A stretch of 64,000 bases of DNA from Phycisphaeraceae bacterium (lineage in GTDB: Bacteria > Planctomycetota > Phycisphaerae > Phycisphaerales > UBA1924): contig RECQ01000053.1 in NCBI GenBank assembly GCA_007693965.1, forward strand, positions 1 through 64,000. The letters are read 5' to 3'. Within the stretch, counting starts at the first letter, position 1. The number at the start of each line of letters is the position of its first letter. Shown piece after piece: positions 1 to 64,000 of this stretch. Under the pieces are notes generated by a model that was not told where the DNA came from, made no database searches, and saw only the letters and a program-made list of their open reading frames with translations. Position numbers and translations under genes: made by a program.

Positions 1-51
1 AGCGCTCGCCTTACACGCGAGTGGTCGCCGGTTCGAATCCGGCTCCGCCCA
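1..51 (+). tRNA. tRNA-Val(TAC), 3' part only
   Basis: The window opens inside a tRNA. The anticodon stem CTCGC/GCGAG (5-9 and 17-21) encloses a seven-base loop with anticodon TAC at 12-14, which reads the valine codon GTA. The T arm follows as GCCGG-TTCGAAT-CCGGC (27-43), then seven acceptor bases (44-50) and discriminator A at 51. CCA is not encoded. The D arm and 5' acceptor strand lie outside the window, so the identity rests on the anticodon alone. Confidence 0.88.
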
Positions 52-59
52 TTGAGAGG

Positions 60-129
60 GAGTTCCGAGTGCCGAGTTCCGAGTACCGAGTACCGAGTTC
101 TGAGTGCTGAGTGCTCGGTTCTGAGTGTT
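60..129. repeat. heptamer tandem repeat, consensus GAGTNCY
   Basis: Ten consecutive 7-bp units follow the tRNA-Val gene. Each is a variant of GAGTTCC, GAGTGCC, GAGTACC or GAGTGCT, with the eighth to tenth units more divergent. The array sits between the tRNA and waaA. Seven is not a multiple of three and the unit sequence drifts, so coding is unlikely. It resembles the short tandem heptamers found between genes in some cyanobacteria and planctomycetes. Confidence 0.85.
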
Positions 130-224
130 GGGCGTCCCGGGTTCTGTGGGGCGGGTTGGGGGCGGCGACGGGGTGTTTGGTGGGGTCTTCGTGCCGTCGG
201 GGTATGCTGGCTCGGGACTCCTCC

Positions 225-1466
225 ATGCGATTCCTGCTCGACATCTTCTATGTCCTCCTCGCCGCCCTCGCGGCGCCGTGGTGGATGCGCAAGGCCCGCG
301 GCGGGTGGGCCGAGCGGTTCGGCGCCATCGAGCCGCTGCCGCCCGCCACCCGGCCCCGGGTGATGCTGCACACCGTCTCCGTCGGCGAGACCAACCTGGC
401 GGCGCCGCTGGTGGAGATGCTCCGGCCGCACGCCGAGGTACTCATCACCGTCACAACCGACACCGGCATGGAGCGGGCGACGGCCCTCTATGGCTCGATG
501 GGCGCCGGGGTCTTCGTGCGGCGTTATCCACTGGACTTCTCGTGGGCGGTGCGACGCTTCCTCGACAGCGCCAGGCCGGATGTCGTCGGCCTCGCGGAGC
601 TGGAGATGTGGCCGAACTTCCTGCGGTTCTGCGGCCGGCGCGGACTCCCCGTCGCGGTGCTGAACGGGCGGATCAGCGACCATTCCTTCGGGCGCTACCG
701 GATGGCCCGGCCGCTGGTGGGGGGGCTCTTCCGGCGCCTCGCCTTCGTCGCGGCCCAGGACGAGGTGTACGCAGAGCGATTCCGCGCCATGGGCGTGGCG
801 CCCGAACGCTGCCACGTGACCGGCTCGATGAAGTGGGACGCCGTCGAAGTGGCCGAAGCGGCGGATTTCCCCGGCGCCGCCGAGCTGGCCGAGGCGATGG
901 GGATCGACCGCATGAAGCCGCTCATCGTCGCCGGCAGCACCGAACCGGTGGAGCACGCGCTCCTGCATTCCGCATCGCCGCGGGGCGCGCAGCTCCTGTG
1001 CGCACCGCGCAAGCCGGAATGGTTCGACGATGCGGCCCGCGACCTGCCGGGGTGCGTCCGCCGCTCGAAGGGCGAGCGAGCGACGCCCGGCGCCGACCGG
1101 TTCCTTCTTGACACCATCGGCGAACTCAACGCGGCGTACGCGCTGGCGGACATCGTGGTGGTGGGGCGCAGCTTCGGCGAGCTGCACGGGTCCGACCCCA
1201 TGGCGCCGGCGGCGATGGGCAAGCCGGTCGTCATCGGGCCGCGGGTGGCGAATTTCAGAAGTGTGGTCGAGACGATGCTGCGCGCCGGCGCCATCGTGCA
1301 GACGACGGGCGAATCGCTCGCGTCGGAATTGAAATCACTGATCGAGAACGAGCAGCGCCGGCGCGAGCTGAGCGAGCGGGCGAAGGCGTGCGCGCTGGAG
1401 AATCAGGGCGCGACGAAGCGCCACGCGGATCTGCTGCGAGAATTGCTCTCCCGGAAAAACCGCTGA
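225..1466 (+). CDS. waaA: 3-deoxy-D-manno-octulosonic acid (Kdo) transferase
   Basis: This 413-residue protein should transfer Kdo from CMP-Kdo to a lipid A precursor at the inner face of the cytoplasmic membrane (GT family 30). An N-terminal hydrophobic anchor (about residues 3-20) precedes the family's SVGE motif (52-55), which holds the proposed catalytic glutamate. The C-terminal nucleotide-sugar half has GRSFGELHGSDPMAPAAMGK followed by IGPRVANF (about 314-344), matching the family's GGSLxxxGGHNxxEPAxxGKP block with some drift. Length is close to E. coli WaaA (about 425). ATG 225 puts the anchor at the N-terminus; ATG 204 is an alternative, and neither has a strong ribosome site. It stands alone, with a tRNA upstream and an opposing gene downstream. 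Confidence 0.88.
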   Translation: MRFLLDIFYVLLAALAAPWWMRKARGGWAERFGAIEPLPPATRPRVMLHTVSVGETNLAAPLVEMLRPHAEVLITVTTDTGMERATALYGSMGAGVFVRRYPLDFSWAVRRFLDSARPDVVGLAELEMWPNFLRFCGRRGLPVAVLNGRISDHSFGRYRMARPLVGGLFRRLAFVAAQDEVYAERFRAMGVAPERCHVTGSMKWDAVEVAEAADFPGAAELAEAMGIDRMKPLIVAGSTEPVEHALLHSASPRGAQLLCAPRKPEWFDDAARDLPGCVRRSKGERATPGADRFLLDTIGELNAAYALADIVVVGRSFGELHGSDPMAPAAMGKPVVIGPRVANFRSVVETMLRAGAIVQTTGESLASELKSLIENEQRRRELSERAKACALENQGATKRHADLLRELLSRKNR

Positions 1467-1482
1467 AGAGTCGCCGAGCCCC

Positions 1483-2589
1483 TCAGTTCGCCGTCGCGCC
1501 CCAATTGCCGAGCACGATGGCAAGGTCCTGCGAGTTGACGACGCCATCGCCGTTGACGTCTGCGGGACAGTCGTCGGGCTCAGGTGGGCACACGCCCCAG
1601 CTTCCGAGCAGGATGGCAAGATCCTGCGAGTTCACCACGCCGTCGCCGTTGATGTCGCCTTGCGGATTCTGCGGCGATTCAGGCAGAATCTCGACGACGA
1701 GCTCCAGCGCCGGCTCGACATCATCAAATGGGGCGAACTTGTTTTCCTTGGTGTAGAAGATCGGAAACTGCCCGCCCTCGCCGCCTCCGGGGCCTCCTTC
1801 GGCAGGGTGGAGCGAGGTGATCAGGAGCCGCAGGCGTCCGTCGTTCATCGCCGCCTGCAGGTAGGCGACGACATCCGGGTTGTTCAGATCCAGGTCGAAG
1901 TTGAAGACGGCGTCGGTGGGGACGATCTGCCCCGGCGCGGCGTTGAGCGTCTGGCCGATCGCGAAGGGCGTCGGGTCGAAACGATCGCGCACGTTGTTCG
2001 AAACATCGCGCGGCACGCCGTCCTTGACGTCGGTGGCGAAGGCGTTGCGCAGTCCCTGACCGAACTGCTGCCCGAAGGGCGAGTTCTCGAGAAAGGTGGC
2101 GGCTGTGAAGCCGTTGCGGAAGCCGACGCCATAGAGCTCGATCGGGCGGCCGGGGGTGTCGTCGGGCGTGAAGTCCGGGTCTTCCGCGGGGAGGTAGGTG
2201 GTGAACGTGTCGTAGGTGGGGTCGTAGGGGAAGATGCCGCCGTCGCTGATGGTCGCGATCAGCCGCGCGGAGTGAATCTGGTAGCGGGCCGGGCCCAGGC
2301 CGGGCTCGACCAGGGCGCCGGTGTCGAAGCCGACGAGAAACTGGGCGTCGCGGTTGTCGAAGACGTCCTCGAACTCCTCAGAGCCCAAGGCCGTGAAGGT
2401 CGAGGCGTTCGGACGTGTCCCGGGCGAGCCGTTAAATGGGTACATCCAACGGTCGAGTGTGGGGGTGCGCATGTCGATCGTGATGCTGCCCGCGGCGGCC
2501 GCAGCGGCGGCGGTCCACGCGACAGACACGCAGGCAAGAAGTGTCAACAAGAGCTGGAATCGGCGGATACGAACTGCGTGGGGGACCAT
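1483..2589 (-). CDS. secreted protein with two C-terminal dockerin-like repeats
   Basis: A 368-residue exported protein of unknown function. The start ATG at 2589 follows TAGGAG at a good distance, and the N-terminus is a signal peptide (hydrophobic LLLTLLACVSVAW, then an alanine run). The body resembles a beta-rich DNRLRE/CBM-like domain, with segments such as DNRDAQFLVGFDTG. The C-terminus has two tandem calcium-loop repeats, GDINGDGVVNSQDLAILLGS and ADVNGDGVVNSQDLAIVLGN, each ending in WG. Such tails are common on secreted planctomycete proteins. No cohesin is visible in the window, so cellulosome assembly is not implied. It is transcribed away from the pseudopilin gene across 2590-2778. 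Confidence 0.8.
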   Translation of the reverse strand: MVPHAVRIRRFQLLLTLLACVSVAWTAAAAAAAGSITIDMRTPTLDRWMYPFNGSPGTRPNASTFTALGSEEFEDVFDNRDAQFLVGFDTGALVEPGLGPARYQIHSARLIATISDGGIFPYDPTYDTFTTYLPAEDPDFTPDDTPGRPIELYGVGFRNGFTAATFLENSPFGQQFGQGLRNAFATDVKDGVPRDVSNNVRDRFDPTPFAIGQTLNAAPGQIVPTDAVFNFDLDLNNPDVVAYLQAAMNDGRLRLLITSLHPAEGGPGGGEGGQFPIFYTKENKFAPFDDVEPALELVVEILPESPQNPQGDINGDGVVNSQDLAILLGSWGVCPPEPDDCPADVNGDGVVNSQDLAIVLGNWGATAN

Positions 2590-2778
2590 GGTGGCTCCTA
2601 GGGGGCGGGGCTGCGAGCGAGGAAATCCCGTCCTGCTGGAATTAGTACTGCCTATCCGAAATAATCCGCCGTGAGCGAGAATTATTCCTATGTGGCCGCG
2701 ATTGAGACTGTGTCTCAGTTGCAGTATCCTACCGCCCTCGCAATGATCGTCAACCAACCCCTCCCGGAGCCTTGCGGC

Positions 2779-3660
2779 GTGTCGCTCAGTGAACAGACCA
2801 CATTCTTGAACCGGTCCTCTCAGGGCTCGCGGGCCTTCACACTCCTCGAGTTGCTGGTTGTAGTGGGAATCATCGCGATTCTGATTGCGATTCTTTCGCC
2901 CGTTCTCAGTTCGGCCCGCAACGCCGCCCGGGTGGCGCAACAACTCAGCGCCGCTCAGCAGGTGATGCTGGCGTACCAGATGTTCGCCGACGACCACGCC
3001 GGCTATGTGCTTCCGGCGAATATTGACATGCAGCGCAGCCCGAGGCCGCTGCGTCAACAGCCAAGGGATCAGGACGGCCGCATCATCACTGATCCTTCAT
3101 CCACGCGCTATGTCTGGCACATCGCGCCCTACCTCGATTACAAACTGCACGTCCTCTACCGCGACCGTATCCTGCTTGAAGAGTTGATGGACGCCGGCGA
3201 CAGCTACCGTGCTTCCCTGCACCCCGGTTTCGGAATCAACGAGCGCTTCGTCGGCGGACGGGGCGTCTATTACCCACGCGGCGCCGAGCAGAGCACTCGC
3301 TACACGCGCACATGGGGATCCAGCTTCTGGGTCAGCCGCATTGACGAGGCGCCGCGTCCTTCGCAGCTCATCGCCATCGTCTCCACCGGTTTCAAAGACG
3401 ACGGCGGCTACATCGACGGTTTCTTCCGCGCCGAGGCGCCCTACTTCGCCCAGCAGGTATGGCAGCGATTCCAGCGTCCCGAGCGCGATGCGCGGCCGGG
3501 CGACACCGGTTTCGTATGGCCCTTCGCCGGCGCGACGGTTGTCACCGGCATGCTTGACGGCCACGCCGAAGCGCTCCCGTGGGATGAGATCACGGACATG
3601 CGCCGTTGGGCGCCGCTCGCCGACGAGCGCGAATGGACGCTGCAGGCTCTGACGCGCTGA
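2779..3660 (+). CDS. type II secretion/type IV pilin-like pseudopilin
   Basis: This protein carries a classic prepilin cleavage and methylation site: a short leader, then RAFTLLELLVVVGIIAILIA with the conserved Glu at mature position 5. A prepilin peptidase should cut the leader, leaving a hydrophobic helix that anchors the protein in the inner membrane. The 270-residue globular part is rich in Tyr/Trp/Arg and resembles the large planctomycete pseudopilin group. GTG 2779 was chosen because GGAG lies nine bases upstream and gives an 18-residue leader. ATG 2743 and GTG 2671 are in frame but lack a ribosome site. No other secretion gene is adjacent; the PilT-type ATPase at 14236 could belong to the same machinery. 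Confidence 0.85.
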   Translation: MSLSEQTTFLNRSSQGSRAFTLLELLVVVGIIAILIAILSPVLSSARNAARVAQQLSAAQQVMLAYQMFADDHAGYVLPANIDMQRSPRPLRQQPRDQDGRIITDPSSTRYVWHIAPYLDYKLHVLYRDRILLEELMDAGDSYRASLHPGFGINERFVGGRGVYYPRGAEQSTRYTRTWGSSFWVSRIDEAPRPSQLIAIVSTGFKDDGGYIDGFFRAEAPYFAQQVWQRFQRPERDARPGDTGFVWPFAGATVVTGMLDGHAEALPWDEITDMRRWAPLADEREWTLQALTR

Positions 3661-3673
3661 GCGAGTCGGATGC

Positions 3674-5101
3674 TCAGGGTTCGTAGAGAATGACAGCCCG
3701 GTAGAGCGAAATGCAGGTGGCGAAGAGTCCCCACGCCGCGAGCGCAGCGGGCCCGAGCAGCGCCAGGCGACGCCGGCGATCCGTCATTGGGGCGCACCCC
3801 AGCGCCGCCAGCCACGCCAGTCCGATCAGGATCAGCGGCTCGAAGTATCGCTGCCACGCCATGCTGTTGAAGGACTGGGCGCACAACCAGCCGAGCAGGC
3901 CCAGCAGGATGATCGCGGATTGTGAAGACCGCCCCGCCTGCGCCGCCGCCCGGTGCAGCAGCGCGACGATGACCGCGCCGACCGGCGCCATCACCAGAAT
4001 GAGCAGTGAGCGATCGGCGAACTCGGGAAAGCGGCCGACCACGCGCCAGAAGTAGCCGTAGGCGCGAAAGGCCTCGCGGGCCGAATCGGTGCGCGTCACG
4101 GCGGTGGGAACCAGTGTCGCCGCCAGCAATCCGACGGCGGCGCCGGCGATGGTCAGGCGCGTCCAGAACCGCGTACCGGCCAGCCGATTCCACACGAGGG
4201 GCAGGTGGAAGATTCCGAATACGCCTGCGAGCGAGAGGGCGAAGGCGAAGGTGGCGGGATTGATCCCACCGCCGTGCATGTCGCGATAGATCGGCGGCAG
4301 CAATCCACCCCACAGCCAGATGAAGACACCCAGAATCGCAAGCGGGACGACGCCCGCCACGACGCCCACGGCCAGGTTCGCCCACGCAGGGCGCAACGAT
4401 ACGTGTCTCTGCAGCCATGCCGGCGCCCACCGCGCCAGCGGGCTTGCGAGCAGGCCCGCGAGTCCGACAGGCGCCGCCACCCACACGTGGATCTGTCGCA
4501 TCAGCATCGCCATTGTGGCCCACAGACCGAGGAGCAATCCGCGGCCCGGTGTCCACGGCGCCATCGCCGCGCCGCCGAGGGCGAGCGCGACGAAGAAGAG
4601 AGCGGCGTTGTCGGTGGTCGCATACATCGCGGCGCCGAGCTGGTACGGATTGAAAAGCAGCGGCGCCGTGAGCAGCAGCGCCAGCCACGGCGCCACGAAT
4701 CGGCGCATGGTCCAGAAGACGGCGCCGAGCAGGCCGAAGCTGAGCAGCAGGTTCGCCCAGCGCACAATGCCCATGTCGCCCCCGAAGAGCGTCGCCATCG
4801 CGGCCATGATGAAGTGATACCCGGGAGAGGTCGCCGACTCGTACTCCACCACATCCACGCGCGGCCATTGCTCGATCATCCTCTCGATGATGAGCAGGTG
4901 ATGCTGGTCCTGGTCATGGGCTTCGCTGGGGCCGCCGCGTCCGCTGATGATCACGGGCGCTGTCAACAGCAGGAGTATGAGCGCGATGAGGCCGAGAGCC
5001 GCCGGCGTCGTGAGCGGACCCGATCCGGGCTCGACGCCGAAGCGCCGCCGCCCCGGCGATGTCTCAACGTCGGTCGTGCTCTGGGGCTTTGTCGGGGCCA
5101 C
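3674..5101 (-). CDS. multi-pass membrane protein, GT-C/ALG10-like glycosyltransferase
   Basis: A 475-residue protein with about ten hydrophobic segments. The first loop holds acidic residues and a YESATSPGYHF motif. GT-C glycosyltransferases have an acidic catalytic loop and a similar PPGYH-type motif after the first membrane helix. A later MRQIHVWV motif recalls the RQTNIxWV motif of the ALG10 family, which uses polyprenyl-phosphate glucose. Sugar transfer from a lipid carrier on the outer face of the membrane is therefore plausible; donor and acceptor are unknown. The start is GTG at 5101 without a clear ribosome site. The gene lies tail to tail with the pseudopilin gene, 13 bp apart. Confidence 0.65.
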   Translation of the reverse strand: MAPTKPQSTTDVETSPGRRRFGVEPGSGPLTTPAALGLIALILLLLTAPVIISGRGGPSEAHDQDQHHLLIIERMIEQWPRVDVVEYESATSPGYHFIMAAMATLFGGDMGIVRWANLLLSFGLLGAVFWTMRRFVAPWLALLLTAPLLFNPYQLGAAMYATTDNAALFFVALALGGAAMAPWTPGRGLLLGLWATMAMLMRQIHVWVAAPVGLAGLLASPLARWAPAWLQRHVSLRPAWANLAVGVVAGVVPLAILGVFIWLWGGLLPPIYRDMHGGGINPATFAFALSLAGVFGIFHLPLVWNRLAGTRFWTRLTIAGAAVGLLAATLVPTAVTRTDSAREAFRAYGYFWRVVGRFPEFADRSLLILVMAPVGAVIVALLHRAAAQAGRSSQSAIILLGLLGWLCAQSFNSMAWQRYFEPLILIGLAWLAALGCAPMTDRRRRLALLGPAALAAWGLFATCISLYRAVILYEP

Positions 5102-5214
5102 GTCTGGTCAGTGTTTCAAATTGGCGGAGGGAGTGGGAGGTCGCGAAAACCGGAAAATGCGATGCGGATTGAGTCATCCACAATCCATATCGAACTCCAC
5201 CCCTCCGATCTCAA

Positions 5215-5288
5215 AGGCCGCGGTGGGATTCGAACCCACGAATGACGGATTTGCAATCCGTTCCCTTAGTCCACTTGGGTACGCGGCC
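5215..5288 (-). tRNA. tRNA-Cys(GCA)
   Basis: On the minus strand the acceptor stem GGCCGCG/CGCGGCC closes a full cloverleaf. The anticodon arm is ACGGA-TTGCAAA-TCCGT with anticodon GCA. The T arm is GTGGG-TTCGAAT-CCCAC. The discriminator base is U, which is typical for cysteine tRNAs and supports the identity. CCA is not encoded. Confidence 0.95.
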
Positions 5289-5477
5289 GGCCTCCACGTC
5301 TGGTGGGGGGGATGGGTATTCTTGCTCCGCGGGGCGTCTCTTGCAAGAACGTCTTTCCCGATGGGGTGAAACCTTGGAACCTCGCCTGCGAATGTCGGTC
5401 AAAGCGGGGGGACGCGAGGGCTTTCGGACCCCGTGATGGAGGCTACACTTCCTCCTCCCCGCCCAGGAACCCCGCAC

Positions 5478-6824
5478 ATGCGTCCGAATCCCAGCCCGCG
5501 ACGACTCCGCACACTCGCCGCAGGCGCGATCCGTGTCTGCGTGGGCCTGGTGATTCTGGGCGTCGCCGTCGGCGGCTATACGGTGCTGGTCTCGACCACG
5601 CCGACGACGGTCCGTCTTGCCGAGCGGGACATGGCCATCACCGTGCGCACCGTGACGGCGAAGGAGGTCGACGTGTCCCGGCGCTGGAATGGCTATGGGA
5701 CCACGCGGGCCATGCGCACAGCGGATGTCGGCGCCGAGGTGATGGGGGTTGTGGCCGAGCGTCCCGACGGCGTGGAGGCCGGCGCGCGGGTGAAACGAGG
5801 TGATCTCATCGTGGCTCTCGAGACTGAGGAGTTCGAGCAGATCGTCTCCCGCACGCAGCGCGCCATCGATTCGTTCCTCTCTGACATCGAAGCATTGGAT
5901 GTCGAGGAGGAATCCCTGAAGGAATCGCTGGACCTTGCCTCCGAGGCCACGCGCATCACGCAGTGGGAGATTGAGCAGCTCGAAGACGCCCGAGCCCGCG
6001 GCGCCGGCGCCGCCGCCGAAGTCAACCGCCTGCAGCGCGATCTGACCCGCTTCCAGCGCGAAGAGCGGGACATCCGCCAGCGTCTCGAAGTGATCCCCGC
6101 CCGTCGCCAGCGAGCGCTTTCGCAGATCGAACTGGAGCGGGCCAACCTTCGTCTCGCCGAGCTTGATCTGCGCCGGTCCCGCATCGTCGCGCCGATTGAC
6201 GGCGCGCTGCAGTCGGTGGATGTGAAGCTTGGCGAGCGGGTGGCGCCGGGCATGCGCATCGCGCGGGTCGTCGATCTGTCGCGCATCGAGATTCCCGTGC
6301 GGGCGCCGCTCGCCTCTGCGGCGAACCTCGGCCCTGGCGATCCCATCGAAATCATCGTCGACAGTCCCGGCGGGATTCGCCGCACAGGCATGATCGAGCG
6401 CATCGCTCCCGAGGCGGACCCGCGCACGCGCACCATCACGCTGTACGTGGTTGTCGAACAGGATCCGTTCGACACCTCGGGTGGTCTGCTCCTGCCGGGG
6501 CAGTTCGTGACCGCGGCGCTGGAGTCGCGTCTGCGACAGCCGCGCCTGGTGGCGCCCCGCGGCGCCGTGGCGAATGACCGGGTCATGATTGTGGGCGACT
6601 CGTCGCAGGCCGAGTCGCGCGATGTGCGTGTGCTGCACTACATCGAGGGTCATTTTCCCGATATCGACCCGGATGAAACGCAGTGGGCTGTGCTGGAGGC
6701 GGGGCTGTCTCCCGGCGATCGCATCATCATCAGCAATCTTGATGAGCTGCGCTCGGGTTCGCCGGTGGATCCGGTCGACGCGGGCCAGGTGGCGCAGCGG
6801 CCGGAGGAGCGGGAGTCGCGATGA
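5478..6824 (+). CDS. RND efflux periplasmic adaptor (HlyD/AcrA-type membrane fusion protein)
   Basis: A 448-residue adaptor that should link the RND pump encoded next to an outer membrane channel. It has an N-terminal membrane anchor (about residues 12-36), then a lipoyl/barrel-sandwich half (DVGAEVMGVVAERPDGVEAG). A long charged coiled coil follows (about 120-235), then the second lipoyl half (RSRIVAPIDGALQSVDVKLG) and beta-barrel segments. ATG 5478 follows AGGA at nine bases; in-frame GTG/ATG at 5433/5436 would add 15 unlikely residues. The stop overlaps the pump start (ATGA), a typical translational coupling. No TolC-like gene is in the window, so the outer membrane partner must be elsewhere. 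Confidence 0.92.
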   Translation: MRPNPSPRRLRTLAAGAIRVCVGLVILGVAVGGYTVLVSTTPTTVRLAERDMAITVRTVTAKEVDVSRRWNGYGTTRAMRTADVGAEVMGVVAERPDGVEAGARVKRGDLIVALETEEFEQIVSRTQRAIDSFLSDIEALDVEEESLKESLDLASEATRITQWEIEQLEDARARGAGAAAEVNRLQRDLTRFQREERDIRQRLEVIPARRQRALSQIELERANLRLAELDLRRSRIVAPIDGALQSVDVKLGERVAPGMRIARVVDLSRIEIPVRAPLASAANLGPGDPIEIIVDSPGGIRRTGMIERIAPEADPRTRTITLYVVVEQDPFDTSGGLLLPGQFVTAALESRLRQPRLVAPRGAVANDRVMIVGDSSQAESRDVRVLHYIEGHFPDIDPDETQWAVLEAGLSPGDRIIISNLDELRSGSPVDPVDAGQVAQRPEERESR

Positions 6825-9800
6825 GTCTTCCTGCCTTCGGCATACGGCGGCCTGTCGCGGCGAATCTGCTGATGTTCGCCATCATCGGCGCCGGTCTGAT
6901 CCTGGGCACGAACCTTCGCCGCGAGTTTTTTCCCGAGGTGCGCCCCAACGAGGTGATCGTCACCGCGCCCTATCCCAGCGCCGCGCCCGATGAGGTCGAG
7001 CAGGCCCTGGCCATCAAAATCGAGGATCGCCTGGCTGATCTGCGCGATGTGAAGGAGATCAACACCACGGCGCTCGAGGGCGCCGCCAGCGTGCGGGTCG
7101 AGTTCGAGCCGGGGGTGAACATCGAGACCGCCGTTTCCCGGGTGAAGCGTGAGATCGACGCCCTGGAGGACCTGCCCGAAGACTCCGAGCGCATCATCGT
7201 CACCGAGTTTGAGCCGAACATCCCCGTCATCAGCCTGATGCTCTACGGAGACGTGGACGAGCGCACGATGAAGCGGGCGATCAACCGCGTGCGCGATGAT
7301 CTGAGCAGGCTTCCGGGTATGGGAGATCTGCTGGTCGCGGGAACGCGGAACGACGAAATCAGCGTCGAGGTGCGTCACGCCGCGCTGCTCGAACACGGTC
7401 TGAGCCTGCCCGATGTGGCCGGGCGTATCACCGAGTCGATGGTCGAGTTGCCCGGCGGCGCGGTTCGGGCTCCGACCGCAAACGTCGCCATTCGCACCCT
7501 GGGGGCGAAGGATCAGGCTGACGAGGTTCGCGGCATCGTCGTGAAGTCGGACCCTGACGGCCGCAACGTGACAATCGGAGAGATCGCGGAGGTGACCGCC
7601 GGCTTCGCCGATGTCGACCTGCGCACCCGCTTCAACCTCGAACCCACCGCCTCAGTGACGATCTACGCAGTCGGCGGCCAGGACGTGATCCAGATCGCGG
7701 ACATGGTCAAGGCCTACATGGCGGGGTTGAAGCGCGAAGAGATCGATCTCACCTTCGCGGAGCGCATGCGGATGCGGGCCGGCGGCGGCGAGTTGACGCA
7801 GGAGCCACCCCGGGTCATGGCCCACCGGCTGGGGATGTTGCGCGAGCTGCCGCAGGGGGTCGAGCTGGCGCTGCACAACGACCTGGCCCGCTTCGTGTCC
7901 CAGCGGCTTCAGCTTCTGGCCCGCAACGCGCTGTGGGGATGCGGCCTGGTCTTCCTGACGCTGCTGGTTATGCTGGCGCCGCGGGTGGCGCTGTGGGTGA
8001 GCGTGGGGCTGGTGCTGGCGGTGCTGGGGACGCTGGTGCTCATGCGCATCTTCGATATCTCACTCAATCTCATCACGATGTTCGGACTCATCGTGGTCAT
8101 CGGTCTGCTCGTTGATGACGCGATCGTGGTGGCGGAAAACATCACCTCGCACTACGAGCGGGGGGAGCCGGCCCTGGCGGCGGCTGAGGGCGGGGCGATG
8201 GAAGTCGCATGGCCCATCACCGTGATGATCATGACCACCATCTGCGCCTTCATGCCCCTGCGGCTGATCGAAGGCAATCTCGGAGACATGCTGGGTATGC
8301 TTCCGATCGTGGTCACCTGCGCCCTGCTCGTCTCGCTGATCGAATGCCTCTTCATCCTGCCCAGCCACATGGGACACAGCCTGCAGATGGCCAGACGATC
8401 CAAGGCCGGCGCCCTGCGTCGTTGGATGAACAATCTCGAGCGGATGCGGCTTGCTCTGTTTCAGCGCATCATGATCCCCGGATACGAGCGTATGCTGAAC
8501 TTCTGTCTTGACAGAAGATGGCTGACGCTCGTCACAGCGATCGCGATCTTGATCTTCTCATTCGGCATGGTCAACGGCGAGCGCGTGCCGTTCGTCTTCG
8601 CGGAGTCCGCGGACGCCGAAAACGTGGTGGTCGACCTGCGCATGCCGGTGGGAACGCCGCTGCGCATCACGGATGAGACCGTGCGCCAGATCGAGCGCTT
8701 CGTGCTCGACACCCCGGAGGTGTTGGGAGCGTTCACCATCATCGGCGCCCAGCAGGATCTGGACGGACCCGTCGGCCAGGCCCAGAGCCACCTGGCGCAG
8801 ATCTTCTTTGAGCTTCACCCAAGCGAGAAGCGCGATCGCACCAGCCGCGAGATCATCGATGGGCTCCGCGTGAAGACCGAGCGACTGGCGGGAATCAAGA
8901 GCCTGCGCTTCGAAGAGCTGGGCGGCGGCCCGGGCGGGCCCGACATCACGCTCACCGTCACCGGCGAGTCGATCGAACGCATCATGGCCGTCGTCGAGCA
9001 GGTGAAGGAAATCCTCGATGATTACGAGGGCGTGATGGGCATCTCCGACGACGCAGACTCGGGCCAGCGCGAGCTGCGCTTCTCGCTGCGGCCTGGGGCC
9101 AGCGAGCTCGGTTTCACCACCGCCGGCGTGGCCCGCCAGGTGCGGGCGGCCGTCTTCGGCCTCGAAGCCCACACCTTCGCGGGCGATCGCGAGGATGTGG
9201 ATGTCCGCGTCATGCTCGACCGCGAGATGCGGCGCAGCCTCGCCGCCATTGAGGCGATGCACATCTTCTCACCCACCGGCGAGCCGACGCCCCTCGCGGA
9301 AGTGGTGGAGATCAGCGAGGAGCGCAGCTACGCGACCATCAGGCGACTGGATCGGCGCCGGGCCGTCACCATTTTCGCCGATGTCGCTCGCGAGGCCGCC
9401 AACCCCGAGCAGATCATGAACGAGATTGCGCCGCTGCTCGCCGAGGTTGACGCCGCGAACCCTGATGTTCGAATTCTGCAGCGCGGCCGTCAGAAGGAAA
9501 TGGCGGATGCGCTCCGCACCCTTCCACTGGGCATGGCGGTCGCGGTCGGGCTCATCTACGTGATTCTCGCATGGCTCTTCTCAAGCTACCTACAGCCGAT
9601 CATCGTGCTCTGCGCCGTTCCCTTCGCGTCAATCGGCGTGATCTGGGGGCACTATCTGATGGGCTTCGAGATGACGATTCTCTCTCTCATCGGCTTCATC
9701 GCGCTCACCGGGATCGTTGTGAACGACTCGCTCATCCTCATGGAGTTCTATAACGCGCGCCAGCGCGAGGGCCAGGAGGTTCGAGAGGCGCTGGTGAACG

Positions 9801-10099
9801 CGGGGCGGGCCCGGCTCCGCGCCATCCTGCTCACCACCATGACCACCGTGCTGGGCCTCAGCCCGCTCATGGCCGAACAGGCGTTCCAGGCGCGATTCCT
9901 GATTCCCATGGCCATCACCATCAGCTTCGGGCTCATGTCGGCGAGCTTCATCATCCTGCTGGCGCTCCCGTGCATGCTCCTGATCTCGGATGACATCAAG
10001 CGCAAGGCGATCCGCCTGTGGCGGGGCGGCGACCCATCGCCCTTCGACATCGGGCGCGATGACGCCGCGCATCATCCAGAGCACGAACCGCGCGATTGA
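6821..10099 (+). CDS. RND family efflux permease (AcrB/MexB-like)
   Basis: A 1092-residue inner membrane proton antiporter. The N-terminal signature is present (FGIRRPVAANLLMFAIIGAG, then EFFPEVRP and the APYPSAAPDEVEQ porter segment). Twelve helices split by two large periplasmic regions are inferred from the hydrophobic pattern. TM4 has the proton-relay pair in GLLVDDAIVVAEN (Asp432-Asp433). The second half repeats the fold (LIGFIALTGIVVNDSLILME). Length fits the family (about 1030-1100). The substrate cannot be told from sequence. It overlaps the adaptor by four bases and converges on the 4Fe-4S gene at 10109. Confidence 0.93.
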   Translation: MSLPAFGIRRPVAANLLMFAIIGAGLILGTNLRREFFPEVRPNEVIVTAPYPSAAPDEVEQALAIKIEDRLADLRDVKEINTTALEGAASVRVEFEPGVNIETAVSRVKREIDALEDLPEDSERIIVTEFEPNIPVISLMLYGDVDERTMKRAINRVRDDLSRLPGMGDLLVAGTRNDEISVEVRHAALLEHGLSLPDVAGRITESMVELPGGAVRAPTANVAIRTLGAKDQADEVRGIVVKSDPDGRNVTIGEIAEVTAGFADVDLRTRFNLEPTASVTIYAVGGQDVIQIADMVKAYMAGLKREEIDLTFAERMRMRAGGGELTQEPPRVMAHRLGMLRELPQGVELALHNDLARFVSQRLQLLARNALWGCGLVFLTLLVMLAPRVALWVSVGLVLAVLGTLVLMRIFDISLNLITMFGLIVVIGLLVDDAIVVAENITSHYERGEPALAAAEGGAMEVAWPITVMIMTTICAFMPLRLIEGNLGDMLGMLPIVVTCALLVSLIECLFILPSHMGHSLQMARRSKAGALRRWMNNLERMRLALFQRIMIPGYERMLNFCLDRRWLTLVTAIAILIFSFGMVNGERVPFVFAESADAENVVVDLRMPVGTPLRITDETVRQIERFVLDTPEVLGAFTIIGAQQDLDGPVGQAQSHLAQIFFELHPSEKRDRTSREIIDGLRVKTERLAGIKSLRFEELGGGPGGPDITLTVTGESIERIMAVVEQVKEILDDYEGVMGISDDADSGQRELRFSLRPGASELGFTTAGVARQVRAAVFGLEAHTFAGDREDVDVRVMLDREMRRSLAAIEAMHIFSPTGEPTPLAEVVEISEERSYATIRRLDRRRAVTIFADVAREAANPEQIMNEIAPLLAEVDAANPDVRILQRGRQKEMADALRTLPLGMAVAVGLIYVILAWLFSSYLQPIIVLCAVPFASIGVIWGHYLMGFEMTILSLIGFIALTGIVVNDSLILMEFYNARQREGQEVREALVNAGRARLRAILLTTMTTVLGLSPLMAEQAFQARFLIPMAITISFGLMSASFIILLALPCMLLISDDIKRKAIRLWRGGDPSPFDIGRDDAAHHPEHEPRD

Positions 10100-10108
10100 A
10101 CCGGGGGC

Positions 10109-12238
10109 CTACTGCCCGGCGTTCCGCTGCGCTGCGGATTCCGACAGCATGAAGTAGCGCTGCGCGTGCTCGGGCTGCCCCGCCTGCATCAGCATTTCAC
10201 CGGCCCGCTGCAGGTATCCGGCTGCGCTGACAGGATCGCGCTCCGCCGCACGCGCCAGCAGCCGCACTGCCTCGCTCACATGCCCGGTTGCGAAGTTCGC
10301 CACCGCCAGGTCGTTCATCACCCCGATGTGGTCCGGCGCAAGCTCCCCGGCGCGCTGGAGGGCCCGCAGCGCCTCCTCGCGTCGCTCCGCGCCGAGCAGC
10401 AGGGTGCCGAGGCCCCAGTGAATCATGGCGTCATCGGGACGCTCCTCGGCGCCGACGCGGTAGAGCTCGATGGCTTCTTCGATTCTGCCCTCGGATCGGA
10501 GCAACTGCGCCAGCTCGCGCCGCACAAGCTCGAAGCCCGGTTGCGCCGCCAAGATGTTGCGTCCGTGCCGCAACGCTTCATCCTCCCGTTCCATCAGGAC
10601 GAGGATGTTCATCAGTTCGATATCCAGCCCCTCGGTCGGCCCTTGCCGGTCCAGCCCGCGCCGGAGGTGGTGTTCGGACTCTTCGAGGTCGCCAAGCGCC
10701 AGGTGCAGCCACGCCAGGCGCAGATCGAGCCCGGGCGTGTCCGCGAGCGCGTATCCGCCGTTCGAAAAACCGGAGGCGGCGGTGAATCGGCGGATCGCCC
10801 GGGCCGCCCGCTCGCGCGTCTCCTCGGGCACGGCGTCGAAGCGCCCGCTGAAGAGAATTTCACGGGGTGGGTTGACGGTGTTGTAGAGCGCATCACCGCG
10901 CCAGATCACGGTTTTGATGAAAAACGAGTGGACGATGAGGACCATCGCCACTGCGCCGGCGGCGAAGAAGGCGCCGCCTGCTGGCCGCACCGACCCGGCG
11001 CGTTTGAGCTGGGCGCCGATGATCCGAACATTCGGCTCACGCAGCATCCGCCACATCTTCCATGCGATGAAGGCCATGCAGCCCGCTATGCCCACCGCAA
11101 AGAGCATGGGGATCACGCCATATGCGCCGCGTGCGCCGAAGAATGTGAGCGCGAAAACGCCGGCGATGGCCAACTCCTCCGGCCATGTCATGTCGAAGGT
11201 GCGCTTCGGCGCCTTGCCCTTGGGCTTGCCCTTCATCATCGGCGGCGCCGCAAACTTGAAGCTGAGCGCCCCGTTGGGGCAGACACTCACGCAGTCCATG
11301 CACTTCATGCACCCCGGATCGACGACGCCGCCGTAGGCCTTGATTTCCTCGTGAACGCGCACGTTCGAGGTGCAGACCGCGGTGCAGTGGCCGCAGCCCT
11401 CGCACTTGTCGGGATCGACCATGATGCGCCCCGGCGCCGCCTGCTGGGCGGGGGCGAAAAAGCCGCCGTAGGGGCAGCCGTAGGTGCAGAACCCCTTGGC
11501 GCCCATGAAGTACACAATGGCGAAGCCGCAGACGAAGAGGAAAGGAATCGCGACGGCGACAGTGGGAAAGGTCTTCCAAAAGTCGTCCGTCATGATGTGG
11601 TTGTTGAATCCCGGAAACTGAGCGGTCGCCCCGATGAAGCCGAGCCCCGCGGGCCAGACCGATTCAAGCAGCGGCGCCAGAAGCTCGCGCCGGAACGTCG
11701 GCCAGACGAACATGTACAGCGCCAGAATCAGCGGGACCCAGACCAGCAGGCGCGAGCGGAAGGGCTTGGGACGGACGCCGATCTTCTTCATCATCCAGCC
11801 GCACAAGTCCTGGAGCGCGACCACATGGCACGCCCAGCCGCAGAAGAATCGCCCGAAGATGAGCGTCGCGAGAATGGCGGCAATGAAGAAGATGAAGCCG
11901 GCGTTCACCTCGCCCTGCTCGAGCGTGTACATCGCCTCGGAGGGCTCGACCGGCGAGACGGTCGAGCCGGCGAGAAGCCAGTGGGCGATGTGGGCGGCGA
12001 TGAGGACGTGCACCGCAATGAGCACGCCCGCCCGCCAGCGGCTGGTGCGTGATTTGCGGATCTTCGGGGCGCCCTGCGTCCCGGCGCCGCCAGGACCCTC
12101 GGCGCCGAGGACCGGCAGGGCGACATCCCTGCGTCCGCCGCGCGTTCCGGTGCAACCGCTCTTCCTGGTGTTCCGTGGCTTGGCGCCCATGCTGCTCGGC
12201 GTGTCTCCGATCCGGGTCCGTCGCCCGGTGTCTTCCAT
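10109..12238 (-). CDS. membrane 4Fe-4S ferredoxin-type protein (NapH/CcoG-like) with C-terminal TPR domain
   Basis: A 709-residue polytopic membrane protein. Membrane helices flank FGRFFCGWACHVVALQDLC (near 130-146) and a second motif FCTYGCP (about 250-256), as in NapH, NosR and CcoG/RdxA. Two soluble 4Fe-4S sites follow: CEGCGHCTAVC (about 279-289) and CMKCMDCVSVCP (about 310-321). After another helix pair (about 360-450), the last 200 residues form TPR-like repeats. Electron transfer or metal/cofactor maturation is inferred from family; the TPR fusion suggests a docking partner. The start is uncertain: ATG 12238 is used, and ATG 12187 (MGAKPRNTRKS) is also possible. Confidence 0.8.
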   Translation of the reverse strand: MEDTGRRTRIGDTPSSMGAKPRNTRKSGCTGTRGGRRDVALPVLGAEGPGGAGTQGAPKIRKSRTSRWRAGVLIAVHVLIAAHIAHWLLAGSTVSPVEPSEAMYTLEQGEVNAGFIFFIAAILATLIFGRFFCGWACHVVALQDLCGWMMKKIGVRPKPFRSRLLVWVPLILALYMFVWPTFRRELLAPLLESVWPAGLGFIGATAQFPGFNNHIMTDDFWKTFPTVAVAIPFLFVCGFAIVYFMGAKGFCTYGCPYGGFFAPAQQAAPGRIMVDPDKCEGCGHCTAVCTSNVRVHEEIKAYGGVVDPGCMKCMDCVSVCPNGALSFKFAAPPMMKGKPKGKAPKRTFDMTWPEELAIAGVFALTFFGARGAYGVIPMLFAVGIAGCMAFIAWKMWRMLREPNVRIIGAQLKRAGSVRPAGGAFFAAGAVAMVLIVHSFFIKTVIWRGDALYNTVNPPREILFSGRFDAVPEETRERAARAIRRFTAASGFSNGGYALADTPGLDLRLAWLHLALGDLEESEHHLRRGLDRQGPTEGLDIELMNILVLMEREDEALRHGRNILAAQPGFELVRRELAQLLRSEGRIEEAIELYRVGAEERPDDAMIHWGLGTLLLGAERREEALRALQRAGELAPDHIGVMNDLAVANFATGHVSEAVRLLARAAERDPVSAAGYLQRAGEMLMQAGQPEHAQRYFMLSESAAQRNAGQ

Positions 12239-12612
12239 CGTCTTCGACCGTCCACCGCCACGTTGTGAGTGTTCGGTTCTGTTCGGGATGGTAGGTCGGG
12301 AAATCAGCCTGACGTGTCTCGGCATTTCCGGAATCGGGACTTCTGTGAGGGGGAAAACCTCGGGCTGAATGTTGGGTATCCGGACCTTCCTGTCATGCTG
12401 TGAATGTGGGGCGTCGAATGTGCTGAGTTGAGGGCTCAATCTGGGAGATTCATAGGTGCGATCGAGTCTTTCTTGCCCTAGACTGAGCTCTGAGCCGCCT
12501 GAGGCGGGTGGCGAATCGCGATGGAAGAGAGAGATAGAACCCGCAGCGGAGGCGTCCTCCTCGGAGAGGGGGAGTCAGGCGCCGCCCCTGCACATTGAGC
12601 ATGGAGAGATTG
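12239..12612. other. divergent intergenic region, no gene seen
   Basis: This 374-bp stretch separates two divergent genes and must hold both promoters. A ribosome site (GGAGA at 12603-12607) precedes ATG 12613. Reading frames entering it from the left lack a start with a ribosome site. No convincing -35/-10 pair, operator or RNA fold was recognised. Confidence 0.5.
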
Positions 12613-14046
12613 ATGAAGATGAGTCTGATCGCAGGCGTCGCGGCGTTGGCCGCAGGCGCTGTCGCTGTGGCCTCCGGCCCCGAAATCACCGAGCTTGACG
12701 CCCGGGCCGTCGAGGCCGCGCCCGCCGCAGGCGAGCGAACCGCCGGGGTCACCGTCAAGCGTGAACTGGTCAGCACCGGGCTCTCGAACCCGTTGTACGT
12801 CACCCACGCCCCCGGCGACACCAGCCGCATTTTCGTGGTCGAGCAGCGGTCGGGCTCAGTCGGCCGGATCCGCATCATCGACCTGGCGACCGATGATCTG
12901 CTGCCGACGCCCTTCCTCTCCATCTCGCCTGTCGGCACCGCGAGCGAGCAGGGGCTGCTCGGCCTGGCCTTCCACCCCGATTACGATAACAACGGCTTTT
13001 TCTACGTCTACTACACCAATTCGGCGGGCGCCACGGTCATCAGCCGTTTCTCCGTCTCCGGCGATCCGAACGTCGCCGACGCCGGCTCCGAACAGATCGT
13101 CATGACCTTCGGCCAGCCATTCGCCAACCACAATGGCGGCTGGATCGGCTTCGGGCCCGATGGCTATCTCTACATCGCCAGCGGCGACGGCGGCAGCGGC
13201 GGCGACCCCGGCAACCGCGCCCAGAACATCAACACGCTCCTCGGCAAAATGCTCCGCATCGATGTCGACGGCGACGACTTCCCCGGAAGCTCGACGCAGA
13301 ACTATGCGATTCCCGCCGACAATCCCTTCGTGGGGATCGCCGGGCGCGATGAGATCTGGGCCTACGGGCTTCGCAACCCCTGGCGCAACGCGTTCGACCG
13401 CGACACAGGCGATTTCTTCATGGCCGACGTCGGCCAGAACAACTGGGAGGAAATCAACTTCCAGCCCGCCGACAGCGACGGCGGCGAAAACTACGGCTGG
13501 CGCTGCTACGAGGGCAACGCCCCCTTCAGCACCGGTGGCTGCCCGCCGCCAGCCGAACTCGAATTCCCGTTCTATGTCTACTCGATCAGCGGATTCAGCA
13601 ATCCCAACTGCTCAATCACCGGCGGCTATGTCTATCGGGGCTGCGCCATGCCCAATCTTCAAGGCGCCTACTTCTTCGCCGACTTCTGCTCCGGCTTTAT
13701 CTGGTCGCTCGAGTACGACGGCGAGAACGTCTCCAACCTCGTTGACCGCACCAGCCAGTTCACGCCCAGCGGGCAGTCGCCGCAGCAGTGGATCTCCTCC
13801 TTCGGCGAGGACGCCAGGGGCGAGCTCTACATCTGCTACCTCTTCTCCGGGCAGGTCTGGCGCATCGTGCCCGACACCACCTGCCCCGAGGATCTCTCCG
13901 GCGATGGCTCCATCGGCTCGGCCGACCTGGCCATTCTACTGGGCAGCTGGGGCTCAACGTGCAGCCCCGCCGATTTCGACGGCGACGGGCTCGTCGGCTC
14001 GGCCGATCTGGCCATTCTGCTGGGCAACTGGGGCGCCTGTCAGTAA
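12613..14046 (+). CDS. secreted PQQ-dependent sugar dehydrogenase-like (glucose/sorbosone) protein with dockerin-like tail
   Basis: A 477-residue exported beta-propeller protein. The signal peptide (MKMSLIAGVAALAAGAVAVA) follows GGAGA five bases upstream. The body has family blocks of soluble glucose dehydrogenase/aldose sugar dehydrogenase: GLSNPLYVTHAPGD, EQGLLGLAFHPDYDNNGFFY, HNGGWIGFGPDGYLYIASGD, LRIDVDG and YGLRNPWRNAFD. These proteins oxidise sugars in the periplasm using bound PQQ and calcium. Two calcium-loop repeats end the chain (GSIGSADLAILLGSWG and GLVGSADLAILLGNWG), as on the genes at 1483 and 16760. PQQ synthesis genes are not in the window. ATG 12601 and TTG 12595 are upstream alternatives. 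Confidence 0.87.
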   Translation: MKMSLIAGVAALAAGAVAVASGPEITELDARAVEAAPAAGERTAGVTVKRELVSTGLSNPLYVTHAPGDTSRIFVVEQRSGSVGRIRIIDLATDDLLPTPFLSISPVGTASEQGLLGLAFHPDYDNNGFFYVYYTNSAGATVISRFSVSGDPNVADAGSEQIVMTFGQPFANHNGGWIGFGPDGYLYIASGDGGSGGDPGNRAQNINTLLGKMLRIDVDGDDFPGSSTQNYAIPADNPFVGIAGRDEIWAYGLRNPWRNAFDRDTGDFFMADVGQNNWEEINFQPADSDGGENYGWRCYEGNAPFSTGGCPPPAELEFPFYVYSISGFSNPNCSITGGYVYRGCAMPNLQGAYFFADFCSGFIWSLEYDGENVSNLVDRTSQFTPSGQSPQQWISSFGEDARGELYICYLFSGQVWRIVPDTTCPEDLSGDGSIGSADLAILLGSWGSTCSPADFDGDGLVGSADLAILLGNWGACQ

Positions 14047-14083
14047 GCAGGGCGGCCCTCCCCACACAACAGCGATTCACCCG

Positions 14084-14116
14084 CGCCGCGGACCCCCAAG
14101 GTTCGCGGCGTTTTTT
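14084..14116 (+). terminator. rho-independent terminator after the sugar dehydrogenase gene
   Basis: A nine-pair stem (CGCCGCGGA with TTCGCGGCG, one G-T pair) encloses a nine-base loop and is followed directly by six T residues at 14111-14116. It begins 38 bp after the stop codon. Confidence 0.85.
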
Positions 14117-14235
14117 GCGCACACATTCCCCCGTCGTTCACCGTGAAAAAGCCGTGACTCCACGCCGAGTGAGTGGTACGGTGTCCGGCTGAAACCGCAC
14201 CGGATCTTCACACGCTCCGACTGGGGAGGCACACA

Positions 14236-15486
14236 GTGGCCCATTACATATCGATCAAACAGCTCCTCTACAACATGTGTCAGTACGACGCGTCCGACCT
14301 GCACATCAAGGTGGGGATGCCGCCGGTCTTCCGCATCAACGGCGAGCTGCGCCCCCTCGGCCTGCCTCCGCTTACAGAGCAGGACACCGAACGCCTCATC
14401 AGCGAAATCATTCCCCCATCCCAGCGCGATCGCTACGACAAAACCGGCGACCTCGATTTCTCCACCTTCCTGGACACCCGCACCATCGCCGCCCGCGCCA
14501 AGGCCCTCAAGGGAATGGAGCCCCGCAGCACCGACTCGGAGACCGCCGCCGCCGCGGTCGAAGAGGTCACGATCGGCACGACCGGCGACCAGCCCGAAAA
14601 CGTCGATCGTTTCCGCTGCAACGTCTTCCGTTCCGGCGGCGGGATGAACTGCGCCATCCGACGCATCAAGCCCGACATCCCCAGCTTCGAGAGTCTCCAC
14701 CTGCCGCCCATCTACCAGAAGCTCACTGACCAGACCCACGACGGCCTCGTTCTCGTGGTCGGCGTCACCGGGTCCGGCAAATCCACGACGCTGGCCTGCA
14801 TGCTCGAACGCGTCAACCAGTCCCGGGCCGAGAACATCATCACCGTCGAGGACCCGGTGGAATATCACTTCCACCCCAAGAAGTCGATCGTCAGCCAGCG
14901 TGAGATCGGCCTGGACGTACCCAGCTACCGCGAGGCCCTGAAGTACGTCGTCCGTCAGGACCCCGATGTGATCTTCATCGGCGAGCTTCGCGACCACGAC
15001 ACCGTGCTCGCGGCGATCCAGGCCGCCGAGACCGGCCACCTCGTCTTCGGATCGCTGCACACGGCCGACACGATGCAGGCCTTCAGCCGCATCATCGAGT
15101 TCTTCCCCCAGAACGAGCACGCCTTCATCCGCTCGTCCCTCAGCAACTCGCTCCGGGCCGTGTGCGCCCAGCGGCTGCTGCCCGCCAACAAAGACGCCAC
15201 CATCGGCGGCGTCGGCGCCGTGCCCGCCACCGAGGTGCTGCTCAACAACGCCAGCGTCCGAGAAATGATCCGCGAGGGCGAGGACGCCGATCTGCCCGCC
15301 ATCGTCAACAGTTCGACCTCAGACGGCATGAGAAGTTTCACCCACAGCCTCGCCGAACTGGTCGAGAAGGAGATGGTCTCACTCCAGACCGCCATGGAGT
15401 ACGCACCCAACCGCGAGACCCTCAGCAGCATCCTCAAGGGCGTCGAGGTGAAGGCCAGCACCATGGTGCGCCGCGTGAAAGGCTGA
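14236..15486 (+). CDS. pilT: PilT-type type IV pilus retraction ATPase
   Basis: A 416-residue hexameric secretion ATPase. The N-terminal PAS-like domain (QYDASDLHIKVGMPPVFRIN) is followed by Walker A GVTGSGKST (about 176-184), Asp box IITVEDPVEY (201-210), Walker B DVIFIGELRD (244-253) and His box HLVFGSLHTADT (268-279). All are PilT-like. It would depolymerise pili at the inner membrane. GTG 14236 sits seven bases after GGGGAGG. A region rich in Ala/Glu/Thr at about 85-122 interrupts the N-domain and makes the protein longer than typical PilT (about 345-370). No other pilus gene is adjacent; the pseudopilin at 2779 is the nearest relative. Confidence 0.9.
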   Translation: MAHYISIKQLLYNMCQYDASDLHIKVGMPPVFRINGELRPLGLPPLTEQDTERLISEIIPPSQRDRYDKTGDLDFSTFLDTRTIAARAKALKGMEPRSTDSETAAAAVEEVTIGTTGDQPENVDRFRCNVFRSGGGMNCAIRRIKPDIPSFESLHLPPIYQKLTDQTHDGLVLVVGVTGSGKSTTLACMLERVNQSRAENIITVEDPVEYHFHPKKSIVSQREIGLDVPSYREALKYVVRQDPDVIFIGELRDHDTVLAAIQAAETGHLVFGSLHTADTMQAFSRIIEFFPQNEHAFIRSSLSNSLRAVCAQRLLPANKDATIGGVGAVPATEVLLNNASVREMIREGEDADLPAIVNSSTSDGMRSFTHSLAELVEKEMVSLQTAMEYAPNRETLSSILKGVEVKASTMVRRVKG

Positions 15487-15677
15487 TACTGGCTTGCAGC
15501 CAGACCGAACAGATTCCGATCAAGCCAGGCGTCAATCGTCTGTTGTGGAGTGCGGATGCTCCCTATACTCGATACTCTCTCTGGCCGCGTTGTGAGGGCA
15601 GGGCGGCGCCAGCCGCGCCCGAGTGCGCAACGTCACGAAATCTGCACGCCACGCGAAATGGGTTTCAACAGGAGGTC

Positions 15678-16571
15678 GTGCCCGACACACTCGTCTCGGC
15701 GCACGATTACGAAGACTTGGACCAGCGTTTCACCCACGATTCTCCGGTCAAATCGCCGACAGTGGATGCGCCGTGGCCCAGGCCGCAGGCGCGGGCGATC
15801 TTCGGGCCCTACGCACTGTTGCGCCCACTGCATCCCGGCCCGCTCGGGAAGCGCTGGCTCGCCCGGCACCGCTTCGAACTCACCGCCCACGTCATCCACA
15901 GGCTGCATCTCTGCGATGGCCCTGATGATGTGCGACGGTTCAGGAAAGCAGTCGGCACGCTGCAGACGCTCTCCAGCCCGCATCTGATGACTCCTGAGTT
16001 CGCCGGCGTCCGCCGCGGCGGCGAGGCCTGGGTCGCCAGCCGTTACACCGGCGACCGCGATGGCCCCGTCTCCCTTCGCAGGCTGGTCGCCATGAAGGGC
16101 GGCGCGCTGGGTCACCAGGAGGCGCGTCATGCCACCGAGCAGCTCCTCCAGGCCGTCGAGTACGCCCACGCCCGTGGGGTCATCCACGGTCCTGTCAATG
16201 AGGAGGAGATCCTCATCAATCGCAGGGGCAGTGTCGCCATCGAACTCTACGGCCTCACCCGCTTGCTGGGCGATGACCAGAACGCCTGCCACCAGGCTCT
16301 CGTTCGGGAGGAGGTCCGCTCCATCGCCATGCTGGCGGCGGGCATGTTGCTCGGGCAGGATGTCGATGACGCCAATCTCGACCGTCGCCTCGAAGCAACT
16401 GTGGATGTGGGCTCACTGGCGACGTGGCTTCGGACCGCCCTGCAGCCCGGCGCCGGGTTCCTGACCGCCGAGGAAGCCGCCTCCGCCCTTCCCTGGCGAC
16501 GTGGTGGCGGCGCCGATGATCAGTCCGCACCGCTGGTGACCACGCGTCGCCTGAAGTCCATCTTCTCCTGA
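15678..16571 (+). CDS. probable pseudokinase (degenerate Ser/Thr protein kinase fold)
   Basis: A 297-residue soluble protein with the layout of a Hanks-type kinase but without its catalytic residues. The stretch AVEYAHARGVIHGPVNEEEI aligns with the catalytic loop, where HRDLKPEN has become HGPVNEEE (about 170-177). The DFG position reads LYG (190-192). No glycine-rich loop or clear lysine is visible near the N-terminus. It probably binds or scaffolds rather than phosphorylates. It follows pilT on the same strand by 191 bp. The start is uncertain: GTG 15678 has AGGAGG only two bases upstream, and TTG 15717 is an alternative. Confidence 0.65.
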   Translation: MPDTLVSAHDYEDLDQRFTHDSPVKSPTVDAPWPRPQARAIFGPYALLRPLHPGPLGKRWLARHRFELTAHVIHRLHLCDGPDDVRRFRKAVGTLQTLSSPHLMTPEFAGVRRGGEAWVASRYTGDRDGPVSLRRLVAMKGGALGHQEARHATEQLLQAVEYAHARGVIHGPVNEEEILINRRGSVAIELYGLTRLLGDDQNACHQALVREEVRSIAMLAAGMLLGQDVDDANLDRRLEATVDVGSLATWLRTALQPGAGFLTAEEAASALPWRRGGGADDQSAPLVTTRRLKSIFS

Positions 16572-16685
16572 TCCATCGCGTGATCCTGACTATCTGAATT
16601 GCGATTGCGGCAGTGATGCGCGGATTCCGATCGCCGCGGGATTTTTCCGTGCGCGGAGCGGGCCAGACAGTGGCGCGGCGGCGAG

Positions 16686-16727
16686 GCAAAAAAAGAAAGG
16701 GCGCCGTGGGAAGATCCCACGGCGCCC
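16686..16727 (-). terminator. rho-independent terminator for the 1530-residue protein gene
   Basis: A perfect 12-pair stem (GGGCGCCGTGGG at 16699-16710 with its complement at 16716-16727) has a five-base loop. Read on the minus strand it is followed by CTTTCTTTTTTTTG. It lies 32 bp beyond the stop codon at 16760. Confidence 0.92.
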
Positions 16728-16759
16728 GTTGGTGTCAGACATTCAACCCGTGAAAGGGT

Positions 16760-19700
16760 TTACTGAGGGCAGGCGCCCCAGTTGCCGAGCAGGGTGCCCA
16801 GGTCAGCCGCACCAACAGCGTTGTCGTTGTTGAAGTCGGCGGGCTGGCAGGTCGGGCTCGGGTTGGTGCCCCAGCAACCGAGAAGGAAGCCGAGGTCAGC
16901 CGCGCCGACCGAACCGCTGCCGGTGAGGTCCCACGGGCAGGGAGGCGTGGGCTCATCGCCACCAAGCTGCTCGAGCTTGATGTCGTCGATCCACCACTGC
17001 GAAGCGACGTTGGGCGGACCCTGAATAACAGGGAGCGTCACGGGCTCAGCAATGATCATGTTGCGATGGGGCGCGTTGTTGTCAACAGAGCTCCAGTTGT
17101 AGGCCCTTTGGTTGCTGCCGGCAGGCCCGGTCGGATTCGAAACGCCACCGATCGGGGGCTGCAGTGACGCGGGAACGTCGGCGCCGGGGACACCGGTCAG
17201 GAACCAGTCACCCTCAGCAATCAAGTTGTCACTGCTGTCAAGAATCTGGAAGGGAGCACTGGTCGGGCAATCGTCGAACGAATTGAGCAAACCGCCGGAG
17301 TCAAAGAAGCGGACGGCCACAAGATCGGTCACGACGAGCTGACGCACCACAGGAGAACCCATATCGAGAAGAACTTCACCAGTCACCGCATTGACCGGGT
17401 GGATGCTCATCCCCATGGGATCGGGTGGGTTGTCATCGTCAAAGTCCGTAATTGAGTAGAAGCAATAGCTGTTGGCCTGGCTTGCAGGGAGTCCAACACC
17501 ATCGGGACCGAGCGAGCGAACGATGAAGGGAGAGATGTCAGGCGCTTCTGCACCCTCCTCATCGAAGCCCTGGGTGAAACCGATGGAGGAAATGCCGATC
17601 GGTGATGTGATATCACCCGTGGGCAGCGTGGAGCTGGCTCCAGAGGCGATCACATTGCCGTTGAGTTCGAGCGTCCAGTCACCGTTGAAATCAACTTCGA
17701 CGCACGTTGTGAACCACTGACCGAGCGGAACATTCGTACCTGTTCCGACCCAGTTGTTCGCCGCACCCGGAGCCTGGCTGTCCGTGTGCGCGATCTCGGT
17801 GTTGTTCCCGATCGGATCGCTGGTCGATGGGGGATTCGCGGGTGGGCCGCCGTAACGGATGTCAACGACGGACGTGGCGCCTTCAGCCTGGCCCTTGGAA
17901 TTGAAGCGAGGACCGTTCACACGCACGAAGATACGCGTGTTGTTGTCCTGGATGTAATAGTCCCAGCAGGCACGAGCTCTGATCTCGGTTGCCTCGGACG
18001 TCGCGGCGGCCGCAACGACTGTGGGAACGTTGATCGAGTTCTGGGTGCCGCCACCGGTGACGGGTCGGACCGTGCCACCGGGGTTGAAGTGGGAGAGCAC
18101 GTTGCCACGCGCACCCATGGGATCGATGCTCACGCCGAGCACCTCGTCCATCTCATCGACGCCGAGACGAGTCACAGCGCCGGTGTTCGTTGAGATGACG
18201 CCAGTCCAAAGGTTCACAGGCGTGGTGTTGATGCCGTAGCCGCGAATGTCAGTGTCGAGAGCAGTGACCGGAGGGAAATCGAGATCGGGCGTGCCGGTCC
18301 GAGCCATGTCCGGGGGGTTCAGAAGAAGCAGCGTCGCGCTCGCAAACTCGCACAATTCGTCTTCAAAGAGAACAAAGTTGGCGTTGGAGGCGATCGCATC
18401 GCCGGTCATCTGATCGCGTCTGGTGACGCAGTCAGCGAACGGCGAAGCGACGGCGAGAATGTTGCCGACAGCCAGTTCACTGGGAATGCTGAAGGGAGCA
18501 CCACCGGCGCCGGGGTTCTCCTCGGCCTCGATGCTGAGGATTTCATAGCGGCAGAAGAGCGCTTCAGAATCGTAGCGGGTGTAGGTGGCGCGGATGTCGG
18601 CGGCACTGCCGTTACCCATGACATCGCTCGGGGCGCCGACGCGCACCGGGAAGGGATCCAGACCCATCTCGTCACTGTCGACAAGCGTAAGGTTCGGAAT
18701 CGTCGGGATGTTGTCACGATCAGGGCAATCGAAGCCTGCGAAAGGCTTGCGGACGAACAGAACATCGCCCACCATCACGCCCCAGGCGGGGTCGCCGTCG
18801 AAGGTCTCAGCGACGGTGTAGCTGCACCATTCAGTGCTGCCGTCTCCGAGTGCGTCATCCTCTGTGGCGAGGATGGTGCGCTGCTGGAAGTCAACTCCTG
18901 CGCCCGAGGGGCTGCCGACGGCCGCCAGGTTGGTGTTGCCATTTCCAGCGATCGACTTGTCCACAAAGTGGTTTTCAAAGTCTTCGCAGAACGGAAGCTC
19001 GTAGGCAGGACCGGGGGAGCGAACGCGGAGAACGCCGTCGACACAGATGTCATCGACGAAGATGCGGTCGTTGAAACCGAGATCCTGGTTGCCTGACCAG
19101 AACGCGATCTGGTTCAGGGTGGTCATGTCGGTAAGGAAGCGAGAATAGGGAGGGCCGACAGGCTCGCCGGCGATCATCTGGGCCATCTCAAAGTCGGCCT
19201 CGAGCTCTGCGATCTGCCCTGAGTCAAAGACGCTGCCGCTCAGAACGAACTCAAGGCGATTGCCGTTGATGGACCAGAAACCGGTGCCATCGCCGCTGAG
19301 CGTGAGCTCGGCCTTGAAGAAGGCGCCTCCGCTCCCGCCCGCGTCCGTCAGGGGAGCGACCGAGGTTGAAGTCGGGAAATTGAGATTCGCGGTGTTCGCA
19401 TCAAGGTTGGGTGCGCTGAAGACCTGAGCGCTGGGGGCCGTCGGCTCGTCCTCATCAAAGAACGGGTTCTCACGGCGAATGTGGAAAGCGGGGTCAATGT
19501 TCCCCATGGAATCCACAACGCTGATGATCAGGAATTCGTTCAGGCCGTCGATCTGAGTGTCCTGAACATTCATTCCGCGCACAGTCTGGATGCTGGTCAT
19601 GCGGATCATCGCGCTTGCGGTGACCGCGTTGCCATCCTCAGCGATGGGTCGCTGTGTGCCGGTGGGCGTGGTGGTGTTGAACTCGGAACGCATCGCGTTG

Positions 19701-21352
19701 TCGCCGGTGACGTTGCGCTGAGCGATGGACTGATTGGAAGTTCCACCGTCAGAGCCGGGCGAAGGAGATGAGTTCACTGAGAAGCCGTTGAAGCTGCCGA
19801 AGGCAACGACGGCGCGGCTGCTCAATGCATCGAAGAAGCCCGGCACCAGCGTGAGAGCCATGCCTTGGAAATACAGCTCAATGTCATCCTTGTAGGGCAG
19901 ACGACGCTTGGGCGTAGGCGGCGTATCGAACTCTGAGCCGATGACCGTGTAGTTGTTCTTGTACCGGAAATCTGGCATCCAATTTGAAGTGTCGGCGGGC
20001 GTCGCGGAACCAGCGAAAAACAGCCCCGCGAGGTCGTCGGCCGTGGTGGCGGCGAGGAAGATCGGAGTCTGGATGGCGGGCCGATCGAACTGATCTACCG
20101 CAATGCCGTAGCCGCGCCAGATGCCCGGCATGCCCGGGGCCGGCGCCATGACCTCATCTGCGACGCGACCCGGGAAGACCCGGTACCAGCCGGACGAGAG
20201 CGAGGGATCGATGTTGGGATCGCCGTCCTCGATCAGCACGCCGTTGCTGCCGTCCGTCTGGCTGTTGCGCACCCAGACCGTGAGGCCTGTCGTGAGGCTG
20301 ACGGAGATCACATACGTAAACCATTCGCCGGTCTGGGTCTGGAAGCGGCTGGGAATGCTTGAGGGATTCCCGCCGGAGGTCATGGGGTTCAGCGGCGGCA
20401 CATAGAACGTGCCGAAGCCGAACGTGTTCGCGAGCGGGCCAAGGACCGCGGGACGATCCAGTCGACCGCCGGTCATTGAGGTCAGCGGGCTGGCCTCGTT
20501 GAAACCACCATCGAGAATACGCGTGAGCACGAAGCCCTCGGCGCTCGAGGCCATGTCGAAGGAGTCGAGCAAGTCTAAATTGTTGAAATAGCTGTCAAGG
20601 CCGATGATCAGATCCTGATCGAGAGTCGGTTGAAAAAGCGCATCAGTCGAATTGAGCTGCCGAAGAAAAACTCCGGCGGTGGGGATCGAGGCGAGCGTGT
20701 TGAGATCGTCCCGCAGAACCTGCTCGATGGTCGTGTTGCCTTCGGGGTAGTTCGCGGGCGTCCCGAATGGATTGCGGGGGTTCTGCAGATTCGCGCTGCC
20801 GGGATCGTTCGATGATGAAGAAGTTTCAAGTTCGGCGTTGACGAACGACATCAGGCCGCCCTGAGCCCAACTGCCGCCCATGGGGGCGAGTTCGGCCTGG
20901 GCCGCACCACCGGCGGAGCCGAGGTTGTAGGTCTGGAAGCCGTCGAAATACGCGAACTTGCCGCCATCATCGACACCCATGGTGCGAGAGGTGACCCCGG
21001 AAGCTCCGGAGCCATTCCCGATCTCCAGACCGTCTCGCGGCGTGACAACATTCCCATCGAGTGTGAGCACTTCAGGCCGGAACAGGAGTTCAGTCTCGTT
21101 GATCTTGCCTGTGCGGAGAGCTTCTGTGGCTTCCGCGATCGCCGCCTGGAGTCGGTCCTCGTCACGGAGCTGCTCCGTGACACTCTCAGTGACTCTTACC
21201 TTTGGCGCCGACCAGTGCCGGGTTGTCTCAAGCGCACCCGACTCGCTGACGCGAGTCAACTGGGTGGTGCTGGAGGCAAACCGATCGGCCTGGGCCGCGC
21301 TCGCCAGAGCCAGACCTGCGGCTCCGGCCAGAACAATTGTGCCAATCTTCAT
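16760..21352 (-). CDS. very large secreted modular protein with dockerin-like C-terminus
   Basis: A 1530-residue exported protein of unknown function. ATG 21352 follows GAGGAG by eight bases and opens a signal peptide (MKIGTIVLAGAAGLALASAA). The chain appears to have three repeated beta-rich modules. Starts are marked by FDGFQTYNLG and CEDFENHFVD; ends are marked by DDIELYFQG, DDICVDG and DDIKLEQLG. This resembles concanavalin/LamG-like folds, and ATTCVEVDFNGDW-type strands support a lectin-like fold only by inference. Two calcium-loop repeats end it (LTGSGSVGAADLGFLLGCWG and a second ending LLGNWG). Asn/Asp/Thr content is higher and GC lower than in neighbours, typical of surface proteins. 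It is single, with its own leader and terminator. Confidence 0.8.
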   Translation of the reverse strand: MKIGTIVLAGAAGLALASAAQADRFASSTTQLTRVSESGALETTRHWSAPKVRVTESVTEQLRDEDRLQAAIAEATEALRTGKINETELLFRPEVLTLDGNVVTPRDGLEIGNGSGASGVTSRTMGVDDGGKFAYFDGFQTYNLGSAGGAAQAELAPMGGSWAQGGLMSFVNAELETSSSSNDPGSANLQNPRNPFGTPANYPEGNTTIEQVLRDDLNTLASIPTAGVFLRQLNSTDALFQPTLDQDLIIGLDSYFNNLDLLDSFDMASSAEGFVLTRILDGGFNEASPLTSMTGGRLDRPAVLGPLANTFGFGTFYVPPLNPMTSGGNPSSIPSRFQTQTGEWFTYVISVSLTTGLTVWVRNSQTDGSNGVLIEDGDPNIDPSLSSGWYRVFPGRVADEVMAPAPGMPGIWRGYGIAVDQFDRPAIQTPIFLAATTADDLAGLFFAGSATPADTSNWMPDFRYKNNYTVIGSEFDTPPTPKRRLPYKDDIELYFQGMALTLVPGFFDALSSRAVVAFGSFNGFSVNSSPSPGSDGGTSNQSIAQRNVTGDNAMRSEFNTTTPTGTQRPIAEDGNAVTASAMIRMTSIQTVRGMNVQDTQIDGLNEFLIISVVDSMGNIDPAFHIRRENPFFDEDEPTAPSAQVFSAPNLDANTANLNFPTSTSVAPLTDAGGSGGAFFKAELTLSGDGTGFWSINGNRLEFVLSGSVFDSGQIAELEADFEMAQMIAGEPVGPPYSRFLTDMTTLNQIAFWSGNQDLGFNDRIFVDDICVDGVLRVRSPGPAYELPFCEDFENHFVDKSIAGNGNTNLAAVGSPSGAGVDFQQRTILATEDDALGDGSTEWCSYTVAETFDGDPAWGVMVGDVLFVRKPFAGFDCPDRDNIPTIPNLTLVDSDEMGLDPFPVRVGAPSDVMGNGSAADIRATYTRYDSEALFCRYEILSIEAEENPGAGGAPFSIPSELAVGNILAVASPFADCVTRRDQMTGDAIASNANFVLFEDELCEFASATLLLLNPPDMARTGTPDLDFPPVTALDTDIRGYGINTTPVNLWTGVISTNTGAVTRLGVDEMDEVLGVSIDPMGARGNVLSHFNPGGTVRPVTGGGTQNSINVPTVVAAAATSEATEIRARACWDYYIQDNNTRIFVRVNGPRFNSKGQAEGATSVVDIRYGGPPANPPSTSDPIGNNTEIAHTDSQAPGAANNWVGTGTNVPLGQWFTTCVEVDFNGDWTLELNGNVIASGASSTLPTGDITSPIGISSIGFTQGFDEEGAEAPDISPFIVRSLGPDGVGLPASQANSYCFYSITDFDDDNPPDPMGMSIHPVNAVTGEVLLDMGSPVVRQLVVTDLVAVRFFDSGGLLNSFDDCPTSAPFQILDSSDNLIAEGDWFLTGVPGADVPASLQPPIGGVSNPTGPAGSNQRAYNWSSVDNNAPHRNMIIAEPVTLPVIQGPPNVASQWWIDDIKLEQLGGDEPTPPCPWDLTGSGSVGAADLGFLLGCWGTNPSPTCQPADFNNDNAVGAADLGTLLGNWGACPQ

Positions 21353-21360
21353 ATTGCAAT

Positions 21361-21456
21361 CTCCTCGCTGCGACACGGACCACCCGTGTCTGTCTTCCGG
21401 TGCGAATCCGATTCGCACCACATTCTCTCTGCCCGCCGTCCACAATGTCCGGCGGG
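21361..21456 (-). promoter_or_regulatory. structured 5' leader: ribosome site and three hairpins
   Basis: Just upstream of the large secreted protein, on its strand, lie three inverted repeats. GACACGG/CCGTGTC spans 21372-21390. GGTGCGAAT/ATTCGCACC spans 21399-21419 with a perfect nine-pair stem. CCCGCCG/CGGCGGG spans 21432-21456. The ribosome site GAGGAG is at 21361-21366. Such a row suggests a stable or regulatory mRNA leader, or protein operators. No known riboswitch pattern was recognised. Confidence 0.5.
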
Positions 21457-22032
21457 ATCTGAAAGCACGAATTCCGATATCCGAATTGAATGAGTCGCAT
21501 AGAGGTGTCACGCCGGGCGCGACATGCGACATACTCCGTCTCTCTTCCGATTCTCTCTTGTCTTTACATCCGTTCAGTCTGCTTCCAGGCAGCCTCCCTT
21601 GATGTTCCCGGCTCAGAACCCGCTGGGTATTGAGCGGCGCGATGCGGGCGCGAACAGTCAGAACGCTGCGGCGCGATGGCCACGGCGCGGACTCCTGAAA
21701 CGACCCGAATCAGAACGCAATGCTCTCCTCACAGGGGCTCCAGACGCCCAATTCATGGCCAGGTGACCTCTCGCCTCCGGTCACACCGGCACAGTCAAGC
21801 CATACCATCTACATATGACCGCATTTGCCCACTAATGCAAGAGCAATCTTGACATTTTTACACACGAGGACGCGCGGCGATCCTGCGGCGTTCGGTCGCC
21901 AGGAGCGATAATCAGCCATCAGACACGCCCGAAAGGCCGTTTAGACCTGCGAAGCCCGATATTTTGCAAAGGTCCGATATCTGCGCGGGTCCTGAATTCT
22001 GATCCGAAAGTCCGATTCGACCGCAACCGCAA
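21457..22032. other. intergenic region between two minus-strand genes, no gene seen
   Basis: This 576-bp stretch lies downstream of the HEAT-repeat gene and upstream of the large secreted protein leader. It is less GC-rich than the surrounding genes. A TTGACA hexamer at 21849 on the plus strand lacks a matching -10 box. Repeated TCCGAT/CCGATAT words occur at both ends. No start with a ribosome site, tRNA or terminator was recognised. Confidence 0.45.
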
Positions 22033-24210
22033 TCAGTTCGGGAACTGATCGGGTTCATCCCCATCGGCCACTCGGGAAGAATCCGGTCTTCTCCCGGTTT
22101 CCCCAGTCACCCGCTCGGTGGGGTCGACATCGCCGGCATCAGCGGCTTCTCCCGTCGCTCGCAGCGCTGCCGGGAAGCGGTCGACGATCGTCCGGAACCG
22201 TTCAATCTCGGACTCGGACATCGCTTCGAGCAGGGCCCCTTCAATGTGGACCAGCAGATCCGAAGCGTGCTCAAGGCTGTCTGCGATGCACCGCTCCAGC
22301 GCTTCGAGCCACAATGAGGGAGGCGCTTCAGCGACTTCCGGCGCCTCCAGGCTTCCCAGCCACAGATGAGCCGCGGCACGGGCCTCGGCGATCCGCCGGC
22401 GCCCGGAGCGATACTTCTCCGGCGGCAGGGATTCGAGCAGCCCGTCCGTCGCCTCGAGCGCTCCGTCGGGTTCGCCGAGGATCAGACGAGCCTCCGCAAG
22501 CGCCGCCGCCAGACGCAGTTGCAACCGGATCGAGATCAGACCGGGTCGCTCCATAGCGGCGTTTCTGCGGAGTTCCAGCAAGGCGACTCGTTCGCCAGGA
22601 TCATCCAGTGACTCCGCCAGCCGCAGCGCCTCGCGTGGTCCGATCAGTCCGGACAGGCGATCCAGCGATTCCCGTGCATCCTGCTCAGTCGCGGCGTCGA
22701 TGGACCGCAACAGGAGCCATCCTTCCGCCGTCGGGCGATGCAGCGTGATCGACCGGCGGGCCATGGCGTGAAGCTCCGGATCATTCCTGGCGACGCTGAT
22801 GATGCGATCAAACCACTCAGGCAGCGGGGCCAGGGCGTCCGCCGCCGCGAGACGGATCTCCAGCGAGGGAGATTCAAGCATCTCGGCCACGCGATCGCGA
22901 TCTTCGGAATCGCCGATGACCCCCAGCAGCCTGACGAGCACCGGAGTTGGACTGGTTTCCATCCGACGCCGCACTGCCACACGCACCGCGTTTCGCTCCC
23001 GGGGCGAGATCAACAGGCCCCGCTCCGCCGCCGCGAGCAGCAGTTCAGCGGCGGGAGTTGCGGCGAGATGTCCTGAATCGAGCCACTTGAGGGCGACTCG
23101 GACGCCGGCGCCATCGGGTCGACGAGCCGCGACGCTGAGCATCGCGGTTGCGGCCTGGGGATCCTGCTCGCGCTCCAGGGCTTCGAGGACCCTTGGATGA
23201 ATGACAGCGCCGGCGAGGTTGCCGGCAAGCGTCGCCGCGACGGCGCGGATTTCGGGGGCGTCATCCGCCAGGCGCTCAACTGCGGCGGCGAGCACTGATT
23301 CCCCCAGCGGCCTGGCGTTCAGCAGCTCCCGGTCCGCCAGTTCAAAGGCGAGCCGACGCAGGCCGGGAAGCTCATCACGCATCATCTGGGCCAGCAGCGG
23401 GGAGCGGTCGGTGTGAGGCGTGGCCGCGTAGAGCCGCCGGTGCGTCTCGACAATGCGATCCGCGAGCGCGTTCCGCTCCTGTTCGAGCCTTGCGGCCCGC
23501 TGCGCCTGGGCCCGAGCGAGCAGGTTGCGCCAATCGCCCTCAGGAAGCCACTGGACTTCATTCCACCAGTTGGTCCACCGCTCGACATCGGTCCCCAGTT
23601 GCTCCTGGCCTGTCTGTCGACGCAGGGCGTTGAAAGCAGCCAGACGCACCGGGGCGGGATGCTCAGTCCCGATGCAGGACATCACCGCCCGGATCGCATC
23701 GCGCGTGGGATAGACGGTCAGGGCTTCGAGCGCGATCACCTTGTGCTGTGAGCTGTCAACACGCTCAAGGAGACTGATGAGGGGTTGAAGCAGCTCATCG
23801 GGCGCTCCGGCGACGGCGCCATTGACGCGTGTGGGCCTTTGCTGGCGGATCGCCGCCGCGACCGCGATGCCGGAGGACGCAGGCGCCTCCCCTGAGAGGG
23901 CTTCGATCAGGGGGGGGAGCCGACGCGCCACCAGCAGCGATCTGGCCGCGGCGAGCCGCTGCTCATCGGTGGCGTCCTCGGCCAGAAGCGTCGCGGCGGC
24001 GTCTTGATTTCGTTCGTCTGTGTTCTGTCTGGCCTCCACCACCGGAGCGAACAACCCCTGGCAGGTCAGGGTTGCGATCAGCGTGATCAGGATGGCGGCC
24101 GGCCGCGGCCGGCGGACAAACCCCTCGGCACGCGAGGGTCGTCCGGAATTCTTGCGGTTCTTGAGCACGCTGGAGTGGACCCTCGACTGAAAGATCAATG
24201 AACGTATCAT
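22033..24210 (-). CDS. exported HEAT-repeat protein
   Basis: A 725-residue protein made mostly of alpha-helical HEAT-like repeats, for example LISLLERVDSSQHKVIALEA, RLAAFNALRRQTG, LRRLAFELADRELL, IRAVAATLAGNLAG and IRLAAADALAPLPEW. An unusually long basic N-terminus precedes a hydrophobic segment (AAILITLIATLTCQGLFAPV) ending near VEARQ, so it is probably secreted or membrane-anchored through an N-terminal helix. No catalytic motif was seen; a scaffolding role is typical of such folds. ATG 24210 has no strong ribosome site. It diverges from the TPR gene at 24293, and the 82 bp between must hold both promoters. Confidence 0.72.
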   Translation of the reverse strand: MIRSLIFQSRVHSSVLKNRKNSGRPSRAEGFVRRPRPAAILITLIATLTCQGLFAPVVEARQNTDERNQDAAATLLAEDATDEQRLAAARSLLVARRLPPLIEALSGEAPASSGIAVAAAIRQQRPTRVNGAVAGAPDELLQPLISLLERVDSSQHKVIALEALTVYPTRDAIRAVMSCIGTEHPAPVRLAAFNALRRQTGQEQLGTDVERWTNWWNEVQWLPEGDWRNLLARAQAQRAARLEQERNALADRIVETHRRLYAATPHTDRSPLLAQMMRDELPGLRRLAFELADRELLNARPLGESVLAAAVERLADDAPEIRAVAATLAGNLAGAVIHPRVLEALEREQDPQAATAMLSVAARRPDGAGVRVALKWLDSGHLAATPAAELLLAAAERGLLISPRERNAVRVAVRRRMETSPTPVLVRLLGVIGDSEDRDRVAEMLESPSLEIRLAAADALAPLPEWFDRIISVARNDPELHAMARRSITLHRPTAEGWLLLRSIDAATEQDARESLDRLSGLIGPREALRLAESLDDPGERVALLELRRNAAMERPGLISIRLQLRLAAALAEARLILGEPDGALEATDGLLESLPPEKYRSGRRRIAEARAAAHLWLGSLEAPEVAEAPPSLWLEALERCIADSLEHASDLLVHIEGALLEAMSESEIERFRTIVDRFPAALRATGEAADAGDVDPTERVTGETGRRPDSSRVADGDEPDQFPN

Positions 24211-24292
24211 ACGAGCGTCGAAAGATAGCCCTCGGAGGGCGGATGTCTCTCTGCGGTTGGTCGGAATTTCGAGCTAGGGTCGGCAGGCAGCC

Positions 24293-25678
24293 ATGAACGA
24301 ATGGTTTGATGCGGAACAGCACGTCGAGCGGGCCCATGAGTTCTACGAGGCCAGCCGCTGGGAAGAAGCGGAGAGCGAGCTTCGCCGCGCCATCGCTCTG
24401 AACCCGCATCGCGCCGACTGGCACTTCAATCTCGGTCTGACGCTGGAGGCGGCGGGAAGATTTCGTGAGGCCCTCCGCGCCTATGGCGACGCCAAGACTC
24501 TTGAGCCCGAGAGCGTGCAGACGCTGCTGGCCATGGGCGTCAACCATCTGCGGCTGGACGACGCTCGCACCGGCGCCGAGTGCCTGGAGGAGGCGCATCG
24601 CCTCGACCAGTCCCGCGCTGAGCCGCTGGTCCACCTGATCGACGCCCGCGCCTGCCTCGGCCAGCACGATGAGGCGGAAGTCGCCTTCTACATGGCGATG
24701 CAGCTCGAGGATGTGGATGATTCGCTCGCGTACCTGCACCTGTCCGGCTCGCTGATGGATCGTGAGCTGTACGAGAAAGCCGTCTGGTGTCTGCGCGAGG
24801 CGGCCCAGATTGATCCACGACTGCCACGCGTGCACGCGCGACTGGCGGAGGCGTACGCAGCCACCGGGCGCAAGGAGCGGGCCCGCCAGCTCTACCTGCG
24901 CGAGCTGCGCAACAATCCTGGCGATGTGGAGACGCTGCTCGATCTCGGATCGCTGCTCATCGACATGAACCGCCTGGGCGAAGCGGGCGAAAAGTTTCGG
25001 CGTGTGCTCGAACTGGAGAGCGACAACGCCGATGCGCACTATGCACTTGGCGATCTCGCCCTCAGGCAGCGACGTGATGTGCAGGCGTTGGCAGCGTTTC
25101 GTCTCGTGCTGCGCCTCGACCCCGATCACTCCCGCGCCCGCATGCGCTCCGCGGAAATTCTGCTGCGCCACAACGAGCGCGAAGACGCCCGTCGGCTGCT
25201 GCGGCGTGAGATCGCCGATCTGCGTCGCGACCCCGAGCTCTTCGATGATGAGGAGTTGCGCGACCTCGGCGGGCTGCTACTCGACGCCGGCCTCTGCGCC
25301 GAAGCAGCAGATGCGTTCCGCGCACTGGCGCAGCGAGATCCGCTCGACGCCGAGGCGCATCACTTGCTCGGCGTGTCGCGCTTTCGCATGGGCGATCGGG
25401 CCGCGGGTGTGATGGCGAGCCGCCGCGCTCTCAAGCTCAATCCAAATCAGGTCTCGGCGATGCACAACATCGCGCTTGCCTGCATCGAGGAGCGTCGCTG
25501 GACGCGGGCCCGCTGCTGGGTTCGCCGCGCTCTGGCGATTGAGCCGGACGATGCGTCGCTGCGCCGCCTGCGTGTCAAGCTCGCCCTTCGCACGGTGCGC
25601 CAGTCCGGATCGCGCACCGCGGACTTGATCCGCTCGTGCGTCAGTCGCGGGCGCAGCGCGGCGTCACGCGCTGCCTGA
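24293..25678 (+). CDS. TPR-repeat protein
   Basis: A 461-residue protein with no signal peptide, built almost entirely from about ten tetratricopeptide repeats. Clear units include WHFNLGLTLEAAGRFREALR, AWCLREAAQIDPRLPRVHAR-like segments and AHYALGDLALRQRRDVQALA, with typical W/L/G/Y/A/P spacing. It is expected to be a cytoplasmic protein-interaction scaffold; the partner is unknown. The C-terminal 35 residues are basic and Ser/Arg-rich. ATG 24293 follows an AGGCAG ribosome site. It converges on trpB across a shared hairpin. Confidence 0.78.
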   Translation: MNEWFDAEQHVERAHEFYEASRWEEAESELRRAIALNPHRADWHFNLGLTLEAAGRFREALRAYGDAKTLEPESVQTLLAMGVNHLRLDDARTGAECLEEAHRLDQSRAEPLVHLIDARACLGQHDEAEVAFYMAMQLEDVDDSLAYLHLSGSLMDRELYEKAVWCLREAAQIDPRLPRVHARLAEAYAATGRKERARQLYLRELRNNPGDVETLLDLGSLLIDMNRLGEAGEKFRRVLELESDNADAHYALGDLALRQRRDVQALAAFRLVLRLDPDHSRARMRSAEILLRHNEREDARRLLRREIADLRRDPELFDDEELRDLGGLLLDAGLCAEAADAFRALAQRDPLDAEAHHLLGVSRFRMGDRAAGVMASRRALKLNPNQVSAMHNIALACIEERRWTRARCWVRRALAIEPDDASLRRLRVKLALRTVRQSGSRTADLIRSCVSRGRSAASRAA

Positions 25679-25695
25679 TCGCAACCAATACAAAT

Positions 25696-25719
25696 ACGCC
25701 CGATGTCGCCATCGGGCGT
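25696..25719. terminator. hairpin between convergent TPR and trpB genes
   Basis: A perfect ten-pair stem (ACGCCCGATG with CATCGGGCGT) has a four-base loop and lies 18 bp after the TPR stop, between convergent genes. T tracts on either side are weak, so it may act as a bidirectional terminator or just a 3' stabilising hairpin. Confidence 0.6.
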
Positions 25720-25812
25720 GTGGTTCCCCCCACCTGTTCACCACGAAAACTGATCCCGCATGTTCCGGCCGTTGAAACCCGGGACAAGCCGGCAACGGGC
25801 GGATCAATCTGG

Positions 25813-27054
25813 TCATGGCCCGCCGCCGCGGCTGTCGAGCAGCCGCGCCGCCTCATCGACATCCTTGTCGCCCCGCCCGGAGACGTTGATGACGAGATTG
25901 TGTTTTTTGTCCATCCGGGCCGCCAGCTTCACCGCGCCGGCGATGGCGTGGGCGGTCTCCAGCGCGGGGATGATGCCTTCCGATTCGGCCATGAGCACGA
26001 ACGCATCCAGCGCTTCCGCATCCGTGACGGATGTGTATTCGACCCTGCCCGCGTCTTTCCAGAAGCTGTGCTCGGGCCCCACGCCGGGATAGTCGAGCCC
26101 CGCGGAGCATGAGTGGACCGGCGCGGTCTGGCCCTCTTCGTCCTGGAGCACGTAGCTGAGCGAGCCGTGCAGCACGCCCGGCGAACCGTGCGCCAGCGGC
26201 GCCGCGTGCTCACCCGCCGCCCCGCCGCGTCCGCCCGCCTCGACGCCGACCAGACGCACGCCCGCATCGTCGATAAAGGGATAGAAGATGCCCGCGGCGT
26301 TCGAGCCGCCGCCCACGCACGCGATCACCGCATCGGGGAGGGCGCCGAATGTCTCTTCACACTGGCGCTTCGCCTCGACGCCGATCACCGACTGGAAATC
26401 GCGCACGATCGTCGGAAACGGGTGCGGCCCCACGACGGAGCCGAGGATGTAATGCGTGTCCTCGACGCTGGCCATCCAGTCGCGCATCGCTTCGTTGGTC
26501 GCGTCCTTGAGCGTGCGCGAGCCCGCGTCCACCTCGACGACGCGGGCGCCGAGCAGACGCATGCGCACGACATTGAGGCGCTGTCGCCGGGCGTCCTCGG
26601 CGCCCATGTAGACCTCGCACCTGAGGCCGAGCCTCGCCGCGGCGGTGGCGGTGGCGACGCCGTGCTGCCCCGCGCCCGTCTCCGCGATCACGCGCGGCTT
26701 GCCCATGCGACGGGCCAGCAACCCCTGCCCGACGGTGTTGTTGATCTTGTGGGCGCCGGTGTGGGCCAGATCCTCGCGCTTGAGCCAGATCGAGGCGCCT
26801 TTGCCCTTCGCGGCGCCGGCGCGGGCGTGGGCGGTGAGGCGCTCCGCCGGGCACAGGGCGGTCGGGCGACCGACGAAATCGCGGAGGAGCGCATCGAGTT
26901 CGCGTTGAAAGGAAGGATCAGCCTTGGCCCGGACGTACTCGTCGCGGAGCTGCTGGAGAGCGCCGACGAGGGTTTCGGGGACGTAGGCGCCGCCGTAGTC
27001 GCCAAAGCGGCCGCGGCCGTCGGGCAGGGCGGAAAGAGAAGGGATGGTGGTCAT
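25813..27054 (-). CDS. trpB: tryptophan synthase beta chain
   Basis: This 413-residue PLP enzyme joins indole and serine to give tryptophan. The N-terminus [15 protein letters not shown] is diagnostic. [19 protein letters not shown] holds the PLP lysine (K103), [10 protein letters not shown] follows, and GGGSNA (248-253) binds the cofactor phosphate. Length matches TrpB1 enzymes (about 400). ATG 27054 gives the family N-terminus; a start 39 bp upstream would add a non-conserved tail. trpA and the rest of the pathway are not adjacent. A downstream hairpin at 25696 probably ends the transcript. Confidence 0.97.
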
Positions 27055-27121
27055 GGCCTGAGTGTATGCAGAGGCAGGGGGCGCGGGAGCCACCTCACCA
27101 CTTCACAAAACCGCAAATCTG

Positions 27122-28498
27122 CTATCCCTCCTCTTCCTTCTCCCCCTCCGTGTCACTGTGCCTTTGTGGTGATTCTTCCCGGTCCTTCAAAGCCTTTCGC
27201 TCCGAGGCACGCGCCGCCCGCATGCCTCGTTTGTCGTTCACGCGCAGCAGCAGGATCGCCCCGGCCACGAAAAACGTGGTGAGCAGGATGAGCGACGCCG
27301 AGCTGCCCACCAGCCCGCGCACCTGCCCGAAGGAGAGCACGCCGATCACGCCCGCGCCCTTGTAGGTCATGCCCCACAGGCCGAAGAACTCGGCGGTCTT
27401 GTGCTTGGGCGTGAAGCGCCCCAGCAGGGCCCGGCTCGAGGTGCCGATGCCGCCGAGGCCGAGGCCGACGCCGTTGCCGATGATCCAGAAGGTCCACGTC
27501 GGCGGATCTTCGGGCAATGTGAGGATGAGCATGGAGAGCGCGGTGACGATCCACACGCCCAGGAAGATCATCACCGTGGTGCGGGCGCCGATGCGGTCCT
27601 GGATCATGCCGGTCACGATCGCCGCGATGCCCGCCGTAACGGTGAGCTGGAGGACGAAGAGCACGAGCTGAAGCTGCTGAAAACCGAAATCGTCGGCAAG
27701 GATGACGGCGAAGTAGATCATCGTCTGCACGCCGAGCGAGTAGGCGAAGAAGGCGAGCAGGAAGCGCCCCACCTGCGCGTATTGCTTGGCGCTGCGGACT
27801 GTCTCGCCGAGGCGACCGAAGCCTGCCTTCACCGCGCCGCCGACGCCCTTCGCGGCCTCGCCGCCGTACGCCGGAGTCTCCTTGAGGATGATCCACGGCG
27901 CAACCATGCCCGCGGCGAACCAGAGCCCGGCGAAGACGAAGAGCCCGCCCCAGTTCTCCGTGGCCTGCCAGCCGAAGAGCTGCATCTGCAGCGCTGTGAA
28001 GACCAGGAGCAGCAGGGCGCCGATGTACCCCATCGTCCAGCCGATCGCCGAGACATGCCCGATGTTGCGCGAAGTCGAGATCTCGGGCAGAAACGAGGCG
28101 AGGAAGTTCTCGCCGATCTGGTAACAGAAGTTGGCGGGGATGAAGATCGCCATCGCCAGCAGCCACCATCCGGAGGGCACGAGGGCAAAGCAGCAGGTGA
28201 GGGCGACGCAGACCACGCCGGTGGTCATGAGCATGCGCTTCTTCCAGCCGCGGCTGTCGGCCATGGCGCCGAGCACCGGCGCCGCCAGCACCGAGAGCAG
28301 CAGGCCGGTCGAGCCGGCGATGGACCAGAGCACATCGCCGCGGGCGCCGTCTTCGACCATCACCTGTCGGAAATAGATCGGGAAGAGCAGCGTGATGACC
28401 AGCAGCGTGAAGGACTGGTTGGCCAGGTCGTACATGCCCCACGCCCACACTTCCTTCGCGTTGGGCAGGCTGCGGAATGGCTTCAGGCGCTGGAGCAT
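27122..28498 (-). CDS. MFS transporter, UMF1/Atg22-like family
   Basis: A 458-residue inner membrane protein with about twelve hydrophobic segments. The family signature EVWAWGMYDLANQSFTLLVI opens the first helix, and PVLGAMADSRGWKKRMLM is the loop 2-3 major facilitator motif. GENFLASFLPEIST and GIGTSSRALLGRFTPKHK are also UMF1-like. The substrate is unknown. The last 25 residues (rich in Glu/Arg/Ser) are coded by a sequence resembling a dispersed intergenic repeat (CACCACAAAGGCACAG on the minus strand), so the natural end may have been overwritten. It lies 67 bp from the trpB start on the same strand. Confidence 0.85.
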   Translation of the reverse strand: MLQRLKPFRSLPNAKEVWAWGMYDLANQSFTLLVITLLFPIYFRQVMVEDGARGDVLWSIAGSTGLLLSVLAAPVLGAMADSRGWKKRMLMTTGVVCVALTCCFALVPSGWWLLAMAIFIPANFCYQIGENFLASFLPEISTSRNIGHVSAIGWTMGYIGALLLLVFTALQMQLFGWQATENWGGLFVFAGLWFAAGMVAPWIILKETPAYGGEAAKGVGGAVKAGFGRLGETVRSAKQYAQVGRFLLAFFAYSLGVQTMIYFAVILADDFGFQQLQLVLFVLQLTVTAGIAAIVTGMIQDRIGARTTVMIFLGVWIVTALSMLILTLPEDPPTWTFWIIGNGVGLGLGGIGTSSRALLGRFTPKHKTAEFFGLWGMTYKGAGVIGVLSFGQVRGLVGSSASLILLTTFFVAGAILLLRVNDKRGMRAARASERKALKDREESPQRHSDTEGEKEEEG

Positions 28499-28639
28499 GG
28501 AGGAGTCCGGTGTGGCCGCGGCATAGTTGTACCGTCAACGCAGCCGGTGCGCTGGGCAGCGTGTTGGGACGAATGGGACTCGTGCGACTCATGGGAGTTT
28601 CGGGTCGCAGCGGATCTGAAAGTTCGAAGAGTTTCATTG

Positions 28640-28672
28640 AAAAAAAACGGGCCGGCGAGAGTCGCCGGCCCG
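28640..28672 (-). terminator. rho-independent terminator for the TlpA-like gene
   Basis: A perfect 11-pair stem (CGGGCCGGCGA with TCGCCGGCCCG) has a three-base loop. On the minus strand it is followed by eight T residues (28640-28647). It lies 33 bp past the stop at 28706. Confidence 0.92.
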
Positions 28673-28705
28673 TTCACAAGATTCAGTTTCCGCAAGACCT
28701 CGGTG

Positions 28706-29971
28706 TCACTCAGGCTTGGGCAGATCAAATTCCTTGAGCAGCCCGTTGATCTTGTCGCGCTTGCCCTCGGGGTCGCTGGCGGGGTGCAGGCCGCGGTAGC
28801 GAACCTTGCCGGCGGGATCGAGAATCGCGACGTGCGGGATGCCGCGGACGCCGTAGTCGGGGTTGAAGACTTCCTGCTCGGTGAAGACGACCGGCCATGT
28901 CATCTCGTGATGCTCCATGAAGCTGGGCATCAGCGAGTATTCCTTGTCGGCGTCGTCGGAGGTGTCGACGCGCCCGTCGGGGCCGAAGTGGGCGCCCTGC
29001 AGGCTGGTGACGCCGATGACCTTGACCGGGTATCCCTCGTAATTCTCGACCAGCTCGCGCACCTGCGGGAAGCTGGTGATGCACGGGCCGCACCACGTGG
29101 CCCAGAAGTCGAAGACGACGACGTTGCCCTTCAGGTCCTCGAGCGAGGTGATGTCCGAATCGCTGGACCAGGTGATGTTCATGGCGGGGGCGGGCTTGTT
29201 CATCAGCTCGCCGCGGGCGTAGGCGCCGTCGATGAAGGTGAGCTCGCGCTCCAGCCGTCCTGACTGGCGGGCGTCCGCCCGCTCCAGCGCGGATCGCATC
29301 GCCTGGTTGATCCGCCCATGCACGCGCTCGCGGGTGCGACGATCATCTGTGGTCTTGATGACAGCTTCCTGCAGACCGGCCAGCCCCGCGGCGGTTTCGA
29401 CCGGCAGGTCGTCCGTCAGCACGCGATCGAGCGAGAGCACCGCCGTCCGCGCCTTCTTCAATGACTCGTCGCTCATGCGGGAGATGGTGAAGAAGATGTC
29501 GGACGCGTGGCCCTGGCGAAGGGCGTCGTGCAGGCCGGGATGCTCCGCGGCGAGGCGGATGGCGTCGGCCCGTTCTTCATCCTCGGCGAGCGCGAAAGCC
29601 ACGAGCGAAAGGTGGATCGCCGCGGCGCGGGCGCCGTCGACGCCGCGATCGTTCGCAAGCTCTCGGAGGCGAGTGACGAATCCATCGCGCTTGGTGGTGT
29701 AGGTGAGAATTCGCTCATCGTTGAGGGCAGCGATCTGCTCGATCGAGAGCGAGGCGATGTCAAGGCCCTCGACGGCCTCGTCCGCGATCTCCTGCACGGT
29801 TTCACCGGTCAGCCCGCCGCTGCGGCGAAGCTCGCCGAATTGCTCCTGGTACCGCTCGATCGCGGCTTCCACATCGCCCTCTGCGGCCATCGCCATCGCG
29901 GTGGTTCCGCCGGCGAGCATCGACAGCGCCAGTGCGCAGCCCGTGAAAGTCGCAAGAATTCCTCGTCTCAT
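28706..29971 (-). CDS. exported TlpA-like thioredoxin-fold protein with N-terminal helical domain
   Basis: A 421-residue protein with a signal peptide (MRRGILATFTGCALALSMLA). The first 260 residues are helical and have no recognised family. The C-terminal 150 residues are a TlpA/ResA-type thioredoxin fold: NVVVFDFWATWCGPCITSFP with the CxxC active site, YPVKVIGVTSLQG, and YGVRGIPHVAILDPAGKVRY with the cis-proline. It should exchange disulfides in the periplasm, perhaps in cytochrome maturation or stress response. ATG 29971 follows GGAGA. A strong terminator closes the unit. Confidence 0.87.
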   Translation of the reverse strand: MRRGILATFTGCALALSMLAGGTTAMAMAAEGDVEAAIERYQEQFGELRRSGGLTGETVQEIADEAVEGLDIASLSIEQIAALNDERILTYTTKRDGFVTRLRELANDRGVDGARAAAIHLSLVAFALAEDEERADAIRLAAEHPGLHDALRQGHASDIFFTISRMSDESLKKARTAVLSLDRVLTDDLPVETAAGLAGLQEAVIKTTDDRRTRERVHGRINQAMRSALERADARQSGRLERELTFIDGAYARGELMNKPAPAMNITWSSDSDITSLEDLKGNVVVFDFWATWCGPCITSFPQVRELVENYEGYPVKVIGVTSLQGAHFGPDGRVDTSDDADKEYSLMPSFMEHHEMTWPVVFTEQEVFNPDYGVRGIPHVAILDPAGKVRYRGLHPASDPEGKRDKINGLLKEFDLPKPE

Positions 29972-30070
29972 GGTGTATGTCTCCGGGGGTCTCTGTTCCG
30001 GCGGCCACTGGGATTGGTTCCACCGCGATGATCGACCGCCTTTCGCGATCCCCGCGATGTCGCCGCGTCT

Positions 30071-30880
30071 TTATGAGTCTACCACCTCGACCCCGCCAAG
30101 ATGCTGCCGCAGGAACTCAACCTGCAGGTTCTTCGCCTCATGCGCCATGCGCCCGAATCCGGCGTGCTCGTTGGGCGCCCCCGTCTCGGGCCACGTTTTC
30201 AGCGTCATCAGACCGGGATCGGCGCCCTGTTCCTTGTCGTGGCGGCGAATCTGCTCGCAGAGCGAACGGATCGCAGAGACGGGGACCCATTCGTCCGTTT
30301 CCGAGTGCAGGGCGAGCAGGGGGGTGGGGCGCCAGCCGTCGAGGTGCTTCACCGGATCCATCTCGTCAATCAATTCCGGCTCGTAGCGCTGCATGTAGGG
30401 CATGTGGGAGAAATCGCCGGCGGTGGATTCGACGGCGGCGCAGCGGAACTCGTGCTCGTCGCACAGCCTTCGCAGCGTCGCCATGCCGCCGGCGGACATG
30501 CCGCCGATGCCCATGCGATCGAGATCGAACACGCCCTTCCAGCGCGGATGGGCCAGTTCCTCGACCACGCGGTCGATCTCGCCCAGCATCTGCTTCACCA
30601 CGTGCAGCGTGTGGTCGGGCGACTGGAGCGATTCTTCGAACCGCTCGCCGTGGCCGGGCAGGTCGACGGCGCACGCCGCGATGCCGGCGCGGATCCATCG
30701 CAGGTAGCGGCCGGGGTCGAGCTCCTTATGCACCGTGCGCCCGTGCATCCACAGCATCACTGGCGCGGGGGTCGACCAGTCCGGATGCGCCAGCAGCGCG
30801 GGGATCTCGCCGGACGCGAGGCGCTCGAGTCGTGTCTGGCGCAACAGCGCGGCGGGCATGTGCGCGATCCGTTTCGACAT
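30071..30880 (-). CDS. alpha/beta hydrolase (dienelactone hydrolase/S9-like)
   Basis: A 269-residue cytoplasmic hydrolase. Its strand-turn motif MLWMHGR supplies the oxyanion hole. The nucleophile elbow is GIGGMSAGG with Ser129. Asp196 in HSETDEWVPV and His239 in NEHAGFG complete a triad. PGHGERF is another family mark. Substrate is not predictable. ATG 30880 fits the domain start. It diverges from mntR with 90 bp between the starts. Confidence 0.83.
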   Translation of the reverse strand: MSKRIAHMPAALLRQTRLERLASGEIPALLAHPDWSTPAPVMLWMHGRTVHKELDPGRYLRWIRAGIAACAVDLPGHGERFEESLQSPDHTLHVVKQMLGEIDRVVEELAHPRWKGVFDLDRMGIGGMSAGGMATLRRLCDEHEFRCAAVESTAGDFSHMPYMQRYEPELIDEMDPVKHLDGWRPTPLLALHSETDEWVPVSAIRSLCEQIRRHDKEQGADPGLMTLKTWPETGAPNEHAGFGRMAHEAKNLQVEFLRQHLGGVEVVDS

Positions 30881-30970
30881 GAAGGCGATGGTAGCGAGCG
30901 GGGCGGGGTTCCGGGGGTCGCGTTGCGCCGGTATGATCGCGCCTCCCGAACGCATGCACCGGAGCCGCGC

Positions 30971-31393
30971 GTGACCAGAGGCCGACAGACCGACCCCGCC
31001 GCACGGTTCCGCTCGACACGGGCCGCCCACCGCGACGAGACCGCCGAGGACTACGTCGAGGCCATCGCCCAGCTCATCGACGAACGCGGCGAGGCCCGCG
31101 TGAAGGACCTCGCTGAGATGATGGGCGTCAGCCATGTCACGGTGTCGCGGATCGTGGCTCGCATTCACAACGAAGGCCTCGTCGACACCGAGCCGCGCCG
31201 GCCGATTCATCTGACTCCGAAAGGCCGGCGCCTCGCCGCACGGGCGAAGGAGCGCCACGAGATCGTCCTCGCTTTTCTGCTGGCCCTCGGCGTGCCGCGG
31301 AAGCAGGCCGAGATCGACACCGAGGGCATCGAGCACCACGTAAGCCAGGCGACGATCGAGGCGATGCGCCGGTTTGCGGGCAAACACGTGTGA
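30971..31393 (+). CDS. mntR: manganese-responsive regulator MntR (DtxR family)
   Basis: A 140-residue repressor. The N-terminal winged helix (EARVKDLAEMMGVSHVTVSR) binds DNA. The metal-site residues of MntR are in place: Asp in AEDYVEAI, His in RHEIVLAFLLALGV, and the E-G-I-E-H pattern in IDTEGIEHHVS, which favours Mn over Fe. It lacks the C-terminal SH3-like domain, as MntR does. GTG 30971 follows GGAG by six bases, and TATGAT at 30932-30937 is a fair -10 box. The likely target is the metal ABC operon whose promoter at 37111-37138 abuts an MntR-box-like palindrome. Confidence 0.93.
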   Translation: MTRGRQTDPAARFRSTRAAHRDETAEDYVEAIAQLIDERGEARVKDLAEMMGVSHVTVSRIVARIHNEGLVDTEPRRPIHLTPKGRRLAARAKERHEIVLAFLLALGVPRKQAEIDTEGIEHHVSQATIEAMRRFAGKHV

Positions 31394-31411
31394 GCCGTCG
31401 GTCGGCGCCCG

Positions 31412-31813
31412 TCAGCGCGATTCCACAACCGCTTCGACGATCACACCGTTCTCGTCAACATTCATGCAGAGCCACTGCGACTCGGCTTCGGAGTCAAAGA
31501 CGCGTCGCCGGTCCACGATCACATACATGTGGGACCAATCGTCGTTTCTGTGACTGTATGAAGGCAGGCCGTGCAGCGCAGCGACCTGGTCCAGCGGACT
31601 GCCCACCATCCCGGGCGCAAGAGCGGTGAATTCCTGCACCCGCGCTTCCGCCCGTCGCTCGGCGATCGACATGAAAGCGATCCAGCCGACGATCGCCGCA
31701 ACAGGCGCGCCGATGAAGAGGATCAGGATCGGGACATCCCACTTGGCGCGGAAAGAGACATGCCGACCGGTTCGCAGCTTCTTCTTCGGCTTCTTCTGAT
31801 TTTTGGTGGTCAT
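31412..31813 (-). CDS. small membrane-anchored protein, unknown function
   Basis: A 133-residue protein with a strongly basic N-terminus (KNQKKPKKKLRTGRH), one membrane helix (about 28-50, VPILILFIGAPVAAIVGWIA) and a C-terminal soluble domain that could be extracytoplasmic. The soluble part has paired strands (WSHMYVIVDRRRVF, WLCMNVDENGVIVEAVV) recalling SmpA/BamE-like small beta domains, but this is only a hint. ATG 31813 follows GAGGGG. It is on the same strand as the metal transporter operon but beyond a likely terminator. Confidence 0.7.
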   Translation of the reverse strand: MTTKNQKKPKKKLRTGRHVSFRAKWDVPILILFIGAPVAAIVGWIAFMSIAERRAEARVQEFTALAPGMVGSPLDQVAALHGLPSYSHRNDDWSHMYVIVDRRRVFDSEAESQWLCMNVDENGVIVEAVVESR

Positions 31814-31834
31814 GTCGCGATCCCCTCGCCTCGC

Positions 31835-31996
31835 TCACGCCGCCGCATTGGGCCGCTTGGGCACATGCTCGACGCGTGTGAGCAACTGCACGTCAAGAGC
31901 CTCGAGCACGCGGGCGGCCCGCTCCAGCGTCACGCCATGGTATTCGTTGCGTTCATCCCGCGAGACCTGCGATTCGTTCACGCGCAGGAATGGAGT
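31835..31996 (-). pseudogene. truncated XRE-type helix-turn-helix gene remnant
   Basis: The frame encodes NESQVSRDERNEYHGVTLER followed by AARVLEALDVQLLTRVEHV. This matches the recognition helix and last helices of small XRE antitoxin-type regulators (pattern xSQVSRDERNEYxGxTxxRA). The first two helices are missing. Sequence upstream in the same frame is a palindrome and repeat-like DNA rather than protein. No toxin gene is adjacent. It is probably a relic left at the end of the metal transporter operon. Confidence 0.55.
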
Positions 31997-32000
31997 CGAT

Positions 32001-32027
32001 CGAAAACTCAACCGCCCCAGATGGGGC
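32001..32027 (-). terminator. probable terminator of the metal ABC operon
   Basis: A seven-pair GC stem (CCGCCCC with GGGGCGG, loop of four) is followed on the minus strand by TTGAGTTTTCG, an interrupted T tract. It lies about 65 bp past the second permease stop. Confidence 0.5.
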
Positions 32028-32091
32028 GGAGGAAGTGCGGGCGTTTCCTTTACCCCTTCGGGGTGACGCCCTTCAGTTCTTGACAGACATG

Positions 32092-33492
32092 TCAAGTATT
32101 CTTCCCCGTCTCCGACGGGTCCCCCGGCGGGATCGGCCGGTCGTGCGGGTCCCGATCCGGTCCCTCCGGCCCCGGCGCCAGCTCCTGCTGCATGGCGGGG
32201 GAGGTGATGTGCTCCAGCTCCATCGCGGTGCGGTGGACGTGGTCCGGGCGCTGGCCCAGCTCCTGGACCAGGTACCGCTCCCAGAGCCGGTGCGAGCGGA
32301 CCAGCCGCCGGGCTTCGGCCCGCCCCGCCTCAGTCAGAACCAGGCGTCCGCCGTCGAGGCGGAGCGAGCCGTCGCGCAGGCAGCACTGCATTGCGCGGCG
32401 GGCCAGTTTCAAGCTTGCTCCCGGCGCCAGGCGCACCAGGAGGCGCAGCGCCGATTCCTGGTCCGGGCCGACCTCGCGCTCGCCGCGGTCCGTCGCTTCC
32501 TCGAACCTGTAGAGAAGCCCCAGCAGGTCCTCGCGCGCGATGCGAAGCGACAGGCGCCGGCGCCGGATCGTCCGCGCGATCGCCCCGTGCCGCGGCGAGC
32601 CCACGATCGCCAGCCCCACCAGCGCCCCGCCCACCACCGCGATCATGCCCGCGGCGTTCAGCGAGTGCTCGGCGCCGAGCCAGATCGGTCCGAACCCCGC
32701 CAGCACGTACCCCGCGATCGCCGCGAGCGCCGCCAGCGTCGCGCTCACGAAGAGCTGCGACGGCAGCCGGTCGGTGAACATCCGCGCCGCCGCGGCCGGG
32801 CAGATGAGCATCGCGATCACCAGGATCGAGCCCACCGCCTCGAAGCTCGCCACCACCACCAGCGCCGTCGCCGCCATCAGCCCGTAATGCACAGCGCTCG
32901 AATTGATCCCCAGCGTGGTGGCGAGGCCGGGATCGAAGGAGGTGATCTTCAATTCCTTGTAGAAGAGCGCGATCAGCGCGACGACCGCAGCGCACACGAT
33001 CGCCAGCGTCACCACCTCCCGCGGCATCGCCATCCACACCGACGGATCGAGCAGCGACGCGAACCCATCCGGCGCCAGCCACAGAATGTCCTCGAGCTGG
33101 CCGTAGAGCACGCAGTCGGCGTCGAGGTCGATGTTGCGCGCTGCCGCCTGCTCCAGCAGCAGCACGCCCGCGGCGAACATGATCGAAAAGACCACGCCCA
33201 TCGACGCCTGCGACTCCACCCGGGCCGCACGGCGCAGGGCCTCGATCAGCACCGTCGCCAGCGTTCCCGCCGCCGCGGCGCCGAGAACCATCGCCGGACT
33301 CGCCCGCGTGCCCGCGATCAGGAACGCGATCACGATCCCCGGCAGCGCCGCGTGCGCGATCGCATCGCCCATCAGGCTCTGGCGGCGCAGCACCAGGAAG
33401 CTGCCGACGAGCGCGCAGGAAACAGTCGCCAGCGTCGCCGCGAGCAGCGCGGGCAGGTCGATCGCGAGGAATTCCTGGGCGCTGAAGCTCAC
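32092..33492 (-). CDS. metal ABC transporter permease with C-terminal DtxR/MntR-like domain (second permease)
   Basis: A 466-residue protein. Residues 1-290 are an ABC-3 family permease with about eight helices (LRRQSLMGDAIAHAALPGIV, ASFEAVGSILVIAMLICPAA) for Mn, Zn or Fe uptake. From about 300 the chain becomes soluble and reads like a DtxR-family regulator: a winged-helix part, LTEAGRAEARRLVRSHRLWE, HVHRTAMELEHI with the E-H metal ligand pair, and DPHDRPIP near the end. Ordinary permeases stop near 280-290 residues. GTG 33492 follows GGGAGG and overlaps the previous stop by four bases. Confidence 0.9.
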   Translation of the reverse strand: MSFSAQEFLAIDLPALLAATLATVSCALVGSFLVLRRQSLMGDAIAHAALPGIVIAFLIAGTRASPAMVLGAAAAGTLATVLIEALRRAARVESQASMGVVFSIMFAAGVLLLEQAAARNIDLDADCVLYGQLEDILWLAPDGFASLLDPSVWMAMPREVVTLAIVCAAVVALIALFYKELKITSFDPGLATTLGINSSAVHYGLMAATALVVVASFEAVGSILVIAMLICPAAAARMFTDRLPSQLFVSATLAALAAIAGYVLAGFGPIWLGAEHSLNAAGMIAVVGGALVGLAIVGSPRHGAIARTIRRRRLSLRIAREDLLGLLYRFEEATDRGEREVGPDQESALRLLVRLAPGASLKLARRAMQCCLRDGSLRLDGGRLVLTEAGRAEARRLVRSHRLWERYLVQELGQRPDHVHRTAMELEHITSPAMQQELAPGPEGPDRDPHDRPIPPGDPSETGKNT

Positions 33493-34919
33493 CGCTTGCC
33501 TCCCTGGGCATCGCCGCCGCCGCGACCGATCGGATGCACGCTCCGCGGCAGGCGTCCTTCTTCCCGCAGGGCGCTCTCGAGCTCGGCGATCAATTCCGGC
33601 GAGAGCGCGTGCTCGACCATGTCCGCCGAGCGATCGACGTGCGACGGCGCGACATCGGCGTAGCGCACCAGATATTCCTCCCACAACCGGTGGTTTCTCG
33701 TGACGCGCCGGGCCGCCTCAGCGCCGCGCTCCGTGAGGGCCGCTTCGCCGTTGCGCATCTCGATCAGCCCGCGGCTGCGCAGGCCGCGCAGCGCCGAGCG
33801 GGCCGAGCCCTCGCTCCACTGCCGCGCCCCGTAGACATCGCCGACCGTTGCGCCGGCCTCGTCCGTTCCCTGCGGCTCGGCGAGCTCATAGAGGGCTCGC
33901 AGGGCATGCTCGCGACCGACCTGGGCCCGCAATTTCAGATGCCGCAGCGCCCGCGGCGCCAGGCCGCGGGCCGGCGCGAAGGTCATGCTGAAGAGAAAGA
34001 TGACGCCCGCCGCCAGCACGATCACAGCGCCCGTCGGCAGCCGCGGCGCCAGCGCCGACGCCGACGCCCCCAGATGCCCGCTCAATCCGCCGATCGCGGC
34101 GCTCGCCGCCGTCATCAGCCACAGCCGATCGGTCCAGAACCGCGCCGCGGCGGGGGGGATGATCAGCAGCGCCACCACCAGCAGCATCCCCACCGCCTGC
34201 AGCCCCGCGACCGTCACCAGCACCACCAGCGCCATCATCAACAGGTCAATCCCGCCGACGGACCAGCCGAGACTGCGCGCATAGTCGGCGTCGAAACAGA
34301 CCAGGCGGAACTGCTTGAACAGCAGCAACGCCGCGGCGACGGCGCACGCCGCCACGCCCGCCATCAGCAGCGCGTTCTCGCGGCTCATCGCGGCGGTCTG
34401 TCCGAAGATGAAGCGCGACAGCCCGCCCTGGGCGCCGCCGTCGAGGCGCTGGATGTAGCTCAGCATCACCACGCCCAGCCCGAAGAAGACGCTCAGCACG
34501 ATGCCGATGGCGGCGTCCTCGCGGATTCGGCTGAAGCGCACAATGCCCTGCACGCTCGCCGCCCCGATGACGCCCGCCACCGCAGCGCCCGCCAGCAGCA
34601 GCGGCATGCTGCGCGCATCGAGGCCGATCCACATCGCCACGAGAAACGCGCCCGCCACCCCCGGCAGCGTCGCGTGGGCCAGGGCGTCGCCCATCAGCGA
34701 GCGCCGGCGCAGCAGCGCGAAGACGCCCACCACGCCCGCCGCGATGCCCAGCATCGTCGTCCCCGCCACCACCACCGCGGCGTTGTGGCCGGCGCGCAGC
34801 GTCATCACATCGAAGACTTCGCCGAGGGTGGGAAGATCGACGCCGACATCGGTGAGCGAGCCGCGCGGCCGGGCGGCGCCGTGAACATGAGCCAGCGCGA
34901 GATGGCCGAGGCCCGTCAT
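33489..34919 (-). CDS. metal ABC transporter permease with C-terminal DtxR/MntR-like domain (first permease)
   Basis: A 476-residue ABC-3 permease (LLRRRSLMGDALAHATLPGV, AGLQAVGMLLVVALLIIPPA) fused to a soluble tail of about 150 residues. The tail has a winged-helix segment (ARSALRGLRSRGLIEMRNGE) and then ALTERGAEAARRVTRNHRLW. DMVEHALSPELIAELE follows, with the conserved E-H pair, and VHPIG stands where DtxR proteins have DPHGxPIP. Its sister permease has the same architecture, so the fusion is ancient rather than an accident. The start overlaps the ATPase stop (ATGA). Confidence 0.9.
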   Translation of the reverse strand: MTGLGHLALAHVHGAARPRGSLTDVGVDLPTLGEVFDVMTLRAGHNAAVVVAGTTMLGIAAGVVGVFALLRRRSLMGDALAHATLPGVAGAFLVAMWIGLDARSMPLLLAGAAVAGVIGAASVQGIVRFSRIREDAAIGIVLSVFFGLGVVMLSYIQRLDGGAQGGLSRFIFGQTAAMSRENALLMAGVAACAVAAALLLFKQFRLVCFDADYARSLGWSVGGIDLLMMALVVLVTVAGLQAVGMLLVVALLIIPPAAARFWTDRLWLMTAASAAIGGLSGHLGASASALAPRLPTGAVIVLAAGVIFLFSMTFAPARGLAPRALRHLKLRAQVGREHALRALYELAEPQGTDEAGATVGDVYGARQWSEGSARSALRGLRSRGLIEMRNGEAALTERGAEAARRVTRNHRLWEEYLVRYADVAPSHVDRSADMVEHALSPELIAELESALREEGRLPRSVHPIGRGGGDAQGGKR

Positions 34920-35746
34920 CAGCCGCCGCGCTCCGCCCGGGCCAGCGCCTGGGCCGCCTGATCGAGCAGCGTGAGACGCCCGCCGTAGGTCTTCTGCAGG
35001 TTCTCAGGTGTGAAGACATCGCCGACCGGCCCCGCCGCCACCACGCGCATGTTGAGCAGCAGGGCGTGGTCGAAGTATTCGGGAACGGTGTGCAGGTCGT
35101 GGTGCACGCAGATCACGGTGCGGCCATGCGCTTTGAGTTCGCGCAGGGTCTCGACGATGGCCTGCTCGGTGGAGGCGTCCACGCCGGCGAAGGGCTCATC
35201 CATGAAGTAGAGCTTCGCCTCCTGCGCCAGGGCCCGGGCCAGGAAGACGCGCTGCTGCTGCCCGCCCGAGAGCTGGCTGATCTGGCGGTTCGCGAGATCG
35301 GTCAGGCCGACTTTCTCCAGGCACGCCATGGCCGCGTCGCGGTGGAGGCGCGACACCGGCTTCATCCACCCGATCCGCCCGTACCGCCCCATGCACACCA
35401 CATCGAGCGCCGACACCGGGAAATCCCAGTCCACCGACTCGCGCTGCGGCACATAGCCGACGATGCCGCGCTGCGCCTTCGCCGGCTTGCCGTAGATCTC
35501 CACGCGCCCCGACGCCATCGGGATGAGTCCGAGGCACGCCTTGATGAGCGTGCTTTTGCCCGCGCCGTTGGGGCCGACGATGGCGATGAGCGAGCGGTCC
35601 GGGGCGTCGTAGTCGATGTCCCACAAAACGGGCTTGCGCCGGTAGGCGACCGTCATGTCATGGATGGAGAGGGGGCTGGCGGCGCTGTGCTCGGGAAGCT
35701 CATCCAGCGAACGCGGCGAGACAACCTGGTGCAGCGGCTTCATCAT
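34919..35746 (-). CDS. metal ABC transporter ATP-binding protein
   Basis: A 275-residue ABC ATPase. Walker A is GPNGAGKST, the Q-loop is [14 protein letters not shown] (typical of Zn/Mn/Fe importers), the signature is [15 protein letters not shown], Walker B is [12 protein letters not shown], and the switch is HHDLHTV. It drives the two permeases encoded next. An N-terminal extension of about 25 residues precedes the usual start. ATG 35746 overlaps the binding-protein stop by four bases, so translation is coupled. Confidence 0.95.
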
Positions 35747-36753
35747 CGGCGCCGGCCGTCCGACTCGCTCTTGATCAGCGACAGCCTGCCGTTCATGCCG
35801 CCGGTGGGCGCCTCGCCGCCGAGGGCGCGCGTGATGGCGGTGATGTTGTGGTCGATCATGCCGATGTAGGTGCCTTCGTAGGTTCCCGCGGCGCCCGTGG
35901 CGTCGGAGAAGAGCTCGGGCCCCAGCGCGACGGTGTACCCCCGGGCGCGGGCGCCGCTCACGAGGGCGCGCACGTTGCGATCGGGCACGGTCGTCTCAGC
36001 GAAGACCGCGGGGATGCGCCGCTCGACAATCATGTTCACCAGATTCTCGATGTCGCGCACACCCGCCTCCGACTCGGTGCTCAAACCCTGCACGCCCAGC
36101 ACCTCGAAGTCGTAGCGCCGGCCGAGGTAGTTGAAGGCGTCGTGGGCCGTGACCAGCACGCGGGACTGTTCGGGAACTGAAGAGAGCGCCTGCCGCGCGT
36201 AGGCGTCCAGCTTCTCGAGCTCGGCCTTGTACGCCTCCGCGCGGCGCGAGTACTCAGGCGCCCCCGCGGGGTCGAGCTCGGCGAGTTTTGCGGCGATGAC
36301 ATCCACCGCCTGCGACCACGCGACCGGATCCATCCACACGTGCGGATCGAAGTGGCCATCGAACTCCTCCGGCGACAGCAGGCTGTCTTCGTCCATCAGC
36401 TCGGTGACGGCGTAGACCGGGCGCCCGGAGCGGGCCACGCGGATGAGGGCGTCGGTCATCTTCCCTTCCAGCAGCAGGCCGTTGTAGAAGACGATGTCGG
36501 CGCCGAGCATGCGCGCCACGTCCGACCGCCCCGGCTTGTAGAGGTGCGGGTCGACGCCGGGCCCGATGATGGTGAAGACACGCACGCGGTCGCCGCCGAC
36601 TTCAGAGGCGACATCGCCGATCATGGAGGTGGTGGCGACAACGCCGATCGTGCGCCCGTCATCCGCTGCGGCGGTGGAAGAGAAGAGCGACACTGCGACT
36701 GCGAGAAGAATGCATGTGATGATCCCGGTGAGGCAGTTGGTGAATCGTGTCAT
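35743..36753 (-). CDS. metal ABC transporter substrate-binding protein, TroA/MntA-like
   Basis: A 336-residue periplasmic cluster A-I binding protein with a signal peptide ([14 protein letters not shown], cut near residue 30). Metal ligands fit TroA: His70 in DPHLYKP, His138 in FDPHVWMDP, His205 in [10 protein letters not shown], and Asp285 in [18 protein letters not shown] is also TroA-like, and there is no His-rich loop as in ZnuA. Mn or Zn is the likely cargo. It is the first gene of a four-gene operon in the troABCD order. ATG 36753 lies at the end of a 330-base leader that includes a heptamer repeat. Confidence 0.93.
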
Positions 36754-36860
36754 GATCCGCTCAATTCTTTGGGTGAAATTCTTCGGGTGAAATGCCGATT
36801 TTGCGGGTGGGTGGGACCGCAGGTGGGTGGTGAAGGTGAACGAATGTGGGAATGCAAATT

Positions 36861-36958
36861 TCAAAAATCTCAAATCTCAAATCTCAAATCTGTAATTTCA
36901 AATCTCAAATTTGAAATTTGAAATCTGTAATTTCAAATCTGTAATTTCCGATCTGCCA
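36861..36958. repeat. AT-rich heptamer tandem repeat in the metal operon leader
   Basis: About fourteen 7-bp units alternate among TCTCAAA, TTTCAAA, TTTGAAA and TCTGTAA. TTTCAAA and TTTGAAA are reverse complements, so units can pair within the array. It lies between the predicted promoter at 37111-37138 and the binding-protein start at 36753, so it would be transcribed as leader RNA. Confidence 0.85.
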
Positions 36959-37083
36959 TCCTTGCCCTCAAATTCAAAAAACCGAAAACTCGTCTCTACA
37001 CTCCCATCTCTCAGAGCGATCCAGAAACTCCCTCGCTTAATCGCCGCCGCGACCTCGTCGCGTCCTGCCGCCATCCTGCAGCC

Positions 37084-37103
37084 TATGTAGCCATTGCTAC
37101 ATA
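37084..37103. promoter_or_regulatory. candidate MntR box
   Basis: A perfect inverted repeat with arms TATGTAGC and GCTACATA and spacer CATT. E. coli MntR boxes have arms close to ACATAGC/GCTATGT with the same four-base spacing. The site starts about eight bases after the -10 element of the promoter at 37111-37138, so it covers the predicted transcription start. Binding there would block expression of the metal ABC operon. Confidence 0.7.
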
Positions 37104-37110
37104 CGCCCAG

Positions 37111-37138
37111 ATTCTATACCCCGCCCCGCTCCCGTCAA
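37111..37138 (-). promoter_or_regulatory. sigma-70-type promoter of the metal ABC operon
   Basis: On the minus strand, TTGACG (37133-37138) and TAGAAT (37111-37116) are 16 bases apart. Each differs from consensus by one base. It faces the TroA-like gene with a predicted leader of about 350 bases. Confidence 0.7.
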
Positions 37139-37157
37139 GCGGCCTGCTCCAGATCGC

Positions 37158-37811
37158 TCAGCCCTGCACGAAGGGGTTCGTCCTCTTCTCCTGCCCGATC
37201 GTCGTCGGGGGGCCGTGCCCGGGGAGGACGGTCGTCTCATCGGGAAGTGTGTACAGCTTCTCCCGGATCGAGCGGAAGAGGGCGTCGCCGTCGCTGGTGG
37301 GGAAGTCGTGGCGTCCGATCGAGCCCGCGAAGAGCGTGTCCCCGACAAGGGCCACGCCGTCCGCCTGGTTGTAGAGGGCGACGCCTCCCGGCGAATGGCC
37401 GGGCGTGTGGAGGATCCGCCAGCTCGAATCGCCCAAGGTGAGCGTGTCGCCGTCGGTGAAAGTCCGGTCCGGCCGCGGCGCCGAGAGTGGGATCCCGCCG
37501 CCGGCGCTCAGGTTGAGCTCCGGGTCGGAGGGGAACTCCAGCTCGGCCTCGTGGATCAGGATCGGGACATCCGGAAACTCGGAGCGGACCTCCGCCAGCC
37601 CCGCCACATGGTCGATGTGGGCGTGTGTCAGGACCACCGCCTCGGGCGTCAATTCCTGCTCGCGGACGCGTCGGATCATGGCGCCGGGCTCGAAACCGGC
37701 GTCCACGATCCAGCAGATCCGCTTCTCGGGATCGCTGACGAGGTAGCAGTTGGTGGCGTAGGGGCCGAGGACGAAGGCCTCTACTTGCACGGTCGGTGTG
37801 GGTCGGCTCAT
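37158..37811 (-). CDS. MBL-fold metallo-hydrolase (glyoxalase II-like)
   Basis: A 217-residue metallo-beta-lactamase-fold protein. The binuclear zinc motifs are THAHIDH (62-68), His in HTPGHSPGG (135-143), Asp in VGDTLF (about 158) and His in LPGHGP (about 199). C-terminal TTIGQEKRTNPF is typical of the YcbL/GloB-like group of hydroxyacylglutathione hydrolase relatives. It probably hydrolyses a thioester or similar bond in the cytoplasm. ATG 37811 begins the conserved part. It diverges from the cupin gene. Confidence 0.9.
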   Translation of the reverse strand: MSRPTPTVQVEAFVLGPYATNCYLVSDPEKRICWIVDAGFEPGAMIRRVREQELTPEAVVLTHAHIDHVAGLAEVRSEFPDVPILIHEAELEFPSDPELNLSAGGGIPLSAPRPDRTFTDGDTLTLGDSSWRILHTPGHSPGGVALYNQADGVALVGDTLFAGSIGRHDFPTSDGDALFRSIREKLYTLPDETTVLPGHGPPTTIGQEKRTNPFVQG

Positions 37812-37898
37812 GCCGGCACTGTAGAATGTTGAGCGAGGCCCGCCGGCACGGACGACCGGCGCCCGCCTCCGGAAATCCGAGTTCTCCGGGAGGATCCC

Positions 37899-38267
37899 AT
37901 GCCCCTGATCCGCAACATCGACGAGGTGAAGCCGGCCCCGATCGACATGCCCGGCGCCGAGCGTGTGTCGATGGCGATGATGGTCGGCCGCGAGCATGGG
38001 GCGCCGAATTTCTCCCTCCGCCAGTTCAGCGTCGAGCCGGGGGGCTGCTCGCCGCGGCACAGCCACGATTACGAGCACGAGGTCTTCATCATCGAAGGCG
38101 GGGGCACGGTGCTGCTCGAGGGCGCTGAGCGCCCCATCCGCCCGGGCGATGTCATCTTCGTACCGCCGGATCAGGAGCACCAGTTCCGCTCCGGCGACCA
38201 GGGGCTTCGGTTTCTCTGCCTCGTCCCCGCCACGCGGAACTGCGGCGAGACCACCCCGGGCAGCTGA
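37899..38267 (+). CDS. cupin-domain protein
   Basis: A 122-residue single-domain cupin. Motif 1 reads PRHSHDYEHEVFIIEGGGTV (HxHxxE-type metal ligands) and motif 2 is PGDVIFVPPDQEHQFRSG. Such proteins bind a divalent metal and act as small-molecule sensors, isomerases or dioxygenases; the exact role is unknown. ATG 37899 follows GGGAGG at a good distance. It is 44 bp upstream of the membrane protein at 38311, and the two may share a transcript. Confidence 0.85.
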   Translation: MPLIRNIDEVKPAPIDMPGAERVSMAMMVGREHGAPNFSLRQFSVEPGGCSPRHSHDYEHEVFIIEGGGTVLLEGAERPIRPGDVIFVPPDQEHQFRSGDQGLRFLCLVPATRNCGETTPGS

Positions 38268-38310
38268 GAGCCCCCACCCACACCGCCGTTGGAGGCACGG
38301 AGCGTCTCAC

Positions 38311-39330
38311 ATGCGACCGGAACAGTCACAGTCACGAGCAGCAGGCGCGGAGAGAGACTCCGGGCGCAACGGCATCTTCACGCTCGGTCCTCCCCGGATC
38401 GACATCTTCTGGCTGGTGCTCTACCTGCTGCTGATGGGCGCGTGCGTCGCGGTCATCATGATGTGGCCGGAGCTGCGAGGTTTCGGCTTCGTCGGGCTCA
38501 TCATCACCATTGCGCTGCTTCCCATCGGCCTGCGCTCCGGCTCCGGCGAGCCGACCGGCGCTGAGAATGCGATGGGCGAGCGTCTGGACCGTGTGGCGAC
38601 CGCCATCGAGACCATGACCAGCGAAGCGGGCCTGTCCGACGCCGCCAAGCGCGTGCTGCACCGGCGCCACGAGCGCGAGCTGCTGCGGCGCGAGATCCAG
38701 CGCGACATCGCCGATGGCGACTGGGACGCGGCGATGATCCTGGTGAAGGAGCTCGCCGAGCGCTTCGGCTACCGCATCGACGCCGAGGAGTTCCGCGGGC
38801 GCATCGAGCGGGCCCGGGCCGAGACGCTGGACCGCAGCGTCGCCGGCGCCATCGAAAACCTGGACGGCATGATCCGCGACCGGCGCTGGGCCGACGCCTA
38901 CGCCGAGGCCGCCCGCGTCGCGCGGCTGTTCCCCGACTCCCCCCGCGTCGAGGGCCTGCGCCAGCGCGTGGACGAATCGCGCCAGCGCTACAAGATCGAC
39001 CTGGAGCGCCGCTTCCTCATGGCCGCGGAGCGCGAAGAGGTCGAGACCGCGATGGACCTGCTCAAGGAGCTGGATATCTATCTCACCGAGGAAGAGGCCG
39101 AGCCCTTCCGCGAAGTCGCCCGCGGCGTCATCGGCAAGGCCCGCGACAACCTGGGCGTCCGCTTCAAGCTCGCCATCCAGGACAAGAACTGGCACAACGC
39201 GCTCGAAGTCGGCGAGCGCATCATGGCCGATTTCCCCAACACACGCATGGCGGAAGAGGTGCGCGGCATGATCGATTCGATCCGCACGCGCGTGTCGCAG
39301 ATGAGCGGTGCGGGCGGGGGACGTGGCTGA
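38311..39330 (+). CDS. membrane-anchored alpha-helical repeat protein, unknown function
   Basis: A 339-residue protein with two hydrophobic helices near the N-terminus (IFWLVLYLLLMGACVAVIMM and VGLIITIALLPIG, about 30-75). A long charged helical region follows, with TPR-like pairs (DGDWDAAMILVKELAERFGY, RRWADAYAEAARVARLFPDS, KNWHNALEVGERIMADFPNT). It likely sits in the inner membrane with a cytoplasmic scaffold domain. ATG 38311 follows GGAGC. It ends just before the AT-richer island. Confidence 0.7.
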   Translation: MRPEQSQSRAAGAERDSGRNGIFTLGPPRIDIFWLVLYLLLMGACVAVIMMWPELRGFGFVGLIITIALLPIGLRSGSGEPTGAENAMGERLDRVATAIETMTSEAGLSDAAKRVLHRRHERELLRREIQRDIADGDWDAAMILVKELAERFGYRIDAEEFRGRIERARAETLDRSVAGAIENLDGMIRDRRWADAYAEAARVARLFPDSPRVEGLRQRVDESRQRYKIDLERRFLMAAEREEVETAMDLLKELDIYLTEEEAEPFREVARGVIGKARDNLGVRFKLAIQDKNWHNALEVGERIMADFPNTRMAEEVRGMIDSIRTRVSQMSGAGGGRG

Positions 39331-39542
39331 CTCCTGGGAGGGTGTCTCGGGAATTCAGAGAAAGTTAGCTCTATTCTGCATTTCTCATTGCATGCAGCAG
39401 GCTTTTTCGCTGTAATGCAGCGGGTAGCGATATGCACACACCTACGAGTTGCCGAGGATAAGCAATGGCTAGAGCATCCTCACTCAACATGTAGCGTGTA
39501 CCCGCAGCTAGAAGACTAGCAGAGAAGGTAGGATAATCAGCA

Positions 39543-40091
39543 ATGCGTAGCGTAATAGTACTACTGGCAATCACAATGTTTCTCGTTTCGTGCGGTGAGA
39601 GCAGAAGCGACCGAGAAGAAAGAGAACGTATACAACAGGAAGAAGCCGAAGTAAGAGCATGGAGAGCAGAACGACACAGACTAGAAATGGAAGACCCCGA
39701 CTCTGACTTGCGAAAAGAACAAGAACGACAAGCAAGGCTAGCCGAGTATTGGGCAGAACGTGCAGAGCGACCGCCTACTTATCGTGCCCCGCAACTCCCC
39801 GAAGAACGATACGACGAAGCGTATGAGGCGGCGCGCACACACTTGAGAATTAGGTTTGGATCTGCGATTGGTTTTTTTGAATTCCCCGATAGTCCGACCA
39901 AGATAGAGCACGAGTGGTCGGGAGAGTACGAGGGATACACTCGGATAGATTCATGGCTCCAACATCGTGAGTTCGGCATCGCGCGATTTTCTGTATGGCT
40001 CAAGATAAAGGATATGGAAACAACAGCAATCGGTAGAAGTCATGTTCAGAACACCAGTTGGGAGATAAAGGCAGTGCAATTCTTCGACTAG
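39543..40091 (+). CDS. small lipoprotein, accessory island gene
   Basis: A 182-residue predicted lipoprotein with an N-terminal hydrophobic segment ending in lipobox LVSC (Cys17). A highly charged Arg/Glu-rich linker (about 20-80) leads to a C-terminal beta domain ending VQNTSWEIKAVQFFD. Codon use and GC are clearly lower than in neighbours, suggesting transfer. Downstream fragments at 40227 and 40381 encode related C-termini. Function is unknown. No clear ribosome site precedes ATG 39543, so the start rests on the signal peptide. Confidence 0.7.
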   Translation: MRSVIVLLAITMFLVSCGESRSDREERERIQQEEAEVRAWRAERHRLEMEDPDSDLRKEQERQARLAEYWAERAERPPTYRAPQLPEERYDEAYEAARTHLRIRFGSAIGFFEFPDSPTKIEHEWSGEYEGYTRIDSWLQHREFGIARFSVWLKIKDMETTAIGRSHVQNTSWEIKAVQFFD

Positions 40092-40106
40092 GCGAACACC
40101 CTCCTG

Positions 40107-40125
40107 AATTGCAATATGCAATTCA
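40107..40125. repeat. palindrome after the lipoprotein gene
   Basis: Perfect arms GAATTGCA and TGCAATTC with an ATA centre lie 15 bp past the lipoprotein stop. It could be a weak hairpin or a recombination/protein site; no T tract follows. Confidence 0.5.
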
Positions 40126-40150
40126 AGCGGATCAAATCAAGAGGATAGGG

Positions 40151-40220
40151 AATTACAAATTGTAATTAGACAGCCGTAATGGGGCACAGAACAGGAATCA
40201 GGCGAGTGTTTTACGCCGCC
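40151..40220 (+). repeat. imperfect ~70-bp direct repeat, copy A
   Basis: It begins with the 17-base palindrome AATTACAAATTGTAATT. It then shares with copy B (40431-40500) a series of spaced words, including CCGTAA and AACAGGA, in the same order. Both copies lie downstream of related gene ends. The core is suggestive of a cassette-type recombination site, but no complete integron core pair was found. Confidence 0.55.
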
Positions 40221-40226
40221 TAACGA

Positions 40227-40373
40227 ATGAAGGAAGGTCAACTTTACCGTGTTTCCGCGTGGATTGACGCTGAGAACGTGTTTGGCGCCTCCGTAAGGCA
40301 CAGCTACGCTGCGGTATTGCAGTATGATGACATTGATCTTAGGTGGTCATTGCGGTCGTTGGAAATCCACTGA
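40227..40373 (+). pseudogene. 48-codon fragment related to the island lipoprotein C-terminus
   Basis: An ATG-started frame encodes GQLYRVSAWIDAENVFGASV, then a Tyr/Asp-rich strand and WSLRSLEIH at the stop. The pattern R-V/F-S-x-W, then W-x-L/I-x-x-L/V at the end, resembles the C-terminal domain of the lipoprotein at 39543. It lacks a signal peptide and a full domain, so it is probably the tail of a decayed relative, or a very small gene. Confidence 0.45.
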
Positions 40374-40380
40374 CCGAGAG

Positions 40381-40431
40381 ACTGCGGTGCAAACTCATTG
40401 GAGAATAGAGACTGTGCAGCTGCTTCCCTGA
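40381..40431 (+). pseudogene. 17-codon gene end related to the island lipoprotein
   Basis: The frame reads TAVQTHWRIETVQLLP then TGA. It matches the end of the lipoprotein at 39543 (VQNTSWEIKAVQFFD) residue by residue in pattern VQxxxWxIxxVQ. It is in a different frame from the fragment at 40227, so a frameshift or a separate truncated copy is likely. Confidence 0.45.
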
Positions 40432-40500
40432 ATTACAAATTGTAATTCGGTCTCCCGTAACTCGACGCATAACAGGATGCAAGCGGGTATTTGAGCCCCC
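40431..40500 (+). repeat. imperfect ~70-bp direct repeat, copy B
   Basis: It starts with the same palindrome AATTACAAATTGTAATT as copy A and overlaps the stop codon of the gene end at 40381. It continues with CCCGTAACTCGACGCATAAC and AGGATGCAAGCGG. Arms of the palindrome extend to nine bases here. Confidence 0.55.
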
Positions 40501-40520
40501 CAATATTGTAGACAGCAGGC

Positions 40521-40600
40521 GGGTGGCCCGAACTGGAGCCGGGTGTGGCTTCATGCGGGGTGTGGTTGGTAAACTGAGTATTTCCGAACCTGTGGAAGCG
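40521..40600 (+). repeat. 80-bp direct repeat, copy 1
   Basis: It starts GGGTGGCCCGAACTG and ends TTTCCGAACCTGTGGAAGCG. A second copy at 41281-41391 shares both ends exactly and carries about 30 extra bases in the middle. The two copies flank the minus-strand gene at 40662-41141. Confidence 0.75.
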
Positions 40601-40661
40601 GGTTGCAGGCGCAGTTTGTGGGGCAAATCCCGTTTCCTCACCGCCCCGAAGATGCAGGTGA

Positions 40662-41141
40662 TTATTGATTCGAGGCTCTGCGCGGGAGTGATTTCTTCCT
40701 CACAATTTTTATTTTCTCAGAATTCAGAGGCGCGTCAGTTCCGTTGGCGTAAGAGCCAAGCGTCGTCTTTATCATGGCCAAATCCATAGGAGTGTCCAGG
40801 GGAAGTGTGTACACTCTCGGAGCGATTGTCGACCCTATGCTGTATTGAACGCGCGAAAGCAATAGGCGTTCAAGCGAAGAATCTTGATATATTGGCTCGG
40901 CATATGGAAACCATGGAGCGGCATCTTTTCTGAAGCAGTCAACTCTTATAGTTTCTAGGCGATTTATCTTCAGAAATGTAGTGATATGTTGGCGATGGAT
41001 AATGATTCGGTCGGCGCCTTGAGTCCATGCCAGTATAACTAAGTAGAACGCTAGTGTGCGATGTAACTCTTGAGAAAACGGTGAGCGCGGGTTTGGGCAT
41101 GCCGAGACGGTAGTTGCCTTCTTGGAATCTTGAGTCATCAT
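40662..41141 (-). CDS. hypothetical protein in accessory island
   Basis: A 159-residue protein with no recognised family. ATG 41141 lies a few bases after AAGGAGATAG, a strong ribosome site, which is the main support for a real gene; ATG 41138 is also possible. One modest hydrophobic stretch (RTLAFYLVILAW, about 29-40) is seen. The C-terminus is basic. Base composition is lower in GC than the surrounding chromosome. It is bracketed by direct repeats at 40521 and 41281, so it may have arrived as a unit. Confidence 0.5.
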   Translation of the reverse strand: MMTQDSKKATTVSACPNPRSPFSQELHRTLAFYLVILAWTQGADRIIIHRQHITTFLKINRLETIRVDCFRKDAAPWFPYAEPIYQDSSLERLLLSRVQYSIGSTIAPRVYTLPLDTPMDLAMIKTTLGSYANGTDAPLNSEKIKIVRKKSLPRRASNQ

Positions 41142-41280
41142 TTACTATCTCCTTGCGGACGGTGAAGTTGATACGGTGGCTTGGGAGCGTTTCCCGCTAT
41201 TGAGTTACTGCGCGAGACTGCCAAACGTGACATGAGAACTCCAATTTTATTGAAAATAGCTCAAAAACTTTGACGCCGGG

Positions 41281-41391
41281 TGAGTGGCCCGAACTGAAAT
41301 CGGGCGCCACGCCCAGCGACCGAAGGGAGTTGGGCGTGGCTTTGCGCAGGACGTGGTCGGTCAACTGAGTATTTCCGAACCTGTGGAAGCG
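41281..41391 (+). repeat. 80-bp direct repeat, copy 2 with internal insertion
   Basis: It shares GTGGCCCGAACTG and AACTGAGTATTTCCGAACC with copy 1. About 30 extra bases in the middle form a stem (GCCACGCCCA with TGGGCGTGGC). The reading frame is kept across the insertion, but no protein family is recognised. Confidence 0.7.
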
Positions 41392-41463
41392 TATTCGGTG
41401 TGTTGTCGAACGCTGTCCTCGTTCGCACGCCCGACTCGGAAGACCTCGCTGGGCGTGGCGCCC
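41302..41463. repeat. 18-bp perfect inverted repeat
   Basis: Arms GGGCGCCACGCCCAGCGA (41302-41319) and its exact reverse complement (41446-41463) enclose 126 bp. It overlaps the second direct repeat. It may be the ends of a small palindromic or miniature element; no transposase is present. Confidence 0.65.
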
Positions 41464-41480
41464 TGCTTCACCTTTTAACA

Positions 41481-41510
41481 GACGCCGAGGCTGAGTCTGC
41501 GAAGCCTCGG
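41481..41510 (+). repeat. 30-bp dispersed palindromic repeat, copy 1
   Basis: The sequence begins GACGCCGAGGCTGAGTC and ends CGAAGCCTCGG; CCGAGGCT and the AGCCTCGG end can pair. An inverted copy at 61497-61526 matches 28 of 30 bases, which marks a dispersed REP-like family. Confidence 0.75.
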
Positions 41511-41593
41511 AACGGCGTCGTCATATACGCTCGACGTCACATCTAATACGACTCCTGATTGAATGTCGGGCGCCATGGGGAACTGGGGGCGTC

Positions 41594-41667
41594 GTGGCAG
41601 AGCCGTCTTTGGCTCTGTCACGCGTCTGGAAGTTCGGCGTGGCAAAGGCGAGGACGCCTATGCCACG
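41594..41667. repeat. two adjacent hairpins downstream of ubiD
   Basis: GTGGCAGAGCC/GGCTCTGTCAC (41594-41621) and CGTGGCAAAGGCG/CGCCTATGCCACG (41638-41667) are strong stems. They lie 40-115 bp past the ubiD stop. No T tract follows on the ubiD strand, so they look like REP elements or 3' stabilisers rather than a standard terminator. Confidence 0.6.
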
Positions 41668-41707
41668 GCGCCCAATCAGAACGCCGGTGTTTTAACCAGG
41701 ATCCGTT

Positions 41708-43816
41708 TCACAACCCGTACTCGCTCCACCGCTCCGACACCTGATTTTTCATCTCCTCACTCATCGCGATCACCGGAGGCCAGTCGCGCACCGGCTGGCG
41801 GTTCGCGGACTCATCGGGCGTCTTGGGCGTCGCGTCGAAGCCGATGCGGTCGCGCCAGCGCATGGCGTCGCGTCCGGGGTCGAAGTTGGCGCACCAGTGG
41901 AAGAGGGCCGTGTCCGCATCGTGCAGGTCGACATCAGGGCCCAGGGCGATGGCGAAGCGGGCGCAGTCGGGGCATTTGCACTCGTCGAGCGCTTCGAAGA
42001 CGCGCTCCAGCGTGGTGCGTCCGTCGCCGGGGCGTTGCTTGTCGATCTTCACCAGCAGCCAGCCGGCGCCGGCGGAGGTGGGCACGACCACGTCCAGCAC
42101 GCCGCGGACCTGGCGGACGCGCTCGAGGCATGTCGACGCCCCGGAGCGCATCTCTGATTCGCCCGGCAGGAGGGCTTCGGCCTCGGCGGGATCGACCTCG
42201 ACGCCGTTCACCTCTTCGCCCGCGATCTTGCGTGTGCAGTCGAAGCCGATCTTGCACCCCGCCGCCAGCCGCGGCGCCGCGTGGTCGAGGATGTCCAGCG
42301 GACCGTTGACGAGTTCGATGTCTCGGGCCGGTTTGCACCGGGCGCCCGCCGCGGCCAGCGTGGCCAGCGCATCATGAACATCCACATCGTGATCGACGAC
42401 GAAGATCGACTTGGTCCACGCCATCTGCCCCGCGCCCCAGATCGCGTGCATGACGCGCCGGGCCTGGAGCGGATATTCCTTGCGTATCTTCACCACCGCG
42501 CAGTTGTGGAACGCGCCGAACATGGGCAGGTCGTAGTCCTCGATGTCGTGGATGATCGTTTTGAGGAGCGGCAGGAACAGCCGCTCCACCGCCTTGCCCA
42601 TGTAGTAATCCTCCTGCGGCGGCAGGCCGACGACGGTCGCGGGAAAAATCGGCTTCTCGCGCATCGTCACCGCCGTCACCTCCATCACGGGGTAGCGGTC
42701 GGGCAGCGAGTAGAAGCCGGTGTGGTCGCCGAAGGGGCCCTCGAAGAAGGCGCCGGGGCCGAGCTGCTCATCACCGGTGCGCGGATCGAAGCCGGGGTAC
42801 CCCGCCTCATCGCTCACATATCCCTCAATCACGATTTCGGCGTTCGCAGGAACACGCACCGGCACGCTCACGCCGGGACACATCGGGATGCCGCGGCCGT
42901 TGAGGAAGCCGGCCATCAGCAGCTCGCTGATCCCCGGCGGCAGCGGCGCGATCGACGCGAAGGGAAGCACGCTCTCGCCGCCGAAGACGATGGCGACGGG
43001 CATGCGCTTCCCCTTGCGCTTCCATGATCGCCAGTGGCCGGCGCCGTCGTGGTGCATGTGCCAGTGCATGGCGAGATGGCGCCGCCCGATGAGCTGCATC
43101 CGGTACATACCGATGTTGTGAGACGAAGGCTTGCGCTCGCCGACATCGTCCGCGTGGATCGTGTGAACCCCCGCGAAGGTGATGTACCGCCCCTTGGAGT
43201 CCGGATCATGGATCAGATCAGCCGCTTCGATGGAGTTGTTGATGTCGCCGGGATAGCCGACGGCCTCGAGATCGCCGTCGAGCGGCCAGCACTTGAGCAG
43301 GGGCAGGCGCGTCAGGTCGATGTCGGCGCCGCGCCAGACGACCTCCTGGCACGGCCCGCCTTTCACGGTCTTGGGAGGAATCCGCAGCAGGGGGGCGAAG
43401 CGCTTCAGGGCCTGCCACGCCTCGCGGGGCGAGCGCGGCGGCTCGGGCTTGATCAGCTCGCCGATGCGGGCGCCGATGGCGTCGAAACCGCCGGGCGTGC
43501 GGCCGGGGCCGACGCCGGGGCCCGCCTCGTGGCAGTCGAGGGCCATCTCCATGCGCCGGTAGCTGCCGAGGGCGTTGATCAGGACCGGGATGTCCGATCC
43601 GGCGACGTTCTCGAAGAGCAGGGCGTGGCCGCCGAGGTGGTGGAAGCGCGGGTCGTTGCGCTGGGCGGCGGCGCTGGGTCCGTGCGGCGCCGGGGACTTG
43701 CTCTCGCGATCGGCGATCTCGGTGATCTCCAGCACGGGCGAAACTTCCGCCCGAACGCGGCGCAGCTCGCCCGCATCCTCTAGAGTCCGCACGAATTCGC
43801 CCAGTGATCGCCTCAT
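41708..43816 (-). CDS. UbiD-family prenylated-FMN decarboxylase
   Basis: A 702-residue cytoplasmic enzyme. UbiD family blocks are clear: GGPCQEVVWRGADIDLTRLP, GMYRMQLIGRRHLAMHWHMH, GPFGDHTGFYSLPDRYPVME, and PATVVGLPPQEDYYMGKAVE. It should decarboxylate an aromatic or unsaturated acid using prenylated FMN made by a UbiX partner that is not in the window. A quinone pathway step is possible. It is longer than E. coli UbiD (about 490), with an N-terminal region and a C-terminal Cys/Asp-rich part (ECKCPDCARF). ATG 43816 follows TAGGA. It diverges from the ABC exporter. Confidence 0.9.
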   Translation of the reverse strand: MRRSLGEFVRTLEDAGELRRVRAEVSPVLEITEIADRESKSPAPHGPSAAAQRNDPRFHHLGGHALLFENVAGSDIPVLINALGSYRRMEMALDCHEAGPGVGPGRTPGGFDAIGARIGELIKPEPPRSPREAWQALKRFAPLLRIPPKTVKGGPCQEVVWRGADIDLTRLPLLKCWPLDGDLEAVGYPGDINNSIEAADLIHDPDSKGRYITFAGVHTIHADDVGERKPSSHNIGMYRMQLIGRRHLAMHWHMHHDGAGHWRSWKRKGKRMPVAIVFGGESVLPFASIAPLPPGISELLMAGFLNGRGIPMCPGVSVPVRVPANAEIVIEGYVSDEAGYPGFDPRTGDEQLGPGAFFEGPFGDHTGFYSLPDRYPVMEVTAVTMREKPIFPATVVGLPPQEDYYMGKAVERLFLPLLKTIIHDIEDYDLPMFGAFHNCAVVKIRKEYPLQARRVMHAIWGAGQMAWTKSIFVVDHDVDVHDALATLAAAGARCKPARDIELVNGPLDILDHAAPRLAAGCKIGFDCTRKIAGEEVNGVEVDPAEAEALLPGESEMRSGASTCLERVRQVRGVLDVVVPTSAGAGWLLVKIDKQRPGDGRTTLERVFEALDECKCPDCARFAIALGPDVDLHDADTALFHWCANFDPGRDAMRWRDRIGFDATPKTPDESANRQPVRDWPPVIAMSEEMKNQVSERWSEYGL

Positions 43817-43864
43817 GGTCGACGCATCCTACTTCGAGAAATTCCCGCCGCCCGATTCGGAGCA

Positions 43865-44959
43865 ATGCAGACAATGGTGAAACCAGCCTCCGGCGAATAC
43901 GTCATCGATCTGGACCTCGTCTCCAAGACCTACAAGGGCGATGTGCAGGCCCTGCGCGAGGTCTCGATGCGGGTCCACCGCGGCGAGATCTTCGGCCTGC
44001 TCGGCCCCAACGGCGCCGGCAAGTCCACGCTGGTGAAGGTGCTGCTGACGATCGTGCGCCCAACCAAGTGCAGCGGCGGAATGCTGGGTGAGCCCGTCGG
44101 CCACAAGCCCACGCTCGCCCGCGTCGGCTACCTCCCCGAGCACCTGCGCTTCCCCGACTATCTCACCGGCGAGCAGGCGGTGGACTACTTCGGCGCCCTC
44201 GCGGGCACGCCGCGCAGGCGGAGGCGCGAGAACACCGACCGACTCCTCGCGCTCGTCGGCATGGAGGCGTGGCGGAAAAAGAAGATCAAGGGCTACTCGA
44301 AGGGCATGAAGCAGCGCATCGGCATCGCCCAGGCGCTGATGAACGACCCCGACATCGTCTTTCTGGATGAGCCCACCGACGGCGTCGACCCGGTGGGCCG
44401 GCGCGACATCCGCAATCTCATCGTGGCCCTGCGCGACGAGGGCAAGACCGTCTTCGTCAACAGCCATCTGCTCAGCGAGCTGGAGATGGTGAGCGACCGC
44501 GTGGCCATTCTGGTGCAGGGCGTGGTGGCGAAGCAGGGGACGATCGACGAGCTCACGAGCGACCAGCGACGCTACGAGATCGGCTGCACGCCCGCGCCGG
44601 GGTCGAACCTGCTGCAGTCGCTCCGCGCTGTGCTCCCCGCCCGCTTCGAGCCGACGCCCGAGGGCGAGACGCCCACCAGGCTCGTCGGCGCCCTCAATAA
44701 CACCGGCGAATCGATCGAGGTACTGCCGATGGGGCTGATCACCATCGGCAGCGCCGACCCGGAGCGGGCCCAGCCCGTCATCGACGCCCTCCGCGGCGCC
44801 GGCGCGACGATTCGATTCGTCAGGCCGCACCGGCCGTCGCTGGAGGATCTGTTCATGCAGGCCGTCACCGACCCCGAGACCGGCGAGGCGCTCCTGCCCG
44901 GCGCCGCTGACCAGAAGAAGAAACCGAGCCGACCCGCGAGCGCAGGAGGCCGGTCATGA
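43865..44959 (+). CDS. ABC transporter ATP-binding protein (ABC-2 exporter type)
   Basis: A 364-residue ATPase. Walker A is GPNGAGKST, signature YSKGMKQRIGIAQAL, Walker B IVFLDEPTDGVDPVGRR and the switch His in NSHLLSELE. The C-terminal 120 residues match the regulatory tail of NatA/drug-export ATPases. It pairs with the permease that overlaps it by four bases. ATG 43865 has GGAG only two bases before it; ATG 43874 is better spaced and may be the true start. Confidence 0.92.
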   Translation: MQTMVKPASGEYVIDLDLVSKTYKGDVQALREVSMRVHRGEIFGLLGPNGAGKSTLVKVLLTIVRPTKCSGGMLGEPVGHKPTLARVGYLPEHLRFPDYLTGEQAVDYFGALAGTPRRRRRENTDRLLALVGMEAWRKKKIKGYSKGMKQRIGIAQALMNDPDIVFLDEPTDGVDPVGRRDIRNLIVALRDEGKTVFVNSHLLSELEMVSDRVAILVQGVVAKQGTIDELTSDQRRYEIGCTPAPGSNLLQSLRAVLPARFEPTPEGETPTRLVGALNNTGESIEVLPMGLITIGSADPERAQPVIDALRGAGATIRFVRPHRPSLEDLFMQAVTDPETGEALLPGAADQKKKPSRPASAGGRS

Positions 44960-46113
44960 TCCAGACGCTCGCCATCTTCGTCGACGCCTACCGGGCGCTG
45001 AACGCGCGGAAGCTCTTCTGGATCGCGCTCATTCTCTCCGGCGTGGTCGTCCTCGCCTTCGCGGCGGTGGGGATCAACGAGGAGGGGCTCAGCTTCTTCG
45101 GCTGGCAGACCAGCCTGCCGCCGAATACAGCGATTTTCCCGGCTGAACTCTTCTACAAAACCATGTTCCTCACGCTGGGGGTGAACTTCTGGATCGCCTG
45201 GATCGCCACCATCCTGGCGCTGGTGACAACCGCCGGCATCATCCCCGATCTAGTGACCGAAGGCTCGGTCGATCTCACGCTCAGCAAGCCCATCGGGCGC
45301 GTGCGGCTGTTCCTCACCAAGTACATCAGCGGTTTGCTCTTTGTCGCACTGCAGATCAGCGTCTTCAGCGCCGCGAGCTTTCTGGTGCTCGGTCTGCGCG
45401 GCGGAGTGTGGGTTCCCGCCGTCTTCATCGCCATCCCGATGGTGATCCTCTTCTTCAGCTACCTCTTCTGTGTCTGCGCTCTTCTTGGGCTGCTGACGAA
45501 GAGCACCGTCGCTTCGCTGCTGCTGACGCTGCTCTTCTGGTTCGCGATCTTCGGCGTCCATACGACCGAATCGATCCTGCTGTGGACGAAAGTCTCGCAG
45601 GAGCAGCGCATTATTGCGATCCAGGACGACATCGAGCGGCGCGAGCAGGAACTCGAACGGATGCGACAAGGCGACGGGCGCGGCATCGGCGCCGGCGTGA
45701 TGGACGCCGTCCGTCTTCCTGGGCGCGAACGGGCTCTGGAGCGCCAGCGCGAGCGGCTTGTGGAGCGCGAGGAAACCGCCCGCACCTGGCGGCGCGTGCA
45801 CATGGGCGCCTTCGCCGTCAAGACGGTCCTGCCCAAGACCTCCGAGACCATCGGACTCATCGAACGCTGGCTCATCGACCTCGCCGAATTGCCCGACATG
45901 CAGGAGCCGCCGCAGCCCATCCTCCCCGAGGAGATCACTGAAGACGCCGAGGATGTCGAGTTCATGGACCCGGCGTTGCAGGAAAACGTGACGCGGGAGA
46001 TCCAGGAGCGCATCCGCGAACGCTCCGTCGCGTGGATCATCGGCACATCGCTGGTCTTCCAGGCGGGCGTGCTGGGGATCGCGTGCCTGATCTTCAGGAG
46101 GCGGGATTTCTAG
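44956..46113 (+). CDS. ABC-2 type transporter permease
   Basis: A 385-residue membrane protein with about six helices, including KLFWIALILSGVVVLAFAAV, FWIAWIATILALVTTAGIIP and the final WIIGTSLVFQAGVLGIACLI. The motif LVTEGSVDLTLSKPIGRVRL is typical of ABC-2 permeases. A charged helical insert of about 110 residues (about 215-330, rich in Arg/Glu, coiled-coil-like) sits between the fifth and sixth helices, probably extracytoplasmic or cytoplasmic by topology not resolved here. The cargo is unknown. ATGA overlap with the ATPase. Confidence 0.88.
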   Translation: MIQTLAIFVDAYRALNARKLFWIALILSGVVVLAFAAVGINEEGLSFFGWQTSLPPNTAIFPAELFYKTMFLTLGVNFWIAWIATILALVTTAGIIPDLVTEGSVDLTLSKPIGRVRLFLTKYISGLLFVALQISVFSAASFLVLGLRGGVWVPAVFIAIPMVILFFSYLFCVCALLGLLTKSTVASLLLTLLFWFAIFGVHTTESILLWTKVSQEQRIIAIQDDIERREQELERMRQGDGRGIGAGVMDAVRLPGRERALERQRERLVEREETARTWRRVHMGAFAVKTVLPKTSETIGLIERWLIDLAELPDMQEPPQPILPEEITEDAEDVEFMDPALQENVTREIQERIRERSVAWIIGTSLVFQAGVLGIACLIFRRRDF

Positions 46114-46126
46114 TTTTTCGAAGAAA

Positions 46127-46157
46127 GCTCACGCAGAGTTGCAGGGATCGCGGAGGG
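46127..46157 (+). repeat. dispersed inverted-repeat element, left half
   Basis: GCTCACGCAGAGTTGCAGGG and the following GC-rich bases match the left arm of the complete element at 57145-57268. Its partner arm is at 46700-46730 in inverted orientation, beyond a lipoprotein gene. Confidence 0.6.
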
Positions 46158-46173
46158 GAGGCAGGAAGGACCG

Positions 46174-46671
46174 ATGATCAACGCGCCGTCAAACTTCCAT
46201 TTATCGCTGCTGCTTCTCGCGTCTCTTTTTCTGTCAGGATGCACGTGCAATGAGCGCATCACTGTGGTGAACGAGACGGAGCGAGCACTGGATGTTCAGG
46301 TGTTTCTGCCCGAGACATCCTACAGCTTTCACGGCTGGCGAAGCATATTTCACACTTGCCAGTATGAGATCACCATGGCGCCTGGCGAATCATGGTCCAC
46401 GCAGCGCGCGATTCGATCGGACGCTCTTTCCCCTTCTGTATCACATGGGGGTACGGCGACATCACTGCGCATCCGCCCGACGCGATCGGTCGCGTATCCC
46501 TGGCGGACATTTTCGCTGGGCGGCGACTCCCCGCTCTCGGCTCGGATCACGGGCGACCCGATGGATGACCCGGACGCCTTCGCGATCATGGTGACCTCGC
46601 CTCCGAGGGACCCCCGACCCGCGCGAGAACTGACTGACGGAAATCTCGATCGGCAGTTCGAGCGCCGCTAG
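46174..46671 (+). CDS. small lipoprotein, unknown function
   Basis: A 165-residue predicted lipoprotein: hydrophobic SLLLLASLFLSGC gives lipobox LSGC (Cys23). The mature part is a beta-rich domain (ITVVNETERALDVQVFLPET) resembling small surface sandwich domains without a named family. AGGAAGGA precedes ATG 46174. The gene is bracketed by two halves of a dispersed inverted repeat (46127 and 46700), which suggests insertion into that element or transfer with it. Confidence 0.72.
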   Translation: MINAPSNFHLSLLLLASLFLSGCTCNERITVVNETERALDVQVFLPETSYSFHGWRSIFHTCQYEITMAPGESWSTQRAIRSDALSPSVSHGGTATSLRIRPTRSVAYPWRTFSLGGDSPLSARITGDPMDDPDAFAIMVTSPPRDPRPARELTDGNLDRQFERR

Positions 46672-46699
46672 AGGCCGAATTGAGCATGGCGAAAGGCGC

Positions 46700-46730
46700 T
46701 GCTCTGCGCGCTCTGCGCCTCCGCGTGAGC
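46700..46730 (-). repeat. dispersed inverted-repeat element, right half
   Basis: Read on the minus strand it begins GCTCACGCGGAGGCGCAGAG, matching the left half at 46127 in its first eight bases and overall pattern. It ends eight bases before the proC stop. Confidence 0.6.
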
Positions 46731-46738
46731 CAACCCCA

Positions 46739-47581
46739 TCACCGCCCAAGCTCCGCCCCCCGATCCCGCGCCGCCAGCGCCGCGTGCACGATCGACTCCA
46801 TCACCCCCGACTCATCCATCGAATTCGTCGCCGCCTCCGTCGTGCCGCGCTTGCTCGTGACCGCGGCCCGCAGTTCGCTCGCAGACTCCTCCGAGCTAGC
46901 AAGCAGCATCCCTGCGCCGCGGATCGTCTGGCGCACGATCCTGTCCGCCGTCTGTTCATCAAATCCCATCTCCACGCCCGCCTTCGCCATCGCCTCGGCG
47001 AGGTAGAAGACATACGCCGGCCCCGAGCCCGCGAGAGCCGTGTAGGCGTCCATGAGTGATTCATCGATGCGGACCACCTCGCCGCAGGCGTCGAAGAGCG
47101 ACATCGCCAGCGCCTCGTCGCCCGGCTGCGTCCCGGCGCCGAGCGCCACCGCCGACATGCCCTCGCCGATGCGCGCCGGCGTGTTCGGCATCACGCGCAC
47201 CACACGCGCGCCGCCGCCGAGCGCTTCGCGGATGCGCGCGCTGCGCGTTCCCGCCAGGATCGAGATGACCACCCGGCCTTCGCCGCCCATCAGCGGCGCC
47301 AGCGTCGACGCCACATCCGGGAAGACCTGCGGCTTCACCGCCAGCAGCAGGGGGGCGGCGCTTTCCAGGTGCGGCCCGAGGTCCTCGACGCGCGCCGCCG
47401 TCGCCATGATCCGACCGCCGAAGGCGTCCGGTCGTTCGAAGATCGCGCGGCGCCCGGCGTCGGGCTCACACACCACGAAACGGGCGGGACGGGCCGATTC
47501 TGCGCTCGCAGCGCCCTCGATGATGGCGCGGGCCATCGCCCCGCCGCCGATGACCACCAGCGTTTCCATCTGTGTCTTCAT
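46739..47581 (-). CDS. proC: pyrroline-5-carboxylate reductase
   Basis: A 280-residue NAD(P)H enzyme making the last step of proline synthesis. The Rossmann motif is VVIGGGAMARAI (8-20), followed by LLLAVKPQVFPDV. VVRVMPNTPARIGEG and DAYTALAGSGPAYVFYLAEA are diagnostic. The C-terminal VTSKRGTTEAA motif is the family's VTSPGGTTxxG block with Lys-Arg at the Pro-Gly position. Length is standard (about 270). ATG 47581 follows GGGAGCG. It diverges from accA. Confidence 0.96.
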   Translation of the reverse strand: MKTQMETLVVIGGGAMARAIIEGAASAESARPARFVVCEPDAGRRAIFERPDAFGGRIMATAARVEDLGPHLESAAPLLLAVKPQVFPDVASTLAPLMGGEGRVVISILAGTRSARIREALGGGARVVRVMPNTPARIGEGMSAVALGAGTQPGDEALAMSLFDACGEVVRIDESLMDAYTALAGSGPAYVFYLAEAMAKAGVEMGFDEQTADRIVRQTIRGAGMLLASSEESASELRAAVTSKRGTTEAATNSMDESGVMESIVHAALAARDRGAELGR

Positions 47582-47718
47582 GGTTCGGATCGCTCCCGGG
47601 CCGATGATACGGACAGGGCCCTCGACCCGCCCTGCGTTCGATCGGCCGGCTCCGTGGCCCTACAATGCTGGCCGTCCAGATTCCCGCCCTCATTCGTCGC
47701 CATCATTGCTCATTCGCG

Positions 47719-48747
47719 ATGTCCACAACGTATCAGCTCGAATTCGAAAGGCCGCTCCGCGAGATGGAGCGCCAGATGGAGGTCATCGAGGCCGAGATCG
47801 CTGCGGTCTCGCGCGATGACAACGCCGATGTCTCGAAGCCGGTGATCGAGCTGGAGCGCCTGCGCGACAAGTGGCGCGACGAGCTGGACCGCCTCTACAG
47901 CAATCTCACGCCGTGGGACACCGTCCGCGTCGCCCGCCACCCGCGCCGGCCGCAGACGCGCGACTACATCGGCATGATCTTCAAGGACTTCTGCGAGCTG
48001 CACGGCGACCGTCGCTACGGCGACGACCCCGCGATCGTGACCGGCTTCGCGCGTCTTGGTTCGATCAAGTGTCTGATCGTGGGCCACCACAAGGGGCGCA
48101 CCACGCGTGAGAAGCTGGCGTGTCACTTCGGTTGTGCGCACCCGGAGGGATATCGCAAGGCGCTCTCGAAGATGCAACTGGCGGAGAAGTTCGGTCTGCC
48201 CATCATCACCTTCGTCGACACACCCGGCGCCTACCCCGGCCTCGGCGCCGAGCAGCGCGGCCAGGCCGAGGCGATTGCTGTCAACCTGCGCGAGATGAGC
48301 AGGCTCAAGACGCCCATCGTCAGTGTCGTGATCGGCGAGGGCGGGTCGGGCGGCGCGCTGGGCATCGCGGTGTCGGACAAGGTCGCGATGCTGGAGCACG
48401 CGTGGTACTCGGTCATCAGCCCCGAGGGGTGCGCTGCGATCCTGTGGAAGAAGGCCAACGAAGAGAACAACAACGCCGCGGCCGTGGCGTTGAACCTCAC
48501 CGCCGCCAACAACCTGCGCCTCGGCATCATCGACGAGTCGATCCCCGAGCCCCCCGGCGGCGCCCACCGCGACCCCGAAGCCGCGGCGGAGTCCATACGT
48601 AAGTGGCTGACCGAGCGGCTTCGCGACCTCAAGCGTATCAAGCCGGCCAACCTGCCGGGACGTCGGTACCAGCGGTTCCGCAAGCTGGGCGAGTGCTCTC
48701 AAGTTGAGTCTGAACAAGAGGTTGCGGCTGTTGAAACGGCTGGGTGA
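47719..48747 (+). CDS. accA: acetyl-CoA carboxylase carboxyltransferase subunit alpha
   Basis: A 342-residue subunit that moves carboxyl from biotin to acetyl-CoA for fatty acid synthesis. Diagnostic blocks are LEFERPLREMERQ, WDTVRVARHPRRPQTRDYI, FGCAHPEGYRKALSKMQLAE, FVDTPGAYPGLGAEQRGQAE and IGEGGSGGALGIAVSDKVAM. The C-terminal helix region is complete and is followed by a short non-conserved tail. TACAAT at 47661-47666 is a good -10 box. The beta subunit is not adjacent. Confidence 0.97.
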   Translation: MSTTYQLEFERPLREMERQMEVIEAEIAAVSRDDNADVSKPVIELERLRDKWRDELDRLYSNLTPWDTVRVARHPRRPQTRDYIGMIFKDFCELHGDRRYGDDPAIVTGFARLGSIKCLIVGHHKGRTTREKLACHFGCAHPEGYRKALSKMQLAEKFGLPIITFVDTPGAYPGLGAEQRGQAEAIAVNLREMSRLKTPIVSVVIGEGGSGGALGIAVSDKVAMLEHAWYSVISPEGCAAILWKKANEENNNAAAVALNLTAANNLRLGIIDESIPEPPGGAHRDPEAAAESIRKWLTERLRDLKRIKPANLPGRRYQRFRKLGECSQVESEQEVAAVETAG

Positions 48748-48898
48748 TCCGGCGCCCGTAGGGCTGAGGCGCCACGAGATTCCGCCCCAGTGCATTGACC
48801 CCTCGTCGCGGTGGGGATACCCTCCCCGATTCTGCGGCCGGATCGCTGCCACTGAAGCGCAGCACGGCGACCTCTGAACACGCATCCGGGATGGAGCC

Positions 48899-49861
48899 GT
48901 GGCGAAAAAGAAGAAGTCGTCGCAATCGAGCAAGAAGAAGGCCACGTCCTCCTCTTCGAAGAAGAAGACTCGCTCTCCCGCCGCCAAGAAATCCGCGACA
49001 AAGAAGACAAAAAAATCCACCGCCGGCGCCAGTGCGTCCAAAGTGAAAAAGAAGAAAACAGCCGCCCCGAAGAAGTCCGCGGCTGGAGGCGCCTCCGTGA
49101 AGAAGAAGACCAGCGCCGCCACCGGCGCTTCGCGCACCGCGAAAACCGCCAAGACGGCGAAGTCCACGGCGAAGTCCACGGCGAAGTCCGGCGCAAAGCC
49201 GACCGTATCGAAAGCTTCGAGCTCGAAGGCGCCCGCTGCGGAGGCGACCGGATCCAGGTCCGCGAAGAAGCCGACGCGGAAGAAAGTCTCGGCGCCCTCC
49301 GGCGCCAAGTCCAAGAGCGCCAAGACCACCAAGGCAGATGCGAACAAGCCCAAGCCCGAGACCAGTCTGGCCGACGCCAAGGCCGCGGCCTCGCGCCTGG
49401 CCGCCGCTGCGGGCCTTCGTCCGGTCGAGGCGATCATCTCCAACGGGGACGAGGGCGCCATCGCCGCCAAGCGGCTCACCAAGTCGCCACTCGGGAAGCG
49501 GGATCTCGACAAGTTCCGGGCCATTCTGCTCGAGAAGCGCAATGAAGTCTTCGGCGATGTGACGGGCATGGAGACGGAGGCCCTCGGCGGCAAGAGTGGC
49601 TCGCTCAGCTCGATGCCGCAGCACATGGCGGACCAGGGTTCGGATGAATATGACCAGTCGCTCGCCCTCGGCCTCGCCGAGAGCCAGCGCCGACTGCTCA
49701 AGGACATTGACGACGCGCTGGATCGCATCGAAGCCGGCGCCTATGGCGTCTGCGAAGCGCTGGGCATCGCGATCCCCAAGTCGCGCCTCGAGGCGACTCC
49801 GTGGACGCGTTATTCCCTCGAGGGCGCCCGTCTTCACGATCAACGCCAGTACGCGAGGTAA
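48899..49861 (+). CDS. TraR/DksA-family regulator with histone H1-like N-terminal tail
   Basis: A 320-residue protein in two parts. The first 150 residues are almost only Lys, Ala, Ser and Thr (KKKxS, AKTAKSTAK-type runs), like histone H1 or bacterial AlgP/Hc1 tails that bind DNA. The C-terminal 110 residues are DksA-like: DLDKFRAILLEKRNEVFGDV, DQGSDEYDQSLALGLAESQR, IEAGAYGVCEALGIAIPKSR. The zinc finger is degraded: one Cys of four remains, yet IPKSRLEATPWTRY is kept. It may bind RNA polymerase without zinc. GTG 48899 has GGAG two bases upstream. lspA follows by 7 bp. Confidence 0.8.
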   Translation: MAKKKKSSQSSKKKATSSSSKKKTRSPAAKKSATKKTKKSTAGASASKVKKKKTAAPKKSAAGGASVKKKTSAATGASRTAKTAKTAKSTAKSTAKSGAKPTVSKASSSKAPAAEATGSRSAKKPTRKKVSAPSGAKSKSAKTTKADANKPKPETSLADAKAAASRLAAAAGLRPVEAIISNGDEGAIAAKRLTKSPLGKRDLDKFRAILLEKRNEVFGDVTGMETEALGGKSGSLSSMPQHMADQGSDEYDQSLALGLAESQRRLLKDIDDALDRIEAGAYGVCEALGIAIPKSRLEATPWTRYSLEGARLHDQRQYAR

Positions 49862-49868
49862 TCGTCCA

Positions 49869-50585
49869 GTGAGCGGCTCCACCGGCGAACAGGGAGGCGT
49901 CGCCCGCAGCGAGCCTGTCCCGAACGCGAATCAGGAGTTACCCGCGTGGCGATCCCGCTCCGCCTGGGTGACGCTTGTGTCGGTGGTCATCATCGGGGTC
50001 GCGATTGACCTGATCAGCAAGGCGCTTGCATTCCGTCACGTCGCAGGCGATCCGGTGCGGTTCAATCGCGAGCAGGCGCTTGCGCTTCCGCCATCGCAGA
50101 TCAACCAGCTCATCCCGCAGCATGAGCCGGTGCGCGTCATTCCGCTGCTGCTTGATTTTCAGCTCGTCCTGAATCCGGGAGCGGTCTTCGGTGTGGGGCC
50201 GGGAAGGCGGATTTTCTTTGTCATCTTCACGGTGGCGGCGATCGGCTTCGCGATGTGGATCTTTGCGCACTGGACGCGGGCCGCCAGCCGCTGGGCCCAC
50301 ATCGGCATCGGCCTCGTGGTGGCGGGGGGGCTCGGCAACCTGTACGACCGGATGGTCTATGGCTGCGTGCGCGATTTCATTCATCCGCTGCCGCGGGTGG
50401 ATCTGCCCTTCGGCATCACCTGGCCCGGCGGCGCCACCGGCGTCTGGCCGTGGGTGAGCAACGTGGCGGACGCATTCCTGCTCATCGGCATCGCGCTGCT
50501 TATCGCCTCGCTGTGGCGGAACCCGGCGCCGCCAAAGCCGGAGCGCGAGAAGGCAGCTCCCGAATCATCACGAAGCGGACGCTGA
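49869..50585 (+). CDS. lspA: lipoprotein signal peptidase II
   Basis: A 238-residue inner membrane aspartyl protease that cuts lipoprotein signal peptides. Four membrane helices are present. Motifs are DLISKAL (helix 1), LNPGAVFGVG, VVAGGLGNLYDRMVYGCVRD with catalytic Asp169, and WVSNVADAF with catalytic Asp201. An insert of about 35 residues (about 57-92) follows helix 1, making it longer than E. coli LspA (164). GTG 49869 lies seven bases after the dksA-like stop, so the two are probably one operon. Several lipoproteins in this window are likely substrates. Confidence 0.93.
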   Translation: MSGSTGEQGGVARSEPVPNANQELPAWRSRSAWVTLVSVVIIGVAIDLISKALAFRHVAGDPVRFNREQALALPPSQINQLIPQHEPVRVIPLLLDFQLVLNPGAVFGVGPGRRIFFVIFTVAAIGFAMWIFAHWTRAASRWAHIGIGLVVAGGLGNLYDRMVYGCVRDFIHPLPRVDLPFGITWPGGATGVWPWVSNVADAFLLIGIALLIASLWRNPAPPKPEREKAAPESSRSGR

Positions 50586-50614
50586 CCGCGCCAGCGATCA
50601 GCGGCGCCTCGCCC

Positions 50615-51565
50615 TCAGGACGTCAACCCGACGGGATCACGCAGCGTGTGCGCATGCAGCGGAAAACTCGGCGTGTACGCCTCCGCCCTCATGACCGTGT
50701 GCCCGCGCTCGCCTGTGTACGAAATCGCTTCCCCGGCGCCGGCGGACGTCAACGACGCCGGCTTGTACCCCAGGCCCTTCACGCCGCGCTCATGTATTCG
50801 CACCAGATTGGGCCTGCGATCTCCGATCTCGTCCGGCCCGCACGCCCGGCACGCCACGGCGAGTCGGGCGTACTGCGGCCTGGTGTGGGCAAGCTCGATC
50901 GTCTGCAGCACATCGAAGCAGCACAGCCGGGCCATGCCCTCGACGGCGCCGCGCGAAGGCAGCCAATAGGTGGTCGGCTCGATGTACTGATCATCCTCGC
51001 TGTTGAGGAACATCGTCGGTCCTTCGAGCCCGGCGTGGAACGCCGTCTCCAGGATGAGCAGGCCGCCCGGACGCAGCAGTTTGCGGCACTCGGAGAACGC
51101 CCGCACCGGATCCAGCATGTGATCCAGCATGTGGTAGAGCACGCCGGCGCAGATGATGAGGTCGAAGGACTCGGCCTCGAAGGCGCCCTCAAGCCCGTCG
51201 ATCAGCACGTCGGGTCGGTAATCGATCTCGATGCCCAGCAGCTCGCTCGTGAGGCGGAATTCGGGCCGGTCTTGAATATCCGTGGCCGCGACGCTCGCGG
51301 CGCCGAGCTTCGCCAGCCCGTGCGCGACCAGCCCGGAATAGGTTCCGATGTCCAGGCATCGCAGCCCGCCGATTTCGACGCGGCTGAGAAGTTCGAAGAC
51401 GGGGTAGAGCGTGGAATTGGGGGGCAGGTGCGCGGGGAACCGCCCCCGAGTCTGGAAGTCGCCGAAGTCGATGGCGTGGAACCACCTGATGGCGTCGGCC
51501 TTCTTGCGGAGCGCAGCGCGGGAGGCCTGATCAAACGTGTGTGCGATGGCGGTGGTGGTGCTCAT
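50615..51565 (-). CDS. class I SAM-dependent methyltransferase, CmoB-like
   Basis: A 316-residue Rossmann methyltransferase. RKKADAIRWFHAIDFGDFQT resembles the N-terminal part of tRNA U34 carboxymethyl/mo5U methyltransferases (CmoB-like). LRCLDIGTYSGLVAHGLAKL is SAM motif I, AATDI the acidic end of strand 2, and FDLIICAGVLYHMLDHMLDP the post-I/motif II region. A substrate cannot be fixed; CmoB-like proteins of other lineages act on various small molecules. ATG 51565 follows GAGGAGCG. It converges on lspA with 29 bp between. Confidence 0.85.
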   Translation of the reverse strand: MSTTTAIAHTFDQASRAALRKKADAIRWFHAIDFGDFQTRGRFPAHLPPNSTLYPVFELLSRVEIGGLRCLDIGTYSGLVAHGLAKLGAASVAATDIQDRPEFRLTSELLGIEIDYRPDVLIDGLEGAFEAESFDLIICAGVLYHMLDHMLDPVRAFSECRKLLRPGGLLILETAFHAGLEGPTMFLNSEDDQYIEPTTYWLPSRGAVEGMARLCCFDVLQTIELAHTRPQYARLAVACRACGPDEIGDRRPNLVRIHERGVKGLGYKPASLTSAGAGEAISYTGERGHTVMRAEAYTPSFPLHAHTLRDPVGLTS

Positions 51566-51707
51566 GTCGCTCCTCGTGAGGGGGCGGAATCTGTGGACGC
51601 GATCCGGGGAGCCCAGGGCGCAGCTCCCACGATTCTCTATCGACCGGCGCCACCCGATCCGCTTTGAAACGAAGGACTGCGCCCGCATCCTGTAGCCCGG
51701 TGGCCTG

Positions 51708-51974
51708 ATGCTGCAGGCGATCGATCACTCCATTTTTGTCGAGCCGCGCGAGCTCACCCTCGTGGAGGCCTCCCGCAGGGCCGGCGACGATCCGGAGCAC
51801 GGTCTTGAATGGATCGGGCCGCCGCGGATCGATTCGAGCGTGACCTTCCGCTGCGACCACGCCTCGAACTCCGACATGACGATGGCGAACTGGAACCACA
51901 TCGCCCCGCGCCTGCGCGAGCAGCGCGAGGTGTCGCAATCGGTGAGCATCGCGGCGGGGTGGCGGAAGCGGTGA
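51708..51974 (+). CDS. possible small protein, unknown
   Basis: An 88-codon frame with no recognised family. It has a fairly ordinary amino acid mix (IDHSIFVEPRELTLVEASRR, SVTFRCDHASNSDMTMANWN) rather than the Arg/Pro/Ala excess of spurious frames, which is the main support. GGTGG precedes ATG 51708. It could also be the remnant of a longer gene. It sits in the 567 bp between the methyltransferase start and lepA. Confidence 0.4.
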   Translation: MLQAIDHSIFVEPRELTLVEASRRAGDDPEHGLEWIGPPRIDSSVTFRCDHASNSDMTMANWNHIAPRLREQREVSQSVSIAAGWRKR

Positions 51975-52001
51975 GGCGGAGGGTTGCGCGCGACGTGGGG
52001 G

Positions 52002-52100
52002 ACCCTCGCTCGCGCTTCGGGCTCGTTTTCGCCGGTCTCGACGTGAAGGACCCGCAGTATCGGTATCGCACATCAACGAGCCCGAAGCGCCAGCGAGGGA
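52002..52100. repeat. REP-like inverted repeat upstream of the methyltransferase gene
   Basis: Two arms of 26 bases face each other across 47 bp. The right arm reads AACGAGCCCGAAGCGCCAGC and onward (52075-52100), and the left arm (52002-52027) is its reverse complement at 24 of 26 positions. The right arm is followed by more palindromic GC-rich DNA. Sequences of this type are dispersed in planctomycete genomes. Confidence 0.75.
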
Positions 52101-52132
52101 CGGCCCTTCGCTCGCGCCGAGCCGCGCCGTGC

Positions 52133-53944
<1,812 letters not shown>

Positions 53945-54109
53945 GGTGGGATGGCCGCCGCCGCGGACGCGGGGGGTGCGAGGCGCCCGATGGGGGCGGG
54001 GATTCTAGAGCCTATCCGGGGGCGCGTGGGGCAAACCGCGTCGTGGAAACAAACTATCCGTTGTTCAGAGCGTCGCGCTGAACGTCGCAGGGACGATCCC
54101 GGGCGGAAA

Positions 54110-55354
54110 TCAGGGTTTCTGTCCGCCTCGCTGCGGCGTATGCATCGCGTCGAACATCAGCACCTGCTCCATGGAGGGGATTTCCGGGACAGGCAGCCAG
54201 CCCCACAACCCAGGCGCTCCCAGCGCGACCACCGTCGTGGGGGGGTGGTAGTGGAAAGAGAGGGGCGCCATCGAATTGAGGCACTCGTGGGTTCCGAAGA
54301 ATTTCCACGGCCGGTTCATCGGCTGGGCTCGCGAGCTGAACTGGCGCATCCGCACGATGTCCACCGGGATCCACCATCCCTCCTCCGCCGCCTCGTCGTA
54401 GAGGAAGAACTCGACCCACGCGTGCAGGATCGGGATGTTGCTGGGAACATCGCGGAACTCGCCGCAGTCTGGGTGCGGCGCCACGATGCCGGAGGCCTGC
54501 CCCAGCGACTGATGGATGTCGTAGCCGATCACCACCCGCGCCGGCAGCCCCGCCGCCCGGTAGACGGCGCAGAGGAGCGAGGCGAGGTCGAAGGGCGAGC
54601 CGCGCTTCGCAATGGCGGCCTCCGCCGAGCCCTGCATCTCCAGACCCCCGAAGCGCCCGAGCCGGTCGGGGACGACGCCCTGCCCGACGGGCTGCATGTG
54701 CTCCAGCGTTTTCCCGGCGAGTTGCTTGGCGAGCATGGCGGGGGGAACGCTCTTCGGGGCTCCGTTGGTCCACCGGTCGACGATGCGCTGGATCACCGGG
54801 TGGTTTGAATCAACGTGGTGCTGATGCTGCAACGCCGACTTCGGCAGCCCCGGCCACTCGCCCGTGGGCCAGTCGATCTGCATGGCGCGTTCTTCGTTGT
54901 AGCGCGTGGACCAGGTCGTCATGGGAATGTTCACGATCAGCCGCAGCGTCTGGCCCCGCACATCCTGAACATCCCAGCGTCCCAGGCCCTGACCGGAAGG
55001 GAAGCCGCCCATCAGCGTGACTTCGTCGTCCACCACCACGTTGTCGATCCGGAGCTCGGAATCGATTCTGTCAACGTGCGTCTCGCTCGAAGCGGTCTCC
55101 TTCAGCAGCGGGAAGACGATGACCGCCCGCTCCAGATCGAAGGTTGTGCCGAACCAGATTCCCCTCCGGCCGCGGAGCGGCTGGGAGCCTGCGAAGACCT
55201 GGGCCCGCACGGTCCAATCCTGCGGATCAATACGCTCCAGCACGGGCGCCTCGTCGGCGCCGCCCTGCGCGAAGACCCTCTCCGCCCCGATGGCGGGCAG
55301 CAGCAGGCTGAGAGCGAGCATGATCGAGAATTGTGTGAACAATCCGTTGCGCAT
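54110..55354 (-). CDS. exported transglutaminase-like protein
   Basis: A 414-residue protein with a signal peptide (MLALSLLLPAIGAERVFAQ). A transglutaminase-like core lies in the second half: Cys in FDLASLLCAVYRAAGLPARV, His in ILHAWVEFFLYDE and Asp in GWWIPVD form the papain-like triad. IRMRQFSSRAQPMNRPWKFF follows. Such proteins in bacteria are mostly peptidases or cross-linkers; the substrate is unknown. The N-terminal half is a beta-rich domain without a name. GGAGG precedes ATG 55354. Confidence 0.82.
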   Translation of the reverse strand: MRNGLFTQFSIMLALSLLLPAIGAERVFAQGGADEAPVLERIDPQDWTVRAQVFAGSQPLRGRRGIWFGTTFDLERAVIVFPLLKETASSETHVDRIDSELRIDNVVVDDEVTLMGGFPSGQGLGRWDVQDVRGQTLRLIVNIPMTTWSTRYNEERAMQIDWPTGEWPGLPKSALQHQHHVDSNHPVIQRIVDRWTNGAPKSVPPAMLAKQLAGKTLEHMQPVGQGVVPDRLGRFGGLEMQGSAEAAIAKRGSPFDLASLLCAVYRAAGLPARVVIGYDIHQSLGQASGIVAPHPDCGEFRDVPSNIPILHAWVEFFLYDEAAEEGWWIPVDIVRMRQFSSRAQPMNRPWKFFGTHECLNSMAPLSFHYHPPTTVVALGAPGLWGWLPVPEIPSMEQVLMFDAMHTPQRGGQKP

Positions 55355-55555
55355 CGTTCGTCCTCCATGTCCGCAGGCTCATCGGCCGCAGGTGTGGAAA
55401 TCTTGCATACCCCGAGGCCATCCTTCAAGGGCAACCATAGGGGCTCCGATTCCGGATGGCGCCGCGCACAGGCTGATCCGACCCGGAGACATCCAGACTC
55501 TTTCTTCTTCTTCCCGGCGCCACTTCGCCTTCTGTTCGGGTATGCTGCCCGGACC

Positions 55556-57133
55556 ATGTTGGCGCGGGTGCACACCTTCGTTCTCACCGGGATCGACGCC
55601 GTCCATTGCGAAGTGGAGGTCGACCTTGCTGAGAACACCGTCCAGAAGGCGGACCAGATCGTCGGCCTGCCCGATTCAGCCGTGCGCGAATCGCAGGAGC
55701 GTGTGCGCTCGGCGCTGGCCAACTCCGGCTATGTCGTCCCCAACGGGCGCCTGCTCATCAACCTCGCCCCCGCCGACGTGCGCAAGGAAGGGCCCGTCTA
55801 CGACCTTCCCATCGCGATGGGCGTGCTCATCGGCTGCGGCATGGTGCGTTCCGGCGCCGGACGTCGCGAGGAGCCGCAGAACGAAGCCCTCGACCATCGG
55901 CGTTTTCTCTTCGCCGGCGAGCTGGCATTGGATGGGCGACTGCGCCCCATCAAGGGCGTGATCGCGATGGCGATGCTGGCGCAGCGCCGCGGCCTGCAGG
56001 GCGTGGTTGTGCCGGCGGAGAACGCCGTGGAGGCGGCTGTTGTCGACGGCATAGAGACCTACGGCGCGCGCACGCTGGCGGAGGTGGTCGGGCTGCTGAA
56101 CGGGTCGCTCGCGCCCGAGCCGCACCCGCCGGTGGATGTCGCCTCGCTCATCGAGCAGTCGCAGGCGGCGCTGGATTTCGCCGAGGTGCGCGGTCAGGAG
56201 GGCGTGAAGCGCGCCATCACGGTGGCTGCTTCGGGCGGGCACAACATCCTGATGCTGGGTCCGGCGGGCACGGGCAAGACGATGATGGCCAAGGCGCTGC
56301 CCGGCGTGCTGCCGCCGATGTCGCCGGAGGAGGCGCTGGAGGTGACGCGGATCTACTCCGCCGCGGGCCAACTCGCCCGCGCCGGCGCGAGCGACGATCA
56401 GGACGGCCGCGCCGGGCTGATCACGGTGCGCCCGGTGCGCTCGCCGCACCACACGGCGTCGACGCCGGCGTTCATCGGCGGCGGATCGATACCGCGTCCG
56501 GGCGAGGTGAGCCTGGCGCACCACGGAATTCTGTTTCTCGATGAGCTGCCCGAGTTCCCGCGTCCGGTGCTGGAGACGCTGCGCCAGCCGCTCGAGGACG
56601 GGACGGTGACGATCGCGCGGGCCCATTCGGCGGTGCGTTTCCCCGCGGGTTTCATGCTGGTGGCGGCGATGAATCCGACCTCGAAGGGGGACATGCCCAC
56701 GGACGCCGCGGGAAGGCGCGAGATGGAGCGGTACATGTCGCGATTGTCGGGTCCGCTGATTGATCGGATCGATATCCACGTCGAGGCGCCGGCGGTGCCG
56801 TGGAAGCGGCTGGCGTCGACGGAGGAGCGGGGCGTGTCATCAAGTGAGATCCGCGAGCGCGTGGTGCAGGCGCGGCGGCGCCAGCGATCCCGCCAGGAGA
56901 CAACGCTCAACGCACAGCTCCGCGGCAAGGATCTGGACCGCCTGGCGCCGCTGACCGAGCCCGCCCGGGAGATGCTGGGTCACGCCATCACCGAGATGAA
57001 GCTCTCCGCCCGGGCCTACGACAAGATCCGGCGCGTGGCCCGCACCATCGCCGATCTTGAAGAGACGGACACCATCGACATGCCGCACATCGCCGAGGCG
57101 GTGCAGTACCGGCTGCTTGATCGGCGTGTGTGA
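55556..57133 (+). CDS. comM: YifB/ComM-family Mg-chelatase-like AAA+ ATPase
   Basis: A 525-residue AAA+ protein related to ComM, a hexameric helicase for branch migration during natural transformation. The N-terminal domain (VHTFVLTGIDAVHCEVEVDL, GLPDSAVRESQERVRSAL) is YifB-specific. Walker A is GPAGTGKTMMAK, ILFLDELPEFPRPVLETLRQ holds Walker B, and FMLVAAMNPTSKGD is the sensor region. The C-terminal lid (MLGHAITEMKLSARAYDKIR) is complete. ATG 55556 begins the conserved part. It diverges from the transglutaminase-like gene. Confidence 0.93.
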   Translation: MLARVHTFVLTGIDAVHCEVEVDLAENTVQKADQIVGLPDSAVRESQERVRSALANSGYVVPNGRLLINLAPADVRKEGPVYDLPIAMGVLIGCGMVRSGAGRREEPQNEALDHRRFLFAGELALDGRLRPIKGVIAMAMLAQRRGLQGVVVPAENAVEAAVVDGIETYGARTLAEVVGLLNGSLAPEPHPPVDVASLIEQSQAALDFAEVRGQEGVKRAITVAASGGHNILMLGPAGTGKTMMAKALPGVLPPMSPEEALEVTRIYSAAGQLARAGASDDQDGRAGLITVRPVRSPHHTASTPAFIGGGSIPRPGEVSLAHHGILFLDELPEFPRPVLETLRQPLEDGTVTIARAHSAVRFPAGFMLVAAMNPTSKGDMPTDAAGRREMERYMSRLSGPLIDRIDIHVEAPAVPWKRLASTEERGVSSSEIRERVVQARRRQRSRQETTLNAQLRGKDLDRLAPLTEPAREMLGHAITEMKLSARAYDKIRRVARTIADLEETDTIDMPHIAEAVQYRLLDRRV

Positions 57134-57144
57134 TCGGTTCGATT

Positions 57145-57268
57145 GCTCACGCAGAGGCGCAGGGAGCGCGGAGATTATAGAAGAATATGTGAAGTGGATG
57201 AAGAAGGCGAAGACCGACTTTTTCCTGATTCAATTCATCCTCTGCGCACGCTGCGCCTCTGCGTGAGC
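57145..57268. repeat. complete dispersed inverted-repeat element
   Basis: The left arm begins GCTCACGCAGAGGCGCAG (57145-57162), and the same 18 bases occur in inverted orientation at 57251-57268. Less perfect matches extend the arms to about 29 bp. The 65-bp centre is AT-richer. Half-elements at 46127 and 46700 are related, and it resembles widespread CACAGAGGCACAGAG-type intergenic repeats. Confidence 0.75.
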
Positions 57269-57319
57269 CCATCCGACACCCCCACGGCGGCGCCGCGGCG
57301 GGTTTCCGCTGAAATGAGA

Positions 57320-57345
57320 ACGGCCCGCCTTTTCGGGCGGGCCGT
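57320..57345 (-). terminator. hairpin after the PEP-CTERM protein gene
   Basis: A perfect ten-pair stem (ACGGCCCGCC with GGCGGGCCGT) has a six-base loop and lies 52 bp past the stop at 57397. The T tract on the minus strand is weak (TCTCATTT), so termination is probable but not certain. Confidence 0.65.
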
Positions 57346-57396
57346 TTGCTCAGATGCGGAAAGATCAGTTCACCGGGACGCGTCCGCCCCGCGGGC

Positions 57397-58125
57397 TCAC
57401 GCCCTGCGTCGGCGGATGGACGCGATGCCGAGCAGGCCGGCGCCGGCGAGGAGGCTGGGCGCGGGCATGGGGACGATGACGATCTGGTCCTGGTGGTCAT
57501 CGCTGCGGACGGCCATGATCGAGGGACCGGGATCGATGCTGCGGTTGAACGTGCCGATCGAGTCGAAGAGGTTGTTGAGGTGGCCGAGCACGGCGCTGGA
57601 GAGCTGGGCGCCGTTCGTGCGAGTCGCGGCGAAGTCGCCGTTGGTCACATCGAGCGAGGAGCGGCCGATGCCGGGAAGGAAGTCGTACGCGACTTCCCAG
57701 ATCGCGATCTGGAACGCGGCGGCGAAGGCGTTGTCGGCGCTGGAGAGCAACTGCGATCCGGCGGCGAAGCTGTACATGTCGCGGATCGCTTCGGCGCGGG
57801 CCACGCCCATCGCGGGATCGGGCGCATCATAGAGCGGGACGACCTCGTACTCCTTCTTGGAGGAGGTCACATAGTTCATCAGATCGGTGCAGAACGTGAT
57901 GTGCATGCCGCTGATCGAAGCGCCGATGCCGGTTCCGTCGGAGAACTCGTGCTTGAGCTGACCGGCGAAGACATTCTGCTGCGAACCGTTCAGGTCGATC
58001 TTGACGTTCTGGCCTTTGCCGGTCCCGACAAAACGGACATCGACGGTGTTCGCGGAAGCGATGGCGGTGGTGGCGACGATGGCGCCGAGAGCGCCGAGGA
58101 ACGTGTGGGTCATCCGTGAGTTCAT
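57397..58125 (-). CDS. PEP-CTERM-like surface protein with thioester-domain-like signature
   Basis: A 242-residue secreted protein. The signal peptide is FLGALGAIVATTAIASA. The C-terminus is a sorting tail: VPMPAPS, a hydrophobic helix (LLAGAGLLGIASI) and RRRRA, as in PEP-CTERM proteins processed by exosortase and archaeosortase-like systems. In the body, ITFCTDL with Cys79 and AFQIAIWEV with Gln139 fit the FCxD and QxxIW pattern of bacterial thioester domains, where Cys and Gln form an internal crosslink. Function is unknown. AGGAG precedes ATG 58125. Confidence 0.8.
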   Translation of the reverse strand: MNSRMTHTFLGALGAIVATTAIASANTVDVRFVGTGKGQNVKIDLNGSQQNVFAGQLKHEFSDGTGIGASISGMHITFCTDLMNYVTSSKKEYEVVPLYDAPDPAMGVARAEAIRDMYSFAAGSQLLSSADNAFAAAFQIAIWEVAYDFLPGIGRSSLDVTNGDFAATRTNGAQLSSAVLGHLNNLFDSIGTFNRSIDPGPSIMAVRSDDHQDQIVIVPMPAPSLLAGAGLLGIASIRRRRA

Positions 58126-58349
58126 TTCTTGGCTCCTGGTTTCCGTCGCCCGTCCGGGGCGCCGTGCTCACAAGCCTGCGCCGGATTCAGGGCGGCGCCC
58201 GCTCCGGCGTCGCAATTCGCGGTGAACCGGGCCGCGCGGGCCCGCGCAATCGGCGCCGCCGTCGCAGCCGGAGCGCCCCGGTAGAATTCCCGGACGTCGC
58301 CCGCAGTATCGAGACCCAGGCACACACGGCGCCCCAGGAGCTATTGACC

Positions 58350-59309
58350 ATGATGCGAACAATCACACACTGGATGACAGGCACGCTGGTCCTCGCCTGC
58401 GTCCTCGCGCAAACGTCCGAAGCGCGCGCCCAGCAGAGCGATCGCCCCGCCGAGGCCACATCGCTCTTCGGCGAGCCGCTGCTGCGTCCGGAAATCGAGC
58501 CGGAGCGGAAGGCCCGCCTGCTGGACGATCTCGCCGATGCGCAAGCGGAGCACGAGCGCAACCCCGAGAGCGAGCAGGCGGCGATATGGGTCGGACGCCG
58601 CCTCGGATATCTCGGACGCTTCAACGAAGCCGTCGAGGTCTTCACACGGGCGCTCACGCGCCATACCCACAGCCACCACCTGCTCCGCCACCGCGGCCAC
58701 CGATACATCACCCTGCGGCAGTTCGATCGCGCCATCGACGACCTGCGCCGCGCCTCGATGCTCGTCGAGGGGCTGCCCGACGAAGTCGAGCCCGACGGCG
58801 CTCCCAATCCCGCCGGCATTCCCCGCAGCACCATCCAGACGAACATCTGGTACCACCTCGCCCTCGCTCACTATCTTAAGGGAGAGAACGAGCGCGCCCT
58901 CGATGCATGGCGCCGCTGCCTCGATCTCTCGAAGAACGACGACATGCGCGTCGCCACGCTCAACTGGCTCATCCTCACGCAGCGCCGCCTCGGCATGCAC
59001 GATGAGGCGAGGCGAGCGCTCCAGGACGTCCACACCGATATGGATGTGATCGAGAACGTGGGCTACCACCGCCTGCTGCTCTTCTACAAGGGAGAGCTCG
59101 AGCTCGGCGATCTGCTCGATCCGGAGGCGGACGACTCCGTCCAGCTCTCCACCATCGGCTACGGCGTCGGCGCCTGGCTGCTGGCGGAAGGGCGGCGCGA
59201 TGCGGCGATGCAGCTCTTCGGGCAGGTGCGCGAGACGCCCACGTGGCCCGCCTTCGGATACATCGCGGCCGAGGCCGATCTGCACAGACTCGGCGGGAAC
59301 AGACGCTGA
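58350..59309 (+). CDS. exported TPR protein
   Basis: A 319-residue protein with a signal peptide (THWMTGTLVLACVLAQTSEA, cut near RAQQ). TPR units follow (IWVGRRLGYLGRFNEAVEVF, LLRHRGHRYITLRQFDRAID, IWYHLALAHYLKGENERALD). A periplasmic scaffold role is likely; the partner is unknown. CAGGAG nine bases upstream supports ATG 58350. It is 72 bp upstream of gdhA on the same strand, so co-transcription is possible. Confidence 0.75.
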   Translation: MMRTITHWMTGTLVLACVLAQTSEARAQQSDRPAEATSLFGEPLLRPEIEPERKARLLDDLADAQAEHERNPESEQAAIWVGRRLGYLGRFNEAVEVFTRALTRHTHSHHLLRHRGHRYITLRQFDRAIDDLRRASMLVEGLPDEVEPDGAPNPAGIPRSTIQTNIWYHLALAHYLKGENERALDAWRRCLDLSKNDDMRVATLNWLILTQRRLGMHDEARRALQDVHTDMDVIENVGYHRLLLFYKGELELGDLLDPEADDSVQLSTIGYGVGAWLLAEGRRDAAMQLFGQVRETPTWPAFGYIAAEADLHRLGGNRR

Positions 59310-59381
59310 CGCCGGCGTGTTGTTCACTGGGCGCCGGTGGTTGCCGGCAAGGCGTCGACAAGCAACTGAACTGGAGGGTGG

Positions 59382-60740
59382 ATGAGCGGCTACATCAAGG
59401 ACGTGCTGGAATCTCTGGAGGAGCGCAACCCCGGTGAGAAGGAGTTTCTCGCCGCGGCGAAGGAGGCGCTCGACTCGATCGGCCTCATCATCGACGATCA
59501 TCCCGATCATCGGAAGAGCGCCATCCTGGAGCGGCTGGTCGAGCCGGAGCGCATCATCACCTTCCGCGCGCCGTGGGTTGATGACGACGGCAAGCCGCAC
59601 GTGAACCGCGGCTGGCGCGTGCAGTTCTCCAGCGCGCTGGGCCCGTACAAGGGCGGCCTGCGATTCCATCCATCCGTCACGCAGAGCGTCCTCAAGTTTC
59701 TCGGCTTCGAGCAGACCTTCAAGAACAGCCTGACCGGGCTCTCGCTGGGCGGCGCCAAGGGCGGCGCCGATTTCGACCCCAAGGGCCGCTCCGACGATGA
59801 GATCCGCAGATTCTGTGAGAGCTTCATGGACGAGTTGCACCGCCACATCGGCCCCGACCGTGATATTCCCGCCGGCGATATCGGCGTCGGCTCGCGCGAG
59901 ATCGGCTACCTCTTCGGGCGCTACCGGCGCCTGCGCAACGAGTTCACCGGGACGCTGACCGGCAAGGGGCTCGCGTGGGGCGGCAGCCCGCTGCGCACCG
60001 AGGCGACGGGCTACGGCGTTGTTTACTTCGCCGCGGCCATGCTCTCCGACAGCGGCAAGTCACTCGAAGGAATGCGCTGCATCGTGTCAGGCTCGGGCAA
60101 CGTCGCCGTCTACACCGCCGAGAAGCTCATCGACATGGGCGCCAGACCGATCACGCTCTCCGATTCAGGAGGCTTCATCTTCGAGCCCGACGGGCTAACG
60201 CGCGAGAAGCTCGACTGGATCAAGGAGCTCAAGTTCGAGCGGCGCGGACGCATCTCGGAATACGCCGATGAGTTCTCCTCCGCGAAGTACACGAAGGCGC
60301 CGAAGGAGGGCGCCAACCCGCTGTGGCAGGTCGAGGCCGATGGCGTCTTCCCCTGCGCCACGCAGAACGAGCTGGACGAACGCGGCGCCCGCGACCTGGT
60401 GAAGGCCGGCGTGAAGCTCGTCGTCGAGGGCGCCAACATGCCCGCGACGCACGAGGCGGTCGAGGTCTTCCGTGAGAAGAAGATCGCATTTGCGCCCGGC
60501 AAAGCGTCCAACGCCGGCGGCGTGGCGGTGTCGGGGCTGGAGATGTCGCAGAACTCGATGCGGCTCACGTGGACGGAGGAAGAAGTCGAAGGGCGCCTTC
60601 GCGCCATCATCGAACGCGTTCACAAGTCGTGCCTCGACATGGCCGACGTCTGTGGCCAGTGCAACGACTACGCCCACGGCGCCAACATCGCAGGCTACCT
60701 CCGCGTGGCGGCGGCGATGAAGGCGCAGGGAGCGTGGTGA
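59382..60740 (+). CDS. gdhA: NADP-specific glutamate dehydrogenase
   Basis: A 452-residue enzyme that makes glutamate from 2-oxoglutarate and ammonia. The substrate region reads GPYKGGLRFHPSVTQSVLKF, and the catalytic lysine is K126 in LGGAKGGADFDPKG. The Rossmann domain has VSGSGNVAVYTAEKL and GANMPATHEAVEVF. The C-terminal GGVAVSGLEMSQNSMRLTWT is typical of hexameric NADP-type enzymes of about 450 residues. GGAGGGTGG precedes ATG 59382. Confidence 0.97.
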   Translation: MSGYIKDVLESLEERNPGEKEFLAAAKEALDSIGLIIDDHPDHRKSAILERLVEPERIITFRAPWVDDDGKPHVNRGWRVQFSSALGPYKGGLRFHPSVTQSVLKFLGFEQTFKNSLTGLSLGGAKGGADFDPKGRSDDEIRRFCESFMDELHRHIGPDRDIPAGDIGVGSREIGYLFGRYRRLRNEFTGTLTGKGLAWGGSPLRTEATGYGVVYFAAAMLSDSGKSLEGMRCIVSGSGNVAVYTAEKLIDMGARPITLSDSGGFIFEPDGLTREKLDWIKELKFERRGRISEYADEFSSAKYTKAPKEGANPLWQVEADGVFPCATQNELDERGARDLVKAGVKLVVEGANMPATHEAVEVFREKKIAFAPGKASNAGGVAVSGLEMSQNSMRLTWTEEEVEGRLRAIIERVHKSCLDMADVCGQCNDYAHGANIAGYLRVAAAMKAQGAW

Positions 60741-60754
60741 GCTGGAGAAGAATG

Positions 60755-60827
60755 GTGGCACGGCTCTCTGAGCCGCGTTTCTGACGTCTGCACAGTTCGT
60801 CATCACGGCTCGGAGAGCCGTGCCACC
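60755..60827. repeat. REP-like inverted repeat between gdhA and pgpA
   Basis: Arms of 22 bases (left starts GGTGGCACGGCTCTCTGAGC; right is its inverted copy, 21 of 22 matching) enclose 29 bp. Each arm contains its own small palindrome (CGGCTC/GAGCCG). It lies between convergent genes and may help end both transcripts. Confidence 0.75.
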
Positions 60828-60837
60828 GGGGGACGCT

Positions 60838-61398
60838 TCAGAGCGGCAACAGGAGCAATGCCGCACCCAGGACAACCGCCGCGTACAACCCCGCGAACAA
60901 GTCATCGACCAGCACGCCCCATCCCGCGTTCAGTCGCTCCAGCCCCCGCGCCGGCCACGGCTTGATGATGTCCATGATGCGAAACAGCACGAAGGCAGCG
61001 CCGGTGACGATGCTCACCATCCAGAACCCGCCCCCGATCAGCTCCGGCATCAGGAATGGCAGCGGCAATAGCGGCATGCACTGTCCCGCCGTCTCGTCCA
61101 TCACCACTTCGGACGGATCCTTCCTTCCGTAATGCGATTCCGCCCACGCCCCGAGCTGCACGCAGATCGCGCTCGACACCAGCAGCGTGATGATGAGCAG
61201 CGCGTAGTAAAGCTCGGCCGGCGCGCCCAGCAGCAGCAGCAGCCACGCCAGGCCCGCCGTCGGAAGTGATCCCCACGTTCCCGGCGCGGGGCGCAGCAGC
61301 CCCAGACCGCCCGTCGAAACGAGCAGTATGCGCGCACGCGTCAGTGAGTCAGTACGTGATGCCTCGCCATGTTCGTTCTGTTGTTGATCGCTCACCAC
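60838..61398 (-). CDS. pgpA: phosphatidylglycerophosphatase A
   Basis: A 186-residue membrane enzyme that removes phosphate from phosphatidylglycerophosphate. Family blocks are STGGLGLLRPAPGTWGSLPT, SHYGRKDPSEVVMDETAGQC and RIMDIIKPWPARGLERLNAG with GWGVLVDDLFAGLYA. Four membrane helices are seen. GTG 61398 is used, with another GTG next at 61395; AAGGTGG lies upstream. With pgsA upstream on the same strand it completes phosphatidylglycerol synthesis. Confidence 0.94.
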   Translation of the reverse strand: MVSDQQQNEHGEASRTDSLTRARILLVSTGGLGLLRPAPGTWGSLPTAGLAWLLLLLGAPAELYYALLIITLLVSSAICVQLGAWAESHYGRKDPSEVVMDETAGQCMPLLPLPFLMPELIGGGFWMVSIVTGAAFVLFRIMDIIKPWPARGLERLNAGWGVLVDDLFAGLYAAVVLGAALLLLPL

Positions 61399-61496
61399 AC
61401 CACCTTATCGCCTCGGGGGCGTCTCGGGGCGCCGACGCTTCGCGGACGCGAGCATCATGACGCCCCACGCAACGACCCGGATTCCATCGCCGTGTG

Positions 61497-61526
61497 CCGA
61501 GGCTTCGATGACTCAGCCTCGGCGTC
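61497..61526 (-). repeat. 30-bp dispersed palindromic repeat, copy 2
   Basis: This is the inverted copy of the element at 41481-41510, with 28 of 30 bases shared on the minus strand. It lies in the 257-bp gap between pgsA and pgpA. That gap also holds a CGGGGCG/CGCCCCG palindrome at 61609-61625 and no other gene signal. Confidence 0.75.
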
Positions 61527-61655
61527 TCGTGCAAATGCAGCGCGTGCGTGTGGGTTTCAGTGCATGATTGAAGGCCCGGAAATGTTGATGGCGTGGTGTT
61601 TTTTGACTCGGGGCGGGACGCCCCGGCTCGCTGGTCCTTGTACGAATGAAAACGC

Positions 61656-62345
61656 TCACCGCTCACCCGCTCGCTTTCTCCCAGCTCGCATCGCCTTCGC
61701 CACATACGGCCACGCCGACAGAACCGTCGCGAGCACCGTCGCCCACACCAGGCCATCGATCGTCCAACGCCGCCATCCATCATCGAGCGTCGCGGAGTCT
61801 CCCGTCCACACCAGCAGCAGGATCAGCGGCGCCGCGGCGGATTGCAGGATCATCTTCAGTTTCCCCGCCCACGCAGCGCCGAATGAAACGCCAGCCGATT
61901 CGAAGACCGCGCGCACCGACGTCACGAGCAGCTCGCGGGCCAGGATCACCACCACCATCCACGGCGCCACGCCCGACACGATGCGCCCAGTCTCAGCATC
62001 CGTAAACGACGGGCCCGCCAGCAGCACGAAGGCCGCAAGCACAAGCACCTTGTCCGCGAGCGGGTCCATGACGCGTCCGTAGGTGGAGACCACGTTCCAC
62101 CGGCGCGCCAGCCACCCGTCCAGCGCATCGGTGGCCGAGGCGAGGACGAAGATTACGATCGCCACCGGCAGCGTCCAGGGGCGCCCATCGGGGAACGCAT
62201 AGAGCGACAGGGCGACGACGAAGAACCCCGCCATCACCAGCCGCAGGGTGGTGAGCTGGTTGGGCAGCGCCCTGCGCAGCCGCTGGGCTCGGTCGGCGCC
62301 GGCGCCGGGAGTGTTGGAATCGGTCGCGGCGTGTGGTGCGGACAT
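61656..62345 (-). CDS. pgsA: CDP-diacylglycerol--glycerol-3-phosphate 3-phosphatidyltransferase
   Basis: A 229-residue membrane enzyme that makes phosphatidylglycerophosphate. The CDP-alcohol motif DGxxAR(x8)GxxxDxxxD is present as DALDGWLARRWN then STYGRVMDPLADK (Asp73, Asp76, Asp94, Asp98). LPNQLTTLRLVMA opens the first helix. Length is usual for PgsA plus a 25-residue basic N-terminus. ATG 62345 follows AGGGGT. pgpA, the next enzyme, is 257 bp downstream. Confidence 0.93.
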   Translation of the reverse strand: MSAPHAATDSNTPGAGADRAQRLRRALPNQLTTLRLVMAGFFVVALSLYAFPDGRPWTLPVAIVIFVLASATDALDGWLARRWNVVSTYGRVMDPLADKVLVLAAFVLLAGPSFTDAETGRIVSGVAPWMVVVILARELLVTSVRAVFESAGVSFGAAWAGKLKMILQSAAAPLILLLVWTGDSATLDDGWRRWTIDGLVWATVLATVLSAWPYVAKAMRAGRKRAGER

Positions 62346-62433
62346 ACCCCTGCCGATGGTACACGGGCGATTGCTCCGGGCCCGCCGCGTCGCACGCCGG
62401 CTTCCGCCCCAAGCGCCGGGCGGACTTGTTCGG

Positions 62434-62462
62434 TTGATGGACGAGGCAGGCCCCTCTATCTT
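62434..62462 (+). promoter_or_regulatory. possible nuoJ promoter
   Basis: TTGATG (62434-62439) and TATCTT (62457-62462) are 17 bases apart. Each matches consensus at four of six positions. It lies about 120 bp before the TTG start of nuoJ, in the region divergent from pgsA. Confidence 0.35.
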
Positions 62463-62578
62463 GCCCGCCACAGACTGCGCGGCGAGCGCCCCGGCTTCAC
62501 CGGGCGCAGCCGCGCCGACCCGCACGCTCTCCCCGCACGTCCCCCGCGCACACCCTGACGCCTCGGAGTCGATCCACT

Positions 62579-63748
62579 TTGGAATCGCTCATCCACCCCG
62601 GGATCCTCTACACCTGCCTGGCCCTCGGGGCTGTGGGTGTGGCGCTGTCGATGCCGCGGCGGAAGGGCGGGTTTCCCGCGGTGGGGGGGCTGATCGCGGC
62701 GATCTTCTTCGGCGCCATCGTGCTGGCCCTCACCATCAAGGCGGGTGAGAACCACCCGAACCTCTTCTTCTACATCTTCGCCTTCCTGGCCCTCGGGGCC
62801 TCGCTGCGGGTCATCACCCACCAGCGCCCCGTCTACTCGGCGCTCTACTTCATCCTGACCATCCTCAGCACTTCGGCGCTCTATCTTCTGCTTGGCGCCG
62901 AGTTTATGACGTTCGCCCTCATCATCATCTACGCCGGGGCGATCCTGATCACCTATCTCTTCGTGATCATGCTGGCCACGCAGGCGCCCTCCGAGGAGTC
63001 CCCCGAGGCCCTGAGTGACTACGACGCCGACAGCCGCGAGCCCATCGCCTCGACCGCCCTCGGATTCGCATTACTGGCGGTGATGACGGGCCTGATGGCC
63101 GTGGGCGTCCCGGCGCTGAAGGCGCCCGACCTCGACCGCAACCCCGACGCCGTGCTGGACCTGCTCCCCCGCAAGGTGCAGCGTGCATACGACACCCTGG
63201 GCGTCAGCCGCCACGCCCTCCCGCTCCTGGCCGGCGCCCGGGTGGAAGCCATTATCGAGGCCGGTCAGACCGATCCCGACCGGGCCGTTCCGGAGCGCGG
63301 CGCCCCGCCCGAGCCACCACCCGCATCCTCCTATTGGAGCCAGACGCGACGGGCCGTCCTCGTGGTGACCGATGTCGAGGGCTTCAACGAGCGATACCAG
63401 GCCGCCCTTGCGGTGCAGCGGGGTGAGAGAGCCCCCCGAGGCGTGCGGCCTCTGTCCCGCGATGCGATGGGGCTGATCGTCCGTGTGACGGAGGATGAGT
63501 CGGTGAGCCCGCTGGTTCAGCCCACCCCCGCATGGGGCATGCTGCTGATGGAGTTTCCCGAGTCGCTCCGCGCCGACAATATTGAGAACGTCGGCTTCGC
63601 GCTGCTGGCGGAGCATCCGCTGGCGATCGAGCTGGCCGGCGTCATCCTTTTGCTGGCGCTCGTGGGCGCGGTGATTCTGGCGCGGATGCAGATCGAGGCG
63701 GGTGAACAGGAGCGTCTCGGAGCGCTGGGAAGGGGGGGAGACGCATGA
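62579..63748 (+). CDS. nuoJ: NADH-quinone oxidoreductase subunit J with a large internal insertion
   Basis: A 389-residue complex I membrane subunit. Helices include FFYIFAFLALGASLRVITHQ, GAEFMTFALIIIYAGAILIT and VIMLATQ, the NuoJ core. The end NIENVGFALLAEHPLAIELA then GVILLLALVGAVILAR matches the usual last helix. Between about 181 and 348 is a hydrophilic stretch of about 170 residues that ordinary NuoJ (about 165-200) lacks. TTG 62579 follows GGAG. The stop overlaps nuoK. Confidence 0.88.
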   Translation: MESLIHPGILYTCLALGAVGVALSMPRRKGGFPAVGGLIAAIFFGAIVLALTIKAGENHPNLFFYIFAFLALGASLRVITHQRPVYSALYFILTILSTSALYLLLGAEFMTFALIIIYAGAILITYLFVIMLATQAPSEESPEALSDYDADSREPIASTALGFALLAVMTGLMAVGVPALKAPDLDRNPDAVLDLLPRKVQRAYDTLGVSRHALPLLAGARVEAIIEAGQTDPDRAVPERGAPPEPPPASSYWSQTRRAVLVVTDVEGFNERYQAALAVQRGERAPRGVRPLSRDAMGLIVRVTEDESVSPLVQPTPAWGMLLMEFPESLRADNIENVGFALLAEHPLAIELAGVILLLALVGAVILARMQIEAGEQERLGALGRGGDA

Positions 63749-64000
63749 TGGACTCCCTTCTCACCACCTCGCTCACACTGGCGCAGGACACGCGTCTGGA
63801 GGCCTTCGCGGGGGTCACGCTCTACCACTACCTCTTCGTCTCCGCGACGATGTTCTCGCTCGGCGTCATCGGCTTCCTGAGCCGGCGCAACCTGATCATC
63901 ATGTTCCTGTGCACGGAGATGATGTTCCAGGCCGCGGGCATCGCGCTGATCGCGTTCAGCCGCTACTGGCTCAATCACACCGGCGAGGTGTTCGTGATTT
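63745..64000 (+). CDS. nuoK: NADH-quinone oxidoreductase subunit K, 5' part
   Basis: The first 85 codons of a complex I subunit. The reading MMDSLLTTSLTLAQDTRLEA precedes the family's first helix (YHYLFVSATMFSLGVIGFLS), then RRNLIIMFLCTEMMFQAAGI with the conserved glutamate of helix 2. NuoK in most bacteria is about 100 residues and starts near the helix, so this one has a 25-residue extension. ATG 63745 overlaps the nuoJ stop and GGGGGAG precedes it. The gene runs off the window. Confidence 0.93.
   Translation, partial: MMDSLLTTSLTLAQDTRLEAFAGVTLYHYLFVSATMFSLGVIGFLSRRNLIIMFLCTEMMFQAAGIALIAFSRYWLNHTGEVFVI

Follow-up and report, generated by a model that had tools for sequence, protein, structure and literature searches.

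DtxR/MntR-like domains on both permeases of a probable manganese ABC importer: candidate cytoplasmic metal sensors

An operon of a Phycisphaeraceae bacterium encodes two ABC-3 permeases, each of which continues past its membrane core into a soluble tail resembling a metal-dependent repressor. What would a repressor fold do on a permease? The operon lies in the 64,000-nucleotide stretch of contig RECQ01000053.1 analyzed here (the window), with the following features.

30971..31393, plus strand (opposite the operon): stand-alone MntR regulator, putative start codon (NCBIfam NF008273, 169.4 bits, cut-off 153)
32092-33492, minus strand: permease 1, the second permease, 466 aa, GTG start
32092..32586, minus strand: permease 1 tail, residues 303-466, DtxR/MntR-like winged helix plus metal/dimerization domain (Fe_dep_repr_C E 3.1e-20)
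32587..33492, minus strand: permease 1 ABC-3 core, residues 1-302 (Pfam ABC-3 E 1.6e-48; PsaC 7kyp Z 34.0)
33489-34919, minus strand: permease 2, the first permease of the operon, 476 aa
33489..33965, minus strand: permease 2 tail, residues 319-476, DtxR/MntR-like winged helix plus metal/dimerization domain (Fe_dep_repr_C E 1.1e-14)
33966..34919, minus strand: permease 2 ABC-3 core, residues 1-318 (Pfam ABC-3 E 7e-57; AlphaFold model compared with PsaC 7kyp)
34919..35746, minus strand: ABC ATPase of the same operon, 275 aa (ABC_tran E 9.8e-27)
35743..36753, minus strand: periplasmic metal-binding protein, ZnuA/MntC/AztC type (Pfam ZnuA, PF01297, E 3.9e-78)
37084..37103, no strand assigned: perfect palindrome TATGTAGC-CATT-GCTACATA upstream of the operon (pattern search of the window)

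The two permeases share the operon with the ABC ATPase and the ZnuA-type (PF01297) binding protein, and the GTG start of permease 1 overlaps the stop of permease 2 by 4 bases. The top NCBIfam models for the ATPase were Mn/Fe importer ATPases, with scores below their cut-offs, and the binding protein scored below the cut-offs of the AztC and MntC models. The operon is a probable manganese ABC importer. The permease cores matched ABC-3 (PF00950) at 166 bits (permease 1) and 193.3 bits (permease 2), against a curated cut-off of 20.1, and the AlphaFold model of permease 2 aligned with PsaC 7kyp over 281 residues (Z 33.4, rmsd 2.5). Both cores are like the manganese importer PsaBC (7kyo, 7kyp; Z 32-34, 32-34% identity), which also has binding protein and ATPase partners. 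The solved PsaC chains, of 258-290 residues, have no tail, whereas both window permeases are tailed. PsaBC uses one permease, whereas the window operon has two different ones.

The first-pass annotation had described each protein as an ABC-3 core followed by a DtxR/MntR-like tail. Pfam and AlphaFold confirmed this arrangement in both sister permeases, with a tail of ~160 residues. Its expectation that profile searches would recover the DtxR family held for one half of the domain: Fe_dep_repr_C (PF02742) matched residues 387-455 of permease 1 (72.4 bits) and 396-452 of permease 2 (54.6 bits), above the cut-off of 27, whereas PF01325, the N-terminal DNA-binding domain, matched neither tail at E up to 1. 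The tail profile A1 spanned both halves of DtxR-family structures (positions 24-154 of 158; 5zr4 E 1.3e-30). In the AlphaFold models of both permeases, a winged helix and a dimerization domain come directly after TM8, with ~5 linker residues between TM8 and the first helix of the tail. The modeled permease 1 tail aligned with DtxR 2qq9 (Z 16.4) and the Mn repressor 5zr6 (Z 16.1), and that of permease 2 aligned with Mn-bound 8pw0 and 5zr6 (Z 15.8 each, VIA-align), at rmsd values of 1.9-2.6 for the best rows. Chance similarity was ruled out by the Pfam scores, the conservation, and the predicted fold. Each tail shares a single reading frame with its permease and is not a free soluble protein. 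A PF02742 search of the bacterium's own genome returned three matches, namely, the two tails and the stand-alone MntR; the other ABC-3 permease of the genome, on contig C34, lacked both a PF02742 match and a tail of this kind, so ABC-3 proteins do not carry the tail as a rule.

We compared the metal-site residues of the tails with those of the regulators. The metal ligands of DtxR we take to be H79, E83, and H98. For MntR, passages of PMC6860424 give D8, E11, H77, E99, E102, and H103. In the alignment, DtxR positions 10, 79, 83, 98, 102, 105, and 106 are D, H, E, H, M, E, and H in the permease 1 tail and H, H, E, D, D, E, and H in the permease 2 tail. Both tails keep the positions of MntR H77, E102, and H103 and of DtxR E83. 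The remaining positions read D in permease 1 and H in permease 2 at MntR 8, G and R at MntR 11, M and D at MntR 99, and H and D at DtxR 98; with Gly or Arg at the Glu11 position and Met or Asp at the Glu99 position, the Mn site is not canonical. The motifs that had first drawn attention to the tails fell into place in this alignment: HRLWE coincides with H79 and E83, LEHI and VEHA align with DtxR E105-H106, and DPHDRPIP in permease 1 marks where the two-domain unit of DtxR ends. Because 27 of 52 stand-alone regulators have HRLW or HRIW as well, that string does not distinguish the tails.

All four of H79, E83, E105, and H106 are present in 131 of 136 tails. These comprise 52 of 57 tails from the window and its phylum, a set drawn from 63 permeases by omitting six second-permease remnants of <115 residues, and 79 of 79 from a GTDB set, in which only positions 98-106 are independent because the search seed, RxHRLWExY[LM], fixes H79 and E83; the frame-garbled row L054_C1 is retained in the tail counts. 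Among the cleaned stand-alone regulators, 41 of 52 have all four residues and 50 of 52 have the three other than E83, the 52 excluding L135 (a fragment of a fused permease at a contig edge), the TM-FeoA proteins L075 and L052, and the short, odd L076_2947. The ligand positions rank among the most conserved in the tail. At loci L071 and L077, the ligands are lost in both tails, so permeases can outlast the decay of the sensor.

The DNA-binding half showed a different pattern. Mean information at the six ligand positions was 3.57 and 4.26 bits in two tail sets versus 3.38 in stand-alone regulators, whereas the tails were lower than the regulators in the recognition helix (1.61 and 1.80 versus 2.43 bits) and the wing (1.30 and 1.30 versus 2.28 bits); these values come from equal draws of 18 non-redundant rows per set, and the stand-alone pool comprised just 21 such rows, so little weight attaches to its narrow ranges. 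At positions 98-106, conservation in the window-phylum tails (3.49) was no higher than in stand-alone regulators (3.55), which indicates that the site is kept but not strengthened. Judging from these alignments, constraint in the tails is shifted: the metal-site residues are kept, and the recognition helix and wing are relaxed relative to stand-alone regulators. Dimer-interface positions mostly stay hydrophobic. The wHTH is basic, with a net charge at positions 37-52 of 3.0 and 2.7 in the tails, even above the 1.8 of the regulators; basic charge of this kind occurs on DNA- or lipid-binding surfaces. In sum of likeness, the tails have in common with DtxR/MntR regulators (DR2539 8pw0, 5zr6, DtxR, MntR, and SloR) the two-domain fold, the residues at the four kept ligand positions, and the mostly hydrophobic dimer interface; unlike these regulators, they are attached to a permease after TM8, have a less conserved recognition helix and wing, have no PF01325 match, and are set apart in a tree (below).

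Natural variants of the tail were seen among 40 loci, L038-L077, which were chosen for long open frames and show forms rather than prevalence. The permease 1 tails of L038-L040, from three same-family genomes, are without part of the wHTH and retain the metal domain (Pfam was run on L038). In the second permease of L044-L048 and L051, the tail is shortened to about 80-95 residues. These remnants, and the degenerate pairs of L071 and L077, could mean that the tails merely stabilize the permease pair and that ligand conservation is inherited. This seems very unlikely, since the four ligand-position residues persist in 131 of the 136 tails while the wHTH drifts and lie among the tail's most conserved positions. 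Ligand conservation, and the placement of the tail directly after TM8, would also suit a metal acceptor or chaperone that receives the ion leaving the translocation path and passes it on with no gating. We regard this role as unlikely: the mostly kept dimer-interface hydrophobicity, like the metal-hinge fold, points to allostery more than to a carrier, and we know of no DtxR domain that acts in this way.

Might the tails instead act on DNA? As a membrane-tethered transcription factor, the importer would repress its own operon, with metal-loaded tails bound to operator DNA. The complete wHTH fold predicted by AlphaFold, its basic charge, and the operator-like palindrome upstream of the operon are compatible with this. 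We nevertheless consider it distinctly unlikely, because neither tail is matched by PF01325, the recognition helix and wing are relaxed, the wHTH is incomplete in the permease 1 tails of L038-L040, the sampled tails separate from repressors in the tree, and an MntR gene scoring above its NCBIfam cut-off adjoins the operon. The window MntR, which is E. coli-type (NCBIfam), matched both PF01325 (E 7.3e-13) and PF02742. We propose the palindrome as a candidate MntR operator; its pattern, allowing <=3 mismatches, matched once in the window versus 0.02 expected, the pattern being derived from the site itself, and some related loci have similar palindromes before the operon. The separate mntR and the palindrome could supply transcriptional control. 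The first-pass annotation had offered both a cytoplasmic metal gate and a tethered DNA-binding regulator; given the kept metal residues, the relaxed helix and wing, the partial wHTH loss in permease 1 tails of three same-family genomes, and the separate MntR gene, the gate fits better.

The tree comprised 66 of the 136 tails, 20 locus regulators, and 2 references, the others having dropped out in a random draw or been removed manually (L054_C1, L061, L062, and L063). A branch with 100/98 support parted the 66 ABC-3 tails from the 22 stand-alone regulators. One cluster, with moderate support (85/94), took in all 23 permease-2-type tails together with 13 of the 16 GTDB tails sampled. The 21 permease-1-type tails all fell outside that cluster, so the tree gave no support to a recent origin of the permease 1 tail by copying from permease 2. 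The same phylum has DtxR-like domains on or beside transporters of types different from the window's ABC-3 permeases: a TM-DtxR-FeoA-FeoA protein beside FeoB (L075 and L052), on the ABC-3-tail side of the 100/98 branch, and a domain on an ABC ATPase (L037), which grouped with the stand-alone regulators. The tree also bears on whether a tail pairs with the free MntR through their shared dimerization domain, linking transporter state to transcription by titration. MalK couples to MalT in a comparable way, the tails' dimer-interface positions are mostly hydrophobic, and MntR is encoded beside the operon. Such pairing is nonetheless highly improbable in our view: the E. coli-type window MntR lies across the 100/98 branch from the tails, and at other loci the fusion adjoins different DtxR-type regulators.

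The fused tail recurs in close homologues, in line with the first reading of the locus. Two tail matches on the same strand, 1.0-2.2 kb apart, were found in 51 of 81 same-family genomes, including the bacterium's own, a count of tail matches, rather than of inspected permease frames, among those listed at E <=1e-12. These tandem matches rule out a local assembly artifact. Tail relatives are encoded at at least 580 places in GTDB contigs, and fused permeases account for 79 of the best 80 of these loci, a set of many phyla, perhaps including the window's own. This set has 51 two-permease loci, and in 49 of them the first permease alone is tailed; two tails are therefore not needed for general function, and with one tail per permease pair usual, pairing between the two tails cannot be general. 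Among plasmids, 1202 records matched by tblastn, none over >80% of the query, and no fused plasmid copy was seen.

We think it fairly probable that each permease tail is a cytoplasmic metal sensor of the DtxR/MntR repressor fold that gives post-translational feedback on import; metal binding and gating by the tails are inferred. Cytosolic Mn2+ (or Fe2+) would bind the tails at the hinge between the winged helix and the dimerization domain, and in this operon the two tails may pair like DtxR subunits. Metal-driven domain closure would be transmitted through the ~5-residue linker between TM8 and helix 1 of the tail and would slow ATP hydrolysis or inward release. Uptake would halt at once, and the separate MntR would shut off transcription more slowly. 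The weakest steps of this mechanism are its sign (inhibition versus activation) and the identity of the metal.

In MetNI, the C2 domain sits on the ATPase, and ModBC is similar to MetNI in trans-inhibition. According to passages of PMC12357092, cytosolic substrate inhibits MetNI when bound to its C2 regulatory domains, so that substrate at a transporter-attached domain inhibits uptake, as proposed by analogy for the tails. On our best reading, the feedback would resemble MetNI trans-inhibition but would come from a repressor fold on the permease. In contrast to MetNI, the window operon has its extra domain, of the DtxR fold, on the permease; Pfam found no regulatory domain in the 275-aa ATPase, where the only matches were ABC_tran and overlapping P-loop entries and where, among metal-transport-like domains, just the ABC domain scored above cut-off.

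Accounts of Mn and Fe control in bacteria center mainly on transcription (MntR, DtxR, and Fur). The ABC-3 permease-DtxR architecture is presumably listed in domain databases, and searches of low sensitivity found no description of it in the CC-licensed PMC literature. We tentatively suggest, as a possibility that may well prove too broad, that one branch of the DtxR fold gave up DNA for a role as a cytosolic metal sensor attached to transporters of unrelated metal transport systems (ABC-3 permeases in many phyla and TM-DtxR-FeoA-FeoA beside FeoB); that, in these bacteria, metal feedback on the transporter is an old and widespread second tier of Mn/Fe homeostasis; and that the two tails of this operon form an obligate heterodimeric sensor. 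Cultured strains with the fusion include Algoriphagus, Pontibacter, Parapedobacter, and Thiomicrorhabdus, which makes the idea approachable beyond this genome. If true, a repressor-type sensor within the importer would bring immediate, post-translational control, and it would show how a DNA-binding regulator can become an allosteric transport switch.

The two fused permeases are encoded by the last genes of an operon in which adjacent genes overlap by 1 to 4 bases. On the opposite strand, an MntR gene ends about 700 bases past the 3' end of the operon:

35743-36753, minus strand: metal-binding protein gene, first gene of the operon
34919-35746, minus strand: ATPase gene, second gene
33489-34919, minus strand: permease 2 gene, ABC-3 and Fe_dep_repr_C domains (Pfam)
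32092-33492, minus strand: permease 1 gene, last gene, ABC-3 and Fe_dep_repr_C domains (Pfam)
30971-31393, plus strand: E. coli-type MntR gene (NF008273, 169.4 bits; cut-off, 153)

A profile search of the genome with PF02742 gave three matches, namely, the two permease tails and MntR. The ABC-3 permease of the second metal ABC locus in this genome (contig C34, L002) has no such tail. The adjoining MntR gene, together with Mn-type NCBIfam models that score below their cut-offs, suggests that Mn is the transported metal.

AlphaFold models of both permeases, built from 52-row alignments, had mean pLDDT values of 89.1 and 89.7. In the permease 2 model, the final core helix runs to residue 314, and the tail, starting at residue 320, opens with a long helix followed by a pair of helices, a wing of two strands, a second long helix, and a final pair of helices; the predicted permease 1 tail is arranged similarly. 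When the predicted models were compared by VIA-align, the cores matched PsaC (7kyp; Z, 33.4 and 34.0), the permease 2 tail matched Mn-bound 8pw0 and 5zr6 (Z, 15.8), and the permease 1 tail matched DtxR (2qq9; Z, 16.4) and 5zr6 (Z, 16.1). The alignment with BtuC-type permeases extends across the last core helix, and from the orientation of BtuC in the membrane the C terminus is taken to be cytoplasmic.

The Mn ligands of Bacillus subtilis MntR are D8, E11, H77, E99, E102, and H103 (PMC6860424). The alignment places D, G, H, M, E, and H at these positions in permease 1 and H, R, H, D, E, and H in permease 2; DtxR position 83 (DtxR numbering hereafter) is E in both permeases, and position 98 is H in permease 1 and D in permease 2. 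H79, E83, E105, and H106 occur together in 131 of 136 tails. Within the window and its phylum, these comprise 22 of 25 tails corresponding to permease 1, 23 of 25 corresponding to permease 2, and 7 of 7 on single permeases. The remainder are all 79 tails of the GTDB set, in which H79 and E83 were fixed by the search seed and only positions 98, 102, 105, and 106 are independent. Among cleaned rows of stand-alone regulators, 41 of 52 have all four residues (50 of 52 if E83 is disregarded). The five tails missing residues are L054_C1, whose frame is garbled, and the tail pairs of loci L071 and L077, where the ligands are lost and the metal site has decayed in both tails and both permeases persist; we propose that these two loci represent natural loss of the putative sensor. 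The HRLWE motif, singled out by the first-pass annotation, is indeed present in the tails but, by comparison with cleaned stand-alone regulators, is not tail specific.

Information content was compared using draws of 18 rows after rows more than 60% identical were dropped, leaving 47 and 54 tails and 21 stand-alone regulators. The six ligand positions averaged 3.57 and 4.26 bits in the two tail sets versus 3.38 in the stand-alone set, and ligand positions 98 to 106 alone averaged 3.49 and 4.23 versus 3.55. The recognition helix (positions 37 to 50) averaged 1.61 and 1.80 bits in tails versus 2.43, and the wing averaged 1.30 and 1.30 versus 2.28. These values indicate that the tails are relaxed on the DNA side and have retained the metal side; cleaning the stand-alone rows enlarged the DNA-side contrast. 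PF01325 matched neither permease tail and matched the window's MntR at 7.3e-13. In three genomes of the same family (L038 to L040), 22 residues separate positions 25 and 62 of the permease 1 tail, compared with the usual 36 to 37 in tails, and the ligand residues are retained; PF02742 still matched the shortened tail in L038, the one tested. The net charge across positions 37 to 52, +3.0 and +2.7 in tails versus +1.8 in stand-alone regulators, argues against a loss of nucleic acid binding, although this basic surface might alternatively face lipid.

Upstream of the operon lies a perfect palindrome, TATGTAGC-CATT-GCTACATA, at 37084-37103; with three or fewer mismatches, 0.02 matches are expected in the window for this pattern, which was derived from the site itself. 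We scanned 14 author-chosen related loci for similar sites (TGTAGC-N4-GCTACA-like). With 2 to 4 mismatches, the palindrome directly precedes the binding-protein gene in L039 (7888), L055 (3566), L060 (3282), and L061 (3366), and with 4 mismatches it directly precedes the ATPase gene in L073 (4578). L040 has two copies (2893 and 2919; 2 and 3 mismatches), placed after an mntR-like gene and about 1.3 kb ahead of the binding-protein frame. A 5-mismatch form lies ahead of the binding-protein gene in L038, and L123 has a 4-mismatch match elsewhere; at four or fewer mismatches, no match was found in 6 of the 14 loci. The palindrome, which we take to resemble enterobacterial MntR boxes, is likely an operator of the separate MntR. 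With this putative operator and MntR, DNA-level regulation of the operon appears to be available outside the tails. The region separating the binding-protein gene from the palindrome contains an A/T-rich stretch with AAATCT/AAATTTC repeats (36862-36964); the GC content of the window is about 66%.

DtxR-tailed ABC-3 permeases are real and widespread; targeted searches of openly licensed PMC papers found no description of such a fusion. PF02742 matched in 83 of 149 genomes of the window's phylum. In the window's family, the tail profile matched in 75 of 81 genomes, stand-alone regulators included, with two tandem matches in at least 51. Of forty loci chosen by the author from the phylum list for long open frames, 25 encode two permeases: both tails are full in 16, the first is full and the second partial in 7, and both are degenerate in 2. 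Another 11 have one fused permease, and 4 have none. GTDB contigs encode a tail relative in at least 580 places. The titles of the best 80 of these include Acidobacteriota, Bacteroidota, Verrucomicrobiota, Zixiibacteriota, Hydrogenedentota, Sumerlaeota, Simkaniaceae, Chlorobiaceae, Balneolia, and Thiomicrorhabdus, the phylum being presumed for some. In 49 of these best 80, the first permease has a full tail and the second is tailless; 2 (L078 and L079) have a tail remnant on the second, 28 have a single fused permease (20 with tails longer than 180 residues), and 1 (L135) is broken by a contig edge. In L044 to L048, L051, and L078 and L079 (Holophagales, Thermoanaerobaculia), the first permease has a whole tail and the second-permease tail spans only about 80 to 105 residues, with an incomplete metal domain. 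Among the loci sampled, the common state is thus a tail on the first permease, and full tails on both permeases were encountered only within the phylum of the window. Single permeases with tails of about 220 residues occur in L043, L056, L058, L070, L074, and Saprospiraceae loci such as L084. The long tails of L043 and L084, the two tested, each have a weak FeoA-like match (E of about 1e-3, below cut-off) after the DtxR domain, the order seen in three-domain DtxR proteins.

DtxR-like domains also occur on other transporter-associated proteins of this phylum. At L037:1447-2553 (minus strand), a DtxR metal domain is joined to an ABC ATPase encoded next to an FtsX-type permease; this fusion might be a transporter ATPase that senses metal. 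L075:6675-7805 and L052:3743-5431 (minus strand) encode proteins in which one apparent transmembrane (TM) helix, judged by eye, is combined with a DtxR-like domain and a pair of FeoA domains, and adjoin FeoB genes. In view of these forms, it is plausible that the DtxR fold serves more generally as a transporter sensor. A tree of 94 rows included 66 ABC-3 tails, 22 stand-alone regulators, L037, the DtxR-FeoA protein L036, and the TM-FeoA proteins. One branch (100/98) separates the regulators, with which L037 clusters, and L036 from all ABC-3 tails and the TM-FeoA proteins, including those of L075 and L052. All 23 tails of the permease 2 type cluster with 13 of 16 GTDB tails (85/94). Since all 21 tails of the permease 1 type fall outside this cluster, the two tails of the operon are probably old, separate lines. 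Such lines fit heterodimer partners, as expected, and pairing itself does not follow from them.

The tails have a predicted DtxR/MntR fold and most of the metal-site residues; beyond this, we infer the following mechanism. As cytosolic Mn rises, the tails would take up metal at the hinge between the winged helix and the dimerization domain. DtxR proteins close when metal loads, and the loaded tails would close in the same manner, acting through the short TM8 linker to hold either the permease pair or its ATPases at rest. Feedback of this sort has a precedent in MetNI (PMC12357092). In this proposed role, the fused importer would be a type of ABC importer with a cytosolic regulatory domain.
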